A stretch of 64,000 bases of DNA from Citrobacter sp. Cu233 (lineage in GTDB: Bacteria; Pseudomonadota; Gammaproteobacteria; Enterobacterales; Enterobacteriaceae): NCBI RefSeq assembly GCF_030332225.1, contig NZ_JAOWIF010000028.1:434001-498000 (forward strand). Reading direction: 5' to 3'. Below are positions 1 to 64,000 of the stretch, in pieces. The position numbers were made by a program, and so were the translations under genes. The notes below the pieces were generated by a model. It made no database searches, was not told where the DNA came from, and saw nothing but the letters and a program-made list of their open reading frames with translations. How positions within the stretch are numbered: position 1 is the stretch's first letter; each line of letters starts with the position of its first letter.

Positions 1-1
1 T

Positions 2-412
2 GTCGATAACTTCGACAACATCAATGATGTATTCTTCAAGTTTGGGCTGAATATCTCCGACGATCGCATTCCCCAGGTGCAGGCAGATCTTCATGAGGCG
101 ATTGGCGACATTATGGTACCGGTGCATACCGGATACGGCAGTATCGATTTAATTATTCCGGGCGTTCATAAAGCCAACGGTTTACGCCTGCTGCAACAAC
201 GCTGGAATATCAGTGACGATGAAGTCGTGGTATTTGGTGATGGTGGAAACGATATTGAGATGCTACGCCAGGCCGGATTTAGCTTCGCAATGGCCAACGC
301 TCACGAACCCGTTGTTCAGGCAGCAAAATATCGTGCGGGTTCGAATAACGAAGAAGGCGTGCTGAATGTCATAGATCGTGTACTAAAAAATGAAGCGCCC
401 TTTACTCGTTAA
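2..412 (+). CDS. ybjI: HAD-family phosphatase YbjI, C-terminal part
   Basis: The 5' end lies outside the window; the open frame runs from base 2, giving about 136 C-terminal residues. It is a Cof-type (class IIB) HAD phosphatase: the final Mg-binding motif appears as VVFGDGGNDIEMLRQAG, followed by the usual FAMANA segment. Similarity to E. coli YbjI is close throughout. The E. coli protein is known as a phosphatase active on FMN and small sugar phosphates in vitro; that substrate range is family knowledge. A full-length relative (YbiV) lies at 25965, sharing the SxDLIIPGxHKANG segment, so the two must not be confused; this copy has DGGND where YbiV has DSGND. Confidence 0.93.
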   Translation, partial: VDNFDNINDVFFKFGLNISDDRIPQVQADLHEAIGDIMVPVHTGYGSIDLIIPGVHKANGLRLLQQRWNISDDEVVVFGDGGNDIEMLRQAGFSFAMANAHEPVVQAAKYRAGSNNEEGVLNVIDRVLKNEAPFTR

Positions 413-520
413 CGCATCAGCACAGACGGCAACAAAATGATGGCATGATCTATTCATAATCCGCCTCAAAATTAACCCGCTGGATTATTAACTCCAGTGA
501 ATATTTCAGGCGAGCGAATT

Positions 521-802
521 ATGAAAAAAAGTGTACTGATGGCAACAGTGTTGCTGGGATTTGCAGGAACAGCATCTGCACAGAATGTTACTGTTGATGT
601 GCCAGGCGGATACAAAGTGGTGGTCGTTCCTTCTTCCGTCAACGTTCCACAGGCGGTCAGTGTCACTACTGCCCCGCAAACGGTTTATGTTGCTCCGGCA
701 GCCACTCCAGCCCCTGTTTACCGCGCACATCCGTATGCGCGCCATGTTGCCAGCGTAGGTGAAGGGATGGTCATTGAGCATCAGATTGACGACCATCACT
801 AA
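521..802 (+). CDS. ybjH: Small secreted protein YbjH
   Basis: A 93-residue protein of unknown function. Residues 1-20 form a typical signal peptide ending in TASAQ. The mature part is rich in Val, Pro and Ala with a VYVAPAATPAPVYRAHP stretch, and ends in EGMVIEHQIDDHH, a tail closely matching E. coli YbjH. I chose the ATG at 521 rather than the upstream in-frame start at 497 because it directly begins the signal peptide and sits after a GCGAG-like ribosome site. It is probably exported to the periplasm; nothing in the sequence indicates an enzymatic role. It converges on mdfA across a shared terminator hairpin. Confidence 0.88.
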   Translation: MKKSVLMATVLLGFAGTASAQNVTVDVPGGYKVVVVPSSVNVPQAVSVTTAPQTVYVAPAATPAPVYRAHPYARHVASVGEGMVIEHQIDDHH

Positions 803-810
803 TGATTGCA

Positions 811-832
811 AAGCCCGGAAACCGGGCTTTAA
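811..832. terminator. Bidirectional hairpin terminator ybjH/mdfA
   Basis: Perfect 8-bp stem AAGCCCGG/CCGGGCTT (811-818 and 822-829) with a 3-base loop. It lies 8 bases after the ybjH stop and immediately before the mdfA stop on the other strand, so it can serve both convergent genes. U-runs are short on either side. Confidence 0.7.
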
Positions 833-2061
833 CCTTCCCGGGAATTCCCTACCCGCTTATCTTTTAGAAAGATAACCATCAGAATCAGCCACAGCACACC
901 GCTCGCCAGATTAAACAGACTGAACAAGCCGTTTCCACCCAACAGATAAGCATGTTTGCTCAGCTCAATACCGACGGTAAATATCAGCATTTGCAGCATA
1001 CCCATTGCTGCTGAAACTGTCCCTTTGCTCATTTCACTGGCAAACAGCGTCAGGCGCACCAACCCGGCATTCGCCACGCCAATGCCAAACGCATAAAGAC
1101 TTAAACCTGCCGTCATCCACAGATACGCATGAGAAGAAACAACCGTGGCCGCGGCGGCAATGATCAATCCCATAGAGATTGGCCAGCCCCCCATGATAAT
1201 CAGCGAGCGCACCGTGCGGCGTGATGTCAGACGCGCCAGCACCAGGTTACCGGCAATCAGTGCGCCAAAAATCGGTACCTGAAGCAGGCCATATTCATAA
1301 CTGCTGAGATGTTCGCCACTGATAATAATGATCGGGGACTGCGCAATCCACGCCAGCAATGGCAGACTGACAAAGCCCAATGCCAGTGCGCCTGCGACAA
1401 AACGCACATTCTTTAGCACCAGCTTATAATCTTTGCCCAACTCTTTAATGGAAAGCTTCTCGCCCAGACGGGTAGCCGTTTCCGGCATCGCGCGCTGCAG
1501 GCCAAAAAAGGCGATGGCAGCCAGCGCGGCAAACAGGACAAACATGCCTTCCCATGGAAGGACATGTACCCAGGCGGCCCCAACCAACGGCCCCAAAAGT
1601 GGTGCAATCAATGCTACGTTTGCCATTAACGCAGTAATTTTAATGCACACCGCTTCTTCAAAGGACTCCTGAATTGCGGCGTAACCTACCGCGCCAATAA
1701 AGCACAGGCTAATCCCCTGTAAAAAACGCAGGAAAGTAAATTGCTCAATATTTTGTGCAAACAGCGTTGCAAGGCAGGTCACAATGAACCAAACCACCCC
1801 GGTTAACATCACCGGACGACGACCAACACGATCCGACAGCGGCCCTAACAACCACTGTAAAAACATGCCGCCTGCCAGATAAGCGGTCATGGACGTTGGA
1901 ACCCAATCTAAACCGGCCTGATATTGCTCCACCACCGCCAACATTCCGGGTTGGATCATATCGTTACCGATATACGTAGAGAATTCGTAAAGCACCAGAC
2001 AGAGAGGGAAAAGTAATGCCTGACGTCCCAAGCGGGCGCCTGAAGATAAACGGTTCTGCAT
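829..2061 (-). CDS. mdfA: Multidrug efflux MFS transporter MdfA
   Basis: A 410-residue, 12-helix major facilitator that exports cationic, zwitterionic and neutral drugs such as chloramphenicol in exchange for protons (family knowledge from E. coli MdfA/Cmr). The two acidic residues known to matter in E. coli are at identical positions, E26 and D34 ([11 protein letters not shown]), and the loop 2-3 motif [13 protein letters not shown] is intact. The longer upstream frame is rejected because the ATG at 2061 gives exactly the E. coli length and N-terminus ([13 protein letters not shown]). It lies divergent from ybjG. Confidence 0.96.
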
Positions 2062-2357
2062 GCAATCTCTTAACAAATGAAAAAACGCGCAAAGTGTAAT
2101 AAATGCGCCGTACTGGTGATAGTGAATTATGTGATTTGAAAGCAAAATGCGCACATTTTTACACTCAATTGCACGATAGCTTTTTGTTTTAAGGTTAATT
2201 TAAGTTGAGACCGCTATCATGCTCAATAAGCCTCATTAATTGTCTTAAAAAGAGTCAGTTAACAGACAAATAGGACAAGACCGCTTTTTATCGCCTGAAA
2301 GTAATTTTATGATCCCCAATAGGGGCCTTTTTAACGATTACATTGAGTCTGGATGTT
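2062..2357. promoter_or_regulatory. mdfA-ybjG divergent region with BasR/PmrA-like box
   Basis: A 296-base spacer. Positions 2188-2204 read TTTAAGGTTAATTTAAG, two TTTAAG halves separated by five bases, which fits the BasR (PmrA) direct-repeat consensus. ybjG belongs to the BasR regulon in E. coli and Salmonella (established knowledge). The site is about 155 bases before the ybjG start. A small CCCC-AATA-GGGG hairpin followed by CCTTTTT lies at about 2313-2331 and could be a leader terminator. No promoter elements were assigned. Confidence 0.5.
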
Positions 2358-2966
2358 ATGCTGGAAAATCTGAACAATTCGCTTTTTTACCTGATCAACG
2401 CCACGCCGGACTCTGCGCAATGGACGATCTCGCTCGCCATTTTTATTGCCAAAGATCTGATTAGCATCGTACCGCTACTGGCGATCATTCTCTGGCTTTG
2501 GGGGCCGCAAAACCGCGTGACCATCCAGCGCCAGTTGGTCATAAAAATGGCGATAGCACTGATCATCGGCCTGACCATTTCATGGCTCATGGGTCATTTA
2601 TTCCCTCACGACCGGCCATTCGTCAATCATATCGGCTATAACTTCCTGCACCATGCCGCAGATGACTCTTTCCCGAGCGACCACGGTACTGTTATCTTTA
2701 CCTTCGCGTTGGCCTTCCTGTTCTGGCACCGCCTGTGGTCCGGAGCACTGTTGATGGTCGTCGCCGTGGCGATTGCCTGGTCACGTGTTTACCTCGGCGT
2801 ACACTGGCCGCTGGATATGCTGGGGGGATTACTGGCAGGGCTGATCGGCTGCCTGAGCGCCCAGATGATCTGGCAACGATTCGGCACAACCCTGTACCAC
2901 GGTTTGCAGACCTGCTATCGCACCTGCTTCGCCCTGCCTATTCGTAAAGGCTGGGTACGTGACTAA
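2358..2966 (+). CDS. ybjG: Undecaprenyl-diphosphate phosphatase, PAP2 family
   Basis: A 202-residue inner-membrane PAP2 phosphatase that regenerates undecaprenyl phosphate from the diphosphate for cell-wall and O-antigen synthesis (role known from E. coli YbjG). The three phosphatase motifs are visible: FPHDRPF, PSDHGT and SRVYLGVHWPLD, with catalytic His residues in the last two. About five to six hydrophobic segments. The ATG at 2358 is preferred over a TTG at 2343 because it aligns with the known start (MLENLN). A BasR-like box upstream suggests induction by cationic antimicrobial or iron stress. Confidence 0.93.
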   Translation: MLENLNNSLFYLINATPDSAQWTISLAIFIAKDLISIVPLLAIILWLWGPQNRVTIQRQLVIKMAIALIIGLTISWLMGHLFPHDRPFVNHIGYNFLHHAADDSFPSDHGTVIFTFALAFLFWHRLWSGALLMVVAVAIAWSRVYLGVHWPLDMLGGLLAGLIGCLSAQMIWQRFGTTLYHGLQTCYRTCFALPIRKGWVRD

Positions 2967-3030
2967 CCCACGGTAAAGAGAGTAGTATTACGCGCGAAAC
3001 TGAGCACTTATTCTACTCTCCAGGGGAACT

Positions 3031-3789
3031 ATGGAAACTCGACGCGACGAGCGTATTGGTCAATTACTGCAGGCGCTGAAACGCAGCGATAAATTACACC
3101 TTAAAGAAGCCGCGACACTGCTGGGTGTATCAGAAATGACCATTCGTCGCGATCTGAATAATAACACGGCCCCGGTCGTATTGCTTGGGGGCTATATTGT
3201 TCTGGAACCCCGTAGCGCCAGCCACTATTTAATCAGCGATCAAAAATCCCGCCTGGTTGATGAAAAACGCCGGGCAGCGCAGCAGGCAGCCAGCCTCGTC
3301 CAGGCGCATCAGACCGTTTTCTTCGACTGCGGAACAACAACGCCCTGGATCATTGAAGCGATCGATAATGAATTACCGTTCACCGCAATCTGCTATTCAC
3401 TGAATACGTTTCTGGTATTGCAGGAGAAACCGCAGTGCCGCGTCATTTTATGTGGCGGCGAATTCCATGCCAGTAATGCTATTTTCAAGCCACTCGATTT
3501 CCAGGAAACCCTGAATAATGTATGCCCGGATATCGCTTTTTATTCCGCAGCCGGCGTGCATATCGATAAAGGCGCAACCTGTTTTAACCTTGAGGAATTA
3601 CCGGTTAAACACTGGGCGATGTCGATGGCGCAGTATCATGTTCTGGTGGTTGATCACAGCAAGTTTGGGAAGGTGCGTCCCGCGAGGATGGGTGAATTAA
3701 AACGCTTTGATACCATCATCAGCGATAACCGCCCGGATGATGCGTTTGTCGAGTACGCCAAAGCGCAGCATATCAAGTTGATGTACTAA
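3031..3789 (+). CDS. deoR: Deoxyribose operon repressor DeoR
   Basis: A 252-residue DeoR-family repressor. Residues about 20-45 hold the winged HTH (LHLKEAATLLGVSEMTIRRDL) and the rest is the DeoRC sugar-phosphate sensor domain; FDCGTTTPWI is the conserved ligand-loop motif. In E. coli it represses deoCABD and nupG, released by deoxyribose 5-phosphate. The start follows a CAGGGGAAC ribosome site. It lies downstream of ybjG on the same strand with a 64-base gap, so read-through is possible. None of its target genes are in the window. Confidence 0.95.
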   Translation: METRRDERIGQLLQALKRSDKLHLKEAATLLGVSEMTIRRDLNNNTAPVVLLGGYIVLEPRSASHYLISDQKSRLVDEKRRAAQQAASLVQAHQTVFFDCGTTTPWIIEAIDNELPFTAICYSLNTFLVLQEKPQCRVILCGGEFHASNAIFKPLDFQETLNNVCPDIAFYSAAGVHIDKGATCFNLEELPVKHWAMSMAQYHVLVVDHSKFGKVRPARMGELKRFDTIISDNRPDDAFVEYAKAQHIKLMY

Positions 3790-3794
3790 ATTTG

Positions 3795-3830
3795 TGCCGG
3801 ATGACGGTGCTATCATATCGTCATCCGGCA
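3795..3830. repeat. REP-like hairpin between deoR and dacC
   Basis: A 12-bp perfect inverted repeat TGCCGGATGACG/CGTCATCCGGCA around a 12-base loop, between the convergent ends of deoR and dacC. The GCCGGATG core is typical of enterobacterial REP elements; it can also act as an mRNA 3'-end stabiliser or terminator. Confidence 0.7.
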
Positions 3831-3837
3831 TCAGAAA

Positions 3838-5040
3838 TTAAGAGAACCAGCCACCAAACCACTGGTGGAATTTCATCATAACGAAGTCCCACATCCGGCT
3901 AAAGAATCCCCCCTCTTCCACCGCTTCCATCACCATCAACGGACGCTGTTCAATAGATTTTCCGTTCAACTGGAAGTCGATTGTCCCCACAACCTGGCCT
4001 TTCTTCAGTGGCGCGGTCAGTTGTGGCTCTGTCAGAGTAAAGCTCGCCTTCAGGTTTTTCAACTGACCGCGCGGAATGGTCACAGACCCACCTTCCCCAG
4101 CGCCCAGATTGACTTCACTCTTATCACCAAACCAGACACGTTGGGTAACAAAGGTGGCGTCCGGTTTAATCGGCGTAACGGTTTCAAAGAAGCGGAAACC
4201 CCATGTCAGCAGCTTTTCGGATTCATTAAAGCGAATGCGATCGGTTTTTGCCCCCAGCACAACGGAGATCAAACGCATATCGCCCTGTGTCGCGGATGCA
4301 ACCAGGTTATAACCGGCTCCCGCCGTGGTGCCCGTTTTCATACCATCCACATTCAGGTTGGTACTCCACAGCAGGCGGTTACGGTTTGGCTGGCGAATTT
4401 TATTAAAGGTAAACTCTTTCTCTTTATGAATGGCGTATTCTTCCGGCACATCGTGGATTAACGCTTTACCCAACAATGCCATATCACGCGCGGTACTGAA
4501 CTGCCCCGCGGCATCCAGACCATGTACCGTCTGGAAGGTCGTGTTCGTCAGTCCCAGTTTTTGCGCATAGCCGTTCATCAAACCAATAAACGATTCCTGG
4601 CTTCCGGCAACATAATCAGCGAGCGCAATACAGGCATCATTACCAGACTGAATGATCACGCCTTTGTTCAGATCGGACACCGCAACCTGATCGCCAGGCT
4701 TGAGGAACATCACCGAAGAGCCGCGCAGGGCCGGATTCCCGGTAGCCCAGGCATCTTTCCCGACGGTAACCATGTCATTCAGATTAATTTTTCCGGCTTT
4801 TAGCGCCTGACCGACCACATAGCTGGTCATAATCTTGGTCAGACTGGCGGGATCCAGTTTCTCATCGGCATTACCTTCCGCCAGCACTTTGCCGCTGGCG
4901 TAATCCATTAAGATCCACGCACGTGCGTCAACGCTCGGCGGGGCCGTTGGTTGTTCCGCCGCCTGTACGGTCGGCGCAAAAAGGATTAAGAGTGCTGAAC
5001 CTGCAGCAAGGCTGCGTAGGGAAGAGAAGTATTGCGTCAT
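3838..5040 (-). CDS. dacC: D-alanyl-D-alanine carboxypeptidase PBP6
   Basis: A 400-residue low-molecular-weight penicillin-binding protein that trims the terminal D-Ala of peptidoglycan pentapeptides. A signal peptide precedes [16 protein letters not shown]. Active-site motifs are intact: SLTK (serine nucleophile), SGN and KTGT. The PBP5-like C-terminal domain ends in an amphipathic membrane anchor ([17 protein letters not shown]). The ATG at 5040 reproduces the E. coli N-terminus MTQY; the longer frame to 5079 is not supported. In E. coli it is made mainly in stationary phase. Confidence 0.96.
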
Positions 5041-5367
5041 AAATGCCACCCGAGTATCCATTCCAAAAAACCACGTCATACCACACCGTGTTTACACAAA
5101 ACCGGCCAAGTTGCCTCAGCCAACCATACAGAAAAGTTCTGATGGATGACGTGTAAAATAAGTGCGGTGAGTAATAACGCACTAACGAGCTTAAAGAAAC
5201 CGTAAGTTGGTAAAGTTTTTAAAGTTTATGCAATAACGCTGCGCTGTGCTGCTCTCATCACGATTTTTTTGCGCCTTGTTGCGTAAATATTAGGTTTACC
5301 CCACCATGTGAGCGAGTCAGATAGAGAATGCGGCCATAAAGCTGCTCAATTAATTTACGGGGTTACT
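5041..5367. other. dacC-gstB divergent intergenic region
   Basis: A 327-base spacer between divergent genes. It must hold both promoters but I see no convincing operator or palindrome; it is AT-rich around 5190-5280 with several TTTAAAG-like tracts. In-frame extensions of both neighbours into this region exist but do not match the known N-termini of the families. Confidence 0.5.
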
Positions 5368-5994
5368 ATGATTACACTGTGGGGTCGCAATAATTCGACC
5401 AACGTAAAAAAAGTATTGTGGACACTCGAAGAACTGGAACTGCCGTACAGCCAAATTCTGGCTGGCGGACAGCATGGCGTAAATCATGACGCAGACTATC
5501 TGGCGATGAACCCTAACGGGCTGGTTCCACTGCTACGCGATGACGAAACAGACGTCTTGCTGTGGGAATCAAATACCATTGTCCGCTACCTGGCAGCCCA
5601 ATACGGGCAAAAACGACTGTGGGTTGACGCCCCGGCGCAACGCGCCGAGGGCGAAAAATGGATGGACTGGGCTAACCAGACGCTGAGCCCTGCACATAGG
5701 GTTATCTTATTTGGTCTGGTCAGAACCCCTGCGGATCAACGCGATCAGGCAGCCATCGAGGCCGGTGCGAAGGTCTGCGATAACCTGTTTGCCATTCTCG
5801 ACAACGCACTGGCTGACCGGGCGTGGTTCTCTGGCGCTGAATTTGGCACTGCGGACATCGCCGTCGCGCCGTTCATCTATAACCTGTTTAATGTCGGCTT
5901 GAGCTGGACGCCACGCCCTCACCTGGAACGTTGGTATCAACAGCTCACCGAACGCCCGGCATTCCAGAAAGTCGTGATGATCCCGGTTAGCTAA
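5368..5994 (+). CDS. gstB: Glutathione S-transferase GstB
   Basis: A 208-residue cytosolic glutathione transferase. The N-terminal thioredoxin-like domain (about 1-80) carries the NSTNVKKV stretch with the family's candidate catalytic Ser/Asn and the [11 protein letters not shown] glutathione-binding segment; the rest is the helical domain ending in [14 protein letters not shown] as in E. coli YliJ/GstB. In E. coli it acts on electrophiles such as bromoacetate and iodoacetate (family knowledge). The ATG at 5368 begins [11 protein letters not shown] and is preferred to the longer frame at 5308. The stop lies five bases from that of the convergent yliI. Confidence 0.94.
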
Positions 5995-5999
5995 TCCTA

Positions 6000-7097
6000 T
6001 CAGGGACTCACTTTCAGTAATTCCCCGTCGGACTCGTCGGTTAATACATACAAATAGCCGTCTGGTCCGACGCGCACATCGCGGATTCGCTGCCCTCTGT
6101 CATGCAAAATACGCCCGTCTTCCGTCACTGTATTGCCTTTCACGCTTAACACAATCACCCCCTGTTCTTTCAGCGCGCCAATAAACAGTTTGTGTCGCCA
6201 CTGTGGGAACGTATCGTGGTTATAAAAGGCCATCCCACTGACTGCAGGTGATTTTTCCCAGTAAAAGATAGGCTGCTCAGTGCCCGCCACAATTGTGCCT
6301 TTTGCTTCGGGGATGTTGAAACCACTGTAGTTAACACCCCATGTCGCGATTGGCCATCCATAGTTTTTACCTTTCTCGGGGATATTGATCTCATCTCCGC
6401 CACGCGGACCATGCTCGTTGAGCCATAACGCATTACTCCAGGGATTCATCGCCATCCCCTGCGGATTACGGATCCCATACGACCATATTTCAGCCCGCGC
6501 GCCAGTCTGATTCACAAACGGGTTATCCGGTGGAATTTTGCCCTCGTCCGTTAGTCGAACCACCTTGCCCTGTAATTTATCCAGCTCCTGAGCGGTTATA
6601 CGCTGGTTATTCTCGCCAAGGCCGATAAACAGATAACCTTTGCCATCAAATACCATGCGCCCGCCAAAATGGTTCCCGGTTGATAACTTAGGCATTTGGC
6701 GGAACACCGTCTGGAACCCCTGCAAGTGTTTATGATCGTCACTTAACCGCCCGTAGCCCACTGCTGTCCCGGCTCTCCCTTCACTGTCAGCTTCCGCAAA
6801 GCTAAGCCACACCCGCCGGGATTGTGCAAAATCCGGCGCTAACACCACATCGAGCAAGCCGCCCTGGCCATGCGCCCAAACCTTAGGTACGCCGGTCAGT
6901 GGGTCAGAAAGCCCCTTATCGGGTTGCCAGAGCCGAAGCTGCCCTCCTCTAAGCGTAATCAGCATACTGCGATCATCCGGTAAAAAGGTCAGCGACCACG
7001 GGTGGTCGAGTTTGGTTTGCAGGACCTCCACCCTGACGGCAGCGGCATAGGGGGAAAGCAACGCCAATGAGGCAACACAGAGAAAGAGTCGACGCAT
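6000..7097 (-). CDS. yliI: PQQ-dependent soluble aldose dehydrogenase YliI
   Basis: A 365-residue secreted protein of the soluble glucose dehydrogenase (GSDH/SndH) six-bladed propeller family. Residues 1-20 form a signal peptide ending in AAA. Family segments visible include DHPWSLTFLPD, HGQGGLLDVVLAPDF, STGNHFGGRMVFDGKGYLFIGLGE (His and Glu of the active region), RNPQGMAMNP, NEHGPRGGDEIN and GQRIRDVRVGPDGYLYVLTDE. The E. coli enzyme oxidises aldoses in the periplasm when reconstituted with PQQ, which E. coli does not make; whether this organism makes PQQ cannot be judged here. Confidence 0.94.
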   Translation of the reverse strand: MRRLFLCVASLALLSPYAAAVRVEVLQTKLDHPWSLTFLPDDRSMLITLRGGQLRLWQPDKGLSDPLTGVPKVWAHGQGGLLDVVLAPDFAQSRRVWLSFAEADSEGRAGTAVGYGRLSDDHKHLQGFQTVFRQMPKLSTGNHFGGRMVFDGKGYLFIGLGENNQRITAQELDKLQGKVVRLTDEGKIPPDNPFVNQTGARAEIWSYGIRNPQGMAMNPWSNALWLNEHGPRGGDEINIPEKGKNYGWPIATWGVNYSGFNIPEAKGTIVAGTEQPIFYWEKSPAVSGMAFYNHDTFPQWRHKLFIGALKEQGVIVLSVKGNTVTEDGRILHDRGQRIRDVRVGPDGYLYVLTDESDGELLKVSP

Positions 7098-7174
7098 AGC
7101 ACCTCCTTAATGGCTCTGCTTAAAGCGTAGCCAGCAAGGGGAATTATCCCGCCACTTTTACATAATCTTAACGA

Positions 7175-7197
7175 AAAGGGGGAGCGCCCTCCCCCTG
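7175..7197 (-). terminator. Rho-independent terminator after bssR
   Basis: Perfect 8-bp stem AGGGGGAG/CTCCCCCT (7177-7184 and 7189-7196) with a four-base loop, three bases past the bssR stop; on the minus strand it is followed by a short T-run (TTTTCGTT). Confidence 0.8.
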
Positions 7198-7199
7198 GT

Positions 7200-7583
7200 T
7201 CAGATGTGTTCCAGCGTTGAATAAGCTTGCAAACTCTGGATGCTCAGCGTCAGCGTTGTCAGGCAGTTTTCCAGTTTCTCTGCGTTAACGGCAATAAAGT
7301 TCGGACAATCATGATGTCCACTCATCAGACAAACAGCGGTGGCGGCTAATGCCCCTTCTGCACGACGAAGGGCATTCCACTCTTCCTGATCAAGATGCAT
7401 ACCGTGGCGCTGTGATTGATCGTGCAATTCGCGATTCAGTTCAAAAAAGTTATCACGCAGACGATCGCTCTCGCTGACTGACATATAGCCTTTCGCTTTT
7501 CTCAACAGCAGATAAGCGGCAAGATCGATGCGGGCGTTTATCAATTTGTTGAGAAGATCGGTTCTCAGTCTGTCAACAACCAT
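7200..7583 (-). CDS. bssR: Biofilm regulator BssR
   Basis: A 127-residue small cytosolic protein matching E. coli BssR (YliH) over its whole length, including the RKAKGYMSVSES and VCLMSGHHDCP segments. In E. coli it influences biofilm formation and indole/AI-2-linked gene expression; the mechanism is not established and no DNA-binding motif is evident. The start at 7583 follows AGGAGGAACAAGGT, a strong ribosome site, and gives the E. coli length; the longer frame to 7616 contains that ribosome site and is rejected. It marks the left border of the accessory phosphorylase block. Confidence 0.93.
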   Translation of the reverse strand: MVVDRLRTDLLNKLINARIDLAAYLLLRKAKGYMSVSESDRLRDNFFELNRELHDQSQRHGMHLDQEEWNALRRAEGALAATAVCLMSGHHDCPNFIAVNAEKLENCLTTLTLSIQSLQAYSTLEHI

Positions 7584-7814
7584 ACCTTGTTCCTCCTCTT
7601 TCCAACCATGGTGCAACTTAATAGTATGGTTGTTTTTTGAACAAATTGATGCTCTACATCAATAAAGCCTAATTGATTAACATAATTTACAATGTTACAA
7701 CCTTCGGCATGATGCCGGTGTTGCACTTACACAAAACATCTCGTTTCTGGCGCACCGAACATTTTTTGCTATACCTGAAGTGATTACTGCCATAGCGCTG
7801 ATTATGAGGGATTT

Positions 7815-8738
7815 ATGTCAAAAGCAAGTGATGCAGAAAAAATACGCACACTATCCAAAATAGATCTGAATTTGCTGACAATTTTCTGTTTGATCTATAG
7901 CGTTGGCAGTATTTCCAGAGTCGCTGACATGCTTAACATTTCACCTTCTGCCGTCAGCCAGTCACTACGAAAACTGCGAGAAATGATGGGCGATAATCTC
8001 TTTGTCCGTAGCGGAAATGCGCTGTTACCGACCGTCTACTCTGATGAACTTTATGACAATACGATCCCAATTATCGACAAACTATCGGCGCTGATGCCGC
8101 TTTCCTCTCCGGCGGCGAAAAAAAGGCTAACGCTGTATACTGAGTCATTTATTTCCCCGATTGTTATTCCCGATGTCACAGCCAGAATAATCAATACCGA
8201 TGCGGATATCAGTCTCCTGCACCTCACCGCTGATTTAAACGAGCAGAGCATTGTTGAGCTATTAAACATGCGCCAGGCTGATGCGGTGTTTTCAACATTT
8301 TCCGTTGAGTCAGGAAATATCACCTGCCAGAAAATATCTGATATGCGGCTGGTCCTTGTAGCCTCGCAGAATAATGTATTATACGGAAATGCAATGACAG
8401 AGGAGCAGTTCAGAAGTGCCAACCTGGTGGGCTACAATACCAAGAATGAAAAAATAATTTACCACCGGAGTATTGTGGATAAAAAATTCAGAACCGGTGA
8501 ACGTTGTCTGCTTACCTCTTCTTTTACGGCCATACTCACTATTGTGTCCACAACCCAATGCTTAGGGGTGATCCCGGAAAAGGTATTTGAAACACACGCG
8601 CATCTGTATGGTCTTAAAAAGATAAACACACCATTTCCATTACCGCAATTTAGTGTATTTTCTTCTTTACGCAAAGATGGTGCAGCCTATCAAATACTGT
8701 CACCCATTCTGGCTGATTTACAAACAACCTCCCGGTGA
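7815..8738 (+). CDS. LysR-type transcriptional regulator (accessory)
   Basis: A 307-residue LysR-family regulator. Residues about 15-75 form the winged HTH (DLNLLTIFCLIYSVGSISR, then ADMLNISPSAVSQSLRKLRE), followed by a substrate-binding-like effector domain. The N-terminal IDLNLLTIF pattern is that of the YbeF/YbdO-like subgroup, but I cannot name an orthologue. The start follows GAGGG with good spacing. The gene is visibly AT-richer than the neighbouring core genes, with many AAA/ATA/TTA codons, suggesting acquisition. It converges on the second phosphorylase gene with a 35-base gap, and may control it, itself, or an unlinked target. Confidence 0.85.
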   Translation: MSKASDAEKIRTLSKIDLNLLTIFCLIYSVGSISRVADMLNISPSAVSQSLRKLREMMGDNLFVRSGNALLPTVYSDELYDNTIPIIDKLSALMPLSSPAAKKRLTLYTESFISPIVIPDVTARIINTDADISLLHLTADLNEQSIVELLNMRQADAVFSTFSVESGNITCQKISDMRLVLVASQNNVLYGNAMTEEQFRSANLVGYNTKNEKIIYHRSIVDKKFRTGERCLLTSSFTAILTIVSTTQCLGVIPEKVFETHAHLYGLKKINTPFPLPQFSVFSSLRKDGAAYQILSPILADLQTTSR

Positions 8739-8753
8739 TAAAATCCCGGGAGG
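8728..8753. terminator. Hairpin between LysR gene and phosphorylase gene
   Basis: An 8-bp inverted repeat CCTCCCGG/CCGGGAGG (8728-8735 and 8746-8753) spanning the LysR stop codon. It lies between convergent genes and is a plausible terminator for the LysR gene, although no clear T-run follows. Confidence 0.45.
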
Positions 8754-8773
8754 CCAGATGCCGCCATTAATAA

Positions 8774-11224
8774 CTACACGCGGATTTTAGCGATACGCCA
8801 GATATGGTCAGCATATTCCTGTACCGTTCTGTCCGACGAGAAATACCCCATATTAGCAATATTATGCATCGTCTTTGTCGTCCACTCGCGGGGATAACGA
8901 TATAACTCATCCACCGAATCCTGGCAGTCCACATAGCTGCGGTAATCCGCTAGTACCTGATAGTAGTCGCCAAAGTTGATTAACGAATCCAGTACATCTT
9001 TGTAGCGTCCGGGCTCTTGCGGGCTGAACATCCCCGTGCCAATTTGCGTCAGTACCTGATGTAACTCCGCATCGTTTTCAAAAATACAGCGCGGGTCATA
9101 GCCATCGCGACGCAGCGCATCAACCTCACTCGCCGTATTCCCAAAGATAAAGATGTTATCTTCCCCAACGTATTCACGCATTTCTATATTCGCGCCATCC
9201 AGCGTACCGATTGTTAGCGCCCCATTCAGCCCAAACTTCATGTTGCTGGTACCGGATGCTTCCGTCCCGGCCAGGGATATTTGTTCAGAAAGATCGGCTG
9301 CCGGAATGATCATTTGCGCCAGGCTGACGCTGTAATCCGGGATAAACACCACCTTCAGCTTGCCGCCGATTTGCGGATCGTTATTCACTAATCTCGCCAC
9401 ATCATTAATTAAGCGAATGATCTGTTTCGCCATGTGATAGGACGACGCCGCTTTTCCCGCAAAGATATTCACACGCGGAACCCAGCTGGCATCCGGTGCC
9501 GCTTTAATGCGGTTGTAGCGAGTAATGACATGGAGCACATTCAGTAACTGCCGCTTATATTCATGAATACGCTTCACCTGCACATCAAACAACGCACCAG
9601 AATCCACCACCACCCCATACTGTGTTGCAATATGGTGCGCCAGTCGCTGCTTGTTTGCTCGTTTCGCTCGATGTACCGCCTCATTCACCGACGGATAATC
9701 AATATACTGCTTCAACTCGCCCAACTGCATTAACTTAGTCCGCCAGCTATCACCGATATTCTCATCCAGCACTTTTGCCAGCGGAGGATTAGCCAACGCC
9801 AGCCAGCGGCGAGCCGTGACACCATTGGTCACATTGGTGAAACGCAGCGGAAAGATGCGTGCAAAATCAGCAAACAGCGATTCCGTCATCAATTTGGAAT
9901 GCAGTGCCGACACGCCGTTTACCTTATGACTGACCACGACTGCCAGCCAGGCCATGCGCACCACACGACCATGAGATTCATCAATGAGCGATACACGTTT
10001 CAACAGCTCACTGTCATCACGATATCGCTCCTGCAACGTTTTCAGAAAGCGATCGTTAATGTCGAAAATAATCTGCAAGTGACGCGGCAAAATTCGACTC
10101 AGCATCTCGACCGGCCATGTCTCCAGCGCCTCACTCATCAGCGTGTGATTGGTGTACGAAAAAATCTGACAGGTCACATCAAACGCGTTATCCCAACTGA
10201 ACTGGTGATAGTCAATCAGCAGGCGCATCAGTTCCGGAATTGCCAGGACCGGGTGAGTATCATTGAGGTGAATCGCAATTTTATCCGCCAGATTATCGTA
10301 AGTCCGGTGCAACTGGTAATGGCGACTCAGGATATCCTGAATCGTTGCCGAGGCCAGAAAATAAGCCTGTCGCAAGCGCAATTCACGTCCTGCATCGGTG
10401 GAGTCATCCGGATACAGGACCCGTGAAATCCGATCAAAGTGGTATTTATTTTCCACTTCGGTTGCAAAGTCATCATGTGGATTTAATTTCCCGACATTGA
10501 CCTCACTATTCACCTGTACATTCCACAGCCGCAGCGTATTCGTCATGTCGGTCGCATAGCCGGGAATAATCTGGTCATGTGCGACAGCCAGAATATCCTC
10601 GGTTTCAATCCAGCGGGCTTTATTCCCCTCCAGTTGCACGCGTCCGCCAAAACGCACTTTATAATGCGTATTATGACGTTTGAACTCCCATGGGTTCCCG
10701 TATTCCAGCCAGTAGTCCAGAGACTCTTTTTGAACACCATCAATGATATTTTGTTTAAACATACCGTAATTGTAACGAATACCGTAACCGCACCCAGGTA
10801 AGCCCAGAGTTGCCAGCGAATCAAGGAAACAGGCCGCCAGACGACCAAGGCCGCCATTTCCGAGCCCTGGGTCATTCTCTTCGTCGATCAGATCTTCCAG
10901 ATCCAGCCCCATGGCCTCGAGCGCGCTCCGGACTTCATCATATAAGCCCAAAGAGAGTAGTGCATTGGAGAGCGTGCGGCCGATGAGAAACTCCATTGAC
11001 AGATAATAAACCTGGCGGGCATCCTGAGAGAATTGTGCCCGATTAGAGCGGTGCCACCGCTCAACCATTCGATCGCGTACAGCATATAACGTCGCATTCA
11101 ACCACTCCCTTTTCGTGGCAATTGCGGGATCTTTACCGATAGTAAATAAAAGCTTATTCGCAATATCATCTCTCAGCTTATCAACATCAGAATCCGGGGC
11201 AACCGGAAGCGGTGAAATATACAT
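8774..11224 (-). CDS. Second glycogen/alpha-glucan phosphorylase (GlgP paralogue)
   Basis: An 816-residue GT35 phosphorylase that would release glucose 1-phosphate from glycogen or maltodextrin using phosphate and PLP. It is a full-length relative of E. coli GlgP (815 residues) rather than Mal[42 protein letters not shown] and the PLP-lysine motif [15 protein letters not shown] are intact. I placed the start at 11224 (MYISPL) because AAAGGT lies eight bases before it; the ATG at 11242 has no ribosome site. The canonical glgP sits with glgBXCA elsewhere in enterobacteria, so this is probably an extra copy; that is inference because the rest of the genome is unseen. A small HTH-like gene precedes it on the same strand. 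Confidence 0.93.
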
Positions 11225-11273
11225 ATGAACATTACCTTTCATAATATTGTAGGATACGTAACAGACAGGTGAA

Positions 11274-11474
11274 TTATTTAAAATTTGCTTTGCGAGCGTC
11301 AGCTTTATTTCGAATTACTTCATGACTGGCGAGGAAACTTAACTCTGACATTAATACCCGCCAACTCAGCCCCGTAGCCAGAGAGATATAATATAAACTC
11401 ACTCCGTTAGCATACAGTGTTTTAGCCATTTCAAGTTTCGACTTTAAAACAATATCTTTCAAAATAAACCTCAT
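11274..11474 (-). CDS. Small HTH-like protein upstream of the phosphorylase
   Basis: A 66-residue basic protein that I do not recognise. Residues about 14-42 ([26 protein letters not shown]) have the spacing of a resolvase-type or MerR-like helix-turn-helix: a helix, a GVS turn, then ISLATGLSW as a recognition helix. It ends 49 bases before the phosphorylase start on the same strand, so the two may be co-transcribed. The ribosome site is weak (GAGCG at some distance) and the region is AT-rich. It could be a small regulator of the block, or a non-coding frame by chance; the HTH pattern argues for the former. Confidence 0.5.
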
Positions 11475-11642
11475 TAATAACGCTCGACGAGATAAAATTT
11501 ACGATAATAAGTTTATATAGCCAAGAAGTGGCACTTAAAGCCGGAATTAGACTCGCTAAACACCTTTCACTAACAGAAACACGTTATGAGTATTCTCTGC
11601 GTGTTATGCCGATCAGATATAGATGTAGTGTGAAGGCATCTG

Positions 11643-11648
11643 TATAAT
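11643..11648 (+). promoter_or_regulatory. Probable -10 element of rimO
   Basis: A perfect TATAAT preceded by TCTG, 33 bases before the rimO start. No good -35 hexamer is seen at the standard spacing. Confidence 0.4.
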
Positions 11649-11681
11649 CCCCCGATTACGAGCAATGTACAGTATAAGAAA

Positions 11682-12989
11682 ATGGCAAAAATTGGTTTTA
11701 TATCACTAGGTTGTCCGAAAAACCTCGTCGATTCTGAGCGCATCCTGACCGAACTTCGTACCGAAGGCTATGATGTTGTGCCAAGCTACGACGATGCGGA
11801 TATGGTTATCGTTAACACCTGCGGCTTTATTGACAGCGCAGTTCAGGAGTCACTGGAAGCCATTGGCGAAGCGCTGAACGAAAACGGCAAAGTGATCGTC
11901 ACTGGCTGTCTGGGCGCCAAAGTCGATCAGATCCGTGAAGTCCACCCGAAGGTACTGGAAATTACCGGACCGCACAGCTACGAACAGGTTCTGGAGCACG
12001 TGCATCACTACGTGCCGAAGCCAAAGCACAACCCGTTCCAGAGTCTGGTTCCTGAGCAAGGTGTCAAACTGACCCCGCGCCATTATGCCTATTTGAAGAT
12101 TTCTGAAGGCTGTAATCACCGCTGCACATTCTGCATTATTCCATCCATGCGTGGTGATCTGGTGAGCCGTCCGATTGGCGACGTTCTTAGCGAGGCTAAA
12201 CGTCTGGTCGATGCAGGCGTGAAAGAGATTCTGGTGATCTCCCAGGATACTTCTGCTTACGGTGTGGATGTGAAGCATCGTACCGGTTTCCATAACGGCG
12301 AGCCGGTTAAAACCAGCATGGTTGACCTGTGCGAACAGTTGTCAAAACTGGGCATCTGGACCCGTCTGCACTACGTCTATCCTTATCCGCACGTAGATGA
12401 TGTGATCCCGCTGATGGCGGAAGGGAAAATCCTGCCGTATCTGGATATCCCACTACAGCACGCCAGCCCGCGTATTCTGAAACTCATGAAACGCCCGGGT
12501 TCTGTGGACCGACAGCTGGCGCGTATTAAACAGTGGCGTGAAATCTGCCCTGAACTGACCCTGCGTTCAACGTTTATTGTTGGCTTCCCGGGCGAAACCG
12601 AAGAAGACTTCCAGATGCTGCTCGACTTCCTCAAAGAAGCACGTCTGGACCGCGTCGGCTGCTTTAAATACAGTCCGGTAGAAGGAGCAGGAGCCAACGA
12701 TCTGCCAGATCAAATCCCGGAAGAAGTAAAAGAAGAACGCTGGAACCGCTTTATGCAGCTGCAGCAGCAGATCTCTGCTGAACGTTTGCAGGAGAAAGTA
12801 GGCCGCGAGATTCTGGTCATCGTTGATGAAGTTGACGAAGAAGGCGCGATTGGTCGAAGTATGGCTGATGCTCCTGAAATCGACGGTGCGGTATATCTGA
12901 ATGGCGAAACCAACGTGAAGCCTGGCGATATCATCCGCGTGAAAGTCGAAAACGCAGATGAATACGACCTGTGGGGCACGCGCGTTTAA
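11682..12989 (+). CDS. rimO: Ribosomal protein S12 methylthiotransferase RimO
   Basis: A 435-residue radical SAM enzyme that methylthiolates Asp89 (E. coli numbering Asp88/89) of ribosomal protein S12. Domains in order: N-terminal UPF0004 domain with Cys residues (SLGCPKN, VNTCGF, VTGCLGA) binding the auxiliary 4Fe-4S cluster; radical SAM core with CNHRCTFC; C-terminal TRAM domain ending [11 protein letters not shown]. coli RimO starts six residues earlier (MSKVTPQPKIGF); here the frame has no upstream ATG and MAKIGF is the natural start. It is flanked by the accessory block on one side and a REP pair on the other. Confidence 0.96.
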
Positions 12990-13006
12990 ATAATCGTAAC
13001 CTCACC

Positions 13007-13083
13007 GTAGGCCGGATAAGGCATTTATGCCATCATCCAACAATGCCTGATAAGATGCTAACGCGTCTTATCAGGCCTACGCG
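13007..13083. repeat. REP pair (BIME) between rimO and gsiD
   Basis: Two inverted REP units: GTAGGCCGGATAAGG... (13007-13038) and GCCTGATAAG...CTTATCAGGCCTACG (13045-13083). The second matches the enterobacterial REP consensus closely. The element fills nearly the entire 94 bases between the convergent ends of rimO and gsiD, the place where K-12 has yliE and yliF. Confidence 0.85.
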
Positions 13084-13995
13084 TTATCCTTTGATCTTCG
13101 GATCCAGCGCGTCGCGCAACCCATCCCCCAGCAGGTTAAACGCCAGCACCGTCAGGAATATCGCCACCGCCGGGAAAATCGCCACGTGGGGCGCGATCAC
13201 CATATCAGCCCGCGCTTCATTGAGCATGGCTCCCCATTCCGGCGTCGGCGGCTGTGCCCCTAACCCCAGGAATGACAGACTTGCGGCAGAAATTATTGAC
13301 GTCCCGATACGCATGGTGAAAAAAACCACGATTGAAGAGACCGTACCCGGCAAAATATGGTTAAAGATAATGGTCGCGTCGCTGGCACCAATGCTGCGTG
13401 CTGACTCAATAAATGTTTGTTGCTTAAGAACCAACGTATTGCCACGAACCAGTCGCGCAAAAGCCGGAATAGAAAACACCGCAACCGCAATAATCACATT
13501 CGCAATCCCGCTTCCCAGCACCGCCACCACTGCTATTGCCAGCAAAATCCCTGGAAAGGCAAACAGTACGTCACAGATACGCATAATCAGCCGATCCCAC
13601 CAGCCTTCGTAATATCCGGCCAGCAGGCCCAGCACCGTGCCAATCGCCGCACCAATAAAGACAGCAAAGACCCCAGCCGCCAGCGAAATTTGTGCGCCAA
13701 CCAGTACGCGGCTAAAAATATCCCTGCCTAACGAATCCACGCCAAACCAGTGCAGCATCGACGGTCCGTCATTCAGCCGGTCGTAATCGAAGTAGTTTTC
13801 AGCATCAAACGGCGTCAGCCAACGGGCAAAGATGGCCACCAGGATCAGGGCCAGCACAAATAACCCCGCGATCATCGCAACATGTTGACGACGAAAACGA
13901 CGCCAGAACTCATGCCACGGCGTACGTATTTGCTCTGGCTTAACGAGGGGCATCGCATTTAAAATCGCCTGTCGGCGCCAGTTAAAAAATCGCAT
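13084..13995 (-). CDS. gsiD: Glutathione ABC transporter permease GsiD
   Basis: A 303-residue inner-membrane permease of the DppC/OppC type, the second permease of the glutathione importer GsiABCD. It has about six membrane segments, an N-terminal OppC_N segment and the EAA loop ([21 protein letters not shown]). It ends in ALDPKIKG as in E. coli. It is the last gene of the operon, starting two bases after the end of gsiC, which implies translational coupling. Confidence 0.95.
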
Positions 13996-13997
13996 CC

Positions 13998-14918
13998 TTA
14001 CTTGTACCTGATAGCCGGATTAATGGCGGCATAGAGCACATCCACCACTAAGTTGATAAGAATAAACTCCAGGGAAAACAACAGCACTTCGGCCTGGATC
14101 ACCGGATAGTCACGCATTTCAACTGAGTCGACTAACAATCGCCCAAGTCCAGGCCAGTTGAATACCTTCTCAACCACAATCGAGCCACCCAGCAAAAAGC
14201 CAAACTGCAGCCCCATCATCGTGACGACCGGGATCATCGCGTTACGCAGACCATGTTTTAGCACTACCCAGGTTTCGCTCACCCCCTTCGCCCGCGCGGT
14301 GCGCATATAGTCCTCGCTAAGCACATCGACAAACGAGGCGCGGGTAAAACGGGCGAGTACCGCCGCCACTGCCGCCCCTAGCGTGATTGAAGGAAGAATG
14401 TAGTGCAACCAGCTATCCGCGCCTACGGTCGGTAGCCAACCCAACTCCACGGAAAAGACCTGCATTAACAGCATACCAAGCGCAAAGGCCGGGAAAGAGA
14501 TCCCGGTGACCGCAAGCGTCATACTCAACCTGTCAGGCCAGCGGTTGCGCCAAACGGCGGCAATGATCCCCGCCGTCATACCAAACAAAACCGCCCACGC
14601 CATGCTGGCGATCGTCAGCCACAACGACGGCATAAAACGGCTGGCAATCTCATCGGCAACCGGACGGCGAGAAACCATCGAGGTACCGAAATCGCCTTGT
14701 AATACGTTGGTCATGTAATGCCAGAACTGAACGTGCAGCGGCTGATCCAGGCCCAACTGCCGACGTACCAACTCAATCACCTCTGCATCGGCCTCCGGCC
14801 CGGCAATAAGCCGCGCCGGATCGCCGGGTAGCAAGTGAACAAACAAAAACACCAGCACCGCCACAATTAACAGCGTCGGAATCAACCCCAGCAGGCGCTT
14901 GAAAACATAGTTGAGCAT
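13998..14918 (-). CDS. gsiC: Glutathione ABC transporter permease GsiC
   Basis: A 306-residue inner-membrane permease of the DppB/OppB type. It begins [16 protein letters not shown], has about six membrane segments and carries the EAA loop ([25 protein letters not shown]). The start at 14918 follows AAGGGAGTCTG and gives the E. coli length; the longer frame to 14945 is unsupported. It pairs with GsiD to form the translocation pore for glutathione and possibly other oligopeptides. Confidence 0.95.
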
Positions 14919-14964
14919 CAGACTCCCTTCGCCGGCCCCATCCACGCAGGGCCGAATGAATAGC

Positions 14965-16503
14965 TTATTTCAAATCCGCGTCATCAAAACTAAACCCGGT
15001 GTCAGGCATGATCCAGAATCCGGTCAAATTCGTACTGTGCGCCGAGATCAGTTTCTCCACCACCAGCGGGATCCACGGCGACTCTTTCCAGATAATATCC
15101 TGCGCGTCTTTGTACAACTGCGCTTTTTGCGCCGGATCGTTAGTCTGCAATGCCGCCGTTAAATCCTTGTCCACCTGCTTGTTACTGTAGAACGCGGTAT
15201 TAAACAAGGTTGGCGGCCAGTTCTGTGACGCAAACAGCGGCGACAACGCCCAGTCCGCTTCGCCCGTAGACGCCGACCAGCCGGTGTAGAACATCCGTAC
15301 CCCGCTTTCTTTCTGCGCCTTGCCCTCGACTTCTGCGGCCCGCTGCCCGGCATCCATCGCCGTGACCTGAGCCTTCACGCCCACCTGCGCCAGCTGCTGC
15401 TGGGTAAATTGCAGCACTTTCTGCGCGGTGCTGTGGTTATGAGATGACCACAGCGTGGTGGTAAAGCCGTTGGGATAACCCGCTTCTTTCAGTAATTCGC
15501 GCGCTTTTGCCGGATCGTAAGGCCACGGCGTGTAGCTTTGCGCATAGGCTATCGATGGCGGAAGAACGCCAGTTGCCGGCGTGGCATAACCCGCAAACGC
15601 CACTTTAACCAACGCCTGACGGTTGATGGCATAATTCAACGCCTCGCGCACCTTCGGATTATCGAACGGTTTTTGCGTGACGTTCATGCTGATATAACGC
15701 TGCATAATAGACGGGCTGGCGACCAGTTCCAGGTTTTTATTCTTCGCCAGTAACGCTGCCTGCTCGTACGGAATTGGGAAAGCAAACTGCGCTTCCCCGG
15801 TTTGCAGCATTGCCGCACGCGTATTATTGTCCGTTACCGGACGCCAGGTAATCGTATCAAGCTTTGGCAATCCTTGCTGCCAGTAGCCCGCGAACTTCTT
15901 AACTTTGACAAAGTCGGTCTGATTCCAGGTTTCAAGCTGGTACGGCCCCGTCCCTACCGGATGGAAACCGATCTCTTTCCCGTATTTCTCCAGCGCGGCC
16001 GGAGATATCATCGCCGTCGCCGGATGCGCCAGAATATTGATAAAGGCAGAGAATGGCTGCTTCAGTGTAATTTTCACCGTAGTGGGATCAACAACCTCGG
16101 TTTTATCGATATTCTTATACAGGTTATAGCGTTTAAGGTGATTTTCCGGATTGCTGGCGCGATCAAGGTTGGCTTTTACCGCAGCCGCATTGAAGTCAGT
16201 CCCATCCTGAAACTTCACACCCTGTCGCAGTTTTACGGTGTAAGTCAGACCATCATCAGAAACGGAATAGCTTTCCGCCAACACATTTTTCAGCTTCATC
16301 CCTTTATCAAGGCCGAACAGTCCCTGGTAAAACGACTTGGCTACCGCCTGCGACAACGTATCGTTGGCATCATAAGGGTCGAGCGTGGTGAAATTAGACC
16401 CTACCGCAACGACCACATCTTTGGCAGCCCAGGACGGGGATGCAGCCAGCGCAGAGGCAACCCCCAGAGCAACCAGCCATTTACGAGCAACAATTTTTGT
16501 CAT
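14965..16503 (-). CDS. gsiB: Periplasmic glutathione-binding protein GsiB
   Basis: A 512-residue SBP_bac_5 (DppA/OppA-type) binding protein. Residues 1-26 are a signal peptide ([11 protein letters not shown]). Family segments such as [19 protein letters not shown] and the C-terminal [21 protein letters not shown] match E. coli GsiB. It captures glutathione in the periplasm and delivers it to GsiCD. The ribosome site TTAAGGAGAATAAC lies just upstream; it is the third gene of iaaA-gsiABCD. Confidence 0.95.
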
Positions 16504-16530
16504 GTTATTCTCCTTAACCCTGCCTGTCTG

Positions 16531-18402
16531 TCATAAACGCGAAAGCGCATTTTCCGCTGGCGCACGCGCAACATAATGCCCCGGTCCTACTAACTGTAGT
16601 GAAACCGGGGGGATCTCTTCACCGCGTTTGCGGATATTACTGGGGATATCATCCGACAGCAGTACGCGCTGTGGTCTTTGATGCGATGGATCGGCAACCG
16701 GGACTGCCGCCATAAGTTTTCGCGTGTAGGGATGCTGTGGATTTTCAAACACCGCCCGTCGGGTGCCGATCTCAACAATCTGCCCCAGGTACATCACCGC
16801 CACGCGGTGACTAATGCGCTCCACCACCGCCATATCGTGGGAAATAAACAGGTACGCAATTCCCATTTCCCGCTGTAGATCGAGCAACAGGTTAATAATT
16901 TGCCCACGAATTGAGACATCCAGTGCCGAGACGGACTCATCGGCAATGATCACTTTTGGATTGAGCGCCAACGCCCGGGCTATACAGATACGTTGCCGCT
17001 GACCGCCGGAAAATTCGTGCGGATAGCGCCAGGCATGCTCAGGTAGCAACCCGACACGCTCCAGCAACCACGCGACCCGTTTTGTCGCCGCATCGCCTTG
17101 TAACAAACCGTGCACCCGCAATGGCTCTAAGATGGAATATCCCACCGTCTGGCGCGGATCGAGCGACGCATAAGGGTCCTGGAAGATAAACTGGATATCC
17201 CGACGCAGCGGCTGCAACTTGCTGGCGGCCAGGGTATCAATGCGTTGTCCATTGAAGAAAATCTCCCCACGTTGGGACTCCACCAGACGCAACAATGCCC
17301 GTCCGGTCGTTGATTTACCGCAACCCGATTCGCCAACCAGTGAAAGCGTTTCGCCGGGCCAGAGATCAAAACTGACGTTTTCCACCGCATGCACCTCGCG
17401 GGTCACGCGATTAAGGATGCCGCTACGCAGGGGAAAACGTGTCACCAGGTTGCGAACCTGCAGAATCGGGTCTCCCTCAACCACCGTATCCTGCTCGGTT
17501 TGAGGTTCAACATGATGAGGATCGTGCAGAGAAATAAGCGGGAAGCGTCGAGGAAGGTCATGCCCGCGCATCTCACCAAGTTGCGGCACAGCCGCCAACA
17601 ACGCTTGCGTGTAAGGATGCTGAGGAGCATGAAAAATTTGTTCAACGCTGCCCGTTTCGACCGCTTCGCCCTGGTACATTACCAGCACACGGTCAGCGAT
17701 ATCTGCCACCACCCCCATATCGTGGGTGATAAAAATGACACCCATCGACATCTCTTGCTGCAGCACTTTTATCAGTTGCAGGATCTGCGCCTGAATAGTG
17801 ACGTCCAGCGCCGTTGTCGGCTCATCAGCAATCAACACCGCCGGTCGGCATGATAGCGCCATGGCAATCATCACTCGCTGGCGCATTCCGCCGGAAAGCT
17901 GGTGTGGATAGCGCGATAAGATGGCCTTCGATTCGGGGATCCGAACCTGGTCAAGCATGCGCTTGGCTTCCACCATTGCCTCTTCGCGACTGGCCCCCTG
18001 GTGTAGACGGATGGACTCAGCGATCTGCTCACCGACGGTAAACACAGGGTTGAGCGACGTCATCGGCTCCTGAAAAATCATCGCGATATCCGCGCCGCGC
18101 ACATGGCGCATCTGCGCTGCGCTCTGCTCACCGAGTTCAATCACCTGCCGATTGCGCCGCCGTAGCAGCATCGCATCACAGCTTACCTCGCCGCCCGCCT
18201 GTTCAATCAGACGCATCAGCGACAAGGCCGTTACCGATTTTCCGGAACCGGATTCGCCAACAATCGCCAGCGTTTCTCCACGTTTCAGGCGAAACGACAG
18301 ATTTCGTACGGCGCTGATACGCTGCTGCTCTTGTTCGAAGGCGATATTCAGGTTGCTGACGGCCAGTACGTCACTGACATCAAGCTCATCACTGTGTGGC
18401 AA
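16531..18402 (-). CDS. gsiA: Glutathione importer ATPase GsiA (fused double ABC)
   Basis: A 623-residue fusion of two ABC ATPase domains, energising the glutathione importer. The first Walker A is GESGSGKS, the second GESGCGKST; both have [12 protein letters not shown] signatures and oligopeptide-transporter C-terminal extensions ([29 protein letters not shown]). I infer a TTG start at 18402: it follows AGGAGAGAGTG, gives exactly the E. coli length and aligns PHSDELD. The frame stays open to 18522 inside iaaA, but those residues are antisense-like read-through of iaaA and match nothing expected. It overlaps the end of iaaA by 14 bases. Confidence 0.93.
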
Positions 18403-19354
18403 CACTCTCTCCTTTTTCCCGATAAATTCCGGTGGTTGGCGTATCGCCAGCGTATCCCCATGCGCGGTACATACCTTCACTGTTAAACGGCAAAGCCACA
18501 TTCCCTTCATGATCGATAGCAATTAATCCGCCGCTGCCGCCCAGCGCCGGCAACTTTTCCATCACCACGCGCTCGCACGCCTCTGACAGACTCAGGCCGC
18601 CATAATCCATCAGCGCCGCAATGTCATAGGCCGCCAGCGCGCGAATGAATACTTCTCCGGTTCCCGTACATGAAACCGCAACGTTGGCATTGTTGGCATA
18701 GCAACCCGCGCCAACCAAAGGACTGTCGCCCACCCGCCCTGGTAATTTGTTGGTCATTCCGCCGGTCGACGTCGCCGCAGCCAGATTGCCGAAAACATCC
18801 AGCGCCACCGCGCCAACGGTGCCCATTTTGTTGTTTTCGTCCAGCGGTGTGCCGCTATGATCAAGTACCGTTTTACCCTCAGCACGCGCCACCAGCAGTT
18901 GCGCATAGCGTTCAGGGGTAGAGAAAACATCAGCAGAAACCCGTTCCATGCCCTGTGCAATCGCAAAATTTTCCGCCCCTTCGCCAATCATCATGACGTG
19001 AGGGCTGCGTTCCATCACCAGACGAGCCGCGAGGATCGGGTTACGCAGATGACTGACTCCGGCAACAGCACCGGCTTGCAGGGTATTACCATCCATGACG
19101 CAGGCATCCAGTTCATGGGTTTCATCACGGGTATACACAGCGCCAATTCCGGCGTTAAACAAGGGGCACTCTTCCAGTAGGCGTACAGCCTCAGTGACAA
19201 CATCCAGCGCGCTACGGCCCGCTTCCAGCATACGTTGACCGGTTTCAACGATATCTGACAGCGCCTGTATATAACGCAACTCCTGCTCCTGGCTTAGCTC
19301 TGCGCGGGTTATTGCCCCAGCGCCGCCGTGAATTGCAATGACTGCTTTGCCCAT
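18389..19354 (-). CDS. iaaA: Isoaspartyl peptidase / L-asparaginase IaaA
   Basis: A 321-residue Ntn-hydrolase (plant-type asparaginase family) that removes isoaspartyl residues from dipeptides and has asparaginase activity. The precursor is expected to self-cleave before Thr179 in [13 protein letters not shown], giving alpha and beta subunits; the substrate-binding [11 protein letters not shown] and TGTGE segments are present. The start at 19354 ([14 protein letters not shown]) follows GGA at eight bases; an ATG nine bases earlier is an alternative. It is the first gene of the iaaA-gsiABCD operon, consistent with joint use of imported glutathione and related peptides. Confidence 0.94.
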
Positions 19355-19639
19355 TTTTTTCATCCATTAAGGTGGCAGGTAACGGGGTTATAAATATCAG
19401 AATTTCGGTGAGTTATTGATTCGATTTTTGAATATAGAAAGATGCAGACGTCATGTAAAGGTAAAGGCCCCTTCTGCAGAGCCAATCCCATTAACCTCAG
19501 GATAGCGGTGAAATATGCTGCGTTACTCTCTGGTATAAAACCTTCAGCAGATCGGATTCTAAGCCTGAGGTGGCATACTGTCCGCGTCCATTTTCTGACA
19601 TAATAACCGGATTCGATTTTGCCCCGCAGGAGTCTTCAC

Positions 19640-20875
19640 ATGGAATTTACCGCCGGACTGATGCCGCTTGAAACGGCTCTCTCTCAGATGCTTTCGCGTA
19701 TTACCCCACTTACCGCCGTCGAAACGCTGCCACTGGTTCAATGCTTTGGTCGCATTCTGGCGACCGACATCGTCTCTCCCATTGATGTTCCAGGATTCGA
19801 TAACTCGGCAATGGATGGTTATGCGGTGCGTTTGGCCGATCTGCAATCCGGCCAGCCGCTCTCCGTTGCCGGTAAAGCTTATGCCGGTCAGCCTTTCCAT
19901 GGTGAATGGCCTGCGGGAACCTGCATTAGAATTATGACGGGCGCCCCGGTACCGACCAGTTGTGAAGCCGTCGTCATGCAAGAACAGACAGAACAAACTG
20001 ACGACGGTATTCGTTTTACCGCCGACGTCCGCAGCGGACAAAATATTCGTCTGCGCGGTGAAGACATTGCCAACGGCGCGGTGGTTTTTCCGGCAGGAAC
20101 ACGTCTGACAACCGCAGAACTTCCGGTACTGGCCTCGCTGGGTATTGCGCAGGCACAGGTTGTGCGTAAAGTCCGCGTGGCGTTGTTCTCCACCGGTGAT
20201 GAACTGCAACTACCTGGTCAGCCGCTGGGCGACGGGCAGATTTACGATACCAATCGCCTGACCGTGCATCTGATGCTGCAACAGTTGGGCTGTGAAGTCA
20301 TCAACTTAGGGATTATTCGCGATGATCCTAACGCCCTGCGCGCGGCGTTTATCGAAGCCGACAGCCAGGCCGATGTTGTCATCAGCTCCGGTGGCGTGTC
20401 GGTGGGTGAAGCAGATTACACCAAAACCATTCTGGAAGAGCTGGGAGAAATCGCCTTCTGGAAATTGGCCATCAAACCTGGTAAACCGTTCGCTTTCGGT
20501 AAACTGAGCAACAGCTGGTTTTGCGGCCTGCCTGGAAACCCGGTCTCCGCGGCCCTCACGTTCTATCAACTGGTACAACCGTTACTGGCGAAACTCAGCG
20601 GTAACACCGCCTGCGGACTGCCACCACGCCAGCGCGTGCGCACGGCATCTCGTCTGAAGAAAACGCCAGGCCGTCTGGATTTTCAGCGCGGTGTATTGCA
20701 GCGTAATGCGCAAGGCGAACTGGAAGTCACCACCACGGGACACCAGGGGTCGCATATTTTCAGTTCTTTTAGCCTCGGTAACTGCTTTATCGTGCTGGAG
20801 CGCGATCGCGGTAACGTCGAAGCAGGAGAATGGGTTGAGGTCGAGCCGTTTAACGCCCTGTTTGGAGGCCTGTAA
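19640..20875 (+). CDS. moeA: Molybdopterin molybdenumtransferase MoeA
   Basis: A 411-residue enzyme that inserts molybdate into adenylylated molybdopterin, the last step of Moco synthesis. Visible segments: [16 protein letters not shown] (domain I/II), [22 protein letters not shown] and [14 protein letters not shown] (MoCF_biosynth domain) and the C-terminal domain IV. The ATG at 19640 follows CAGGAGTC and aligns with E. coli MEFTTGL; the longer frame is rejected. The stop overlaps the moeB start by one base (TAATG), implying translational coupling. Confidence 0.96.
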
Positions 20876-21624
20876 TGGCGGAACTCAGCGACCAGGAGAT
20901 GATGCGCTATAACCGGCAAATCATTCTGCGCGGCTTCGATTTTGAAGGTCAGGAAGCGCTCAAGGAAGCGCGGGTACTGATCGTGGGTCTGGGTGGGCTT
21001 GGTTGTGCTGCCACCCAGTATCTGGCGGGTGCTGGCGTCGGGCAGTTAACCCTGCTCGACTTTGACACCGTGTCCGTCTCAAACCTGCAACGCCAGACGC
21101 TGCATAGTGACGCAACCGTTGGTCAACCAAAAGTAGAATCGGCACGCGACGCACTGGCGCGGATTAATCCTTATATAACCATTACGCCGGTGAATGCGCT
21201 TCTCGACGATACCGCGATTCATGCGCTGATCGCTGAACATGATTTGGTTCTTGACTGCACCGATAATGTCAGTATCCGTAATCAGCTTAATGCCGGCTGC
21301 TTCGCCGCAAAAATTCCACTGGTTTCCGGCGCGGCAATCCGCATGGAAGGACAAATTACAGTCTTCACATACCAGGAGGGTGAGCCCTGCTATCGCTGCC
21401 TGAGTCGCCTGTTCGGTGAAAATGCCCTGACCTGTGTAGAAGCCGGTGTAATGGCTCCGCTCATTGGCGTGATAGGTTCACTTCAGGCGATGGAAGCCAT
21501 TAAGCTGCTGGCAAACTACGGTAAACCGGCATCCGGTAAAATCGTGATGTATGACGCCATGACCTGTCAGTTTCGGGAAATGAAGCTAATGCGTAATCCG
21601 GGATGTGAGGTTTGTAGTCGGTAA
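20875..21624 (+). CDS. moeB: Molybdopterin-synthase adenylyltransferase MoeB
   Basis: A 249-residue E1-like (ThiF/HesA) enzyme that adenylates the C-terminal Gly of MoaD during molybdopterin synthesis. The ATP-binding loop is GLGGLGCAATQYLAGAG; zinc-binding Cys pairs are at CYRC and CEVC (the latter six residues from the C-terminus). It overlaps moeA by one base and is the second gene of moeAB. Confidence 0.96.
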   Translation: MAELSDQEMMRYNRQIILRGFDFEGQEALKEARVLIVGLGGLGCAATQYLAGAGVGQLTLLDFDTVSVSNLQRQTLHSDATVGQPKVESARDALARINPYITITPVNALLDDTAIHALIAEHDLVLDCTDNVSIRNQLNAGCFAAKIPLVSGAAIRMEGQITVFTYQEGEPCYRCLSRLFGENALTCVEAGVMAPLIGVIGSLQAMEAIKLLANYGKPASGKIVMYDAMTCQFREMKLMRNPGCEVCSR

Positions 21625-21631
21625 AAAAGTC

Positions 21632-21706
21632 GGGTGACGGCTTCGCCTTGCCCGACCTACAACGGCCAGAACGCAGGCCGGGCAAGCGTTAGCGCCACCC
21701 GGCAAC
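21632..21706. repeat. Inverted GC-rich repeat between moeB and fsaA
   Basis: Two hairpin units containing GGGTGACGGCTTCGCC/TTGCCCGACC and GGCCGGGCAAGCGTTAGCGCCACCCGG, arranged as an inverted pair between the convergent genes. It resembles a REP-derived BIME but diverges from the consensus; it may also terminate both transcripts. Confidence 0.6.
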
Positions 21707-21710
21707 AGCA

Positions 21711-22373
21711 TCAGATCGACGTCCGCCCAAACGCATTCTGCCAGTCGTGTTCAAACTTCGCCACGGCAGCATCAACGGCCGGGGAACTAATCAGCTGCTG
21801 TGCAACATCCAGCGGCAGCGTAATGGCTTCACAGCCTGCCAGCAGGCAGTCCAGCGCCTGGCGTGGGGTTTTGAAACTGGCTGCCAGTACTTTGGCGTGC
21901 GGAGCATGCATTTTTAATAAATTCTGCAGATCGGTCACTGTCTGGATGCCATCGCCGCCCTGGGCATCCACGCGGTTAACGTATGGCGCAATGTATTCCG
22001 CCCCTGCCAGCGCCGCCAGCAGTCCCTGTGCTGCACCGTATACCGCCGTCCCCAATGTCGGGATACCCTCTTCCTGCAGTTGCTTAATCGCCGCCAGACC
22101 TTCTGCTGTGACCGGTACTTTCACCACAATATCCGGAATGATTGCCCGTAATTTACGCGCGTCGCTGACCATCCCTTCGGCGGTCGTCGCCATCACCTGC
22201 GCAAACAGACGACCTTGTCCCCCCAGCGCTTCCTGCAATTGCGGCAGTAACACTTCCAGCGTCTTTTTACCTGCCGCCACAATGCTTGGGTTAGTGGTCA
22301 CCCCTGCCAGCGGAAAAACACGCGCCAGAGCTTTTACCGCATCAACATCAGATGTATCTAAATAGAGTTCCAT
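21711..22373 (-). CDS. fsaA: Fructose-6-phosphate aldolase FsaA
   Basis: A 220-residue transaldolase-family class I aldolase. Catalytic Lys85 lies in [12 protein letters not shown]; the N-terminal [14 protein letters not shown] and [16 protein letters not shown] segments are those of FsaA. It cleaves fructose 6-phosphate, or related 1-deoxy analogues, into dihydroxyacetone or hydroxyacetone plus glyceraldehyde 3-phosphate. It is transcribed divergently from the glycyl-radical pair ybiY-ybiW. From memory, recent work on E. coli places it after YbiW in breakdown of 1,5-anhydroglucitol 6-phosphate, which would explain the pairing. Confidence 0.96.
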
Positions 22374-22436
22374 AACCTGTCCTCAAACGAATAATTAGCA
22401 TGAATTAAAGGTAGCACGACGAAACCGCGCGGTTAG

Positions 22437-22491
22437 TTGACGCACGTCAATATAACTTTCATTCGAAAGTAATTTAATCTTTATACGAAAG
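22437..22491. promoter_or_regulatory. fsaA-ybiY regulatory region: FNR-like site and paired palindromes
   Basis: Positions 22437-22450 read TTGACGCACGTCAA, close to the FNR consensus TTGATnnnnATCAA. Just downstream, ACTTTCATTCGAAAGT (22455-22470) is a near-perfect palindrome, and CTTTATACGAAAG (22479-22491) repeats its half-sites about 22 bases further, two helical turns away. The same palindrome recurs before ybiV and ybiU. Anaerobic control would suit an oxygen-sensitive glycyl-radical enzyme; the palindrome-binding protein is unidentified. Confidence 0.5.
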
Positions 22492-22505
22492 CAGAGAGGC
22501 CGCTT

Positions 22506-23405
22506 ATGATTTTCAATATCCAGCGTTATTCCACCCACGATGGTCCCGGTATCCGTACCGTGGTGTTCCTTAAGGGATGCTCCCTGGGCTGTCGCTGGTG
22601 CCAGAACCCGGAGAGTCGTGCCCGTACACGGGATCTGCTGTACGACGCGCGTCTGTGTCTGGACGGCTGCGACCTGTGTGCTCAGGCTGCACCTGACGTT
22701 ATTGAGCGAGCGCTGAACGGCCTGCTTATTCATCGCGAAAAACTGACCGATGAGACTCTCACCGCGCTGACCCACTGCTGCCCGACCCAGGCGCTGACCG
22801 TCTGCGGCGAAGTCAAAAGTGTGGAAGACATTATGGCGACCGTCCTGCGTGATAAACCGTTTTACGACCGCAGCGGTGGCGGGGTAACGCTTTCCGGCGG
22901 TGAACCGTTTATGCAGCCGGAGCTGGCTGCGGCGTTGTTCAAAGCCAGCCACGATGCGGGCATTCATACTGCGGTCGAAACCTGCCTGCACGTGCCGTGG
23001 AAGTATATTGAACCTTCGTTAGCGAACATCGATCTGTTTCTTGCCGATTTAAAACACGTCGCTGATGCGCCGTTTAAGCAGTGGACCGATGGCAACGCCG
23101 CTCGCGTGCTGGAAAATCTAAAAAAACTGGCTGCCGCAGGTAAAAAAATGATTATCCGCGTACCGCTGATTCAGGGATTCAATGCCAACGCGGCCGATAT
23201 TCAGGCCATTACCGATTTTGCTGCCGACGAACTGCACGTCGATGAGATCCATTTTTTGCCCTATCACACGTTGGGCATCAACAAATACCTCTTACTCAAT
23301 CAACCCTACAACGCCCCGGAAAAACCGCTTGATGCGCCTGCGCTGCTCGAATTTGCCCAGCAGTACGCCAGCCTTAAAGGTTTAACCGCGACCCTACGAG
23401 GATAA
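22506..23405 (+). CDS. ybiY: Glycyl-radical enzyme activase YbiY (PflE)
   Basis: A 299-residue radical SAM activase that installs the glycyl radical on its partner. The SAM cluster motif is CSLGCRWC; an inserted ferredoxin-like segment with further Cys residues ([15 protein letters not shown]) is typical of GRE activases outside the PflA group. [17 protein letters not shown] is the SAM-binding region. The gene precedes ybiW by five bases, so the pair is one transcription unit. In E. coli it is called pflE, but the pyruvate formate-lyase link was only by similarity. Confidence 0.94.
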
Positions 23406-23410
23406 CCGCC

Positions 23411-25843
23411 ATGACGACTCTGAAACTGGACACACTCAGCGACCGTACTAAAGCGCATAAAACGGCCCTGATCCACATTGTGAAGCCGCCGGTTTGTACC
23501 GAACGCGCCCAGCACTATACCGAGATGTATCAGCAACATCTGGACAAACCCATCCCGGTACGTCGTGCGCTGGCACTGGCGCATCATCTGGCGGAACGTA
23601 CCATCTGGATTAAACACGATGAGTTGATTATCGGTAACCAGGCGAGTGAAGTACGCGCCGCACCGATCTTCCCGGAATATACCGTGTCGTGGATTGAAAA
23701 AGAGATCGACGATTTGGCCGACCGTCCTGGTGCAGGCTTTGCGGTCAGCGAAGAGAATAAGCGCGTACTGCATGAAATATGCCCGTGGTGGCGTGGCCAG
23801 ACCGTGCAGGATCGCTGCTACGGCATGTTTACCGACGAACAAAAAGGCCTGCTGGAAACCGGCATCATCAAAGCCGAAGGCAATATGACCTCCGGGGATG
23901 CACACCTGGCGGTGAACTTCCCGCTGCTGCTGGAAAAAGGGATTGATGGTCTGCGCCACAAAGTCGATGAACGTCGTTCCCGCATTAACCTGACCTGCCT
24001 GGAAGATCTCCATGGCGATCAGTTCCTGAAAGCGATTGATATTGTGCTGGATGCCGTCAGCCTGCATATCGAACGTTTCGCCAGCCTGGCGCGTAAAATG
24101 GCGGCGACTGAAACCCGTGCAAGCCGTCGCGATGAGCTGCTGGCAATAGCGAAGAACTGTGAGGTGATTGCCCACGAACCGCCAACAACCTTCTGGCAGG
24201 CGCTGCAATTGTGCTACTTCATTCAGTTGATCCTGCAGATCGAATCGAACGGTCACTCGGTGTCGTTTGGCCGCATGGACCAGTATCTCTACCCGTTCTA
24301 TCGCCGCGACGTGGAGCTGAACCAGAGTCTCGACCGCGAGCACGCCATTGAGTTGCTGCACAGCTGCTGGCTGAAGCTGCTGGAAGTGAACAAAATCCGC
24401 TCCGGTTCCCACTCGAAAGCCTCGGCTGGCAGCCCGTTGTATCAGAACGTCACTATCGGCGGTCAGAATCTGGTCAATGGTCTGGCGGTGGATGCCGTCA
24501 ATCCACTGTCCTATGCCATTCTGGAGTCCTGCGGCCGCCTGCGTTCGACGCAACCCAATCTGAGCGTGCGTTATCACGCGGGGATGAGTAATGATTTTCT
24601 TGACGCCTGCGTGCAGGTCATCCGTTGCGGCTTTGGCATGCCGGCATTCAATAACGATGAAATCGTTATCCCGGAATTTATCAAACTCGGCATTGAACCC
24701 GAAGATGCCTACGACTATGCGGCCATCGGCTGCATCGAAACTGCCGTGGGAGGCAAATGGGGCTACCGCTGCACGGGCATGAGCTTTATTAACTTTGCCC
24801 GCGTGATACTGGCCGCGCTGGAAGGTGGACGCGATGCCACCAGCGGTAAAGTATTCCTGCCGCAGGAAAAAGCGCTCTCAGCCGGTAATTTCAATAAGTT
24901 CGATGAAGTAATGGACGCCTGGGATACACAAATCCGCTACTACACGCGTAAATCTATTGAGATTGAATATGTGGTCGATACCATGCTGGAAGAAAACGTC
25001 CATGACATTCTGTGTTCCGCACTGGTAGACGATTGTATTGAGCGCGCGAAAAGCATTAAGCAAGGTGGCGCAAAATATGACTGGGTATCCGGTTTGCAGG
25101 TCGGCATTGCTAACCTTGGTAACAGTCTGGCAGCAGTGAAAAAACTGGTCTTCGATCAGGGTGTTATCGGTCAGCAACAGCTGGCGGCTGCGCTGGCGGA
25201 TGACTTCGAAGGCCTCACTCATGAACAGTTGCGCCAGCGTCTGATCAACGGCGCACCGAAATACGGTAACGATGATGACAGCGTCGACACCCTGCTGGCC
25301 CGTGCCTATCAGACCTATATCGATGAGCTGAAGCAGTATCATAACCCGCGTTACGGTCGCGGCCCGGTTGGCGGCAACTACTATGCAGGGACCTCTTCCA
25401 TCTCCGCAAACGTGCCGTTTGGTGCCGCTACGATGGCAACGCCGGATGGTCGTAAAGCACATACACCGCTGGCTGAAGGTGCAAGCCCGGCTTCCGGTAC
25501 TGACCACCTCGGCCCAACGGCAGTCATTGGCTCGGTGGGGAAACTGCCCACGGGGTCGATTCTCGGCGGCGTATTGCTCAATCAGAAACTGAATCCGGCT
25601 ACGCTGGAAAATGAGTCTGATAAACAGAAGCTGATTTTCCTACTGCGGACCTTCTTTGAAGAGCACAAAGGCTGGCATATTCAGTACAACATCGTGTCCC
25701 GTGAAACGCTGCTGGACGCGAAAAAACACCCGGATCAGTACCGTGACCTGGTCGTTCGTGTCGCAGGCTATTCTGCTTTCTTCACTGCGCTGTCTCCTGA
25801 CGCCCAGGACGACATTATCGCCCGTACTGAACACATGCTGTAA
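23411..25843 (+). CDS. ybiW: Glycyl-radical enzyme YbiW (PflF)
   Basis: An 810-residue glycyl-radical enzyme. The radical site is in VVRVAGYSAFFTALSP near the C-terminus (about residue 786) and the catalytic Cys is in AAIGCIETA (about residue 440). A single Cys here, with Glu two residues on (GCIE), is the pattern of dehydratase/eliminase-type GREs, not pyruvate formate-lyase, which has two adjacent Cys. I recall, without being able to check, that E. coli YbiW has been reported as a 1,5-anhydroglucitol-6-phosphate lyase feeding FsaA. Glycerol or propanediol dehydratase-like activity is the alternative. Oxygen-sensitive, so used anaerobically. Confidence 0.94.
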   Translation: MTTLKLDTLSDRTKAHKTALIHIVKPPVCTERAQHYTEMYQQHLDKPIPVRRALALAHHLAERTIWIKHDELIIGNQASEVRAAPIFPEYTVSWIEKEIDDLADRPGAGFAVSEENKRVLHEICPWWRGQTVQDRCYGMFTDEQKGLLETGIIKAEGNMTSGDAHLAVNFPLLLEKGIDGLRHKVDERRSRINLTCLEDLHGDQFLKAIDIVLDAVSLHIERFASLARKMAATETRASRRDELLAIAKNCEVIAHEPPTTFWQALQLCYFIQLILQIESNGHSVSFGRMDQYLYPFYRRDVELNQSLDREHAIELLHSCWLKLLEVNKIRSGSHSKASAGSPLYQNVTIGGQNLVNGLAVDAVNPLSYAILESCGRLRSTQPNLSVRYHAGMSNDFLDACVQVIRCGFGMPAFNNDEIVIPEFIKLGIEPEDAYDYAAIGCIETAVGGKWGYRCTGMSFINFARVILAALEGGRDATSGKVFLPQEKALSAGNFNKFDEVMDAWDTQIRYYTRKSIEIEYVVDTMLEENVHDILCSALVDDCIERAKSIKQGGAKYDWVSGLQVGIANLGNSLAAVKKLVFDQGVIGQQQLAAALADDFEGLTHEQLRQRLINGAPKYGNDDDSVDTLLARAYQTYIDELKQYHNPRYGRGPVGGNYYAGTSSISANVPFGAATMATPDGRKAHTPLAEGASPASGTDHLGPTAVIGSVGKLPTGSILGGVLLNQKLNPATLENESDKQKLIFLLRTFFEEHKGWHIQYNIVSRETLLDAKKHPDQYRDLVVRVAGYSAFFTALSPDAQDDIIARTEHML

Positions 25844-25849
25844 TCCCAT

Positions 25850-25882
25850 TGCCCGGGGGCATTTTCGCCTGCCGGGCATTTT
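25850..25882 (+). terminator. Terminator after ybiW
   Basis: TGCCCGG (25850-25856) pairs with CCGGGCA (about 25872-25878), with an inner GGGC/GCC pairing, followed by TTTTAG. It ends the ybiYW transcript just before the ybiV control region. Confidence 0.65.
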
Positions 25883-25884
25883 AG

Positions 25885-25918
25885 TTTCGAATGAAATAAA
25901 TTTGTGCTTCAGGTCACA
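25885..25918 (+). promoter_or_regulatory. ybiV operator and CRP-like site
   Basis: TTTCGAATGAAA (25885-25896) is the same palindrome as before ybiY, read on the opposite strand. It is followed by TGTGCTTCAGGTCACA (25903-25918), which matches the CRP consensus TGTGAnnnnnnTCACA at all but one position. Together they suggest that ybiV is controlled by carbon status and by the unknown regulator shared with ybiY and ybiU. Confidence 0.55.
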
Positions 25919-25964
25919 TTGTTATTAGAATGTTTCTGGTCGCAGTTATGAGCCAGGAGCAAGT

Positions 25965-26780
25965 ATGACCATCAACGTTATCGTCACAGATATGGACGGA
26001 ACGTTTCTCGACGACGCCAAAAAGTACGATCGAGTACGATTTATGGCGCAGTATCAGGAACTGAAAAAACGCAACATTGAATTTGTCGTGGCCAGCGGTA
26101 ACCAGTATTACCAGCTCATCTCCTTTTTCCCGGAACTCAAAGATGAGATCTCTTTTGTCGCCGAGAACGGTGCATTGGTGTTTGAGCATGGTAAACAGCT
26201 CTTTCACGGCGAACTGACTCGCCACGAATCGCAAATTGTGATTGGTGAACTGTTAAAAGATCGGCAACTTAACTTCGTAGCTTGTGGTCTGCAAAGCGCC
26301 TATGTCAGTGAAAACGCCCCGGAATCTTTTGTGGCGTTGATGTCGAAACACTATCACCGACTGAAGCCAGTTAAAGATTATCAGGACATTGATGATGTGC
26401 TGTTCAAATTCTCGCTGAATCTGCCTGACCAGCAAATCCCGCTGGTTATCGATCACCTGCATACTGCTCTCGACGGTATTATGAAACCCGTCACCAGCGG
26501 CTTTGGGTTTATCGATCTGATTATTCCAGGTTTACATAAAGCCAATGGTATCAGCCGTCTGCTAAAACGCTGGAACCTGTCACCACAAAACGTCGTCGCC
26601 ATCGGCGACAGTGGCAACGATGCGGAAATGTTGAAAATGGCGCACTACTCTTTTGCCATGGCTAATGCAGCCGGGAACATCAAATTTATTGCCCGCTATC
26701 AGACCGACGATAATAACCATCAAGGTGCACTGAACGTGATTCAGGCCGTGCTGGATAACACCTCCCCTTTCAACGCCTGA
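25965..26780 (+). CDS. ybiV: Sugar phosphatase YbiV (HAD, Cof type)
   Basis: A 271-residue class IIB HAD phosphatase. Motif I is DMDGTFLDD (nucleophile and acid/base Asp), motif II is VVASGN, motif III a Lys near GFGFIDL/HKANG, and motif [13 protein letters not shown]. coli YbiV hydrolyses sugar phosphates such as fructose 1-phosphate, ribose 5-phosphate and glucose 6-phosphate in vitro (family knowledge). The start follows CCAGGAGCAAGT. It lies next to ybiW and shares an operator-like palindrome with it, so it may relieve phosphosugar stress during use of that pathway. YbjI at the window start is its relative. Confidence 0.95.
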
Positions 26781-26788
26781 TCCTGCCG

Positions 26789-26810
26789 ACCGGAGTACCT
26801 GCTCCGGTTC
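26789..26810 (+). terminator. Terminator after ybiV
   Basis: Perfect 7-bp stem ACCGGAG/CTCCGGT (26789-26795 and 26802-26808) followed by TCTCACCGTTTTT, nine bases after the ybiV stop. Confidence 0.6.
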
Positions 26811-26898
26811 TCACCGTTTTTGCATTCCGTGCACGCCATCAAGTTTTTAAACTTGCATTAACTTATTTTTAACTTATATTGCACTTGTAAGTTAAATT

Positions 26899-26916
26899 AG
26901 TTTCAAATGAAAGTTA
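26899..26916 (+). promoter_or_regulatory. ybiU operator-like palindrome
   Basis: AGTTTCAAATGAAAGTTA, whose core TTTCAAATGAAA (26901-26912) matches the palindrome before ybiY (15 of 18 bases when read on the other strand). It ends 12 bases before the ybiU start, so a bound protein would block transcription or the 5' leader. Confidence 0.5.
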
Positions 26917-26928
26917 TGCGAGGTGGTT

Positions 26929-28191
26929 ATGGCTTTTACTTTTACCAGCGACACGTTACCTGCCGATCACAAAGCAGCGATCCGTCAGATGAAACAGGAA
27001 TTGCGGACACAGCCTGGCGACGTCCAGCAAATCTTCAGTCAGCTCAGCGATACCATTGCCAGCCGTGTGGCGGAGATCAACGCGCTCAAAGCGCAAGGTT
27101 CTGCGGTCTGGCCGGTATTATCTTATGCCGATATCAAAGCGGGCCGTGTGAGCACAGAGCAGCGGGAAGAGATTAAACGTCGCGGATGCGCAGTCATTAA
27201 AGGCCATTTCCCCCGCGAGCAGGCGCTGGCATGGGATCAGTCGATGCTGGATTACCTGGATCGCAACCACTTTGACGACGTCTACAAAGGACCGGGAGAT
27301 AATTTCTTCGGTACCCTGAGCGCATCGCGTCCAGAGATCTATCCAATCTACTGGTCACAGGCGCAAATGCAGGCCCGTCAGAGTGAGGAGATGGCGAATG
27401 CCCAGTCCTTTCTCAATCGCTTATGGACGTTTGAAAGTGACGGTAAGCAGTGGTTTAACCCGGATGTCAGCGTCATTTATCCTGACCGTATTCGCCGCCG
27501 CCCGCCAGGTACCACCTCGAAAGGGCTTGGCGCACACACCGACTCCGGAGCACTGGAGCGCTGGCTGCTTCCGGCTTATCAGCGTGTTTTCGCCAATGTC
27601 TTTAACGGCAAGCTGGCAGAGTACGATCCGTGGCATGCTGCACATCGTACCGATGTTGAAGAGTACACGGTAGATAACACGACGAAGTGCTCAGTGTTTC
27701 GTACTTTCCAGGGTTGGACGGCACTGTCCGATATGCTGCCCGGCCAGGGGCTGCTGCATGTTGTTCCTATTCCGGAAGCAATGGCCTATGTGCTGTTGCG
27801 TCCCTTGCTGGACGATGTTCCGGATGATGAACTGTGCGGCGTCGCGCCAGGCAGAGTGTTGCCAGTGTCAGAACAGTGGCACCCGTTACTGATGGAGGCG
27901 TTAACCAGCATTCCACAACTGGAGGCTGGAGATTCAGTGTGGTGGCATTGTGATGTCATTCACGCCGTTGCGCCGGTAGAAAATCAACAGGGCTGGGGTA
28001 ATGTGATGTACATCCCTGCCGCACCGATGTGTGAGAAGAATCTGGCCTACGCCCATAACGTGAAGGCTGCTCTGGAAAAAGGCGCATCACCGGGTGATTT
28101 CCCGCGTGAGGATTATGAAACGAACTGGGAAGGCCGCTTTACACTGGAGAATTTGAATATCCACGGTAAGCGTGCACTGGGGATTATCTAA
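26929..28191 (+). CDS. ybiU: Putative Fe(II)/2-oxoglutarate dioxygenase YbiU (DUF1479)
   Basis: A 420-residue cytosolic protein of the DUF1479 family, matching E. coli YbiU end to end. The double-stranded beta-helix metal site is visible as GAHTDSGALERW (His and Asp) with the distal His in CDVIHAVAPVEN. Substrate unknown. The ATG at 26929 follows GAGGT; the GTG two codons earlier is less likely. It is monocistronic with its own operator-like palindrome, shared with ybiY and ybiV, which hints at a role around sugar or sugar-phosphate metabolism. That link is inference. Confidence 0.92.
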   Translation: MAFTFTSDTLPADHKAAIRQMKQELRTQPGDVQQIFSQLSDTIASRVAEINALKAQGSAVWPVLSYADIKAGRVSTEQREEIKRRGCAVIKGHFPREQALAWDQSMLDYLDRNHFDDVYKGPGDNFFGTLSASRPEIYPIYWSQAQMQARQSEEMANAQSFLNRLWTFESDGKQWFNPDVSVIYPDRIRRRPPGTTSKGLGAHTDSGALERWLLPAYQRVFANVFNGKLAEYDPWHAAHRTDVEEYTVDNTTKCSVFRTFQGWTALSDMLPGQGLLHVVPIPEAMAYVLLRPLLDDVPDDELCGVAPGRVLPVSEQWHPLLMEALTSIPQLEAGDSVWWHCDVIHAVAPVENQQGWGNVMYIPAAPMCEKNLAYAHNVKAALEKGASPGDFPREDYETNWEGRFTLENLNIHGKRALGII

Positions 28192-28214
28192 TTTCTAATC
28201 CCCTAAGTATTTCA

Positions 28215-28245
28215 CGTTACAGGTGCAGCCAACACACCTGTAACG
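28215..28245. terminator. Bidirectional hairpin ybiU/ybiT
   Basis: Perfect 11-bp stem CGTTACAGGTG/CACCTGTAACG around a nine-base loop between the convergent ends of ybiU and ybiT; A-run on the plus side (GCGAAAAA) gives a T-run for the minus strand. Confidence 0.65.
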
Positions 28246-28263
28246 CGAAAAATGACGGGAACG

Positions 28264-29856
28264 TTATTCGACGCCTTTAGTACGCAGATAATCTTCGTAG
28301 TTCCCGGTGAAGTCGATCACGCGTTCCGGCGTAATTTCAATCACGCGGGTTGCCAGCGAACTGACAAACTCACGGTCGTGAGAAACAAAAATCAGCGTAC
28401 CCTGATACATTTCCAGTGCCATGTTCAGCGATTCGATTGATTCCATATCCAGGTGGTTGGTTGGTTCATCCATAACCAGGATATTCGGTTTCTGCATCAT
28501 CAGTTTACCGAACAGCATGCGCCCTTTTTCACCACCGGAGAGCACCTTCGCAGGTTTCTTGATGTCATCCTGACTGAACAGCAGACGACCGAGGAAGCTG
28601 CGCACAACCTGCTCATCATCGCCTTCCTGTTTCCACTGACTCATCCATTCGAATACGGTCAAATCGTTTTCAAACTCGTATTCGTGATCCTGCGCGTAGT
28701 AACCGACCTGGGCGTTTTCAGACCACTTAACGGTACCGTTGTCCGGCTGCAAATCGCCAACCAACGTTTTCAGCATGGTGGATTTACCCACGCCGTTGGC
28801 ACCAATGATGGCAACCTTCTCTCCCACTTCCAGCAGCAGATTAAAGTTTTTAAACAGCGGGCCTTCCTCGAATCCTTTAGTCAGGGCTTCCACTTCCAGC
28901 GCGTTACGGAACAGTTTCTTATCCTGCTCGAAGCGGATGAACGGGTTCTGACGGCTGGAGGCTTTCACTTCGTCGAGCTTAATCTTATCGATCTGACGCG
29001 CACGAGAGGTCGCCTGTCGAGATTTAGATGCGTTGGCGCTAAAGCGGCTGACGAAGGATTGCAGATCGGCAATCTGCGCTTTCTTCTTGGCGTTATCAGC
29101 CAGCAGACGCTCACGAGCCTGAGTCGCCGCCGTCATGTATTCGTCGTAGTTACCCGGATAAACGCGCAGTTCGCCGTAGTCCAGATCCGCCATGTGCGTG
29201 CAGACCATGTTCAGGAAGTGACGGTCGTGCGAAATGATGATCATGGTGCTGTCACGCTCGTTCAGCGTCTGCTCCAGCCAGCGGATGGTGTCGATATCCA
29301 GGTTGTTCGTTGGTTCGTCGAGCAGCAGAATATCCGGGTTAGAAAACAGCGCCTGCGCCAGAAGCACACGCAGTTTCCAGCCGGGCGCAACTTCGCTCAT
29401 CGGTCCGTAATGTTGTTCTACCGGAATACCTACGCCCAACAGCAGTTCGCCCGCACGGGCTTCCGCAGAGTAGCCGTCCATTTCGCCATACTGAACTTCG
29501 AGGTCAGCCACTTTATAGCCGTCTTCTTCGCTCATCTCGGCCAGGCCGTAGATACGGTCACGTTCCTGCTTCACTTCCCACAGTTCAGCATGGCCCATAA
29601 TAACGGTGTCGAGAACGGTGAACTCTTCAAAGGCGAACTGATCCTGACGCAGTTTACCGATGCGCTCGTTCGGATCGAGTGAAACGTTACCCAGCGTCGG
29701 TTCGAGGTCGCCGCCGAGAATTTTCATAAAGGTGGATTTACCGCTACCGTTCGCGCCAATCAGGCCGTAACGATTGCCGCCGCCAAACTTGACGGAAATA
29801 TTTTCAAACAGCGGCTTACTGCCGAACTGCATAGTGACGTTGCTGGAAACTAACAC
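28264..29856 (-). CDS. ybiT: ABC-F ATPase YbiT
   Basis: A 530-residue soluble ABC-F protein with two ATPase domains, acting on the ribosome rather than in transport (family knowledge). Walker A motifs are GANGSGKST and GANGVGKST; Walker B/D-loops are [13 protein letters not shown] and [13 protein letters not shown]. The P-site tRNA-interaction linker between the domains ([20 protein letters not shown]) is basic and helical. I infer a GTG start at 29856: it gives [12 protein letters not shown] as in E. coli and has CAGGATACGCCA upstream. The frame is open to 30015 but the extra 53 residues do not resemble the family. Confidence 0.94.
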
Positions 29857-30084
29857 TGGCGTATCCTGAAAGAGAAAGAAATATGTGACGAACCGCTTAT
29901 TATGCCATAACTCTGCAATAAGATCGCGCCGTTCATGCTGGACAGATAAAGTGAAAGCAAAAGGAAAAAAGTGTGATTTAGTACACATCCGAATTCCTTG
30001 TTGCACAGAATGCACATATAATGCGTGCCCAACACTACATAAATCTCAACCCACTAGCCTGCTTGGCTTCAGAATCTCGCAAAA

Positions 30085-31005
30085 ATGAATATGAAATTGA
30101 CAACGCTTTTCGCGGCGGCGCTCGCGGTAGTTGGTTTTTGTAACACCGCCTCAGCCGTCACGTATCCGCTGCCTACCGATGGTAGTCGTTTGATTGGCCA
30201 AAACCAGGTCATCACCATCCCTGAAGGTAACACCCAGCCGCTGGAATATTTTGCGGCTGAGTACCAGATGGGTTTGTCCAACATGCTGGAAGCCAACCCG
30301 GGCGTGGATACCTTCCTGCCGAAAGGCGGCACCGTACTGAACATTCCTCAGCAGTTGATCCTGCCGGATACCGTGCATGAAGGTATTGTGATTAACAGCG
30401 CCGAAATGCGTCTGTACTACTACCCGAAAGGTACGAACACCGTTATCGTTCTGCCGATCGGTATCGGCCAGTTAGGTAAAGACACCCCTATCAACTGGAC
30501 CACCAAAGTTGAACGTAAGAAAGCCGGCCCAACCTGGACGCCAACCGCTAAAATGCATGCGGAATACCGTGCTGCGGGCGAACCGCTGCCAGCTGTCGTG
30601 CCGGCAGGTCCGGATAACCCGATGGGTCTGTACGCGCTATATATCGGCCGTCTGTATGCTATCCACGGTACCAACGCTAACTTCGGCGTCGGCTTACGCG
30701 TCAGCCACGGTTGCGTGCGTCTGCGTAACGATGACATCAAGTTCCTGTTTGAAAATGTTCCGGTCGGTACTCGCGTCCAGTTTATCGATGAGCCAGTGAA
30801 AGCCACCACTGAACCAGACGGTAGCCGTTACATTGAGGTGCATAACCCACTGTCTACCACCGAAGAACAATTCGAAGGCGGCGAAATCGTACCGATTACG
30901 CTGAACAAGAGCATTACCAGCATCACCGGTCAGTCTGACGTCGATCAGGCCGTCGTTGAGCAGGCGGTACAGAACCGCTCAGGTATGCCGGTTCGTCTGA
31001 ACTAA
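30085..31005 (+). CDS. ldtB: L,D-transpeptidase LdtB
   Basis: A 306-residue periplasmic L,D-transpeptidase (E. coli YbiS/LdtB) that attaches Braun lipoprotein to peptidoglycan. Signal peptide 1-25 (NTASAVTYP). A LysM-like segment at about 45-95, then the YkuD domain (about 98-235) with the catalytic triad region [27 protein letters not shown], where Cys is the nucleophile. Start [14 protein letters not shown] two codons later is a possible alternative. It is divergent from ybiT and ends at a strong terminator shared with ybiR. Confidence 0.96.
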
Positions 31006-31018
31006 GCAGACCTGAAAC

Positions 31019-31051
31019 GAAAAAGGCGGATGAATCATCCGCCTTTTTTAT
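31019..31051. terminator. Bidirectional terminator ldtB/ybiR
   Basis: AAAAAGGCGGATGA pairs with TCATCCGCCTTTTTT (about 31020-31050), giving a perfect 10-bp GC-rich stem with A- and T-runs on both sides: a textbook two-way terminator between convergent genes. Confidence 0.9.
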
Positions 31052-31067
31052 TGCCTCTCTGCCGCTA

Positions 31068-32177
31068 TCACATCAACAGCAACAAGCCATATCCCACCAG
31101 CGCCGCCCAAATCAGCATCGGCACCGAATACCAATGAAAACGCCACCAGATACGCCGGTCGTTTGCCATGCGTAAAGCAATCAGATTCGCCAGCGATCCC
31201 GGTAACAGGCCAAAACCGCCAATATTGACAGCCCAGGCCAGCAGTAGCGTTGGCGGGACATAGTTCAGTAGCAAAATAGTGCTGGGTACATTACTGATAA
31301 ACTGCGACAGACCGATTGCCGTCAACCATAGTCCAGGTTGGGAAAGCGTACCAAAGTGTCCCGAAATCCCCTGGAGTACCGGTAACTGCGTCAACAGATG
31401 TACATCAATAAACATCGCCATAAATACCAGCAGCAGCGTCCAGTCCACGCTGGTCATCACACGACGAGCCAGTATCATGAATCCTGTCGCCACAATCGCC
31501 AGCCCCCAGAGTTCCTGCTTCAGTTCCAGTGCCGTCAGAAAGACGATATACAGCGCCAGGCAGCTCCACACCAACCGAGGTTGCCAGTCAGGTGCGCGCG
31601 TACCGCTATGATAGTGCAGTGTTTTATGTGGGAAACTGAACCAGCACAGCACCACCAACGTCAGCATCATGGCACCCGCAAGCGGTGCCATTTGCCAGGT
31701 AAACGCAGTAAATGACAGGCCAGAGCGCCCCCACATCAAAATGTTCTGCGGATTACCTATCGGCGTCAGCAGCGAACCTGCGTTCACCGCCAGCGCCTCA
31801 AAAATAATGAGGCGGTTTACCGGGATGGCGCACAGTTTTTTCAGGGTAATGGTGAGGGGAACAACAATAAATAAGGCGACATCGTTGGTCAGAAAGGTCG
31901 ACAGCAGCGCCGCCGCCAGCACCATAAATATCGCTAACTGACGTTCCGTCTTGAAGCGGCGGGTCATCTTGCGCCCTAAAACATCAAAGTAACCGCTTAG
32001 CTCCACGCCTTTGGTTAGCAGCATCAGGCCGCTTAACGTAATAATTGTGTGCCAGTCAATTGCCCCAGGCCAGGTGCGGGGTGTAAATGGCACAAACAGG
32101 CTCAGAACAACCCCGATGAGGATTAACAGCTGGAAAAAACGATCGCGCTGTAAGGCGCGAAGAAAAGGAAAACTCAT
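31068..32177 (-). CDS. ybiR: SLC13/ArsB-like membrane transporter YbiR
   Basis: A 369-residue inner-membrane protein with about ten hydrophobic segments, of the CitMHS/ArsB-type ion transporter superfamily. The [15 protein letters not shown] and [13 protein letters not shown] segments match the helix-hairpin signature of that superfamily. Substrate not established. Its ATG overlaps the mntR stop by four bases (ATGA), so the two are translationally coupled; co-transcription with a manganese regulator makes a metal or anion role in metal homeostasis conceivable, which is inference. Confidence 0.9.
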
Positions 32178-32647
32178 TCAGAGCCTGTTCCTTGCTGTTG
32201 CGTAAACCGACTAAAAGCCTCCAGTGTTTCCTTACTGACATGATGCTCCATTCCCTCCGCATCGCGACGGGCAATCTCCGGACTGATACCTAACATCAGC
32301 AGGAAGTTTTCCACAATCTGATGGCGTTCCCGGCTCTCCTGCGCCAGACGCTCACCTTCGGCAGTTAAAAACACCCCACGCCAGGGAATCATTTCAATCA
32401 ACCCAACGGAGGCAAGGCGCTTAAGCATTTTGGCAACCGTCGGCTGGGAAACCCCAAGACGTGCGGCCATATCCACCTGACGCGCTTCACCCACCTCGAT
32501 AATGAGATCGGAAATCAGCTCTACGTAGTCATCAATCAGCTCACGGCGATGTGCCTCGCGGACCTGACGAAATCCTTCAACGTGTTCTTCGACATTCACC
32601 AATTGCGTCACTTTTTTTGTTGTTGGCATACCTGCGCGACGACTCAT
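32174..32647 (-). CDS. mntR: Manganese-responsive regulator MntR
   Basis: A 157-residue DtxR/MntR-family repressor. The winged HTH (about 45-85) contains [21 protein letters not shown], and the dimerisation/metal domain contains [14 protein letters not shown] and [10 protein letters not shown] with the metal-ligand Glu/His. In E. coli it represses mntH and mntS and activates the mntP exporter when Mn is plentiful. It sits divergently from mntS across a region with two MntR-like boxes, and is coupled to ybiR downstream. Confidence 0.96.
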
Positions 32648-32739
32648 TCTGCTTCCTCGTTCCTGTGACGCATTAACAGCATCTGATTAGAGAACGCTCA
32701 TTGTAAACCAGAGTTGCGCGGGCACAAAAAATTAACGTT

Positions 32740-32785
32740 TTAGCAATAGCTATATAATATAGCCTGTGCTATATCTGTATATAAT
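32740..32785 (+). promoter_or_regulatory. mntS promoter with two MntR-like boxes
   Basis: ATATAGC-CTGT-GCTATAT (32757-32774) is a perfect 7-bp inverted repeat with the four-base spacer of known MntR boxes. A second weaker copy, TTAGC-AATA-GCTAT (32740-32753), lies with its centre 19 bases upstream. A TATAAT at 32780-32785 is a likely -10 for mntS, immediately downstream of the strong box, so MntR binding would block the promoter. Confidence 0.75.
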
Positions 32786-32833
32786 AAAGACATCCCTCAA
32801 GGACTGATGGGATCGTGAAGTCAGGAGGTTTAT

Positions 32834-32962
32834 ATGAATGAATTTAAGAGGTGTATACGCGTGTTTAGCCACTCTCCCTTTAAAGTACGGTTGATGCTGA
32901 TCTCAATGCTGTGTGACATGATTAACGGCAAACCAGAGCAGGATAAACCCTCAGCAAAATAA
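32834..32962 (+). CDS. mntS: Small manganese protein MntS
   Basis: A 42-residue protein, starting MNEFKRCIRVFSHSPF and ending in KPEQDKPSAK, nearly identical to E. coli MntS. In E. coli it raises available intracellular Mn when Mn is scarce, apparently by interfering with export through MntP, and is repressed by MntR. A very strong ribosome site (TCAGGAGG) precedes it. In E. coli the same region is transcribed as the sRNA RybA, so a transcript with both roles is possible here. It is missed by length-limited gene callers. Confidence 0.95.
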   Translation: MNEFKRCIRVFSHSPFKVRLMLISMLCDMINGKPEQDKPSAK

Positions 32963-33213
32963 TGCGGCGTCGCGGTACGCCGCTTCATTTTTTTGCCGTA
33001 ACCTGATTACGGTAATAGGTTTTGTCCGAATACCCCTTCTTTTTGTCTGTTTTGCAGTTGCCCTCTCAAAACAATTTCGTTGTAGTAGTTGACCTTCTCA
33101 TGCACACACTCTATCTTTTCGCAGCCCTGCATTTATTGCGGCTCGCGGATGCGGACCCATTCCCTCTTCTCGCTCTCTCAGGCAGGCATGACCCTTTGCG
33201 CCAGGGGTAGCAC
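32963..33213 (+). other. mntS-ybiP spacer
   Basis: A GCGGCGTCGCGGTACGCCGC hairpin (about 32963-32985, followed by TTCATTTTTTT) directly after mntS is a good terminator. The rest contains a 62-codon open frame (33022-33210) without ribosome site or recognisable protein; I do not consider it a gene. Confidence 0.6.
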
Positions 33214-34824
33214 ATGGCGTTTTTGCAACAGTGGCATATGAATTTAACCCTCAAAGATTCACTTATTGCTCGTAGCCGGGCTATTAGTCCGTGGACTGGC
33301 TTTTATTTTTTACAGTCTCTGCTGATCAACCTCGCACTGGGCTACCCACTCAGCCTTCTTTATAGCGTTGCCTTTACCTGTGTATTGATGCTGTTGTGGC
33401 GTACTGCGCCGCGCGCGCAAAAAACACTGATTGGCATCTGTTCGCTGATTGCCGCGATGTATTTCCCATTCGGCCAGGCTTACGGCTCGCCAAACTTTAA
33501 TACGTTGTTGGCGCTGCACTCGACCAACATGGAAGAGTCGACCGAAATCCTGACAATCTTCCCCTGGTACAATTACCTGGTTGGCGTGTTTATTTTTGCG
33601 CTCGGCGTTATCGCCGTACGGCGTAAAAAAGACGAGCAGAAACGTCGCTGGAACAAGTACGACAGCCTGTGTTTGCTGTTTAGCATCGTTGCATTCTTTG
33701 TTACTCCGGTACAAAACCTGGCATGGGGCGGCGTTTTCAAGTTAAAGGATACCGGTTACCCGGTTTTCCGCTTTGCCAAAGACGTTATCGTCAACAATAA
33801 CGAAGTGCTCGACGAGCAAGAGCGTATGGCTAAGTTGTCGAGCGTAAAAGACAGCTGGACGGTAACCGCCGTGAAGCCGAAGTATCACACCTACATGGTA
33901 GTGATCGGTGAAAGTGCCCGCCGCGATGCGTTAGGGGCATTTGGCGGTCACTGGGATAACACCCCGTTTGCCAGCTCGGTTAACGGCTATATCTTCGCGG
34001 ATTACATTGCCGCCAGCGGTTCTACGCAAAAATCGCTCGGCTTAACGCTAAACCGGGTCGTCGATAATAAGCCTCAGTTCCAGGATAACTTTGTCACGCT
34101 GGCCAACCGCGCCGGGTTCCAGACGTGGTGGTTTTCCAATCAGGGACAGATTGGTGAATACGATACGGCAATCGCCAGCATTGCGAAGCGAGCAGATGAA
34201 GTTCAGTTCCTCAAAAACGGTGACTTCGAAGCCGATAAAAACACCCGTGATGAAGCCTTGTTGAAAATGACTGCTCAGGTGCTGGCCACCGAACGCACCC
34301 AGCCGCAACTGATTGTGCTGCATTTAATGGGTTCTCACCCGCAGGCCTGCGATCGTACTCAAGGAAAATACGACACATTCGTCCAGTCGAAAGAGACCTC
34401 CTGTTATCTGTACACCATGACGCAAACCGACGATCTGCTGCGCCAGCTTTACGAGCAGTTGCGTAACAGCGGCAGTAGCTTCTCCATGGTCTATTTCTCC
34501 GATCATGGCCTTGCCTTTAAAGAGCGCGGAAAAGAGGTGCAGTACCTAGCGCATGACGACCAGTTCCAGCAGAACTTCCAGGTGCCCTTTATGGTACTGT
34601 CCAGCGATGACAAAGCGCATCGGGTGATTAAAGCCCGCCGCTCGGCGAATGATTTCCTGAGCTTTTTCTCACAGTGGACGGGGATCAGCGCGAAGGAAAT
34701 TACCAACAGCTACCGCTTTATCTCTGAGAAAAAAGCCGGGCCAGTGTATATCACCAACTTTAAGCTGCAGAAGGTGGACTACAACCACCTTGGTACCGAC
34801 ATCTTTGAGACCAAATCTCGTTAA
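33214..34824 (+). CDS. ybiP: Phosphoethanolamine-transferase-like membrane protein YbiP
   Basis: A protein of up to 536 residues with about five N-terminal membrane helices and a periplasmic alkaline-phosphatase-superfamily domain like EptA/EptB/OpgE. The metal and nucleophile segments VVIGESARRDALGAFG, ASGSTQKSLGLTLNR, HLMGSHP and VYFSDHGLAFKERG are visible. Target not established. The start at 33214 has a clear ribosome site (CAGGGGTAGCAC); the ATG at 33238 (MNLTLKDSL) matches the E. coli protein's start, so the first eight residues are uncertain. Confidence 0.92.
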   Translation: MAFLQQWHMNLTLKDSLIARSRAISPWTGFYFLQSLLINLALGYPLSLLYSVAFTCVLMLLWRTAPRAQKTLIGICSLIAAMYFPFGQAYGSPNFNTLLALHSTNMEESTEILTIFPWYNYLVGVFIFALGVIAVRRKKDEQKRRWNKYDSLCLLFSIVAFFVTPVQNLAWGGVFKLKDTGYPVFRFAKDVIVNNNEVLDEQERMAKLSSVKDSWTVTAVKPKYHTYMVVIGESARRDALGAFGGHWDNTPFASSVNGYIFADYIAASGSTQKSLGLTLNRVVDNKPQFQDNFVTLANRAGFQTWWFSNQGQIGEYDTAIASIAKRADEVQFLKNGDFEADKNTRDEALLKMTAQVLATERTQPQLIVLHLMGSHPQACDRTQGKYDTFVQSKETSCYLYTMTQTDDLLRQLYEQLRNSGSSFSMVYFSDHGLAFKERGKEVQYLAHDDQFQQNFQVPFMVLSSDDKAHRVIKARRSANDFLSFFSQWTGISAKEITNSYRFISEKKAGPVYITNFKLQKVDYNHLGTDIFETKSR

Positions 34825-34843
34825 CAGCTCAAATTGCAGGCAA

Positions 34844-34873
34844 AAAAAATCCGCCCCAGGAGGCGGATTTTTT
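34844..34873. terminator. Bidirectional terminator ybiP/ompX
   Basis: Perfect 9-bp stem AAATCCGCC/GGCGGATTT (34847-34855 and 34862-34870) with flanking A-run and T-run, between the convergent ends of ybiP and ompX. Confidence 0.9.
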
Positions 34874-34888
34874 ATATCACCGAAGTGA

Positions 34889-35404
34889 TTAGAAGCGGTA
34901 ACCAACACCCGCGATCCAGGTACCTACGTCAACGCTACGAATACGGCTCTGCTCGTAAGAGAAGTCCAGAGCAACGTTTTCGATCGGGTTGAACTGCACA
35001 CCGGCACCGTAAGAGAAACCGTAGTCGCTGGTGTCGTGTTTGTCAGCAGGCGTTGCTGCATCCTGGAATTTACCGTAGCCAACACCTACAACACCGTAGA
35101 CGCTTGCCCAGTCATTCAGACGGTAAGCCGGACCTGCAGTGATGCCGTAGTATTGGGTTTTGTTGTAATCGCCAAACGAGTCGGTACGATCTTTTTCAGT
35201 GTAAGTGAAGGAACCGATCACGCCCAGCGGGCTGTTGTCCTGCTCATAACGATACTTCAGGTTGAAACCGTTCATTTTGTTCGCTGCGCCCTGAGCATCG
35301 CTCTGAGCGTAACCACCAGTAACGGTAGAAGTAGCCGCTACAGCGGTACCTGCGGAGAAAGCCAGAACAGCGGCCAGTGCTGAAAGACATGCAATTTTTT
35401 TCAT
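34889..35404 (-). CDS. ompX: Outer membrane protein OmpX
   Basis: A 171-residue outer-membrane beta-barrel of eight strands (Ail/Lom family), with a 23-residue signal peptide (ending SAGTAVAATS) and the C-terminal aromatic signature AGVGYRF recognised by the BAM machinery. It promotes adhesion and complement resistance in relatives. The ATG at 35404 follows GAGGTGG. The variable surface-loop residues (ADKHDTS, QGAANKMNG) differ from E. coli, as expected for exposed loops. Known to be repressed by the sRNAs CyaR and MicA in E. coli. Confidence 0.97.
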   Translation of the reverse strand: MKKIACLSALAAVLAFSAGTAVAATSTVTGGYAQSDAQGAANKMNGFNLKYRYEQDNSPLGVIGSFTYTEKDRTDSFGDYNKTQYYGITAGPAYRLNDWASVYGVVGVGYGKFQDAATPADKHDTSDYGFSYGAGVQFNPIENVALDFSYEQSRIRSVDVGTWIAGVGYRF

Positions 35405-35815
35405 AACCACCTCAAATGTGCTTCAAGTAAATCTTAAGTTTTAAATATACCAAAAACTGATGGGAAACTCTTTGCGATTAGCGATGTCTAACGGAGCTTT
35501 TCATGTAACAGAACATTTCAAAAACCCGCTATCTCTTTCAATTAACATCACTTTTCTAATGATTTATGCCATTATTGCGCGCACAACACGGCACATTCAT
35601 CCAGATGATTCCTAATCGTGCAGATTATTAATCCATCGTTTTCATGCCATTGTACGGATCTCAGTAATTTTTTTTTCAACGAATACTCAACCAGCCGAGC
35701 GTATTTCCATTACACTCGCTGTTTTACTTTTCTATACACAAACTCACGCGCATCGCAGCCAATCTGCGGCGTCCCGCAGGGGAAGGTGTGTAACCATCAT
35801 TTGACAGGAGAAAGG
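35405..35815. other. ompX-rhtA divergent intergenic region
   Basis: A 411-base AT-rich spacer between divergent genes that must hold both promoters. The only distinct structure is a perfect CTGCGG-cgtc-CCGCAG hairpin (35764-35779) in the rhtA leader, 36 bases before its start. The open frame that runs into rhtA from 35618 is not supported by similarity to the family. Confidence 0.5.
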
Positions 35816-36703
35816 ATGCCGGGGTCGTTACGTAAAGCGCCAGTCTGGTTGCCTATTTTGGTTTTACTGATAGCTATGTCCTCTATTCAAAGCGGCGCAT
35901 CGCTGGCGAAATCGCTGTTCCCTCTCGTCGGTGCGCCAGGCGTTACCGCCCTGCGCCTCGCGCTGGGAACGCTCATCCTTATTGCATTCTTTAAACCCTG
36001 GCGTTTACGTTTTGCCAAAGAGCAACGTCTTCCCCTGCTGTTTTATGGTTTGTCTCTGGGTGGGATGAACTATCTTTTTTACCTGTCAATTCAGACTGTA
36101 CCGCTGGGTATTGCCGTCGCACTGGAGTTTACCGGCCCTCTTGCGGTAGCGTTATTTTCCTCCCGACGCCCGGTCGATTTTATTTGGGTTGCGCTGGCCG
36201 TACTCGGACTTTGGTTCCTGCTGCCGTTAGGTCAGGACGTTTCTCATGTTGATTTAACCGGCGCCGCGCTGGCATTGGGGGCCGGTGCCTGCTGGGCTAT
36301 CTATATTCTTACCGGGCAACGCGCAGGCGAAGAACATGGTCCGGCAACGGTCGCAGTAGGTTCATTAATCGCAGCGCTGGTTTTTGTGCCGATTGGCGTC
36401 ATTCAGGCAGGCGATGCGCTGTGGCACTGGTCTATTCTTCCGTTGGGCTTAGCGGTAGCGGTCCTCTCTACTGCGCTCCCCTATTCACTGGAAATGATCG
36501 CATTAACGCGACTGCCTACACGTACCTTTGGGACACTGATGAGTATGGAGCCCGCACTGGCGGCGGTGTCTGGGATGATTTTTCTCGGTGAAACGCTGAC
36601 GCTTATCCAGACGCTGGCTCTGGGAGCGATTATTGCTGCGTCAATGGGCTCTACGCTCACCATCCGCAAAGACCCGCAAATTAAGCAAGTTGACGTGAAT
36701 TAA
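35816..36703 (+). CDS. rhtA: Threonine/homoserine exporter RhtA
   Basis: A 295-residue EamA/DMT-family transporter with about ten membrane helices in two EamA repeats, exporting threonine, homoserine and related amino acids. It begins MPGSLRKAPVWLPILVLL after ACAGGAGAAAGG. The upstream in-frame extension to 35618 is rejected because the E. coli start and length coincide with 35816. It is followed by a 12-bp hairpin and then dps. Confidence 0.95.
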   Translation: MPGSLRKAPVWLPILVLLIAMSSIQSGASLAKSLFPLVGAPGVTALRLALGTLILIAFFKPWRLRFAKEQRLPLLFYGLSLGGMNYLFYLSIQTVPLGIAVALEFTGPLAVALFSSRRPVDFIWVALAVLGLWFLLPLGQDVSHVDLTGAALALGAGACWAIYILTGQRAGEEHGPATVAVGSLIAALVFVPIGVIQAGDALWHWSILPLGLAVAVLSTALPYSLEMIALTRLPTRTFGTLMSMEPALAAVSGMIFLGETLTLIQTLALGAIIAASMGSTLTIRKDPQIKQVDVN

Positions 36704-37510
<807 letters not shown>

Positions 37511-37536
37511 CAGACATATAAGAAATACCTATATTG

Positions 37537-37558
37537 CCCTCGCAGTTGCGGGGGTTTT
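37537..37558 (+). terminator. dps terminator
   Basis: CCCTCGCA/TGCGGGGG stem with one G-U pair, followed by TTTTGC, about 27 bases after the dps stop. Confidence 0.75.
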
Positions 37559-37702
37559 GCACTTCTATGGTGCATAACATTGATCATTCGTCACTCCAAA
37601 GTAAATTATTTGTAATAATCACCTCACACAATCGTTAACGAAAGATTGTTTTATCAACAATTTTTACGCTAAATAGTCATACCGTTTGCACCGCGCCCGT
37701 CA

Positions 37703-38621
<919 letters not shown>

Positions 38622-38626
38622 TAACC

Positions 38627-38716
38627 TACAACGTAGCCCCGGTAGCGTGATGCTTACCGGGTCTACGCCAGCATTTTACAGACCTGTAGGCCGGATAAGT
38701 CTCTCCGGTAAAACGG
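38627..38716 (+). repeat. REP-type hairpins between glnH and glnP
   Basis: CGTAGCCCCGGTAGCGTGATGCTTACCGGGTCTACG forms a long hairpin (38631-38668), followed by a GTAGGCCGGATAAG REP-like unit with TCTCCGG (about 38686-38708). In an operon such elements often stabilise the upstream message, here that of the abundant binding protein. Confidence 0.7.
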
Positions 38717-38754
38717 GCATTTGACTATTTTCACCACGGTAACAGGAACGACAT

Positions 38755-39414
38755 ATGCAGTTTGACTGGAGTGCCATCTGGCCCGCCATCCCGCTTTTGA
38801 TAGAAGGCGCCAAAATGACCCTGTGGATTTCAATCCTCGGTCTGGCTGGCGGTCTGATTATCGGGCTCGCAGCAGGTTTTGCGCGTACCTTCGGCGGTTG
38901 GATAGCCAACCACGTAGCGCTGGTCTTTATCGAAGTCATCCGCGGTACGCCAATCGTTGTACAGGTCATGTTTATCTACTTCGCCCTGCCAATGGCGTTT
39001 AACGATTTACGTATTGACCCCTTCAGCGCCGCTGTTGTCACCATCATGATTAACTCCGGTGCCTATATCGCGGAAATCACGCGTGGTGCGGTACTCTCAA
39101 TCCACAAAGGGTTCAGCGAGGCAGGCCTGGCGCTTGGGCTTTCACGCACGGAGACCATCCGCCACGTTATTTTACCTCTTGCGCTGCGTCGTATGCTGCC
39201 ACCGCTGGGCAACCAGTGGATCATCAGCATCAAAGATACCTCGCTGTTTATCGTCATTGGCGTCGCGGAACTGACTCGTCAGGGTCAGGAAATCATTGCG
39301 GGTAACTTCCGCGCCCTAGAAATCTGGAGCGCCGTTGCGGTGTTCTATCTGATCATTACGCTGGTGCTGAGCTTCATTCTGCGTCGTCTGGAAAGAAGGA
39401 TGAAAATCCTGTGA
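38755..39414 (+). CDS. glnP: Glutamine ABC transporter permease GlnP
   Basis: A 219-residue inner-membrane permease of the His/Glu/Gln/Arg polar amino-acid family with about five membrane segments. The EAA loop is [25 protein letters not shown]. It forms the homodimeric pore with GlnQ ATPases. Its TGA overlaps the GTG start of glnQ. Confidence 0.96.
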
Positions 39415-40133
39415 TTGAATTTAAAAACGTTTCTAAGCACTTTGGTCCAACCCAGGTGCTACACAACATCGATCTGAATATTAAACAAGGTGAAGTCGTG
39501 GTGATTATCGGGCCATCTGGCTCCGGTAAATCCACGCTGCTGCGCTGCATTAACAAGCTGGAAGAAATTACCTCCGGTGACCTGATTGTTGACGGTCTGA
39601 AAGTCAACGATCCCAAGGTCGATGAACGGTTAATCCGCCAGGAAGCCGGGATGGTGTTTCAGCAGTTCTATCTGTTCCCCCATCTGACTGCGCTGGAAAA
39701 CGTCATGTTTGGCCCGCTACGCGTACGTGGGGCGAATAAAGAACAGGCGGAAAAGCTGGCCAAAGAGCTGCTGGCAAAAGTCGGTCTGGCCGAGCGTGCC
39801 CACCACTACCCTTCTGAGCTTTCCGGCGGTCAGCAGCAGCGTGTTGCCATTGCCCGTGCGCTGGCGGTGAAGCCGAAAATGATGCTGTTTGATGAGCCAA
39901 CCTCAGCACTGGATCCGGAACTGCGTCATGAGGTTCTGAAAGTCATGCAGGATCTGGCAGAAGAAGGGATGACCATGGTGATTGTGACTCACGAAATTGG
40001 CTTCGCCGAAAAAGTGGCCTCACGCCTGATTTTCATCGATAAAGGACGTATTGCCGAAGATGGTAATCCGCAAGCCCTGATTGAAAATCCACCCAGCCAG
40101 CGTTTGCAGGAATTTTTGCAACACGTTTCCTGA
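39411..40133 (+). CDS. glnQ: Glutamine ABC transporter ATPase GlnQ
   Basis: A 240-residue ABC ATPase: Walker [11 protein letters not shown]-loop [11 protein letters not shown], signature [15 protein letters not shown], Walker [14 protein letters not shown]. It starts with GTG, overlapping the glnP stop by four bases (GTGA), so translation is coupled. Last gene of glnHPQ, ended by a terminator right after the stop. Confidence 0.96.
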
Positions 40134-40142
40134 TGTCTGATA

Positions 40143-40170
40143 CCTCCCTTCAGCCGGAAGGGAGGTTTTT
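40143..40170 (+). terminator. glnHPQ terminator
   Basis: Perfect 8-bp stem CCTCCCTT/AAGGGAGG (40143-40150 and 40158-40165) followed by TTTTT. Confidence 0.92.
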
Positions 40171-40253
40171 CACCAGAATCCTCTCATTTCAATCCTCTCC
40201 CGCCCTGACATCTATACTTATCCTTTTGAATTTATTTTCTCATGGGAGGAGTG

Positions 40254-42491
40254 ATGCGCTGGTTCCTGTTCATCTGCTTTTTTCTGCTGAGCGTCCCGGC
40301 TCAGGCGGTCACCATACCCGGTGTAACAACCACAGCATCAGCCAGCCCGCCAACAGAACCCGTTGCAGAGCCTGATATTGAACAAAAAAAGGCGGCCTAT
40401 GGCGCGCTGGCGGATGTGCTGGAAAATGAGACCTCACGCCAGGAGCTGATCGGTCAATTGCGCAAAGTTGCGACCACGCCCCCCCTCGAACCGGTGCCCA
40501 CCATTGTCCCGCCGACGTTAACGGAAGAAAAAACGGTGCTGGAGAATGTCACGGATGTCAGCCGTCATTATGGTGAGGCTCTCTCAAGCCGTTTTGCCCA
40601 GCTGTATCGCAACATCACTGACGCCCCCCATAAAACCTTTAATCCGCAAACATTCACGAATGCCCTGACCCATTTCCTTATGCTGGCGGCATCTGTTTTT
40701 GGCTTTTACTGGCTGATACGGCTTTGCGCACTGCCGCTGTATCGCAAAATGGGGCAATGGGCGCGACGGAAAAACCGCGAGCGCAGTAATTGGGTACAGC
40801 TTCCCGCCATGATCATTGGCGCGTTCATTATCGATTTACTGCTGCTGGCGCTCACCTTGTTTGTCGGGCAGATATTGAGCGACCGAATGAATGCCGGCAG
40901 CCGAACTATTGCATTCCAGCAAAGCTTGTTTCTCAATGCCTTTGCACTGATTGAATTCTTTAAGGCCATTTTACGCCTGATTTTTTGCCCGGCGGTGACA
41001 GAACTGCGACCCTTTAACATTCAGGATGCAGGCGCACGCTACTGGAACCGGCGTCTGAGTTCATTAAGCAGTCTGATTGGTTACGGGCTTATTGTGGCGG
41101 TCCCCATTATCTCGAATCAGGTCAACGTACAGGTCGGCGCAATGGCTAACGTCATCATCATGCTGTGCATCACACTGTGGGCGCTGTACCTGATTTTCAG
41201 AAACAAGAATGAGATTACCCGGCACTTACAGAATCTTGCCGAACGCTCTTTAGCTTTCTTTAGCCTGTTTATCCGTGCGTTTGCGCTGGTCTGGCATTGG
41301 CTGGCCAGCGCCTATTTCATTGTGTTGTTCTTCTTCTCACTATTTGATCCGGGCAATAGTCTGAAATTCATGATGGGCGCAACGTTACGCAGTCTGGTGA
41401 TCATCGGGATCGCCGCCTTTGTATCCGGCATGTTATCCCGTTGGATTGCCAAAACGATAACCCTGTCGCCGCACACGCAGCGCAGCTATCCGGAATTACA
41501 AAAGCGGCTAAATGGATGGCTGTCAACGGCGTTAAGCGTGGCCCGGATCTTGACAGTGTGTGTCGCCGTTATGTTGCTACTCAACGCCTGGGGGCTGTTC
41601 GACTTCTTGAACTGGCTGCATTACGGCGCTGGCGAAAAAACGGTCGATATTCTGATCCGCATCGTACTGATTCTCTTCTTCTCTGCTATCGGCTGGACGA
41701 TCCTTGCCAGCCTGATTGAAAACCGCCTGGCTTCAGATATTCACGGTCGTCCGCTGCCCAGTGCGCGGACTCGCACGCTGTTGACGTTATTTCGCAACGC
41801 GCTGGCAGTGATCATCAGTACCATCACGATCATGATTGTATTGTCAGAGATTGGCGTCAATATCGCCCCATTACTGGCCGGGGCGGGAGCTCTGGGACTG
41901 GCGATCTCTTTTGGATCACAGACACTGGTGAAGGATATTATTACTGGGATATTTATCCAGTTTGAAAACGGCATGAATACCGGCGATCTGGTCACTATCG
42001 GCCCGTTAACCGGCACGGTCGAACGCATGTCGATCCGTTCTGTTGGCGTACGCCAGGACACTGGGGCATACCACATCATCCCGTGGTCCTCGATAACAAC
42101 CTTCGCCAACTTCGTGCGTGGGATCGGCTCGGTCGTCGCAAATTACGACGTCGACCGCCATGAAGATGCGGATAAAGCCAATCAGGCGCTGAAGGATGCG
42201 GTCGCTGCGGTGATGGAACAGGATGATATTCGTGGGCTTATCATTGGCGAGCCGTCATTCGCCGGGATTGTGGGTTTGACCAATACAGCATTCACCTTGC
42301 GGGTCTCGTTTACCACCCTGCCGCTGAAGCAGTGGACGGTACGTTTTGCGCTCGACAGCCAGGTGAAAAAACACTTCGATCTGGCCAACGTGCGCGCCCC
42401 GGTACAGACCTATCAGGTACTGCCTGCACCGGTGTCGGGCCCACAATCAACGGCAGCAGAACCGCTGCCGCCAAGCGAGCCCACGATTTAG
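40254..42491 (+). CDS. ybiO: Mechanosensitive channel YbiO (MscS family)
   Basis: A 745-residue large MscS-type channel. Signal peptide 1-18 (SVPAQAVT), a periplasmic helical domain, about ten or eleven membrane helices, then the pore helix rich in Gly/Ala ([21 protein letters not shown]) and the MscS beta domain and C-terminal cytosolic vestibule. E. coli YbiO forms an intermediate-conductance channel protecting against osmotic downshock. The ATG at 40254 follows GGGAGGAG. The C-terminus overlaps the convergent rlmF by four bases. Confidence 0.94.
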
Positions 42492-43414
42492 CGTTGACGC
42501 GCCATAAAACGACGACGCTGATCGTTATCCATAAAGGTCCAGGCAATAAAGCGACTCTGCTTTTGCCCCTGGGCCATCTCTTTTTTAACCACTTTCACCG
42601 CGCCGGCATCGGTTAACGCATGGTACAACGGAGGCAGATTCTCGCCCCGTGATACCAGAGTGGTGAACCACATCACCTGACGACCAAAGGCCTGGCTTTC
42701 TGCGATCATTTTCTTGATGAACGCCACTTCCCCCCCTTCGCACCACAGCTCCTGCTGCTGGCCACCAAAGTTCAGCGCATCATCTTTGTCTTGCCCCAGG
42801 TTGCGGCGTTTGCGCTCGCTTCCGGCACAGGCAGAGGCAGCAGAATCATGGAATGGCGGATTACACATCGTGGCTTCGTACTGCTCATTCTTGTGAATAA
42901 TGCCATTGAAGATAGCCGAAGCATCTTTCTGACGACGCAGACGAATCGCCCGGGTTAAGCCAGGGTTGCCATTGATGATTGCCTGAGCGCTGCTAAACGC
43001 TTCGCTACTGGTTTCACTGCCGGTAAAACGCCAGCCGTATTCATGCACGCCGATCAGTGGATAAATGCAGTTCGCCCCTACTCCAACATCCAGCATGCTG
43101 GCATTTGCAGGGATGGTTCCGGTGGTTTCACCCAACAGATCGGCCAGATGGTGAATGTAGTCCGCACGACCCGGAACCGGCGGGCACAGGAAACCTTCCG
43201 GGATATCCCAGTTTGCCACCGCATAATAATGCGCCAGCAGTGCTTTATTGAGCGCCTTAACTGCCTGCGGATTCGCGAAATCAACACTCTGCTCGCCGCC
43301 TGGTGTGAGGGTGAGAAATTGCGTCAGTTCGGGGGTAACCTGGCATAACGTCGCAAGATCATAACGGCCATTGTGGCGATTGCGTGGGTGTAATCCCGGT
43401 TTCTGGGGGGGCAT
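42488..43414 (-). CDS. rlmF: 23S rRNA m6A1618 methyltransferase RlmF
   Basis: A 308-residue SAM-dependent N6-adenine methyltransferase modifying A1618 of 23S rRNA. The SAM-binding motif [15 protein letters not shown] and the catalytic NPPFHDS (NPPF/Y) motif are intact. Length equals E. coli RlmF (YbiN). The stop codon is interleaved with that of ybiO (shared bases 42488-42491), so the two mRNAs overlap at their 3' ends with no separate terminator. Confidence 0.95.
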
Positions 43415-43614
43415 AGCATTCTCCTTTTAACAGCGGCGTAAGATACCCGCATAACGCCACGGGGTAAACATACACAGCCGGGAAATTTCATTTTTTATGC
43501 GAATTGCATCGTTCAAAAAATAGCCTGTTGTTGGTCGATTTTTTGCGGCAAATGCCCTGCAATGACGACCTAAACTTATCAGGCACGAACTGTTGTTTCT
43601 CAGAGGATATCATC

Positions 43615-43875
43615 ATGAAAAAATGCCTCACATTCCTTGCCGCTACCGTACTTACCGGCATGACATTTGCGACTTTTGCTGCACAGCCCAATACCCCTCC
43701 TGCCACCGGTCCGCTACAAGCCTCCGGTACGATTTCCGTGAGCGGAGCATCAAGCCTGGACGACCTCGAAGGTAAGCTGGCAGAAAAAGCAAAAGAGCAA
43801 GGCGCGAAAGGTTTTGTGGTTAATTCCGCTGGCGGTAAAAATCAGATGTACGGTACTGCAACTATCTATAAGTAA
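43615..43875 (+). CDS. mcbA: DUF1471 periplasmic protein McbA
   Basis: An 86-residue secreted protein of the YhcN/BhsA (DUF1471) family with a 22-residue signal peptide (ATFAAQPN). The family's C-terminal pattern is present: LDDLEGKLAEKAKEQGAKGFVVNSAGGKNQMYGTATIYK in pieces. E. coli McbA lowers mucoidy and is activated by the regulator McbR (YncC). The ATG at 43615 follows AGAGGATATCATC; a longer frame is rejected. A relative, ybiJ, lies 4.2 kb downstream on the same strand. Confidence 0.93.
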   Translation: MKKCLTFLAATVLTGMTFATFAAQPNTPPATGPLQASGTISVSGASSLDDLEGKLAEKAKEQGAKGFVVNSAGGKNQMYGTATIYK

Positions 43876-44180
43876 CTCTCTAAAAGTAACTCTCCCTCAG
43901 CTCAACTGCATTCGCCCTGAATGCAGTTTGCTGTCCTTTCTTGCTGAAATCCCCCGCATGAACTGTAACTGCCATGTTGGAAATTTGAATTCAATGTAAA
44001 TAAATGTATTTATTTTTGAAGTAATGAATGCTAAAACAACGCACTTATTGATAATGCTTATCAAAATTATTATCAATTACGCATTTCATTCAGGCGAGGC
44101 CTGCAGGGTATAACGTCCACAGAGATGTCCCTTCGCTTGAATGAAACCTTCTACTCAAAAATAATAAGTCATTCATTAAC
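43876..44180 (+). promoter_or_regulatory. fiu control region: Fur box and long leader inverted repeat
   Basis: A 305-base spacer. TTGATAATGCTTATCA and AAATTATTATCAA (44048-44076) form overlapping matches to the Fur consensus GATAATGATAATCATTATC. Downstream, TTTCATTCAGGCGA (44084-44097) and TCGCTTGAATGAAA (44133-44146) form a 14-base inverted repeat with one mismatch, 34 bases before the start codon; it would fold into a hairpin in the leader RNA. Confidence 0.75.
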
Positions 44181-46466
44181 ATGGATAAAAATCGCAATCT
44201 GCCGTCTTGTAGTTTTCATTCGCTCACCTTCTTTGCCGGCCTGTGTATTGGCCTGTCTCCTGTAGCCCAGGCCGTCGCCGCAGGCTCGCAAGAGACAAAG
44301 CAGGAAGATACGCTGGTCGTTGAAGCAGCTAAACCCTCGTTGTATGCCCCAACGCAATCTGCCGACCCGAAGTTCTCTCGTCCAGTGGCTGACACCACTC
44401 GCACCATGACGGTAATTTCTGAGCAGGTTATTAAGGATCAGGGGGCCACCAATCTTACTGATGCGTTGAAAAACGTGCCGGGTGTTGGCGCATTTTTTGC
44501 GGGTGAAAATGGTAACTCCACCACCGGCGATGCGGTGTATATGCGAGGTGCTGACACCTCAAACAGCATTTATATCGACGGTATTCGTGATATTGGTAGC
44601 GTCACGCGTGACACCTTCAATACTGAACAGGTTGAAGTCATTAAAGGGCCTTCCGGCACCGACTATGGTCGCAGTGCCCCCACAGGCTCCATCAATATGA
44701 TCAGCAAGCAGCCGCGCACCGATTCAGGTATTGATGCTTCAGCCAGCGTCGGTAGCGCCTGGTTCCGCCGCGGCACGCTGGACATCAATCAGGCTATTGG
44801 CGACACCACCGCGGCACGCTTAAACCTGATGGGTGAGAAAACGCATGATGCCGGACGCGATAACATTAAAAACGAACGCTACGGCGTGGCCCCCTCTATT
44901 GCCTTTGGTTTAGGCACTGAAAACCGACTGTATCTGAACTATCTACACGTCACCCAGCACAACACGCCGGACGGAGGAATTCCTACCATCGGCCTGCCGG
45001 GTTACTCTGCGCCTTCTGCGGGAACGTCGGCCCTGAACCATTCCGGGAAAGTCGATACGAACAACTTCTATGGCACCGATTCGGATTACGACGATTCAAC
45101 GACCGATACCGCAACAATGCGTTTCGAGCATGACCTGAGTGACAGCACGACCCTTCGCAACACCACGCGCTGGTCGCGCATTAAACAGGATTATCTGATG
45201 ACCGCGGTAATGGGCGGCGCATCAAACATCACGCAGCCAACCCGCAACGTCGATACCTGGAGCTGGTCACGGGTGGCGAATACCAAAGATGTCAGCAACA
45301 AAATCCTCACCAACCAGACCAACCTGACGTCAAAATTTTATACTGGTACTGTCGGGCATGACATCAGTACCGGCGTGGAGTTGACGCGTGAAACACAGAC
45401 CAACTATGGCGTGGCGCCACTCACACCACCACCTGTCAATATTTACTCACCAAACAGCAACGTGAACATTGGCGGATTATCCCGTAATGGCGCCAACGCC
45501 AACGGCCAGACCGATACCTTCGGTATTTACGCCTTCGATACTCTGCAAATTACGCGTGATATTGAACTGAACGGTGGTATTCGTCTGGATAATTACCGTA
45601 CCGAGTATGACAGTGCAACCGCGTGCGGCGCTTCTGGTCGCGGTGCCGTTGCGTGCCCAACGGGCGTTGCCAAAGGTTCTCCGGTCACGACCGTCGACAC
45701 CGCGAAATCCGGTAATCTGGTGAACTGGAAAGCGGGTGCGTTATACCATTTGACAGAGAACGGCAACGTTTACATCAACTACGCGGTTTCCCAGCAACCG
45801 CCGGGCGGCAGTAATTTTGCCCTTGCTCAAAGTGGGACCGGTAACAGCGCCAACCGTACCGATTTTAAACCGCAAAAAGCGAAGACCAGCGAAATTGGCA
45901 CCAAGTGGGAAGTGCTGGATAAACGCCTGCTGCTGACCGCCGCCGTTTTCCGCACGGATATCGAGAACGAAGTTGAACAGAACGATGACGGGACCTACTC
46001 CCAGTATGGCGAAAAACGTGTTGAAGGCTACGAACTCTCCGTGGCAGGAAATATTACCCCGGCCTGGCAGGTGATTGGCGGGTATACCCAACAACGCGCC
46101 ACGGTGCATAACGGCCAGGGCGTCGCGCAGGATGGTTCGTCTTCCCTGCCGTATACACCGGAACATGCCTTCACCCTGTGGAGTCAGTATCAGGCCACTG
46201 ATGATATCTCCGTTGGCGCAGGCGCACGCTACGTGGGCAGCATGCATCGCGGCGCTGACGGCGCAGTGGGTACACCATCCTTTACCGAAAGCTACTGGGT
46301 CGCTGATGCCAAACTGGGATATCGCGTGAACCGCAATCTTGATTTCCAGCTCAACGTCTACAACCTGTTCGACACCGATTATGTCTCCTCAATCAACAAG
46401 AGCGGATACCGTTATCATCCGGGTGAGCCAAGAACCTTCCTGCTCACCGCCAATATGCATTTCTGA
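44181..46466 (+). CDS. fiu: Catecholate siderophore receptor Fiu
   Basis: A 761-residue TonB-dependent outer-membrane receptor for monocatecholate iron complexes such as dihydroxybenzoylserine, and an entry route for catechol-substituted beta-lactams. A signal peptide (about 1-32, ending AVAAGSQ) precedes the TonB box DTLVVEA. The plug domain has ALKNVPGVGAFF and the barrel ends in LLTANMHF with the C-terminal Phe. Near full-length match to E. coli Fiu (760 residues). Controlled by Fur; ybiX follows after a hairpin. Confidence 0.96.
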   Translation: MDKNRNLPSCSFHSLTFFAGLCIGLSPVAQAVAAGSQETKQEDTLVVEAAKPSLYAPTQSADPKFSRPVADTTRTMTVISEQVIKDQGATNLTDALKNVPGVGAFFAGENGNSTTGDAVYMRGADTSNSIYIDGIRDIGSVTRDTFNTEQVEVIKGPSGTDYGRSAPTGSINMISKQPRTDSGIDASASVGSAWFRRGTLDINQAIGDTTAARLNLMGEKTHDAGRDNIKNERYGVAPSIAFGLGTENRLYLNYLHVTQHNTPDGGIPTIGLPGYSAPSAGTSALNHSGKVDTNNFYGTDSDYDDSTTDTATMRFEHDLSDSTTLRNTTRWSRIKQDYLMTAVMGGASNITQPTRNVDTWSWSRVANTKDVSNKILTNQTNLTSKFYTGTVGHDISTGVELTRETQTNYGVAPLTPPPVNIYSPNSNVNIGGLSRNGANANGQTDTFGIYAFDTLQITRDIELNGGIRLDNYRTEYDSATACGASGRGAVACPTGVAKGSPVTTVDTAKSGNLVNWKAGALYHLTENGNVYINYAVSQQPPGGSNFALAQSGTGNSANRTDFKPQKAKTSEIGTKWEVLDKRLLLTAAVFRTDIENEVEQNDDGTYSQYGEKRVEGYELSVAGNITPAWQVIGGYTQQRATVHNGQGVAQDGSSSLPYTPEHAFTLWSQYQATDDISVGAGARYVGSMHRGADGAVGTPSFTESYWVADAKLGYRVNRNLDFQLNVYNLFDTDYVSSINKSGYRYHPGEPRTFLLTANMHF

Positions 46467-46474
46467 TTTATCGC

Positions 46475-46492
46475 GTGGGGCGTAAGCCCCAC
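46475..46492 (+). terminator. Intercistronic hairpin fiu/ybiX
   Basis: Perfect 7-bp stem GTGGGGC/GCCCCAC with a GTAA tetraloop, eight bases after the fiu stop and without a T-run. It is more likely to stabilise or attenuate than to terminate fully, reducing ybiX expression relative to fiu. Confidence 0.5.
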
Positions 46493-46509
46493 TTGCAGGA
46501 GAAACACTG

Positions 46510-47187
46510 ATGATGTACCACATTCCTGGCGTCTTATCGCCGCAGGACGTTGCCTGGTTTCGTGAACAACTGGACACAGCAGAATGGGTAGATGGCCGCG
46601 CCACCACCGGCGCTCAGGGTGCACAGGTTAAAAATAACCAGCAGGTTGATACCCGTAGCGAACGCTATGCCATGTTACAGAAAGAGGTGCTGACCGCCGT
46701 GAACAACAATGCGTTGTTCTTTGCCGCTGCGTTACCCAAAACGCTTTCCACGCCATTGTTCAATCGTTATCAGAATGCTGAGACCTACGGCTTTCACGTT
46801 GATGGCGCGGTGCGTAGCCATCCGGAAAGTGGCTGGATGCGTACCGACCTTTCCGCCACGTTATTCTTAAGCGATCCCGACAGCTATGAGGGCGGGGAAC
46901 TGCTGGTCAATGACACCTACGGCCAGCATGCGGTCAAACTCCCGGCTGGCGATCTGGTACTTTACCCCTCCAGCAGCCTGCATTGCGTCACACCAGTTAC
47001 CCGTGGAACCCGTGTGGCATCGTTTATGTGGGTCCAGTCGATGATCCGTGATGACAAAAAACGCGCCATGCTGTTTGAACTGGATAAGAACATTCAATCA
47101 CTGAAAGCGCGCCACGGAGAAAGTGCAGAGATCCTGTCGTTGCTTAATCTTTACCATAACCTGCTGCGCGAGTGGTCCGAAATCTGA
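46510..47187 (+). CDS. ybiX: PKHD-type Fe(II)/2-oxoglutarate hydroxylase YbiX (PiuC-like)
   Basis: A 225-residue cytosolic dioxygenase of the PKHD/PiuC type. The Fe-binding His-x-Asp is in [13 protein letters not shown] and the distal His in [19 protein letters not shown], with Arg for 2-oxoglutarate. PiuC-type genes are commonly found beside catecholate receptors, as here with fiu, and are Fur-regulated; substrate unknown. MMYHIP has two possible starts; the ribosome site CAGGAGAAACACTG suits either. Likely co-transcribed with fiu. Confidence 0.94.
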
Positions 47188-47216
47188 TACGCCTGTAGGC
47201 GCTCGTTTTTCCCCCA

Positions 47217-47262
47217 TTTCATTCGCTATAATTATTCTATAAACGAATTTTATAAAACGAAT
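47217..47262 (+). promoter_or_regulatory. ybiI promoter with direct repeat
   Basis: TATAAT at 47227-47232 is a likely -10. Immediately downstream are two direct copies, TATAAACGAAT (47238-47248) and TATAAAACGAAT (47251-47262), with a CATTCG inverted copy at 47220-47225. A regulator could bind here; identity unknown. Confidence 0.35.
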
Positions 47263-47276
47263 GACAGGAGGCACAC

Positions 47277-47543
47277 ATGGCATCCGGCTGGGCAAATGAC
47301 GACGCCGTGAACGAACAGATCAACAATACAATTGAAGATGCTGTTGCCCGTGCCCGTGGCGAGTTACCCACGGGAGAAAGTCTGCATGAATGTGAAGAAT
47401 GCGGCGATCCTATCCCACAGGCACGCCGTGAGGCGGTACCTGGCGTGCGTTTGTGCATCGCCTGCCAGCAGGATAAAGATTCACATAACGCTGCATTTTC
47501 AGGATATAATCGCAGAGGTTCGAAAGACAGCCAGCTACGTTGA
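47277..47543 (+). CDS. ybiI: DksA/TraR-type zinc-finger protein YbiI
   Basis: An 88-residue protein with a C4 zinc finger, CEECGDPIPQARREAVPGVR followed by LCIACQ, of the DksA/TraR family. It is shorter than DksA and lacks most of its coiled coil; a short helical N-terminal part (ASGWANDDAVNEQINNTIEDAVARA) corresponds to TraR. E. coli TraR-like proteins bind the RNA polymerase secondary channel; whether YbiI does is unproven. The start follows CAGGAGGCACAC. Confidence 0.93.
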   Translation: MASGWANDDAVNEQINNTIEDAVARARGELPTGESLHECEECGDPIPQARREAVPGVRLCIACQQDKDSHNAAFSGYNRRGSKDSQLR

Positions 47544-47844
47544 CTCATCTTTACCAAAAGTTTCAGCGCATACGATTTCCTTTACGAGCACGCTTTTTCA
47601 CTCGCGGTGTAGCAAAATGTGCCGTTGTCACTTTCTCTGTAAAGCGCAATGACAAGAACTGTAAATCCATCTTCTGAATTTATTAATATTCAATAAGTTA
47701 TTTGTCATTCAATATTTTTGATTGATGTCGTCAATTCTATTCGATTTTCTCTCACCGAAAAAAACGTGATACTTCTCACATCGACGGAACAACGTCTGCT
47801 GAACAGAACATCGACTAACCGAATAAACCTGCGAGAGAAAAATC
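47544..47844 (+). other. ybiI-ybiJ spacer
   Basis: A 301-base AT-rich spacer. It must carry the ybiJ promoter (ribosome site GCGAGAGAAAAATC). I see no clear hairpin or operator. A 106-codon frame overlapping ybiI and extending to 47652 is a shadow of ybiI. Confidence 0.5.
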
Positions 47845-48105
47845 ATGAAAAACATTAAATTTGCTGTTGCTGCTATCGCCCTGTCTACCCTGTCATTTGG
47901 TGTTTTCGCTGCTGAACCGGTCACCTCCACTCAGGCGCAAAGCATGAATAAAATGGGTGTGGTATCTGCTGATGGTGCCACCACGCTGGACGGCCTGGAA
48001 GCAAAACTGGCTGAAAAAGCGGCTGCTGCTGGTGCAAGTGGTTACAGCATCACCTCCGCTGTCGGCAACGACAAAATGAGCGGTACCGCGGTTATCTACA
48101 AATAA
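47845..48105 (+). CDS. ybiJ: DUF1471 periplasmic protein YbiJ
   Basis: An 86-residue secreted protein of the YhcN/BhsA family, with signal peptide 1-22 (GVFAAEPV). The pattern LDGLEAKLAEKAAAAGASGY and the ending SGTAVIYK parallel mcbA (LDDLEGKLAEKAKEQGAKGF, YGTATIYK). Function unknown; family members respond to envelope, acid, copper or oxidative stress. Terminated by a strong hairpin. Confidence 0.93.
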   Translation: MKNIKFAVAAIALSTLSFGVFAAEPVTSTQAQSMNKMGVVSADGATTLDGLEAKLAEKAAAAGASGYSITSAVGNDKMSGTAVIYK

Positions 48106-48170
48106 CCAACAGAATTCCTGTACGACCCAATGCTCCAACCCTCATTGACCCTGTTTGTTACCCTTTGTTT

Positions 48171-48199
48171 GCCCGTCCGCCACTGGACGGGCTTTTTTT
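48171..48199 (+). terminator. ybiJ terminator (shared with ybiC)
   Basis: Perfect 8-bp stem GCCCGTCC/GGACGGGC (48171-48178 and 48185-48192) followed by a seven-T run; just three bases before the end of the convergent ybiC. Confidence 0.92.
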
Positions 48200-48201
48200 A
48201 T

Positions 48202-49287
48202 CTAACGTTCAAGCCGTTGGCGAAACGCCTGCAATACCGCATCCGGCATACCGATTTGCCGTGCCGCCTCACATATCGCTTGCCAGCTTCCGGCATCAAG
48301 CGGGATCCCCTGCGCCAGCCGTTCTTCACGGGTATTCACTTCCCACTCACCCGGTAACAGGATGGGTGCGTCCTCAGCATGCGGCGACGCTTTGACCCAT
48401 TCAGCAAATGCCGAAACCTGATTGTCACAGTCCGGGGCACCGAAGAGTGTTGGGTTAATGATGATCGTGGTCATGCAGTTAATAATGGCGTCCGCGCTGT
48501 TCTGCAAACTGGCTTCGTGGGTAGTTTTACCGCCAGAGAGCGCACCGCCCATGATTTCACACATTGCCGCGAGCGCGTAGCCTTTATGCTGAGCGAAGGT
48601 GAGCAGCGAGCCCAATGGTGATTCCTGCATAACAGCAGGGTCGGTGGTAGGAGCCCCCTGAGCATCAATCAGACAGCCCGGCGCAACCGGCTCACCTTTG
48701 TGCCACGCCACGCGCGTTTTACCGAAAGCAATAGCGCTGGTCGCGTAGTCCAATAGCAACGGGAAATCATTTTTACGTGGAAACACAACGCAAAAAGGGT
48801 TGGTGCCAAAACGGCTATCACGACCATGGAAGGGGGCAACCATCGGAATCCCCACCACATTCACAAAGTGTATAGAGACAAAACCCGCCGCCGCACACTG
48901 CTCCGCCCAGTAGCCAATGCGCCCAATGTGGTGAGAATTATGCAGTGCTACCGCAGCAATTCCGTACTGCTGTGCTTTCTCAATCCCCAGCGCGATAGCT
49001 TCATGCGCGGCTACCTGACCAAATGCGCAATCCCCATCCAGCGTAACCACTGCACCTGCCTCTTTCACCACTTTCGCATGACGATTGATCTGCAAATGCC
49101 CCTGCGTGAATGAGCGAATATAGCTTGGGATCATCCCGATACCGTGTGAATCATGGCCGGCGAGGTTTGAGGCAATCAGATGATCGGCCACCAACTGCGC
49201 TTCCTGCTCGTCACTCCCCATATGGCGGAAAACGGCCTGAATAAACGCATGCAGCGTTGGCGCGTGAAAGCGATGTCCACTGTTCAT
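48202..49287 (-). CDS. ybiC: Hydroxycarboxylate dehydrogenase YbiC (HcxB)
   Basis: A 361-residue NAD(P)-dependent oxidoreductase of the malate/L-sulfolactate dehydrogenase (Ldh_2) family. The segments NLAGHDSHGIGMIPSY, HNSHHIGRIGYWAEQCA, HGRDSRFGTNPFC and LLDYATSAIA are family hallmarks; the first and second His are the proposed catalytic pair. E. coli YbiC reduces hydroxyphenylpyruvate and related 2-oxo acids. The ATG at 49287 follows AGGAGAATACA and gives the E. coli length; the longer frame is rejected. Confidence 0.94.
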   Translation of the reverse strand: MNSGHRFHAPTLHAFIQAVFRHMGSDEQEAQLVADHLIASNLAGHDSHGIGMIPSYIRSFTQGHLQINRHAKVVKEAGAVVTLDGDCAFGQVAAHEAIALGIEKAQQYGIAAVALHNSHHIGRIGYWAEQCAAAGFVSIHFVNVVGIPMVAPFHGRDSRFGTNPFCVVFPRKNDFPLLLDYATSAIAFGKTRVAWHKGEPVAPGCLIDAQGAPTTDPAVMQESPLGSLLTFAQHKGYALAAMCEIMGGALSGGKTTHEASLQNSADAIINCMTTIIINPTLFGAPDCDNQVSAFAEWVKASPHAEDAPILLPGEWEVNTREERLAQGIPLDAGSWQAICEAARQIGMPDAVLQAFRQRLER

Positions 49288-49458
49288 TGTATTCTCCTGT
49301 TGTGTTGCGTGTTTGTTGTGTTTCTTATTTTTCAACAAACTATGCTGCGCCACGGTAGCCAGGAGGTCAATAAACGTGCAGAAATTTCACGTTGCAGGGG
49401 GTGCAGGACAGGAATGACTGACGGGCCAGATGACGGGCCCGTCGGGATGAAGAAAGGG

Positions 49459-50427
49459 TCAGAAGTTTTGCTCGACGCGAGCAAGCCCTTCTGCCAGCGT
49501 GGCGGATTCCCCGGTGGCCACCAGACAGCAAGCCATCTGAATTTTCAATGAGGCCGGTATCGGCTCGCTTCCTGCCAGACAGCGTTCTATCCAGCGGGCT
49601 GTCGTCTCCGGATCTTTTGCTACCGGCAGTGGAACTGGCTCGTCAGGCATCTCACTCTGGCGATCCTGTAGCACACGCATCCCCGTCGGGTCTATCAGGC
49701 TAATCTGCGGGCAGCGTTGCGGGTTGGCATAGACTTCACCTTCCGTTCCGTGCATCAGCAGACCACGGCCGCCGATGTCACCGAAAAATTTTGCCACTCG
49801 CGAGACATATTCAGGATGAGAAACACTGGCAAGACGCAGTGCGGCATCTTCTGCAAACGGCGTGGCCAGCTTCGCCAGCGTATGTGCACTGTTGCGAACC
49901 CCCATTCTCCAGCGCATCGCCAGTTGCTTCTCCAGCGGCGGACACAGCGCGCGCACCGGAATAAACACCGGTTCATGACCATCCAGTTTTGCCTGTGCCT
50001 GGCCGGCATGCAGCGTGGGCATGATCCCCATCAGGTCAAAAATGGTTTCTGTCAGCACGCGGGTTGGGTCTTCGCTGACGCCGTGTACCAGCACCGGAAA
50101 TCCCAGTTTATGCAATAAGATAGCCAGCAGCGGCGTCAGATTGGCCTGCTTTCGTGCGCCATTGTAACTGGGGATAACAATGGGCATGGGTTTGGCAACA
50201 GGCGGTGTCAGGCGAATGGTATGGTTTTGCATCGCCTCATAAAAGCCCAGCATCTCCGCTTCTCCCTCGCCTTTAATGCGCAGCGCAATCAGCACGCCGC
50301 CCATCTCAAGGTCGGGGACGTCGCCATTCAGCATATGGGTATACAGTCCGCGAGCAGTATCCTGGTCCAGGTCACGCGCGTGATTTTTACCTCGCCCAAT
50401 CTCTTTGATGATTTTGCGGTAATCCAT
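49459..50427 (-). CDS. ybiB: Nucleic-acid-binding TrpD2-family protein YbiB
   Basis: A 322-residue homologue of anthranilate phosphoribosyltransferase (TrpD2 group) that in E. coli binds nucleic acid without sequence specificity instead of acting as an enzyme. The N-terminal helical domain (LDQDTARGLYTHMLNGDVPDLEMGG) and the Rossmann-like domain (PIVIPSYNGARKQANLTPLLA) match. The start at 50427 follows GGAAAGGAGTTATCG. It is 29 bases downstream of dinG, so the LexA-controlled dinG promoter probably drives it during DNA damage. Confidence 0.94.
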   Translation of the reverse strand: MDYRKIIKEIGRGKNHARDLDQDTARGLYTHMLNGDVPDLEMGGVLIALRIKGEGEAEMLGFYEAMQNHTIRLTPPVAKPMPIVIPSYNGARKQANLTPLLAILLHKLGFPVLVHGVSEDPTRVLTETIFDLMGIMPTLHAGQAQAKLDGHEPVFIPVRALCPPLEKQLAMRWRMGVRNSAHTLAKLATPFAEDAALRLASVSHPEYVSRVAKFFGDIGGRGLLMHGTEGEVYANPQRCPQISLIDPTGMRVLQDRQSEMPDEPVPLPVAKDPETTARWIERCLAGSEPIPASLKIQMACCLVATGESATLAEGLARVEQNF

Positions 50428-50456
50428 CGATAACTCCTTTCCTGTTGCTCGCATCG

Positions 50457-52607
50457 TTAACGCCTACGGCGGCGCGTGGGTTTCGCTTTTTCTTTTGGTT
50501 TTACTATAACGTCTGGCACAGCAGGTTGCTCTATCGGAAAAATGGGTAACGCATTCAGTAAACGCTTGCCATAGTTTTTGGTCAACAACCGCTTATCGTA
50601 GATCACGACTTCACCCCAGCAGCCATGGCTACGAATGAGCCGCCCAACTTGCTGGATCAAATTGAACGACGCTGCCGGTAAGCTTTGCACCTCAAAAGGG
50701 TAGCGGTTCAGGCTTTTCAGCCACTCGCCCTCAGTGACCACGACCGGACTGTCGATGGGCGGAAACGCGATTTTGTGAATATGTACCTGAGTCAGCAATT
50801 CGCCTTTCAAATCCAGACCTTCGGCAAAAGATTGCAGTCCGACCAGTACACTGCGTTCGCCGTTTTCCACTCGCTTTCGGTGTAACTCCACCAGACGATA
50901 GCGCGGCTGGTCACCCTGTACCAGCAGCAGCAAGCGCAGATCGGTAACGTGCTCAAGAAAACGCTGCATCGCCCGCCCGCTGGCAAAAAGCACCAACATG
51001 CCCTGATGTTTTTTACTTTCCAGTTGCTCGCGGAAATAGGCCGCCATTTCGGCTATATGCTGCTCTTCGTTATCTATCAACGGTTCGTAGCGCATCTGCG
51101 GAATCACGATTTTGCCTTGCTCTACATGGTTAAACGGTGAATCCAGTGCAACAAAGCGGTCTCCGGCTTTTTCTTTCAGACCGCTCATCTCCTGCAGGCG
51201 CGAGAAACTGTTAAGTGAACGGAGCGTGGCTGAGGTCACAATAATATGCGGTACGCTGCGCCACAGCAGTCTTTCGAGCTGATCGCTCACACGGATCCCG
51301 ACACAATGGAACCAGACATGGAGCTGCCCATCGCGCACCTCGCGCGTTGCCCATTTACTCACTGGCGCGCCTGACGACTGCGCCAGCGACGCCAGACGCC
51401 ACAATTTGCTTTGCGCCTCGAACATGCCCAATGCCCGGTTCATCTGCAAAATAACCCGATGCAGCCGCACAATATCGTGGGTACCGGTTTTTTCACTGAG
51501 ATCGTTCAGGAACAGTTCTGCCAGGCCGCGCAGCATTTCCGTGAGTTTCGCCAGTCGCTGGCAGATCTCCATCACTTCACCAGGCAGTTCTCCCATTGCA
51601 AAGCGGTGTTCCGCCTCCTGCGTAGCGGGCATATAGAGATTGAGGATATTATTAAGTGAGGCAATCAGTTCATATAGCTCTTCACAGTGACCATTCAACC
51701 GCTCGGCGTTCGCCAGCGGCGGCGTGGTTTTCGGGCGGAACTGCTCCATGCAGGTCGCCACTAATTTGCAGAACAGATCCAGCTGAAGTCGATACCAGGG
51801 GGCGCTGATTTCTGCACTCATCTCCAGCGCATCGCGGGCGACATCCGGCAAATGATGGCCTTCATCAAGGACTAACAGCAGGTTTTTCGGCTCTGGCAGA
51901 ACGGCTTCGCTTTCCATTGCCGCCATCACCAACGCGTGGTTCACCACCACCACTTCGGCTTCCTGAATCTCGCGGCGGGCGACAAAGAAAGGACATTCAC
52001 GGTAGTAGTGGCAGTTGCGGTTCAGACAGCTCGCTTTATCGGTACTCAGACGCTGCCAGAGTCCGTCATCAATAGCGATATCAGTGTGATCGCGCAACCC
52101 GTCCCATTTATAGCTGTCGAGATCGCTTTTCAGCCTGGCGCAGCGCTTTTGTTCTTCCTGATTATTTGGCGTCAGGTCATCGTCGAGAAAGGCCAACAGA
52201 TCCTGTTGATTGGGTTCGGTACTCGCCAGCGCGGCTAAATTGCGCGGGCAGACATAACGCCCACGACCAAAAGCAGCGGTAAAACGCAGATCGGGGATGA
52301 TTTTACGCAACAACGGCAGGTCTTTGCTGTAGATCTGATCCTGCAACGCGACGTTAGCGGTACTGACCACCAACGTTTTCTGTTCTTCACGCGCAATGGC
52401 GATACCGGGGATCAGGTAAGATAACGTTTTCCCTACACCGGTCGGTGCTTCAATCGCCAGATGCCGTCCCTCTTCCCCTGCCAGCGTTTTCGCGACATCG
52501 GCAATCATCTGTCGCTGCGGTGCACGGGGAATAAAGTCGGGGATCTGTTCCTGAAGCGCCTTATACCAGGCGGCTATTTGCGCTTTTAGCGCCGCGGTTA
52601 ATGCCAT
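50457..52607 (-). CDS. dinG: ATP-dependent DNA helicase DinG
   Basis: A 716-residue XPD-like 5'-3' helicase that unwinds R-loops and D-loops. Walker A IEAPTGVGKTLSY; the four 4Fe-4S cysteines lie in GRGRYVCPRN and ASCLNRNCHYYRECPFF; motif II is LVLDEGHHLPD (DEGH box); motif VI is QQVGRLIRSHG. The basic tail ends KAKPTRRRRR. The ATG at 52607 starts MALTAALKAQ; the 15-codon upstream extension would cross the LexA box and is rejected. Confidence 0.96.
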   Translation of the reverse strand: MALTAALKAQIAAWYKALQEQIPDFIPRAPQRQMIADVAKTLAGEEGRHLAIEAPTGVGKTLSYLIPGIAIAREEQKTLVVSTANVALQDQIYSKDLPLLRKIIPDLRFTAAFGRGRYVCPRNLAALASTEPNQQDLLAFLDDDLTPNNQEEQKRCARLKSDLDSYKWDGLRDHTDIAIDDGLWQRLSTDKASCLNRNCHYYRECPFFVARREIQEAEVVVVNHALVMAAMESEAVLPEPKNLLLVLDEGHHLPDVARDALEMSAEISAPWYRLQLDLFCKLVATCMEQFRPKTTPPLANAERLNGHCEELYELIASLNNILNLYMPATQEAEHRFAMGELPGEVMEICQRLAKLTEMLRGLAELFLNDLSEKTGTHDIVRLHRVILQMNRALGMFEAQSKLWRLASLAQSSGAPVSKWATREVRDGQLHVWFHCVGIRVSDQLERLLWRSVPHIIVTSATLRSLNSFSRLQEMSGLKEKAGDRFVALDSPFNHVEQGKIVIPQMRYEPLIDNEEQHIAEMAAYFREQLESKKHQGMLVLFASGRAMQRFLEHVTDLRLLLLVQGDQPRYRLVELHRKRVENGERSVLVGLQSFAEGLDLKGELLTQVHIHKIAFPPIDSPVVVTEGEWLKSLNRYPFEVQSLPAASFNLIQQVGRLIRSHGCWGEVVIYDKRLLTKNYGKRLLNALPIFPIEQPAVPDVIVKPKEKAKPTRRRRR

Positions 52608-52621
52608 GAGAAAACCTGAAA

Positions 52622-52641
52622 TACTGTATAAACAGCCACTA
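52622..52641 (-). promoter_or_regulatory. LexA box upstream of dinG
   Basis: On the gene strand the site reads TAGTGGCTGTTTATACAGTA, close to the LexA consensus CTGT-N8-ACAG and almost identical to the E. coli dinG box. It lies 15 bases before the dinG start, so dinG and ybiB belong to the SOS regulon. Confidence 0.85.
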
Positions 52642-52713
52642 TTGTGGCACATTTCAGACGCTCAATGTACCTTTTTCCCCCATTATGGAAAGCGGCTCGC
52701 AGCACTGGCTTAA

Positions 52714-52812
52714 ATTGCCGGATAGTGGCGTACACGCCTTATCCGGCCGACAATCCGGGTTAGCACCTTATTCAGCCTACGGTGAGGAACATTGCAGGCC
52801 GAATAAGGGTGT
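52714..52812. repeat. REP cluster between dinG and the DASS gene
   Basis: At least three REP-type units in alternating orientation: TTGCCGGATAGTGGCGTACACGCC (52716 on, with the pairing CTTATCCGGCC ending 52748), ACCTTATTCAGCCTACGG (about 52766-52783) and GCAGGCCGAATAAGG (52794-52808). It marks the left border of the accessory transporter/lyase block. Confidence 0.8.
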
Positions 52813-52815
52813 TGG

Positions 52816-54237
52816 TTAATAGTATCCCAACAACTTCCACCACAGCATGCCCACGGCAAAAATGATAATCACATTCGCCGTCACCACGCAGAGGTTGATT
52901 TTGTAAAAGCGCGGACGTTCAAAATACCCCTGGGCAAAATAGATAGGACCTGGCCCACCACCGTACTCGGTATTGCCCCACATCAGGTTACTGAAGATAC
53001 CAAAACAGATAGCGACCATCATCGGTGGCGCGCCTGCTGCGATCGCCGTTGCCGCAAAAGGGGCATACAGTGCAGCAACATGCCCGGTCGCCGTGGCGAA
53101 GAGATAATGAACGTAAATATAAAGAATCCCCAGCATAATAAAGGATTCTATCGCGCCAAATCCCTGAATGCCGCTGCCCAGTTTTATCGTCATCCATTTA
53201 ATAAAGCCCAGATCGGCAAGTCCGGTCGCGAGGCTAATAATGACGCTAAACCAAATCACCGTATCCCAGGCCGCGTGGTCATTGAGCAGGCTTTTCCAAC
53301 TGACCGCGCCAGAGGCAAACAGATACGCGGCCAGCCCCAGCCCGACAGAGGTCGCCGATAATCCCGTGATCAAGCTGGTGCCCCAGCCGACCAACGCCAG
53401 CACAAAGCCAAATGCGACCTTTTTCTCGTTACTGCTCATCGCACCGAGTTCACCCAGCGCCTGCTTGCCCATCGCTTTTGCCTCTGGCGTACGCTTAAGC
53501 TCAGGGTCCAGCAATTTATAGACCAGAAGCGGCATCAGGCAGAAACAGACCATCGCCGGAACCACTGCGGAAACAAACCATCCGCCCCAGGTTATCTCAA
53601 CGCCTAACGAGGATTTTGCCAGACTGGCCACCAGCGGATTCGCCGCCATCCCGGTGAGGAATATCGCCCCGGTAATCGGCGTAAACTGAAAGCACACCAT
53701 GGTTAAGAAATCACCGATACGTTTGCCGGTTACCCCAGGAGCCGAGCCCAGCACGTCATTGATTGAGCGGGTGATGGGGAAAATAATCCCCCCGGAGCGG
53801 GCAGTAACCGACGGCATTGCCGGGGCCATAATAAGATCGGACACCCCCAACGAGTAGGCGATACCCAGGCTGCTGCCGCCAAAAAGCGACAGCATTTTGT
53901 ACGCAATACGTTTCCCAAGCCCTGAGGTAACAAACCCCAGAGAAAGGACATAGGCGCAGAAGATAAGCCATACCGTGCCGGACGCGAACCCGGAAAGCGC
54001 TTTCGCCTCTGGCAACGTTTTGGTAAAAATCACCACGCAAAGCGCAATCAACATGACCGCCCCCGAAGGGAGCGGTTGGGTCAAAATGGCGGCAATAGTG
54101 GCGGCAAAAATAGCAAACATATGCCAGGCCTGAGGCGTCAGGCCATCAGGTACGGGATAAAACCAAATGATCCCCCCAATCACCAGCGGTATCAGGAACG
54201 ACAGAATGGATTTTCCCGTGACAGAATTCGTTGACAT
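52816..54237 (-). CDS. DASS-family anion (dicarboxylate) transporter
   Basis: A 473-residue inner-membrane transporter of the divalent anion:Na+ symporter / CitT-TtdT-YbhI group, with about 12 hydrophobic segments. The paired selectivity signatures are visible, including MAPAMPSVTARSGGIIFP, a substrate-binding stretch common to CitT-like antiporters, and NTEYGGGPGPIYFAQGYF. It probably imports a di- or tricarboxylate, perhaps in exchange for succinate. It starts 33 bases after the lyase gene, so they are co-transcribed. The substrate is likely that of the lyase; I cannot name it. Confidence 0.88.
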   Translation of the reverse strand: MSTNSVTGKSILSFLIPLVIGGIIWFYPVPDGLTPQAWHMFAIFAATIAAILTQPLPSGAVMLIALCVVIFTKTLPEAKALSGFASGTVWLIFCAYVLSLGFVTSGLGKRIAYKMLSLFGGSSLGIAYSLGVSDLIMAPAMPSVTARSGGIIFPITRSINDVLGSAPGVTGKRIGDFLTMVCFQFTPITGAIFLTGMAANPLVASLAKSSLGVEITWGGWFVSAVVPAMVCFCLMPLLVYKLLDPELKRTPEAKAMGKQALGELGAMSSNEKKVAFGFVLALVGWGTSLITGLSATSVGLGLAAYLFASGAVSWKSLLNDHAAWDTVIWFSVIISLATGLADLGFIKWMTIKLGSGIQGFGAIESFIMLGILYIYVHYLFATATGHVAALYAPFAATAIAAGAPPMMVAICFGIFSNLMWGNTEYGGGPGPIYFAQGYFERPRFYKINLCVVTANVIIIFAVGMLWWKLLGYY

Positions 54238-54270
54238 AAAAATATCCTTATTCCGTTAACCCGAGAACCG

Positions 54271-55623
54271 TCATTTCTGCGACAGATATTTGGCCAGCAC
54301 CTGATCGACCATCGCAGGCGCCATTCCCAGGTAATTTGCCGGGTCGGTCAACTCTTCAATCAACTGCGGATCCAGACGTTCTGAAACTGACGGCATCGCA
54401 TTCAGTACATCCGCCAGTCGTCCCCCTTGTTCATTGACGATACGGCAGGCGTCATACACGACATCATGCGCATCCTGACGACCAATATACGGTGCCAGTC
54501 CCATCATGACCGCTTCAGCCACAATCAGTCCGTTAGTCATGCCGAGGTTACGTTTCATCGCAGCTTCATCAACCACCAGCCCCGCTAACATAAAGTTGGC
54601 CTGATGCAATGCCCCGGCGCTGAGGACGAAACTTTCCGGGATAGCAATCCATTCTGCATGCCACGGTCCGGTCGCCCGCTCCAGATCCTGCACCATCGCA
54701 TCCAGCATGAGCCCTGCTTGCTGACGCACACCTTTCGCACAGGCCAGCATCAACTCGCTGGAAATAGGGTTACGTTTCTGTGGCATAGTACTGCTGGCGC
54801 CGCGTCCTTTAACAAACGGTTCATACAGCTCACCAAACTCATTTGATGCCATCAGCATCACGTCATAAGCAATTTTGCCCAGCGAACCGGTCATCACCGC
54901 CAGCAGGTTTACGGCTTCTGCAAAACCATCACGTGCAACGTGCCAGGTGGAGGTCGGTACATTGAGCCCTAACTCTTCCATCATGGCTTTTTGTACCGCC
55001 AGACCCTTATCCCCCAGCGATGCCAGCGTACCGGCTGCACCAGCAAATTCGCCAACCAGTACACGTGGACGCGCCTGGGCAAGACGTTCAGCGTGGCGTT
55101 CGAACATATCCAGCCAAATAGCGGCTTTATAACCAAAGGTTACTGGCAACGCTTGCTGCAAATGGGTTCTGCCCGCCATTGGCGTATCGCGGTAACGGCG
55201 CGCGAGGTCAGCGAGCGTCGCACGAAGTTTGTCCATATCGGTTTCAATTAACGCAAACGCATCACGAATTTGCAGAACTACCGCGGTGTCCATGATGTCC
55301 TGCGTGGTTGCGCCCCAGTGCACATAGCCACCAGATTCCCCGGCTTGTTTCGAAATCTGGTGTACCAGCGGCAGGATTGGATAACCCACAATCTCGGTTT
55401 CATGGCGCAGCAAATCGAAATCAAGCGTATCGGCATTACATTTCTCGGCAATTTCCTGTGCCGCAGCCTCGGGTATCACACCGCAGCGTGCCTGGGCTTT
55501 GGCTAAGGCCACCTCCACTTCCACGTATTTGCGTACCAGCTCGCGATCGTCAAACACCGCGCGCATCGCCGGTGTGCCGAAAGAATCCCTGAACAGAACA
55601 GAATCAAGTACATTCGAAGCCAT
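54271..55623 (-). CDS. Fumarase/aspartase-superfamily lyase (PcaB/ASL-like)
   Basis: A 450-residue enzyme of the fumarase/aspartase superfamily. All three conserved regions are intact: GGYVHWGATTQDIMDT (C1, with the catalytic His), AGRTHLQQALPVTFG (C2) and GRGASSTMPQKRNPISSE (C3, mobile loop with the catalytic Ser). It should eliminate a group from an aspartate- or malate-type substrate to give fumarate, or cycloisomerise a carboxymuconate. The closest recognisable types are adenylosuccinate lyase and 3-carboxy-muconate cycloisomerase (PcaB); no other purine or protocatechuate genes are present, so an N-substituted aspartate is an attractive alternative. The start follows CAGGGGGATTT. Paired with the transporter. 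Confidence 0.88.
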   Translation of the reverse strand: MASNVLDSVLFRDSFGTPAMRAVFDDRELVRKYVEVEVALAKAQARCGVIPEAAAQEIAEKCNADTLDFDLLRHETEIVGYPILPLVHQISKQAGESGGYVHWGATTQDIMDTAVVLQIRDAFALIETDMDKLRATLADLARRYRDTPMAGRTHLQQALPVTFGYKAAIWLDMFERHAERLAQARPRVLVGEFAGAAGTLASLGDKGLAVQKAMMEELGLNVPTSTWHVARDGFAEAVNLLAVMTGSLGKIAYDVMLMASNEFGELYEPFVKGRGASSTMPQKRNPISSELMLACAKGVRQQAGLMLDAMVQDLERATGPWHAEWIAIPESFVLSAGALHQANFMLAGLVVDEAAMKRNLGMTNGLIVAEAVMMGLAPYIGRQDAHDVVYDACRIVNEQGGRLADVLNAMPSVSERLDPQLIEELTDPANYLGMAPAMVDQVLAKYLSQK

Positions 55624-55698
55624 AAATCCCCCTGGAAAATCTGATAATGATAAGATGCGTGTTTCGGATCATTTGTTGGATAAACAAAGACCGCTTCA

Positions 55699-55785
55699 AT
55701 GTCCAGACATAACCAAATGTCCGTACATTTAAATGTGCGGACATTTATAGTATTCATGAGAAATGTATGGAATAGTCCGTACATA
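55699..55785. promoter_or_regulatory. Operator cluster between lyase and GntR genes
   Basis: Four related elements in 86 bases: ATGTCCAGACAT (55699-55710), AAATGTCCGTACATTT (55715-55730), AAATGTGCGGACATTT (55731-55746) and AGTCCGTACATATTT (about 55774-55788). The second and third abut, each near-palindromic, and together form a 32-base inverted repeat with one mismatch. They lie in the 202-base divergent promoter region and are the obvious binding sites of the adjacent GntR regulator. Confidence 0.75.
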
Positions 55786-55825
55786 TTTTTGTGATGAAGA
55801 TCATTAATTTTTTGATGAAACCGCG

Positions 55826-56560
55826 ATGAAAGAATCTCTGTACAAGCGAATAGCACGTGAACTGGCACAGCAAATTTCGGTGGGTACCTTTGCTCCCGGC
55901 TCGCTGTTTCCCACAGAAATGGAGCTGTGTGAAACGTGGCAGGTCAGCCGCCACACCATAAGAGAGGCGTTGAGGGAATTAACAGAACAGGGGCTGATTT
56001 CACGGCGTAAAGGTGCAGGAACACGCGTTTGCGAACCACAGGCAAACGGTGTTAATCACCCGCTATCGCATCTGGAAGATCTCTTACTGCTGGCAAAAAA
56101 TAACCTGCGCGTGATTAAGAAAATCGACGAGATTGTGGCGGATATTGAACTTTCCCAGATGATTGGTTGCCCGCCAGGCTCCCGCTGGCTGCACATTGCC
56201 AGTACTCGCGAAGATGCGCAGAACCCGGATGCACCAATCTGCTGGACCGACAGCTACGCCAGTACGGATTACGCCAAGCTGCGCACGTACATCCGCGACG
56301 ATCCGCACTCGTTAATTAGCGATCTGATCGAAACGCATTACGGCATTAAAAGCCATGAAGTTCATCAAACGATTACGGCCGTCGGCGTGCCCAGGAAGAT
56401 GGCAAAAATCCTTAACGTAGCACCTGATTCTCCAGCGATGAGAATTGTGCGTCGCTATCTGGACAGGGAAGGAAAGGTATTTGAAACGACGATTTCTATT
56501 CATCCGGCAGGACGCTATACCTGCTCAATCGTACTGAAATCGCAAAGTTCTGGGGAATGA
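55826..56560 (+). CDS. GntR/HutC-family transcriptional regulator
   Basis: A 244-residue regulator: winged HTH at residues about 1-70 (LYKRIARELAQQISVGTFAPG, then TWQVSRHTIREALRELTEQGLISRRKGAGTRV, in two parts) followed by a UTRA ligand-binding domain. It is divergent from the lyase-transporter pair and the region between holds four matching operator-like elements, so it most likely represses that pair until its inducer, probably the imported substrate, is present. Not found at this locus in K-12. Confidence 0.9.
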   Translation: MKESLYKRIARELAQQISVGTFAPGSLFPTEMELCETWQVSRHTIREALRELTEQGLISRRKGAGTRVCEPQANGVNHPLSHLEDLLLLAKNNLRVIKKIDEIVADIELSQMIGCPPGSRWLHIASTREDAQNPDAPICWTDSYASTDYAKLRTYIRDDPHSLISDLIETHYGIKSHEVHQTITAVGVPRKMAKILNVAPDSPAMRIVRRYLDREGKVFETTISIHPAGRYTCSIVLKSQSSGE

Positions 56561-56624
56561 TGCATTGCGTATCCGACCTACGCGACAGGCAGGCCGGATA
56601 ACACGTTTACGCAGCCATCCGGTA
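56561..56624. repeat. REP pair between the GntR gene and rhlE
   Basis: GCGTATCCGACCTACGCG (about 56567-56584) and AGGCCGGATAACACGTTTACG...CCATCCGG (56591-56622) form REP-type hairpins. With the REP cluster at 52.7 kb they bracket the accessory block on both sides. Confidence 0.75.
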
Positions 56625-56631
56625 ACGTAAC

Positions 56632-57975
56632 TTACTGCGCAGACGAGGGTTTGCGCGGACGACGCGGCGGACGAGGCTTATCGCCCGCCGGTTTGCCTTC
56701 GCTGCTACGCGGTTTCGCTTTTGGCGCACCGCCATCCTGACGACGCGGCTGCTGCCCACGACCAGCACCACCCTGACCACGACCACCGCCACCACGCTGC
56801 TGACGTCCGTTCTGGATCGGCTCAGCTTTGATTGACGGGTCTGGCTCATAGCCAGGGATCGCGATACGCGGGATCTCTTTTTTCAGCAGCTTCTCGATAT
56901 CACGCAGCAACTTGTGTTCATCAACGCACACCAGCGACAACGCTTCACCGGTTGCCGCCGCACGGCCGGTACGGCCAATACGGTGCACGTAATCTTCCGG
57001 TACGTTTGGCAACTCGTAGTTCACAACATGCGGCAACTCTTCGATATCCAGCCCGCGTGCTGCAATATCGGTCGCCACCAGCACGCGAATATCCCCGGAT
57101 TTAAAATCAGCCAGCGCACGTGTACGCGCACCCTGAGATTTATTGCCGTGGATCGCCGCACTGCGAATACCGTCTTTGTTCAACTGTTCTGCCAGATGGT
57201 TCGCGCCGTGTTTAGTACGGGTAAAAACCAGTACCTGCTGCCAGTTACCCTGACCAATCATCTGCGACAGCAGTTCACGTTTACGTTTTTTATCAACGAA
57301 ATGCACATGCTGAGTCACCTGCTCTGACGCGGTATTACGACGCGCTACTTCAATTTCCAGCGGATTGTGCAGCAGCTTTTCGGCAAGCTGCTTAATGTCG
57401 TCAGAGAACGTGGCCGAGAACAGCAGGTTCTGACGTTTTGCCGGCAGTTTAGCCAGTACGCGACGAATATCATGGATAAAACCCATATCCAGCATTCGGT
57501 CGGCTTCATCCAGCACCAGGATCTCAACCTGATCCAGCTTCACCGCATTTTGGTGTTCCAGATCGAGCAAACGCCCCGGCGTTGCAATCAGTACATCCAC
57601 ACCACCGCGCAGTTTCATCATTTGCGGGTTAATGCTCACGCCGCCAAAAACGACCAGCGAGCGAATATTCAGATACTTACTGTAATCACGCACGTTTTCG
57701 CCAATCTGAGCCGCCAGTTCGCGGGTTGGCGTCAGGATCAGCGCACGTACCGGACGACGGCTTTTGCCATGCGGCTGGTGGGTAATGAGATGTTGTAACA
57801 GCGGCAAGGTAAAACCTGCCGTTTTACCCGTACCGGTCTGGGCACTTGCCATCAGATCGCGGCCTTCCAGCACAGCAGGGATCGCCTGCTGCTGAATAGG
57901 GGTAGGTTCACGGTAACCCTGCTCGGCAACGGCACGCAAAATATCAGGATTTAAACCAAGGGAATCAAAAGACAT
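56632..57975 (-). CDS. rhlE: DEAD-box RNA helicase RhlE
   Basis: A 447-residue DEAD-box ATP-dependent RNA helicase involved in ribosome assembly and mRNA decay in E. coli. Motifs: [10 protein letters not shown] (I), PTRELA (Ia), [12 protein letters not shown] (II), FSATF (III), HRIGRTGRA (VI). The tail from about residue 395 is Gly/Arg-rich ([20 protein letters not shown]) then Pro/Arg-rich, slightly shorter than in E. coli. It is divergent from cecR; a perfect palindrome between them is the CecR operator in E. coli, known to control both. Confidence 0.95.
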
Positions 57976-58160
57976 AACTACTCCGAACCGCCCCGACCGT
58001 TACCGGTGTCGTTTTCAGGGAGATACACACAATAGAGATGACAAAAACCACAATGTCATGAAGGGGCGGAGTGTAGCAGTTTTTGTGATATGCCGCATAA
58101 ATTTCCCGCCCACGGAAAATACGTCGACAGACTGGACAAGGGGACATTTGAGTCATAATC

Positions 58161-58180
58161 TTAATCAATCGATTGATTAA
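58161..58180. promoter_or_regulatory. CecR operator between rhlE and cecR
   Basis: TTAATCAATCGATTGATTAA is a perfect 20-base palindrome, 15 bases before the cecR start and 185 bases before the rhlE start. It matches the TetR-type operator bound by CecR (YbiH) in E. coli. Confidence 0.88.
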
Positions 58181-58195
58181 TTTCAGAGTCGCGCA

Positions 58196-58873
58196 ATGAA
58201 TACACCCACCATGACAACCAAAGGTGAACAGGCGAAAAATCAGCTCATTGCCGCCGCACTGGCGCAATTTGGCGAGTACGGCCTGCACGCCACTACGCGT
58301 GATATTGCGGCTCAAGCCGGACAAAACATTGCGGCCATCACCTACTATTTTGGCTCAAAAGAGGATTTATATCTCGCCTGTGCCCAGTGGATTGCTGATT
58401 TTATCGGCTCGCAGTTTCGCCCTCACGCGGAGGAAGCAGAGCGACTGTTTGCTCAGCCAAAGCCAGACCGGGCCGCGATGCGCGAACTTATCCTGCGGGC
58501 CTGCAAAAATATGATCATGCTGTTAACCCAGGACGACACGGTTAACCTGAGCAAGTTTATTTCACGCGAGCAGCTTTCCCCTACCGCCGCGTATCAGCTG
58601 GTGCATGACCAGGTTATCAATCCACTGCATACCCACCTGACACGACTGATCGCTGCCTATACTGGCTGCGATGCCCATGATACCCAAATGATCCTGCACA
58701 CCCACGCCATACTTGGCGAGGTGCTGGCCTTTCGCCTGGGTAAAGAAACGATCCTGTTACGTACGGGTTGGTCACAATTTGATGAGGATAAAACCGCGCT
58801 GATTTACCAAACGGTCACCTGTCATATCGATCTTATTCTGCAAGGTTTAACGCAAAGGAGTCTGGAGTCATGA
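58196..58873 (+). CDS. cecR: TetR-family regulator CecR
   Basis: A 225-residue TetR/AcrR-type repressor (E. coli YbiH/CecR, C-terminal domain DUF1956). HTH at about 20-60: [20 protein letters not shown], then [20 protein letters not shown]. It controls its own operon cecR-ybhGFSR and rhlE, with effects on chloramphenicol and cefoperazone sensitivity in E. coli. The stop overlaps the ybhG start by four bases (ATGA). Confidence 0.95.
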
Positions 58874-59865
58874 AAAAACCTGTCGTTCTTGGGCTGGTTA
58901 TCGCGGCCCTCGTTGCCGTGATTGCCGGTGGAACGTGGTGGTATCAAAGTCGGCAAGATAACGGCCTGACGCTGTACGGCAACGTCGACATCCGTAGCGT
59001 CAACCTGAGTTTTCGCGTCGGTGGCCGACTGGCCTCGCTGGCCGTTGACGAAGGCGATGCCATTACTGCAGGTCAGGTACTGGGCGAACTGGATCACGCC
59101 CCGTATGAGAACGCGCTAATGCAGGCGAAAGCCAATGTTGCCGCCGCCCAGGCGCAGTACGATCTAATGCTGGCAGGTTATCGGGAAGAAGAAATCGCAC
59201 AAACTGCCGCGGCGGTAAAACAGGCCCAGGCGGCTTACGATTACGCGCAGAATTTTTATAATCGACAGGTAGGATTGTGGAAAAGTCGCACTATCTCCGC
59301 CAACGATCTGGAAAATGCCCGTTCATCGCGTGACCAGGCGCTGGCATCGTTAAAATCCGCGCAAGATAAACTCACGCAATATCGCAGCGGTAACCGTGTG
59401 CAGGATATTGCGCAGGCAAAAGCCACGCTCGAACAGGCTCAGGCTGAGCTGGCACAGGCTGAGCTTAATTTGCATGACACCACGCTGACCTCACCGTCTG
59501 ACGGTACGCTGCTTACCCGTGCGGTCGAACCCGGCAGTATGCTAAGCGCAGGCGGTACGGTACTGACGCTGTCGCTCACCCGCCCGGTCTGGGTCCGCGC
59601 CTATGTTGACGAACGTAATCTGAACCAGGCGCAGCCGGGACGTGAAATTTTGCTCTACACCGACGGTCGGCCGGACAAGCCGTATCACGGTAAAATTGGC
59701 TTCGTGTCACCTACTGCAGAATTTACTCCGAAAACGGTGGAAACCCCGGACCTGCGTACTGACCTGGTTTACCGTCTGCGTATTGTCGTGACCGACGCAG
59801 ACGATGCGCTACGCCAGGGAATGCCGGTGACGGTAAAATTCGGTACCGAGGCACGGCATGAATGA
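58870..59865 (+). CDS. ybhG: Membrane-fusion (HlyD-like) protein YbhG
   Basis: A 331-residue periplasmic adaptor of the YbhFSR exporter. An N-terminal signal anchor ([19 protein letters not shown]), a split lipoyl/barrel-sandwich domain ([20 protein letters not shown] and the later [11 protein letters not shown]) and a long alpha-helical hairpin with heptads (residues about 85-190, rich in QAQA/LAQAEL). Overlaps cecR by four bases and ybhF by eight. Confidence 0.94.
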
Positions 59866-61594
59866 CGCCGTCATTACGCTGAATGGTCTGACGAAACGCT
59901 TTGCCGGGATGGAAAAACCGGCAGTCGCCCCACTTGACTGCACCATTCATGCAGGCTACGTCACCGGGCTTGTCGGGCCTGATGGTGCCGGGAAAACCAC
60001 GCTAATGCGGATGCTGGCGGGTCTGTTAAAACCGGACGATGGCAGTGCGACGGTGATTGGCTTTGACCCGATAGTCAACGACAGTGCGCTGCATGCGGTA
60101 CTGGGCTATATGCCGCAGAAATTTGGCCTGTATGAAGATTTAACCGTCATGGAGAACCTCAATCTCTATGCCGATTTGCGCAGTGTCACCGGCGAAGCGC
60201 GGGAAAAAACCTTTGCCCGCCTGCTGGAATTTACCTCACTGGGGCCATTTACCGGGCGTCTGGCTGGCAAACTTTCCGGTGGGATGAAACAGAAACTGGG
60301 GCTGGCCTGTACGCTGGTCGGCGAGCCCAAAGTACTGTTGCTTGATGAGCCGGGGGTCGGCGTCGACCCCATCTCCCGTCGTGAACTGTGGCAAATGGTG
60401 CACGAACTGGCGGGGGATGGCATGTTGATCCTCTGGAGTACCTCGTATCTGGATGAGGCAGAGCAGTGCCGCGATGTGCTGTTGATGAACGAAGGCGAAC
60501 TGTTGTATCAGGGCGAACCGACGCGACTGACGCAAACCATGGCGGGCCGCAGTTTCCTCATGAGCAGTCAGCAAGAAAATAACCGTCGGTTGCTGCAGCG
60601 GGCATTAAAACTACCGCAGGTCAGCGACGGGATGATTCAGGGGAAATCGGTACGTTTGATCCTGAAAAAAGCAGCCACTGCAGACAATATTCGTCAGGCA
60701 GACGGGATGCCGGAGATTAACATCAGCGAAACGGCTCCCCGCTTCGAGGATGCCTTCATTGATTTACTGGGTGGTGCCGGTACGTCGGAATCACCGCTGG
60801 GCGCGATCCTGCATACGGTTGAAGGAACGCCAGGTGAAACGGTGATCGAAGCCAAAGCACTGACCAAGAAATTTGGTGATTTTGCGGCCACCGATCATGT
60901 GGATTTTGCAGTACAACGTGGTGAGATTTTTGGCCTGCTTGGGCCAAACGGTGCCGGTAAATCCACCACCTTTAAAATGATGTGCGGCCTGCTGGTCCCC
61001 ACCTCCGGCAAAGCGCTGGTGCTGGACATGGATCTGAAGGTCAGCTCCGGCAAAGCGCGCCAGCATCTGGGTTATATGGCGCAAAAATTCTCCCTGTACG
61101 GCAACCTGACGGTTGAGCAGAACCTGCGCTTTTTCTCCGGCGTCTACGGTCTGCGCGGCCGTGCGCAGAAAGACAAAATTGATCGTATGAGCGAGGCATT
61201 CGGCCTGAAAAGCATCGCGTCTCACGCCACCGACGATCTGCCGCTGGGCTTTAAGCAGCGCCTGGCACTGGCCTGTTCGCTGATGCATGAACCCGATATC
61301 CTGTTCCTTGATGAACCCACTTCCGGGGTCGATCCCCTCACCCGTCGGGAGTTCTGGCTGCATATCAACAGCATGGTGGAGAAAGGCGTGACGGTGATGG
61401 TCACCACCCACTTTATGGACGAGGCGGAATACTGTGACCGTATCGGGCTGGTGTATCGCGGCAAGCTGATTGCCAGCGGCACGCCTGATGACCTGAAGGC
61501 ACAAGCAGCCGATAGCGACACGCCGGACCCGACGATGGAGCAGGCGTTTATTACGCTTATCAATGACTGGGATAAGGAGCATACGCATGAGTAG
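59858..61594 (+). CDS. ybhF: ABC exporter ATPase YbhF (tandem domains)
   Basis: A 578-residue protein with two ABC ATPase domains: first Walker [10 protein letters not shown], second GPNGAGKST; signatures [12 protein letters not shown] and the degenerate [12 protein letters not shown]; Walker [13 protein letters not shown] and [12 protein letters not shown]. Partner of YbhS and YbhR in the ABC-2 exporter, reported in E. coli to expel tetracycline, cations and Hoechst-type compounds. Length equals E. coli YbhF. Overlaps ybhG by eight and ybhS by eight bases. Confidence 0.95.
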
Positions 61595-62720
61595 CCACTC
61601 TCTCTCCTGGCGGCGCGTACGGGCGTTGTGCGTGAAAGAAACACGCCAGATCGTCCGCGATCCCAGTAGCTGGCTGATTGCCGTCGTGATCCCGTTACTG
61701 CTGCTGTTTATCTTCGGCTACGGCATTAATCTCGACTCCAGCAAGCTGCGGGTGGGGATTTTGCTTGAACAGCAAAGCAAAGAGGCACTGGACTTTACCC
61801 ATACCATGACCGGCTCGCCCTATATTGATGCCACCATCAGCGATAACCGTCAGGAATTGATTGAGAAAATGCAGGCCGGACGCATTCGCGGCCTGGTGGT
61901 GATCCCGGTAGATTTTGCCCAGCAGATGGCGCGGCCCAACGACGTAGCACCCATTCAGGTCATCACCGACGGCAGTGAGCCAAACACGGCTAACTTTGTG
62001 CAGGGTTATGTCGAAGGTATCTGGCAGATTTGGCAAAAGCAACGGGCGGAAGACCAGGGTGAATCGTTCGAGCCACTGATCGATGTGCAGACTCGATACT
62101 GGTTCAACCCGGCGGCCATCAGCCAGCATTTTATTATCCCTGGGGCGGTCACTATCATTATGACGGTCATTGGCGCGATCCTCACCTCGCTGGTGGTGGC
62201 GCGTGAGTGGGAGCGCGGAACCATGGAAGCGTTGCTGTCAACCGAAGTGACTCGCGTGGAGTTGCTGCTGTGTAAGCTTATCCCCTATTACTTTCTTGGC
62301 ATGCTGGCGATGCTGCTGTGTATGTTGGTGTCGGTATTTATTCTGGGCGTGCCGTATCGCGGTTCGTTACTGATCCTGTTTTTTATCACCAGCCTGTTTC
62401 TGCTCAGTACGCTTGGCATGGGATTGCTGATCTCCACCATTACCCGCAATCAGTTTAACGCCGCACAGGTGGCGCTGAACGCCGCCTTCCTGCCTTCAAT
62501 TATGTTGTCGGGATTTATCTTTCAGATAGACAGCATGCCGGCGATTATCCGCGCGGTGACTTACATTATTCCCGCACGCTATTTCGTCAGTACGTTGCAA
62601 AGCCTGTTTCTGGCGGGAAATATTCCGGTGGTGCTGATTATCAACGTGCTGTTTTTAATCGCTTCGGCGGTAATGTTTATTGGTCTGACGTGGCTTAAAA
62701 CCAAACGTCGGTTGGATTAA
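61587..62720 (+). CDS. ybhS: ABC-2 type permease YbhS
   Basis: A 377-residue ABC-2 permease with one N-terminal helix ([19 protein letters not shown]), a large periplasmic domain (about 45-175) and five C-terminal helices. The start at 61587 follows AAGGAGCATACGC and gives the E. coli length; the upstream frame lies inside ybhF. The homologous ybhR follows after ten bases, so YbhS and YbhR probably form a heterodimer. Confidence 0.94.
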
Positions 62721-62730
62721 GGGGACTGGC

Positions 62731-63837
62731 ATGTTTCATCGCTTATGGACATTAATTCGCAAAGAGCTGCAATCGCTGCTGCGTGAGCCGCAAACGCGGG
62801 CCATTCTGATTTTACCGGTACTGATTCAGGTCATTCTGTTCCCGTTCGCCGCAACGCTGGAAGTCACTAACGCCACTATCGCTATCTATAACGAAGATAA
62901 CGGTAAACACTCGGTTGAATTAACCCAGCGTTTTGCCCGCGCCAGCGCCTTTACCCATATTCTGCTGCTGAAAAGCCCACAGGAAATCCAACCCACCATC
63001 GACACGCAAAAAGCACTACTGCTGGTGCGCTTCCCGGCAGACTTCTCGCGTAATCTGGATACTTTCCAACAAGCACCCATGCAGCTAATTCTCGATGGGC
63101 GCAACTCCAACAGCGCGCAGATTGCAGCGAATTATCTGCAGCAGATCGTTAAGGAGTATCAGCAGGAGCTGATGGAAGGCAAACCGAAACCGAACAACAG
63201 CGAGCTGGTCGTGCGTAACTGGTATAACCCGAATCTGGATTACAAATGGTTCGTCGTTCCGTCGCTGATCGCTATGATCACCACCATCGGCGTGATGATC
63301 GTCACCTCACTGTCGGTCGCCCGCGAACGCGAACAGGGCACACTTGATCAACTGCTGGTTTCCCCACTGACGACCTGGCAGATTTTCATCGGTAAAGCCG
63401 TGCCAGCACTCATTGTTGCCACCTTTCAGGCCACTATCGTACTGGCAATCGGCATCTGGGCCTATCACATCCCGTTTGCAGGTTCACTGGGTTTGTTCTA
63501 CTTCACAATGGTGATTTACGGGTTGTCGTTGGTGGGATTTGGCTTGCTGATTTCGTCACTGTGCGCGACGCAGCAGCAGGCTTTTATCGGCGTCTTTGTC
63601 TTTATGATGCCGGCGATTTTGCTGTCCGGATATGTCTCTCCGGTCGAAAATATGCCGGTATGGTTACAAAACCTGACGTGGATAAACCCGATCCGTCACT
63701 TTACGGACATCACAAAACAGATTTACCTGAAGGATGCGAGTCTGAAGATTGTCTGGGGAAGTTTGTGGCCGCTATTGGTAATAGCGGCCACAACAGGCTC
63801 AGCGGCGTATGCGATGTTTAGACGCAAAGTGATGTAA
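62731..63837 (+). CDS. ybhR: ABC-2 type permease YbhR
   Basis: A 368-residue ABC-2 permease of the same layout as YbhS: helix near residues 25-45, periplasmic domain to about 170, then five helices with the ABC-2 signature [22 protein letters not shown] in part. Last gene of cecR-ybhGFSR. Its final 39 bases overlap the 3' end of the convergent ybhQ. Confidence 0.94.
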
Positions 63838-64000
63838 CTTTTTCTCTTTCGTCAACAACGAGACCACTGCGGGTCCGGCAAGGACAGCCAGCCCCGCCAG
63901 CGCCAGTAACACGTTGTTTTGCAGCACACGCGACAGCAGCCACAGTACGATCATTGCCGCACCGAAATACCACGTGGTCGTCAGCTCTTCCAGCACATCC
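63799..64000 (-). CDS. ybhQ: Inner-membrane protein YbhQ, C-terminal part
   Basis: The 5' end lies beyond the window; about 66 C-terminal residues are visible. They contain two hydrophobic helices ([20 protein letters not shown] and [20 protein letters not shown]) and the basic tail [11 protein letters not shown], matching E. coli YbhQ. Function unknown. The tail is encoded within the last 39 bases of ybhR on the opposite strand. Confidence 0.9.

Follow-up and report, generated by a model that had tools for sequence, protein, structure and literature searches.

A compact three-gene cassette in Citrobacter sp. Cu233 is probably a self-contained unit that takes up a 2-substituted succinate under the control of its own regulator and cleaves it, through a lyase, to fumarate and a second product, HX. 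The cassette was found in a window of 64,000 nucleotides (the whole stretch of DNA that was analysed). In the proposed mechanism, a GntR/UTRA protein would bind tandem TGTnCGnACA sites, and the substrate or a product would lead to expression of the lyase–transporter operon. A DASS symporter would import a di- or polycarboxylate, as its family suggests, and the lyase would catalyse the beta-elimination of HX from the 2-substituted succinate. Fumarate is the expected product on three grounds: superfamily chemistry, catalytic motifs that are intact, and the coupling of the lyase to fumarase-family genes elsewhere. It would be drained by the housekeeping fumarase in Citrobacter and, in other bacteria, by the operon's own fumarase-family gene. 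In enteric bacteria HX is probably a compound that central metabolism consumes with no extra genes for the purpose, as searches of the genomes found the regulator's tandem site nowhere else.

Public records give the lyase subfamily the names PcaB or adenylosuccinate lyase, yet in many Pseudomonadota it seems to be a catabolic enzyme in its own right. Conservation of the operator and of the gene pair points to one nutrient common to these loci, which, as the chemistry is reversible, could be identified by a simple screen for fumarate consumption. In addition, biocatalysis and tests of lyase specificity would gain a clean tool in a small stand-alone import-and-cleave unit. Searched by title, the open-licence literature gave no paper on this cluster, a result that concerns this literature and not print at large.

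The cassette and its genomic position

Open reading frame (ORF) calling returned three intact frames of 473, 450 and 244 amino acids, at the positions given in an earlier note on this DNA. Each was identified by ORF and profile match. The DASS (PF00939) symporter (52816..54237, minus strand; 473 aa) and the fumarase/aspartase-superfamily lyase (54271..55623, minus strand; 450 aa) share one strand and are separated by 33 bp. The GntR family regulator with a UTRA ligand-binding domain (HutC subfamily; 55826..56560, plus strand; 244 aa) is divergent from the lyase across a spacer of 202 bp. The unit is flanked by dinG (50457-52652) and rhlE (56632-57975). This gene make-up is consistent with the import-and-cleave function that the note had proposed.

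The transporter is a DASS carboxylate carrier, as first suggested (TIGR00785, 352.4 bits against a cut-off of 198.6; PF00939, 421 against 27). It is 35% identical to E. coli YbhI and 31% to CitT and TtdT, and 78-84% identical to its DASS counterparts where this cassette occurs in Actinobacillus sp. GY-402 and Pectobacterium aroidearum. In the regulator, both the GntR helix-turn-helix (PF00392) and the UTRA domain (PF07702) were found. The description 'HutC-type' is right for the subfamily, given the UTRA domain, but does not extend to HutC itself, whose equivalog model scores 92 bits against a cut-off of 220.

The cassette was also said to be bracketed by REP clusters. A REP-like element does lie on each side, namely a perfect core in the gap that separates dinG from the DASS gene (52734..52747, minus strand) and, in the gap between GntR and rhlE, a degenerate core with two mismatches (56593..56606, plus strand); with one element per side, 'clusters' is an overstatement. 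Foreign base composition was considered as a sign of origin and is uninformative (52.4% G+C in the cassette against 52.1% in the window). Promoter and terminator scans of the cassette gave scores not clearly above those of shuffled sequences. Positions 52650-56640 had no match in complete E. coli genomes (megablast, which covers about 85% identity and up, with near-identical records possibly excluded). The cassette is self-contained and has probably spread horizontally.

In K-12 the gene order is rhlE-ybiA-dinG, as the earlier note states, and a profile search found no NADAR/ybiA gene (PF08719) in the Citrobacter genome studied here. The note had also placed the cassette where ybiA is missing. 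The absence stands, but it is not tied to the cassette: a comparison of the dinG-rhlE interval showed the two genes directly adjacent, without ybiA, in all eight cassette-free Citrobacter genomes (46-51 bp between both matches). PF08719 was present in three of 17 Citrobacter genomes and near dinG in none of those three. Replacement and relocation of ybiA are both ruled out, as most sampled Citrobacter lack the gene whether or not they carry the cassette. Two of the genome samples used in this work overlap, and two others contain their own centre genomes. A site in common with Trabulsiella, where the cassette is beside a DEAD-box helicase gene, was likewise considered and ruled out, that helicase gene being only 38-40% identical to rhlE.

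The lyase and its relatives

The lyase is an intact member of the fumarase/aspartase superfamily, as had been claimed, with Lyase_1 and ADSL_C domains (PF00206, Lyase_1: 181.7 bits, cut-off 27) and the C1-C3 motifs HWGATTQD, GRTHLQQALP (His154) and ASSTMPQKRNPIS. The catalytic residue His154 is kept in all 82 clade rows of the alignment. The closest solved structure by sequence is PDB 3c8t, 'Fumarate lyase', with 59% identity over 438 residues; because of this similarity the predicted fold is not in doubt. The two proteins share the GRTHLQ.ALP and ASSTMPQK motifs, but in the tree 3c8t falls outside the group of 28 rows that includes the window lyase, and its entry name gives no substrate. Judged by sequence, the subfamily of the window lyase is an uncharacterised one, found in Enterobacterales, Pasteurellaceae, Burkholderiales and Alphaproteobacteria, which the tree sets apart from both PcaB and the yxe-type (2SL-like) lyases.

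The database name of the lyase (PcaB, adenylosuccinate lyase) is very probably wrong, as the earlier note had suspected. That the enzyme is a 3-carboxy-cis,cis-muconate cycloisomerase (PcaB) is extremely improbable, even though its relatives are annotated pcaB, it has the same domains and 39-41% identity to six enteric PcaB proteins, and it passes NCBIfam TIGR02426 by 0.15 bit (355.9 against 355.75). Two other PcaB profiles fall short of their cut-offs (NF006554, 501.4 against 595; NF004631, 237.8 against 371). In the tree, the PcaB rows lie on one side of a branch with 100/100 support and the window lyase is not among them, and the GRTH of His154 is replaced by GRTW, with Trp at the catalytic position, in six of six PcaB rows. 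Moreover, PcaB genes have thiolase and hydrolase neighbours, and the beta subunit of protocatechuate dioxygenase (TIGR02422), the one pathway gene sought, has no match in the Citrobacter genome. PurB was checked by profile score and by the place of the genome's own gene: the score stays below the cut-off (TIGR00928, 312.5 against 326.2), and the genome encodes its own PurB elsewhere (PRK09285, 803.6 bits against 446). FumC and AspA are also encoded elsewhere in the genome. Two further members of the superfamily give strong profile matches, but the window lyase stays far below their curated cut-offs: 3-sulfopropionylcysteine synthase, XcbD (E 1e-126; 423 against 600), and nitrosuccinate lyase (E 6e-104; 349 against 650).

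That the enzyme is an S-(2-succino) lyase (2SL), serving the salvage of succinated thiols, is quite improbable. In Dickeya and Enterococcus, 2SL is described as a member of this superfamily that releases fumarate; its gene lies in a salvage cluster (the yxe cluster) with those of an acetyltransferase, an ABC importer and a deacetylase (PMC9706529). The cassette would likewise be a salvage cluster, but genes of those kinds are not in it. The comparison used lyases of three yxe-type loci as stand-ins for the published proteins, the loci being recognised by an M20 deacetylase gene and, in one of them, also by SBP_bac_3. The window lyase is 38-41% identical to these proteins, but the tree puts them in separate clades. 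The three yxe-type rows have GRTHGM and GSTTMPH motifs and an Arg at position 322, none of which occurs in the window lyase. When the yxe-type deacetylase, binding protein and 167-aa protein were compared by BLAST with the genes of 80 related loci (the best 80 of 221 relatives), weak matches alone appeared, in L042 and L093.

The best characterised match is the fungal Tad1 (426 bits, 47% identity), which branches basally within the clade in the tree (98/94) and shares the ASSTMPQK loop. A trans-aconitate (tricarboxylate) decarboxylase or isomerase would also suit the partner transporters, as tricarboxylate carriers are known in both the TctC and the DASS family. However, Tad1, a decarboxylase, has Asn (RSN instead of RTH, read from match alignments) where His154 is found in the 82 clade rows, it is a flagged long branch (1.69) of unsure placement, and no itaconate-degradation genes were found among the scanned partners. 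We regard this activity as unlikely for the lyase. Still, Tad1's top score among characterised proteins, together with its basal position, means that the type of reaction may have shifted.

Partner genes and candidate substrates

The gene pair is well conserved among the same best 80 of 221 relatives. The regulator cluster is directly upstream and divergent in 66 of 80 loci, and a carboxylate transporter is the next downstream gene in 68 (SDF in 32, DASS in 22, TctC in 14), with all 22 DASS cases in Enterobacterales or Pasteurellaceae. TRAP transporters are found at the lyase in Thalassospira and in L165, and in five loci from Bradyrhizobium a gene for an M29 peptidase is present, with no detected GntR or carboxylate transporter. 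Plasmid context was looked at for six of 72 records. Neighbour families were named from representatives sent to Pfam and NCBIfam, so statements of absence hold for the scanned proteins.

Of the 80 loci, 23 couple the lyase to fumarase-family genes, which are of two unrelated types. In 22 loci a fumarase-like gene of class II lies near the lyase, 21 times no more than three genes downstream on the same strand, and a class I gene takes the same downstream place in L061, L197 and L198. That two unrelated families occupy one position in other bacteria lends weight to the earlier suggestion of fumarate release. The class II partners carry RTH (22/22) and SSIMPGK (21/22), matching the genome's own FumC (GRTH, SSIMPGK) and unlike its AspA (GRTQ, SSIMPAK). 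The name 'fumarase' is a family-level one, because the 13 class II partners scanned score 547-620 bits against fumC, all below the cut-off of 664.75. None of the class I partners reaches an equivalog cut-off either; the models that they do pass are at subfamily level and include tartrate dehydratase as well. The search detected no gene of the fumarase family in any of the 24 Enterobacterales/Pasteurellaceae loci, nor in 33 of the remaining 56, with short contigs among these loci.

The partner genes scanned (fumarase-family, a few of tartrate/malate type, no aspartase) lean towards C4 hydroxy-acid chemistry. It is possible, and we put it forward tentatively, that the enzyme is an O-succino (ether) lyase, or a direct lyase for a malate/tartrate-type C4 hydroxy acid, releasing fumarate with malate, tartrate, glycolate or water. 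The two unrelated types of fumarase-family partner favour this, as do a paralogue of Bll6730 (D-tartrate dehydratase; PDB 2dw7) in L064 and L162 and a tartrate dehydrogenase in L195 (TIGR02089, 548 bits, cut-off 470.4). On the other hand, these tartrate-type partners are few (three loci) and are perhaps ordinary neighbours in C4-acid islands. The Bll6730-like protein has a relative in 12 of 17 genomes searched, and only that of G678 stands beside the lyase. We know of no natural ether (O-succino) substrate, and title searches of the open-licence literature for natural ether compounds and 3c8t gave nothing on topic.

Iminodisuccinate-cleaving C-N lyases exist, and the lyase could instead act, as the earlier note proposed, on an N-substituted aspartate (iminodisuccinate or another N-succino amino acid) to give fumarate and an amine or amino acid, which we consider rather doubtful. 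The superfamily chemistry fits and the catalytic His is present, but no aspartase was found among the scanned representatives of the partner genes, and the class II partners have RTH in 22 of 22 and not the RTQ of AspA. EDDS lyase is ArgH-like, and the window lyase scores far below the argH cut-off (94.6 bits against 279.5). MmgE/PrpD genes, the family of iminodisuccinate (IDS) epimerase, lie near two loci, L053 and L106, and are not operon partners there. An epimerase of this kind was rejected as a partner, since MmgE/PrpD directly follows only a different lyase (L124), with related genes in yxe-type loci. Since the scanned partner enzymes are of kinds that act on fumarate, malate or tartrate, with no aspartase among them, an O-linked substrate is at least as likely as an N-substituted aspartate.

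More speculatively, the regulated importer and an ether (O-succino) lyase might form a new catabolic route for a natural malate- or tartrate-type polycarboxylate. Such a route would have spread horizontally through enteric bacteria, Pasteurellaceae, Burkholderiales and Alphaproteobacteria, and in the process transporters of four families, and downstream fumarases of two unrelated ones, would have taken each other's place, with the lyase, regulator and operator kept.

The operator between regulator and lyase

A pattern search located a tandem operator-like site, TGTCCGTACA-N6-TGTGCGGACA, in the GntR–lyase intergenic region (55718..55743, no strand assigned), the only TGTnCGnACA tandem found in the genome. 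The pattern was the most frequent of nine variants tried and was picked after viewing the window's spacer. Within the window alone it is not significant (three sites against 1.12 expected, with 12 of 100 shuffles as high), so its weight comes only from conservation in other loci. There, 60 of 63 usable loci have TGTnCGnACA in the GntR–lyase spacer (63 of the 80, the remainder having no called GntR or an unsuitable spacer). That is, it is present in 23 of 23 enteric/Pasteurellaceae spacers and 37 of 40 others, against 0.12 and 0.06 sites, respectively, in mononucleotide shuffles. A reversed control pattern was found in none of 12 genomes searched, and the tandem form was missing from one of them that has the cassette (G018). 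In the other 11 it was present, with the cassette as the only place in each. The GntR gene of L041, though present, was missed by a later gene caller.

The dinG-rhlE interval and its cassette

The window belongs to Citrobacter, and its nearest named relatives are Citrobacter spp. Its dinG-rhlE interval holds three genes, all intact: a DASS transporter (52816-54237, minus strand), a lyase of the fumarase/aspartase superfamily (54271-55623, minus strand) and a GntR/UTRA regulator (55826-56560, plus strand). Only 33 bp separate the lyase and transporter genes, and the regulator is divergent from the lyase across a 202 bp spacer. The parts are ordinary in kind (transporter, lyase, regulator). Their conservation and modular exchange are unusual, and the lyase subfamily is uncharacterised, with a misleading database name.

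The earlier note correctly gave the K-12 gene order as rhlE-ybiA-dinG, but its proposal that the cassette stands in place of ybiA was not upheld. In all eight cassette-free Citrobacter genomes, dinG and rhlE are direct neighbours (46-51 bp separate the two matches) and no ybiA lies between them. The locus is therefore a clean presence/absence site for the cassette, and ybiA was not displaced. Across the Citrobacter genus sample, dinG was found in 17 of 17 genomes, a lyase orthologue (at least 97% identity) in nine, and the NADAR/ybiA family in three, in none of them near dinG.

Identity of the lyase

The lyase exceeds the cut-off of one NCBIfam pcaB model by 0.15 bit; in the same profile search, the PRK09053 and purB cut-offs were not reached. 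In a tree of 50 proteins, its subfamily (hereafter the clade) is set apart from six rows of PcaB, the 3-carboxy-cis,cis-muconate cycloisomerase (100/100), and from three yxe-type lyases, used as stand-ins for S-(2-succino) lyase (2SL). The PcaB rows come from loci where thiolase and hydrolase genes lie nearby, as seen by scanning one locus and assigned by cluster for the others. His154 is present in 82/82 clade rows, whereas PcaB has Trp and Tad1 (trans-aconitate decarboxylase) has Asn at this position. Likewise, clade Gln282 is replaced by His in PcaB and yxe-type rows, and His322 (99% of clade rows) by Gln in PcaB, Arg in yxe-type rows and Glu in Tad1; the loop with residue 322 may face the leaving group. 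The genome itself encodes FumC, AspA, PurB and two ArgH-type proteins at other places, and a search of it for a protocatechuate dioxygenase beta subunit found none. Given the tree, His154 and the lack of a dioxygenase match, the label PcaB is very probably wrong, as the earlier note suspected; so, very probably, is PurB, given the missed purB model and the separately encoded PurB. The closest structures are 3c8t (named merely ‘Fumarate lyase’) and Tad1. Identity to the lyase is 66-98% in tabulated clade rows and 58-61% in deeper relatives.

Transporter exchange, probable spread and putative operator

Among the best 80 of 221 relatives, 66 loci have the regulator gene directly next to the lyase gene and divergent from it. 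The next gene 3' of the lyase encodes a transporter component at most of the 80 loci (SDF-type 32, DASS 22, TctC 14), and otherwise an M29 peptidase (4), another gene (5) or, on that strand, nothing (3). Within about 5 kb, 70/80 loci have a transporter and 5/80, every one Bradyrhizobium, an M29 gene alone. TRAP transporters occur at Thalassospira lyase loci and at locus L165. Since SDF, DASS, TctC and TRAP are each found beside the lyase, the carboxylate importer is swapped among four families. At L059:8459-9712(+) and further Bradyrhizobium loci, a lyase of about 75% identity is followed by an M29 peptidase gene in place of the transporter.

The order GntR-lyase-DASS recurs, with different neighbours, in Trabulsiella, Pectobacterium, Brenneria, Serratia, Yersinia massiliensis and Pasteurellaceae. 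Matches at E <= 1e-140 occur in 5/394 genomes of an order sample and 16/398 of an overlapping phylum sample; at E <= 1e-135, they occur in 10/385 genomes from the class of genome G703 and 10/250 from the order of G683. Pasteurellaceae lyases are 84-89% identical to the window's and form one tree group with the enteric rows (100/100), inside which the tree does not settle the branching order. This identity, the joint group and the sporadic presence suggest horizontal transfer of the unit. Decayed copies were seen at L051 and L133: lyase and DASS genes are fragmented in Symbiopectobacterium ‘North America’, and the lyase in G043.

The motif TGTnCGnACA lies in the GntR-lyase spacer at 23/23 enteric/Pasteurellaceae loci and 37/40 other usable loci, compared with 0.12 and 0.06 sites, respectively, in mononucleotide shuffles. 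The single pattern is not significant in the window taken alone. Its tandem form was found in 11/12 genomes (not in cassette-bearing G018), each time at the cassette only, and a reversed control pattern gave no matches in this search. The regulator therefore appears to act locally; that two classes have the same putative operator argues for one common inducer.

Probable fumarate release, substrate clues and other lyase pairings

Of the same 80 best relatives, 22 have a class II fumarase-like gene near the lyase (0/24 enteric/Pasteurellaceae), in 21 cases on the strand of the lyase and at most three genes downstream of it; a class I gene at L061 brings the loci with a fumarase-family gene to 23. 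The 13 class II partners scanned (including L161 and L166) score 547-620 bits against fumC, all below its cut-off of 664.75, 365-411 bits against aspA, and 436-492 bits against PRK12273, a model named for aspartase but passed by the genome's own FumC as well. Among all 22 class II genes, RTH (22/22) and SSIMPGK (21/22) are shared with own FumC, unlike own AspA. Class I genes directly follow TctC at L061, L197 and L198; they pass subfamily models only, ones that also cover tartrate dehydratase, and the only one compared (L197) has fumarate hydratases as top PDB matches. An annotated class II fumarate hydratase is present at 2/6 plasmid loci examined. Because two unrelated fumarase families occupy one position by the lyase, the best evidence here, fumarate is probably a product, in keeping with the release considered plausible earlier. 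Equilibria of such lyases lie toward the adduct, according to PMC9706529. Removal of fumarate would pull cleavage forward.

Tartrate- or malate-type partner genes occur at three loci. The L064 and L162 proteins are 74% alike and related to Bll6730 (2dw7, 395 bits), a D-tartrate dehydratase; the second copy in G678 is a different protein. L195 carries tartrate dehydrogenase. No aspartase was found among the partner genes scanned. Of the candidate substrates, O-linked C4 compounds seem slightly likelier than N-substituted aspartates, with low confidence in either. The window's own genome also encodes a Bll6730-type (MR/MLE) protein (G000:C24:168497-169630), 48% identical to that of L162, and a second ArgH-type protein (L209:661-2034(+), 614.7 bits).

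An MmgE/PrpD protein, of the family to which YxeQ presumably belongs, is found in yxe-type loci (L121:1892-3232(-) and L120 gene 4); the L121 protein has matches to B. subtilis IRG1 (7bra, 187 bits) and to IDS-epimerase (2hp0, 124 bits). It might be an epimerase at the S-(2-succino) carbon, letting a stereospecific lyase use both diastereomers. PMC9706529 describes the function of YxeQ as unknown. At L124:6040-8974(+), a lyase of 38% identity precedes an MmgE/PrpD protein that scores 161 bits with IDS-epimerase; an iminodisuccinate epimerase-lyase system would be expected to show such a pair. In two genomes of the same family (L122, L123), a second lyase, 41-42% identical to the window's, adjoins a LacI-type regulator; at L122 its best profile is XcbD and a DASS transporter is also present, a parallel lyase-DASS pairing. 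Finally, in Citrobacter and relatives (L030-L032, L128), another lyase (32% identity) adjoins a porin-like gene and clusters in the tree with lyases having Asn for the catalytic His.
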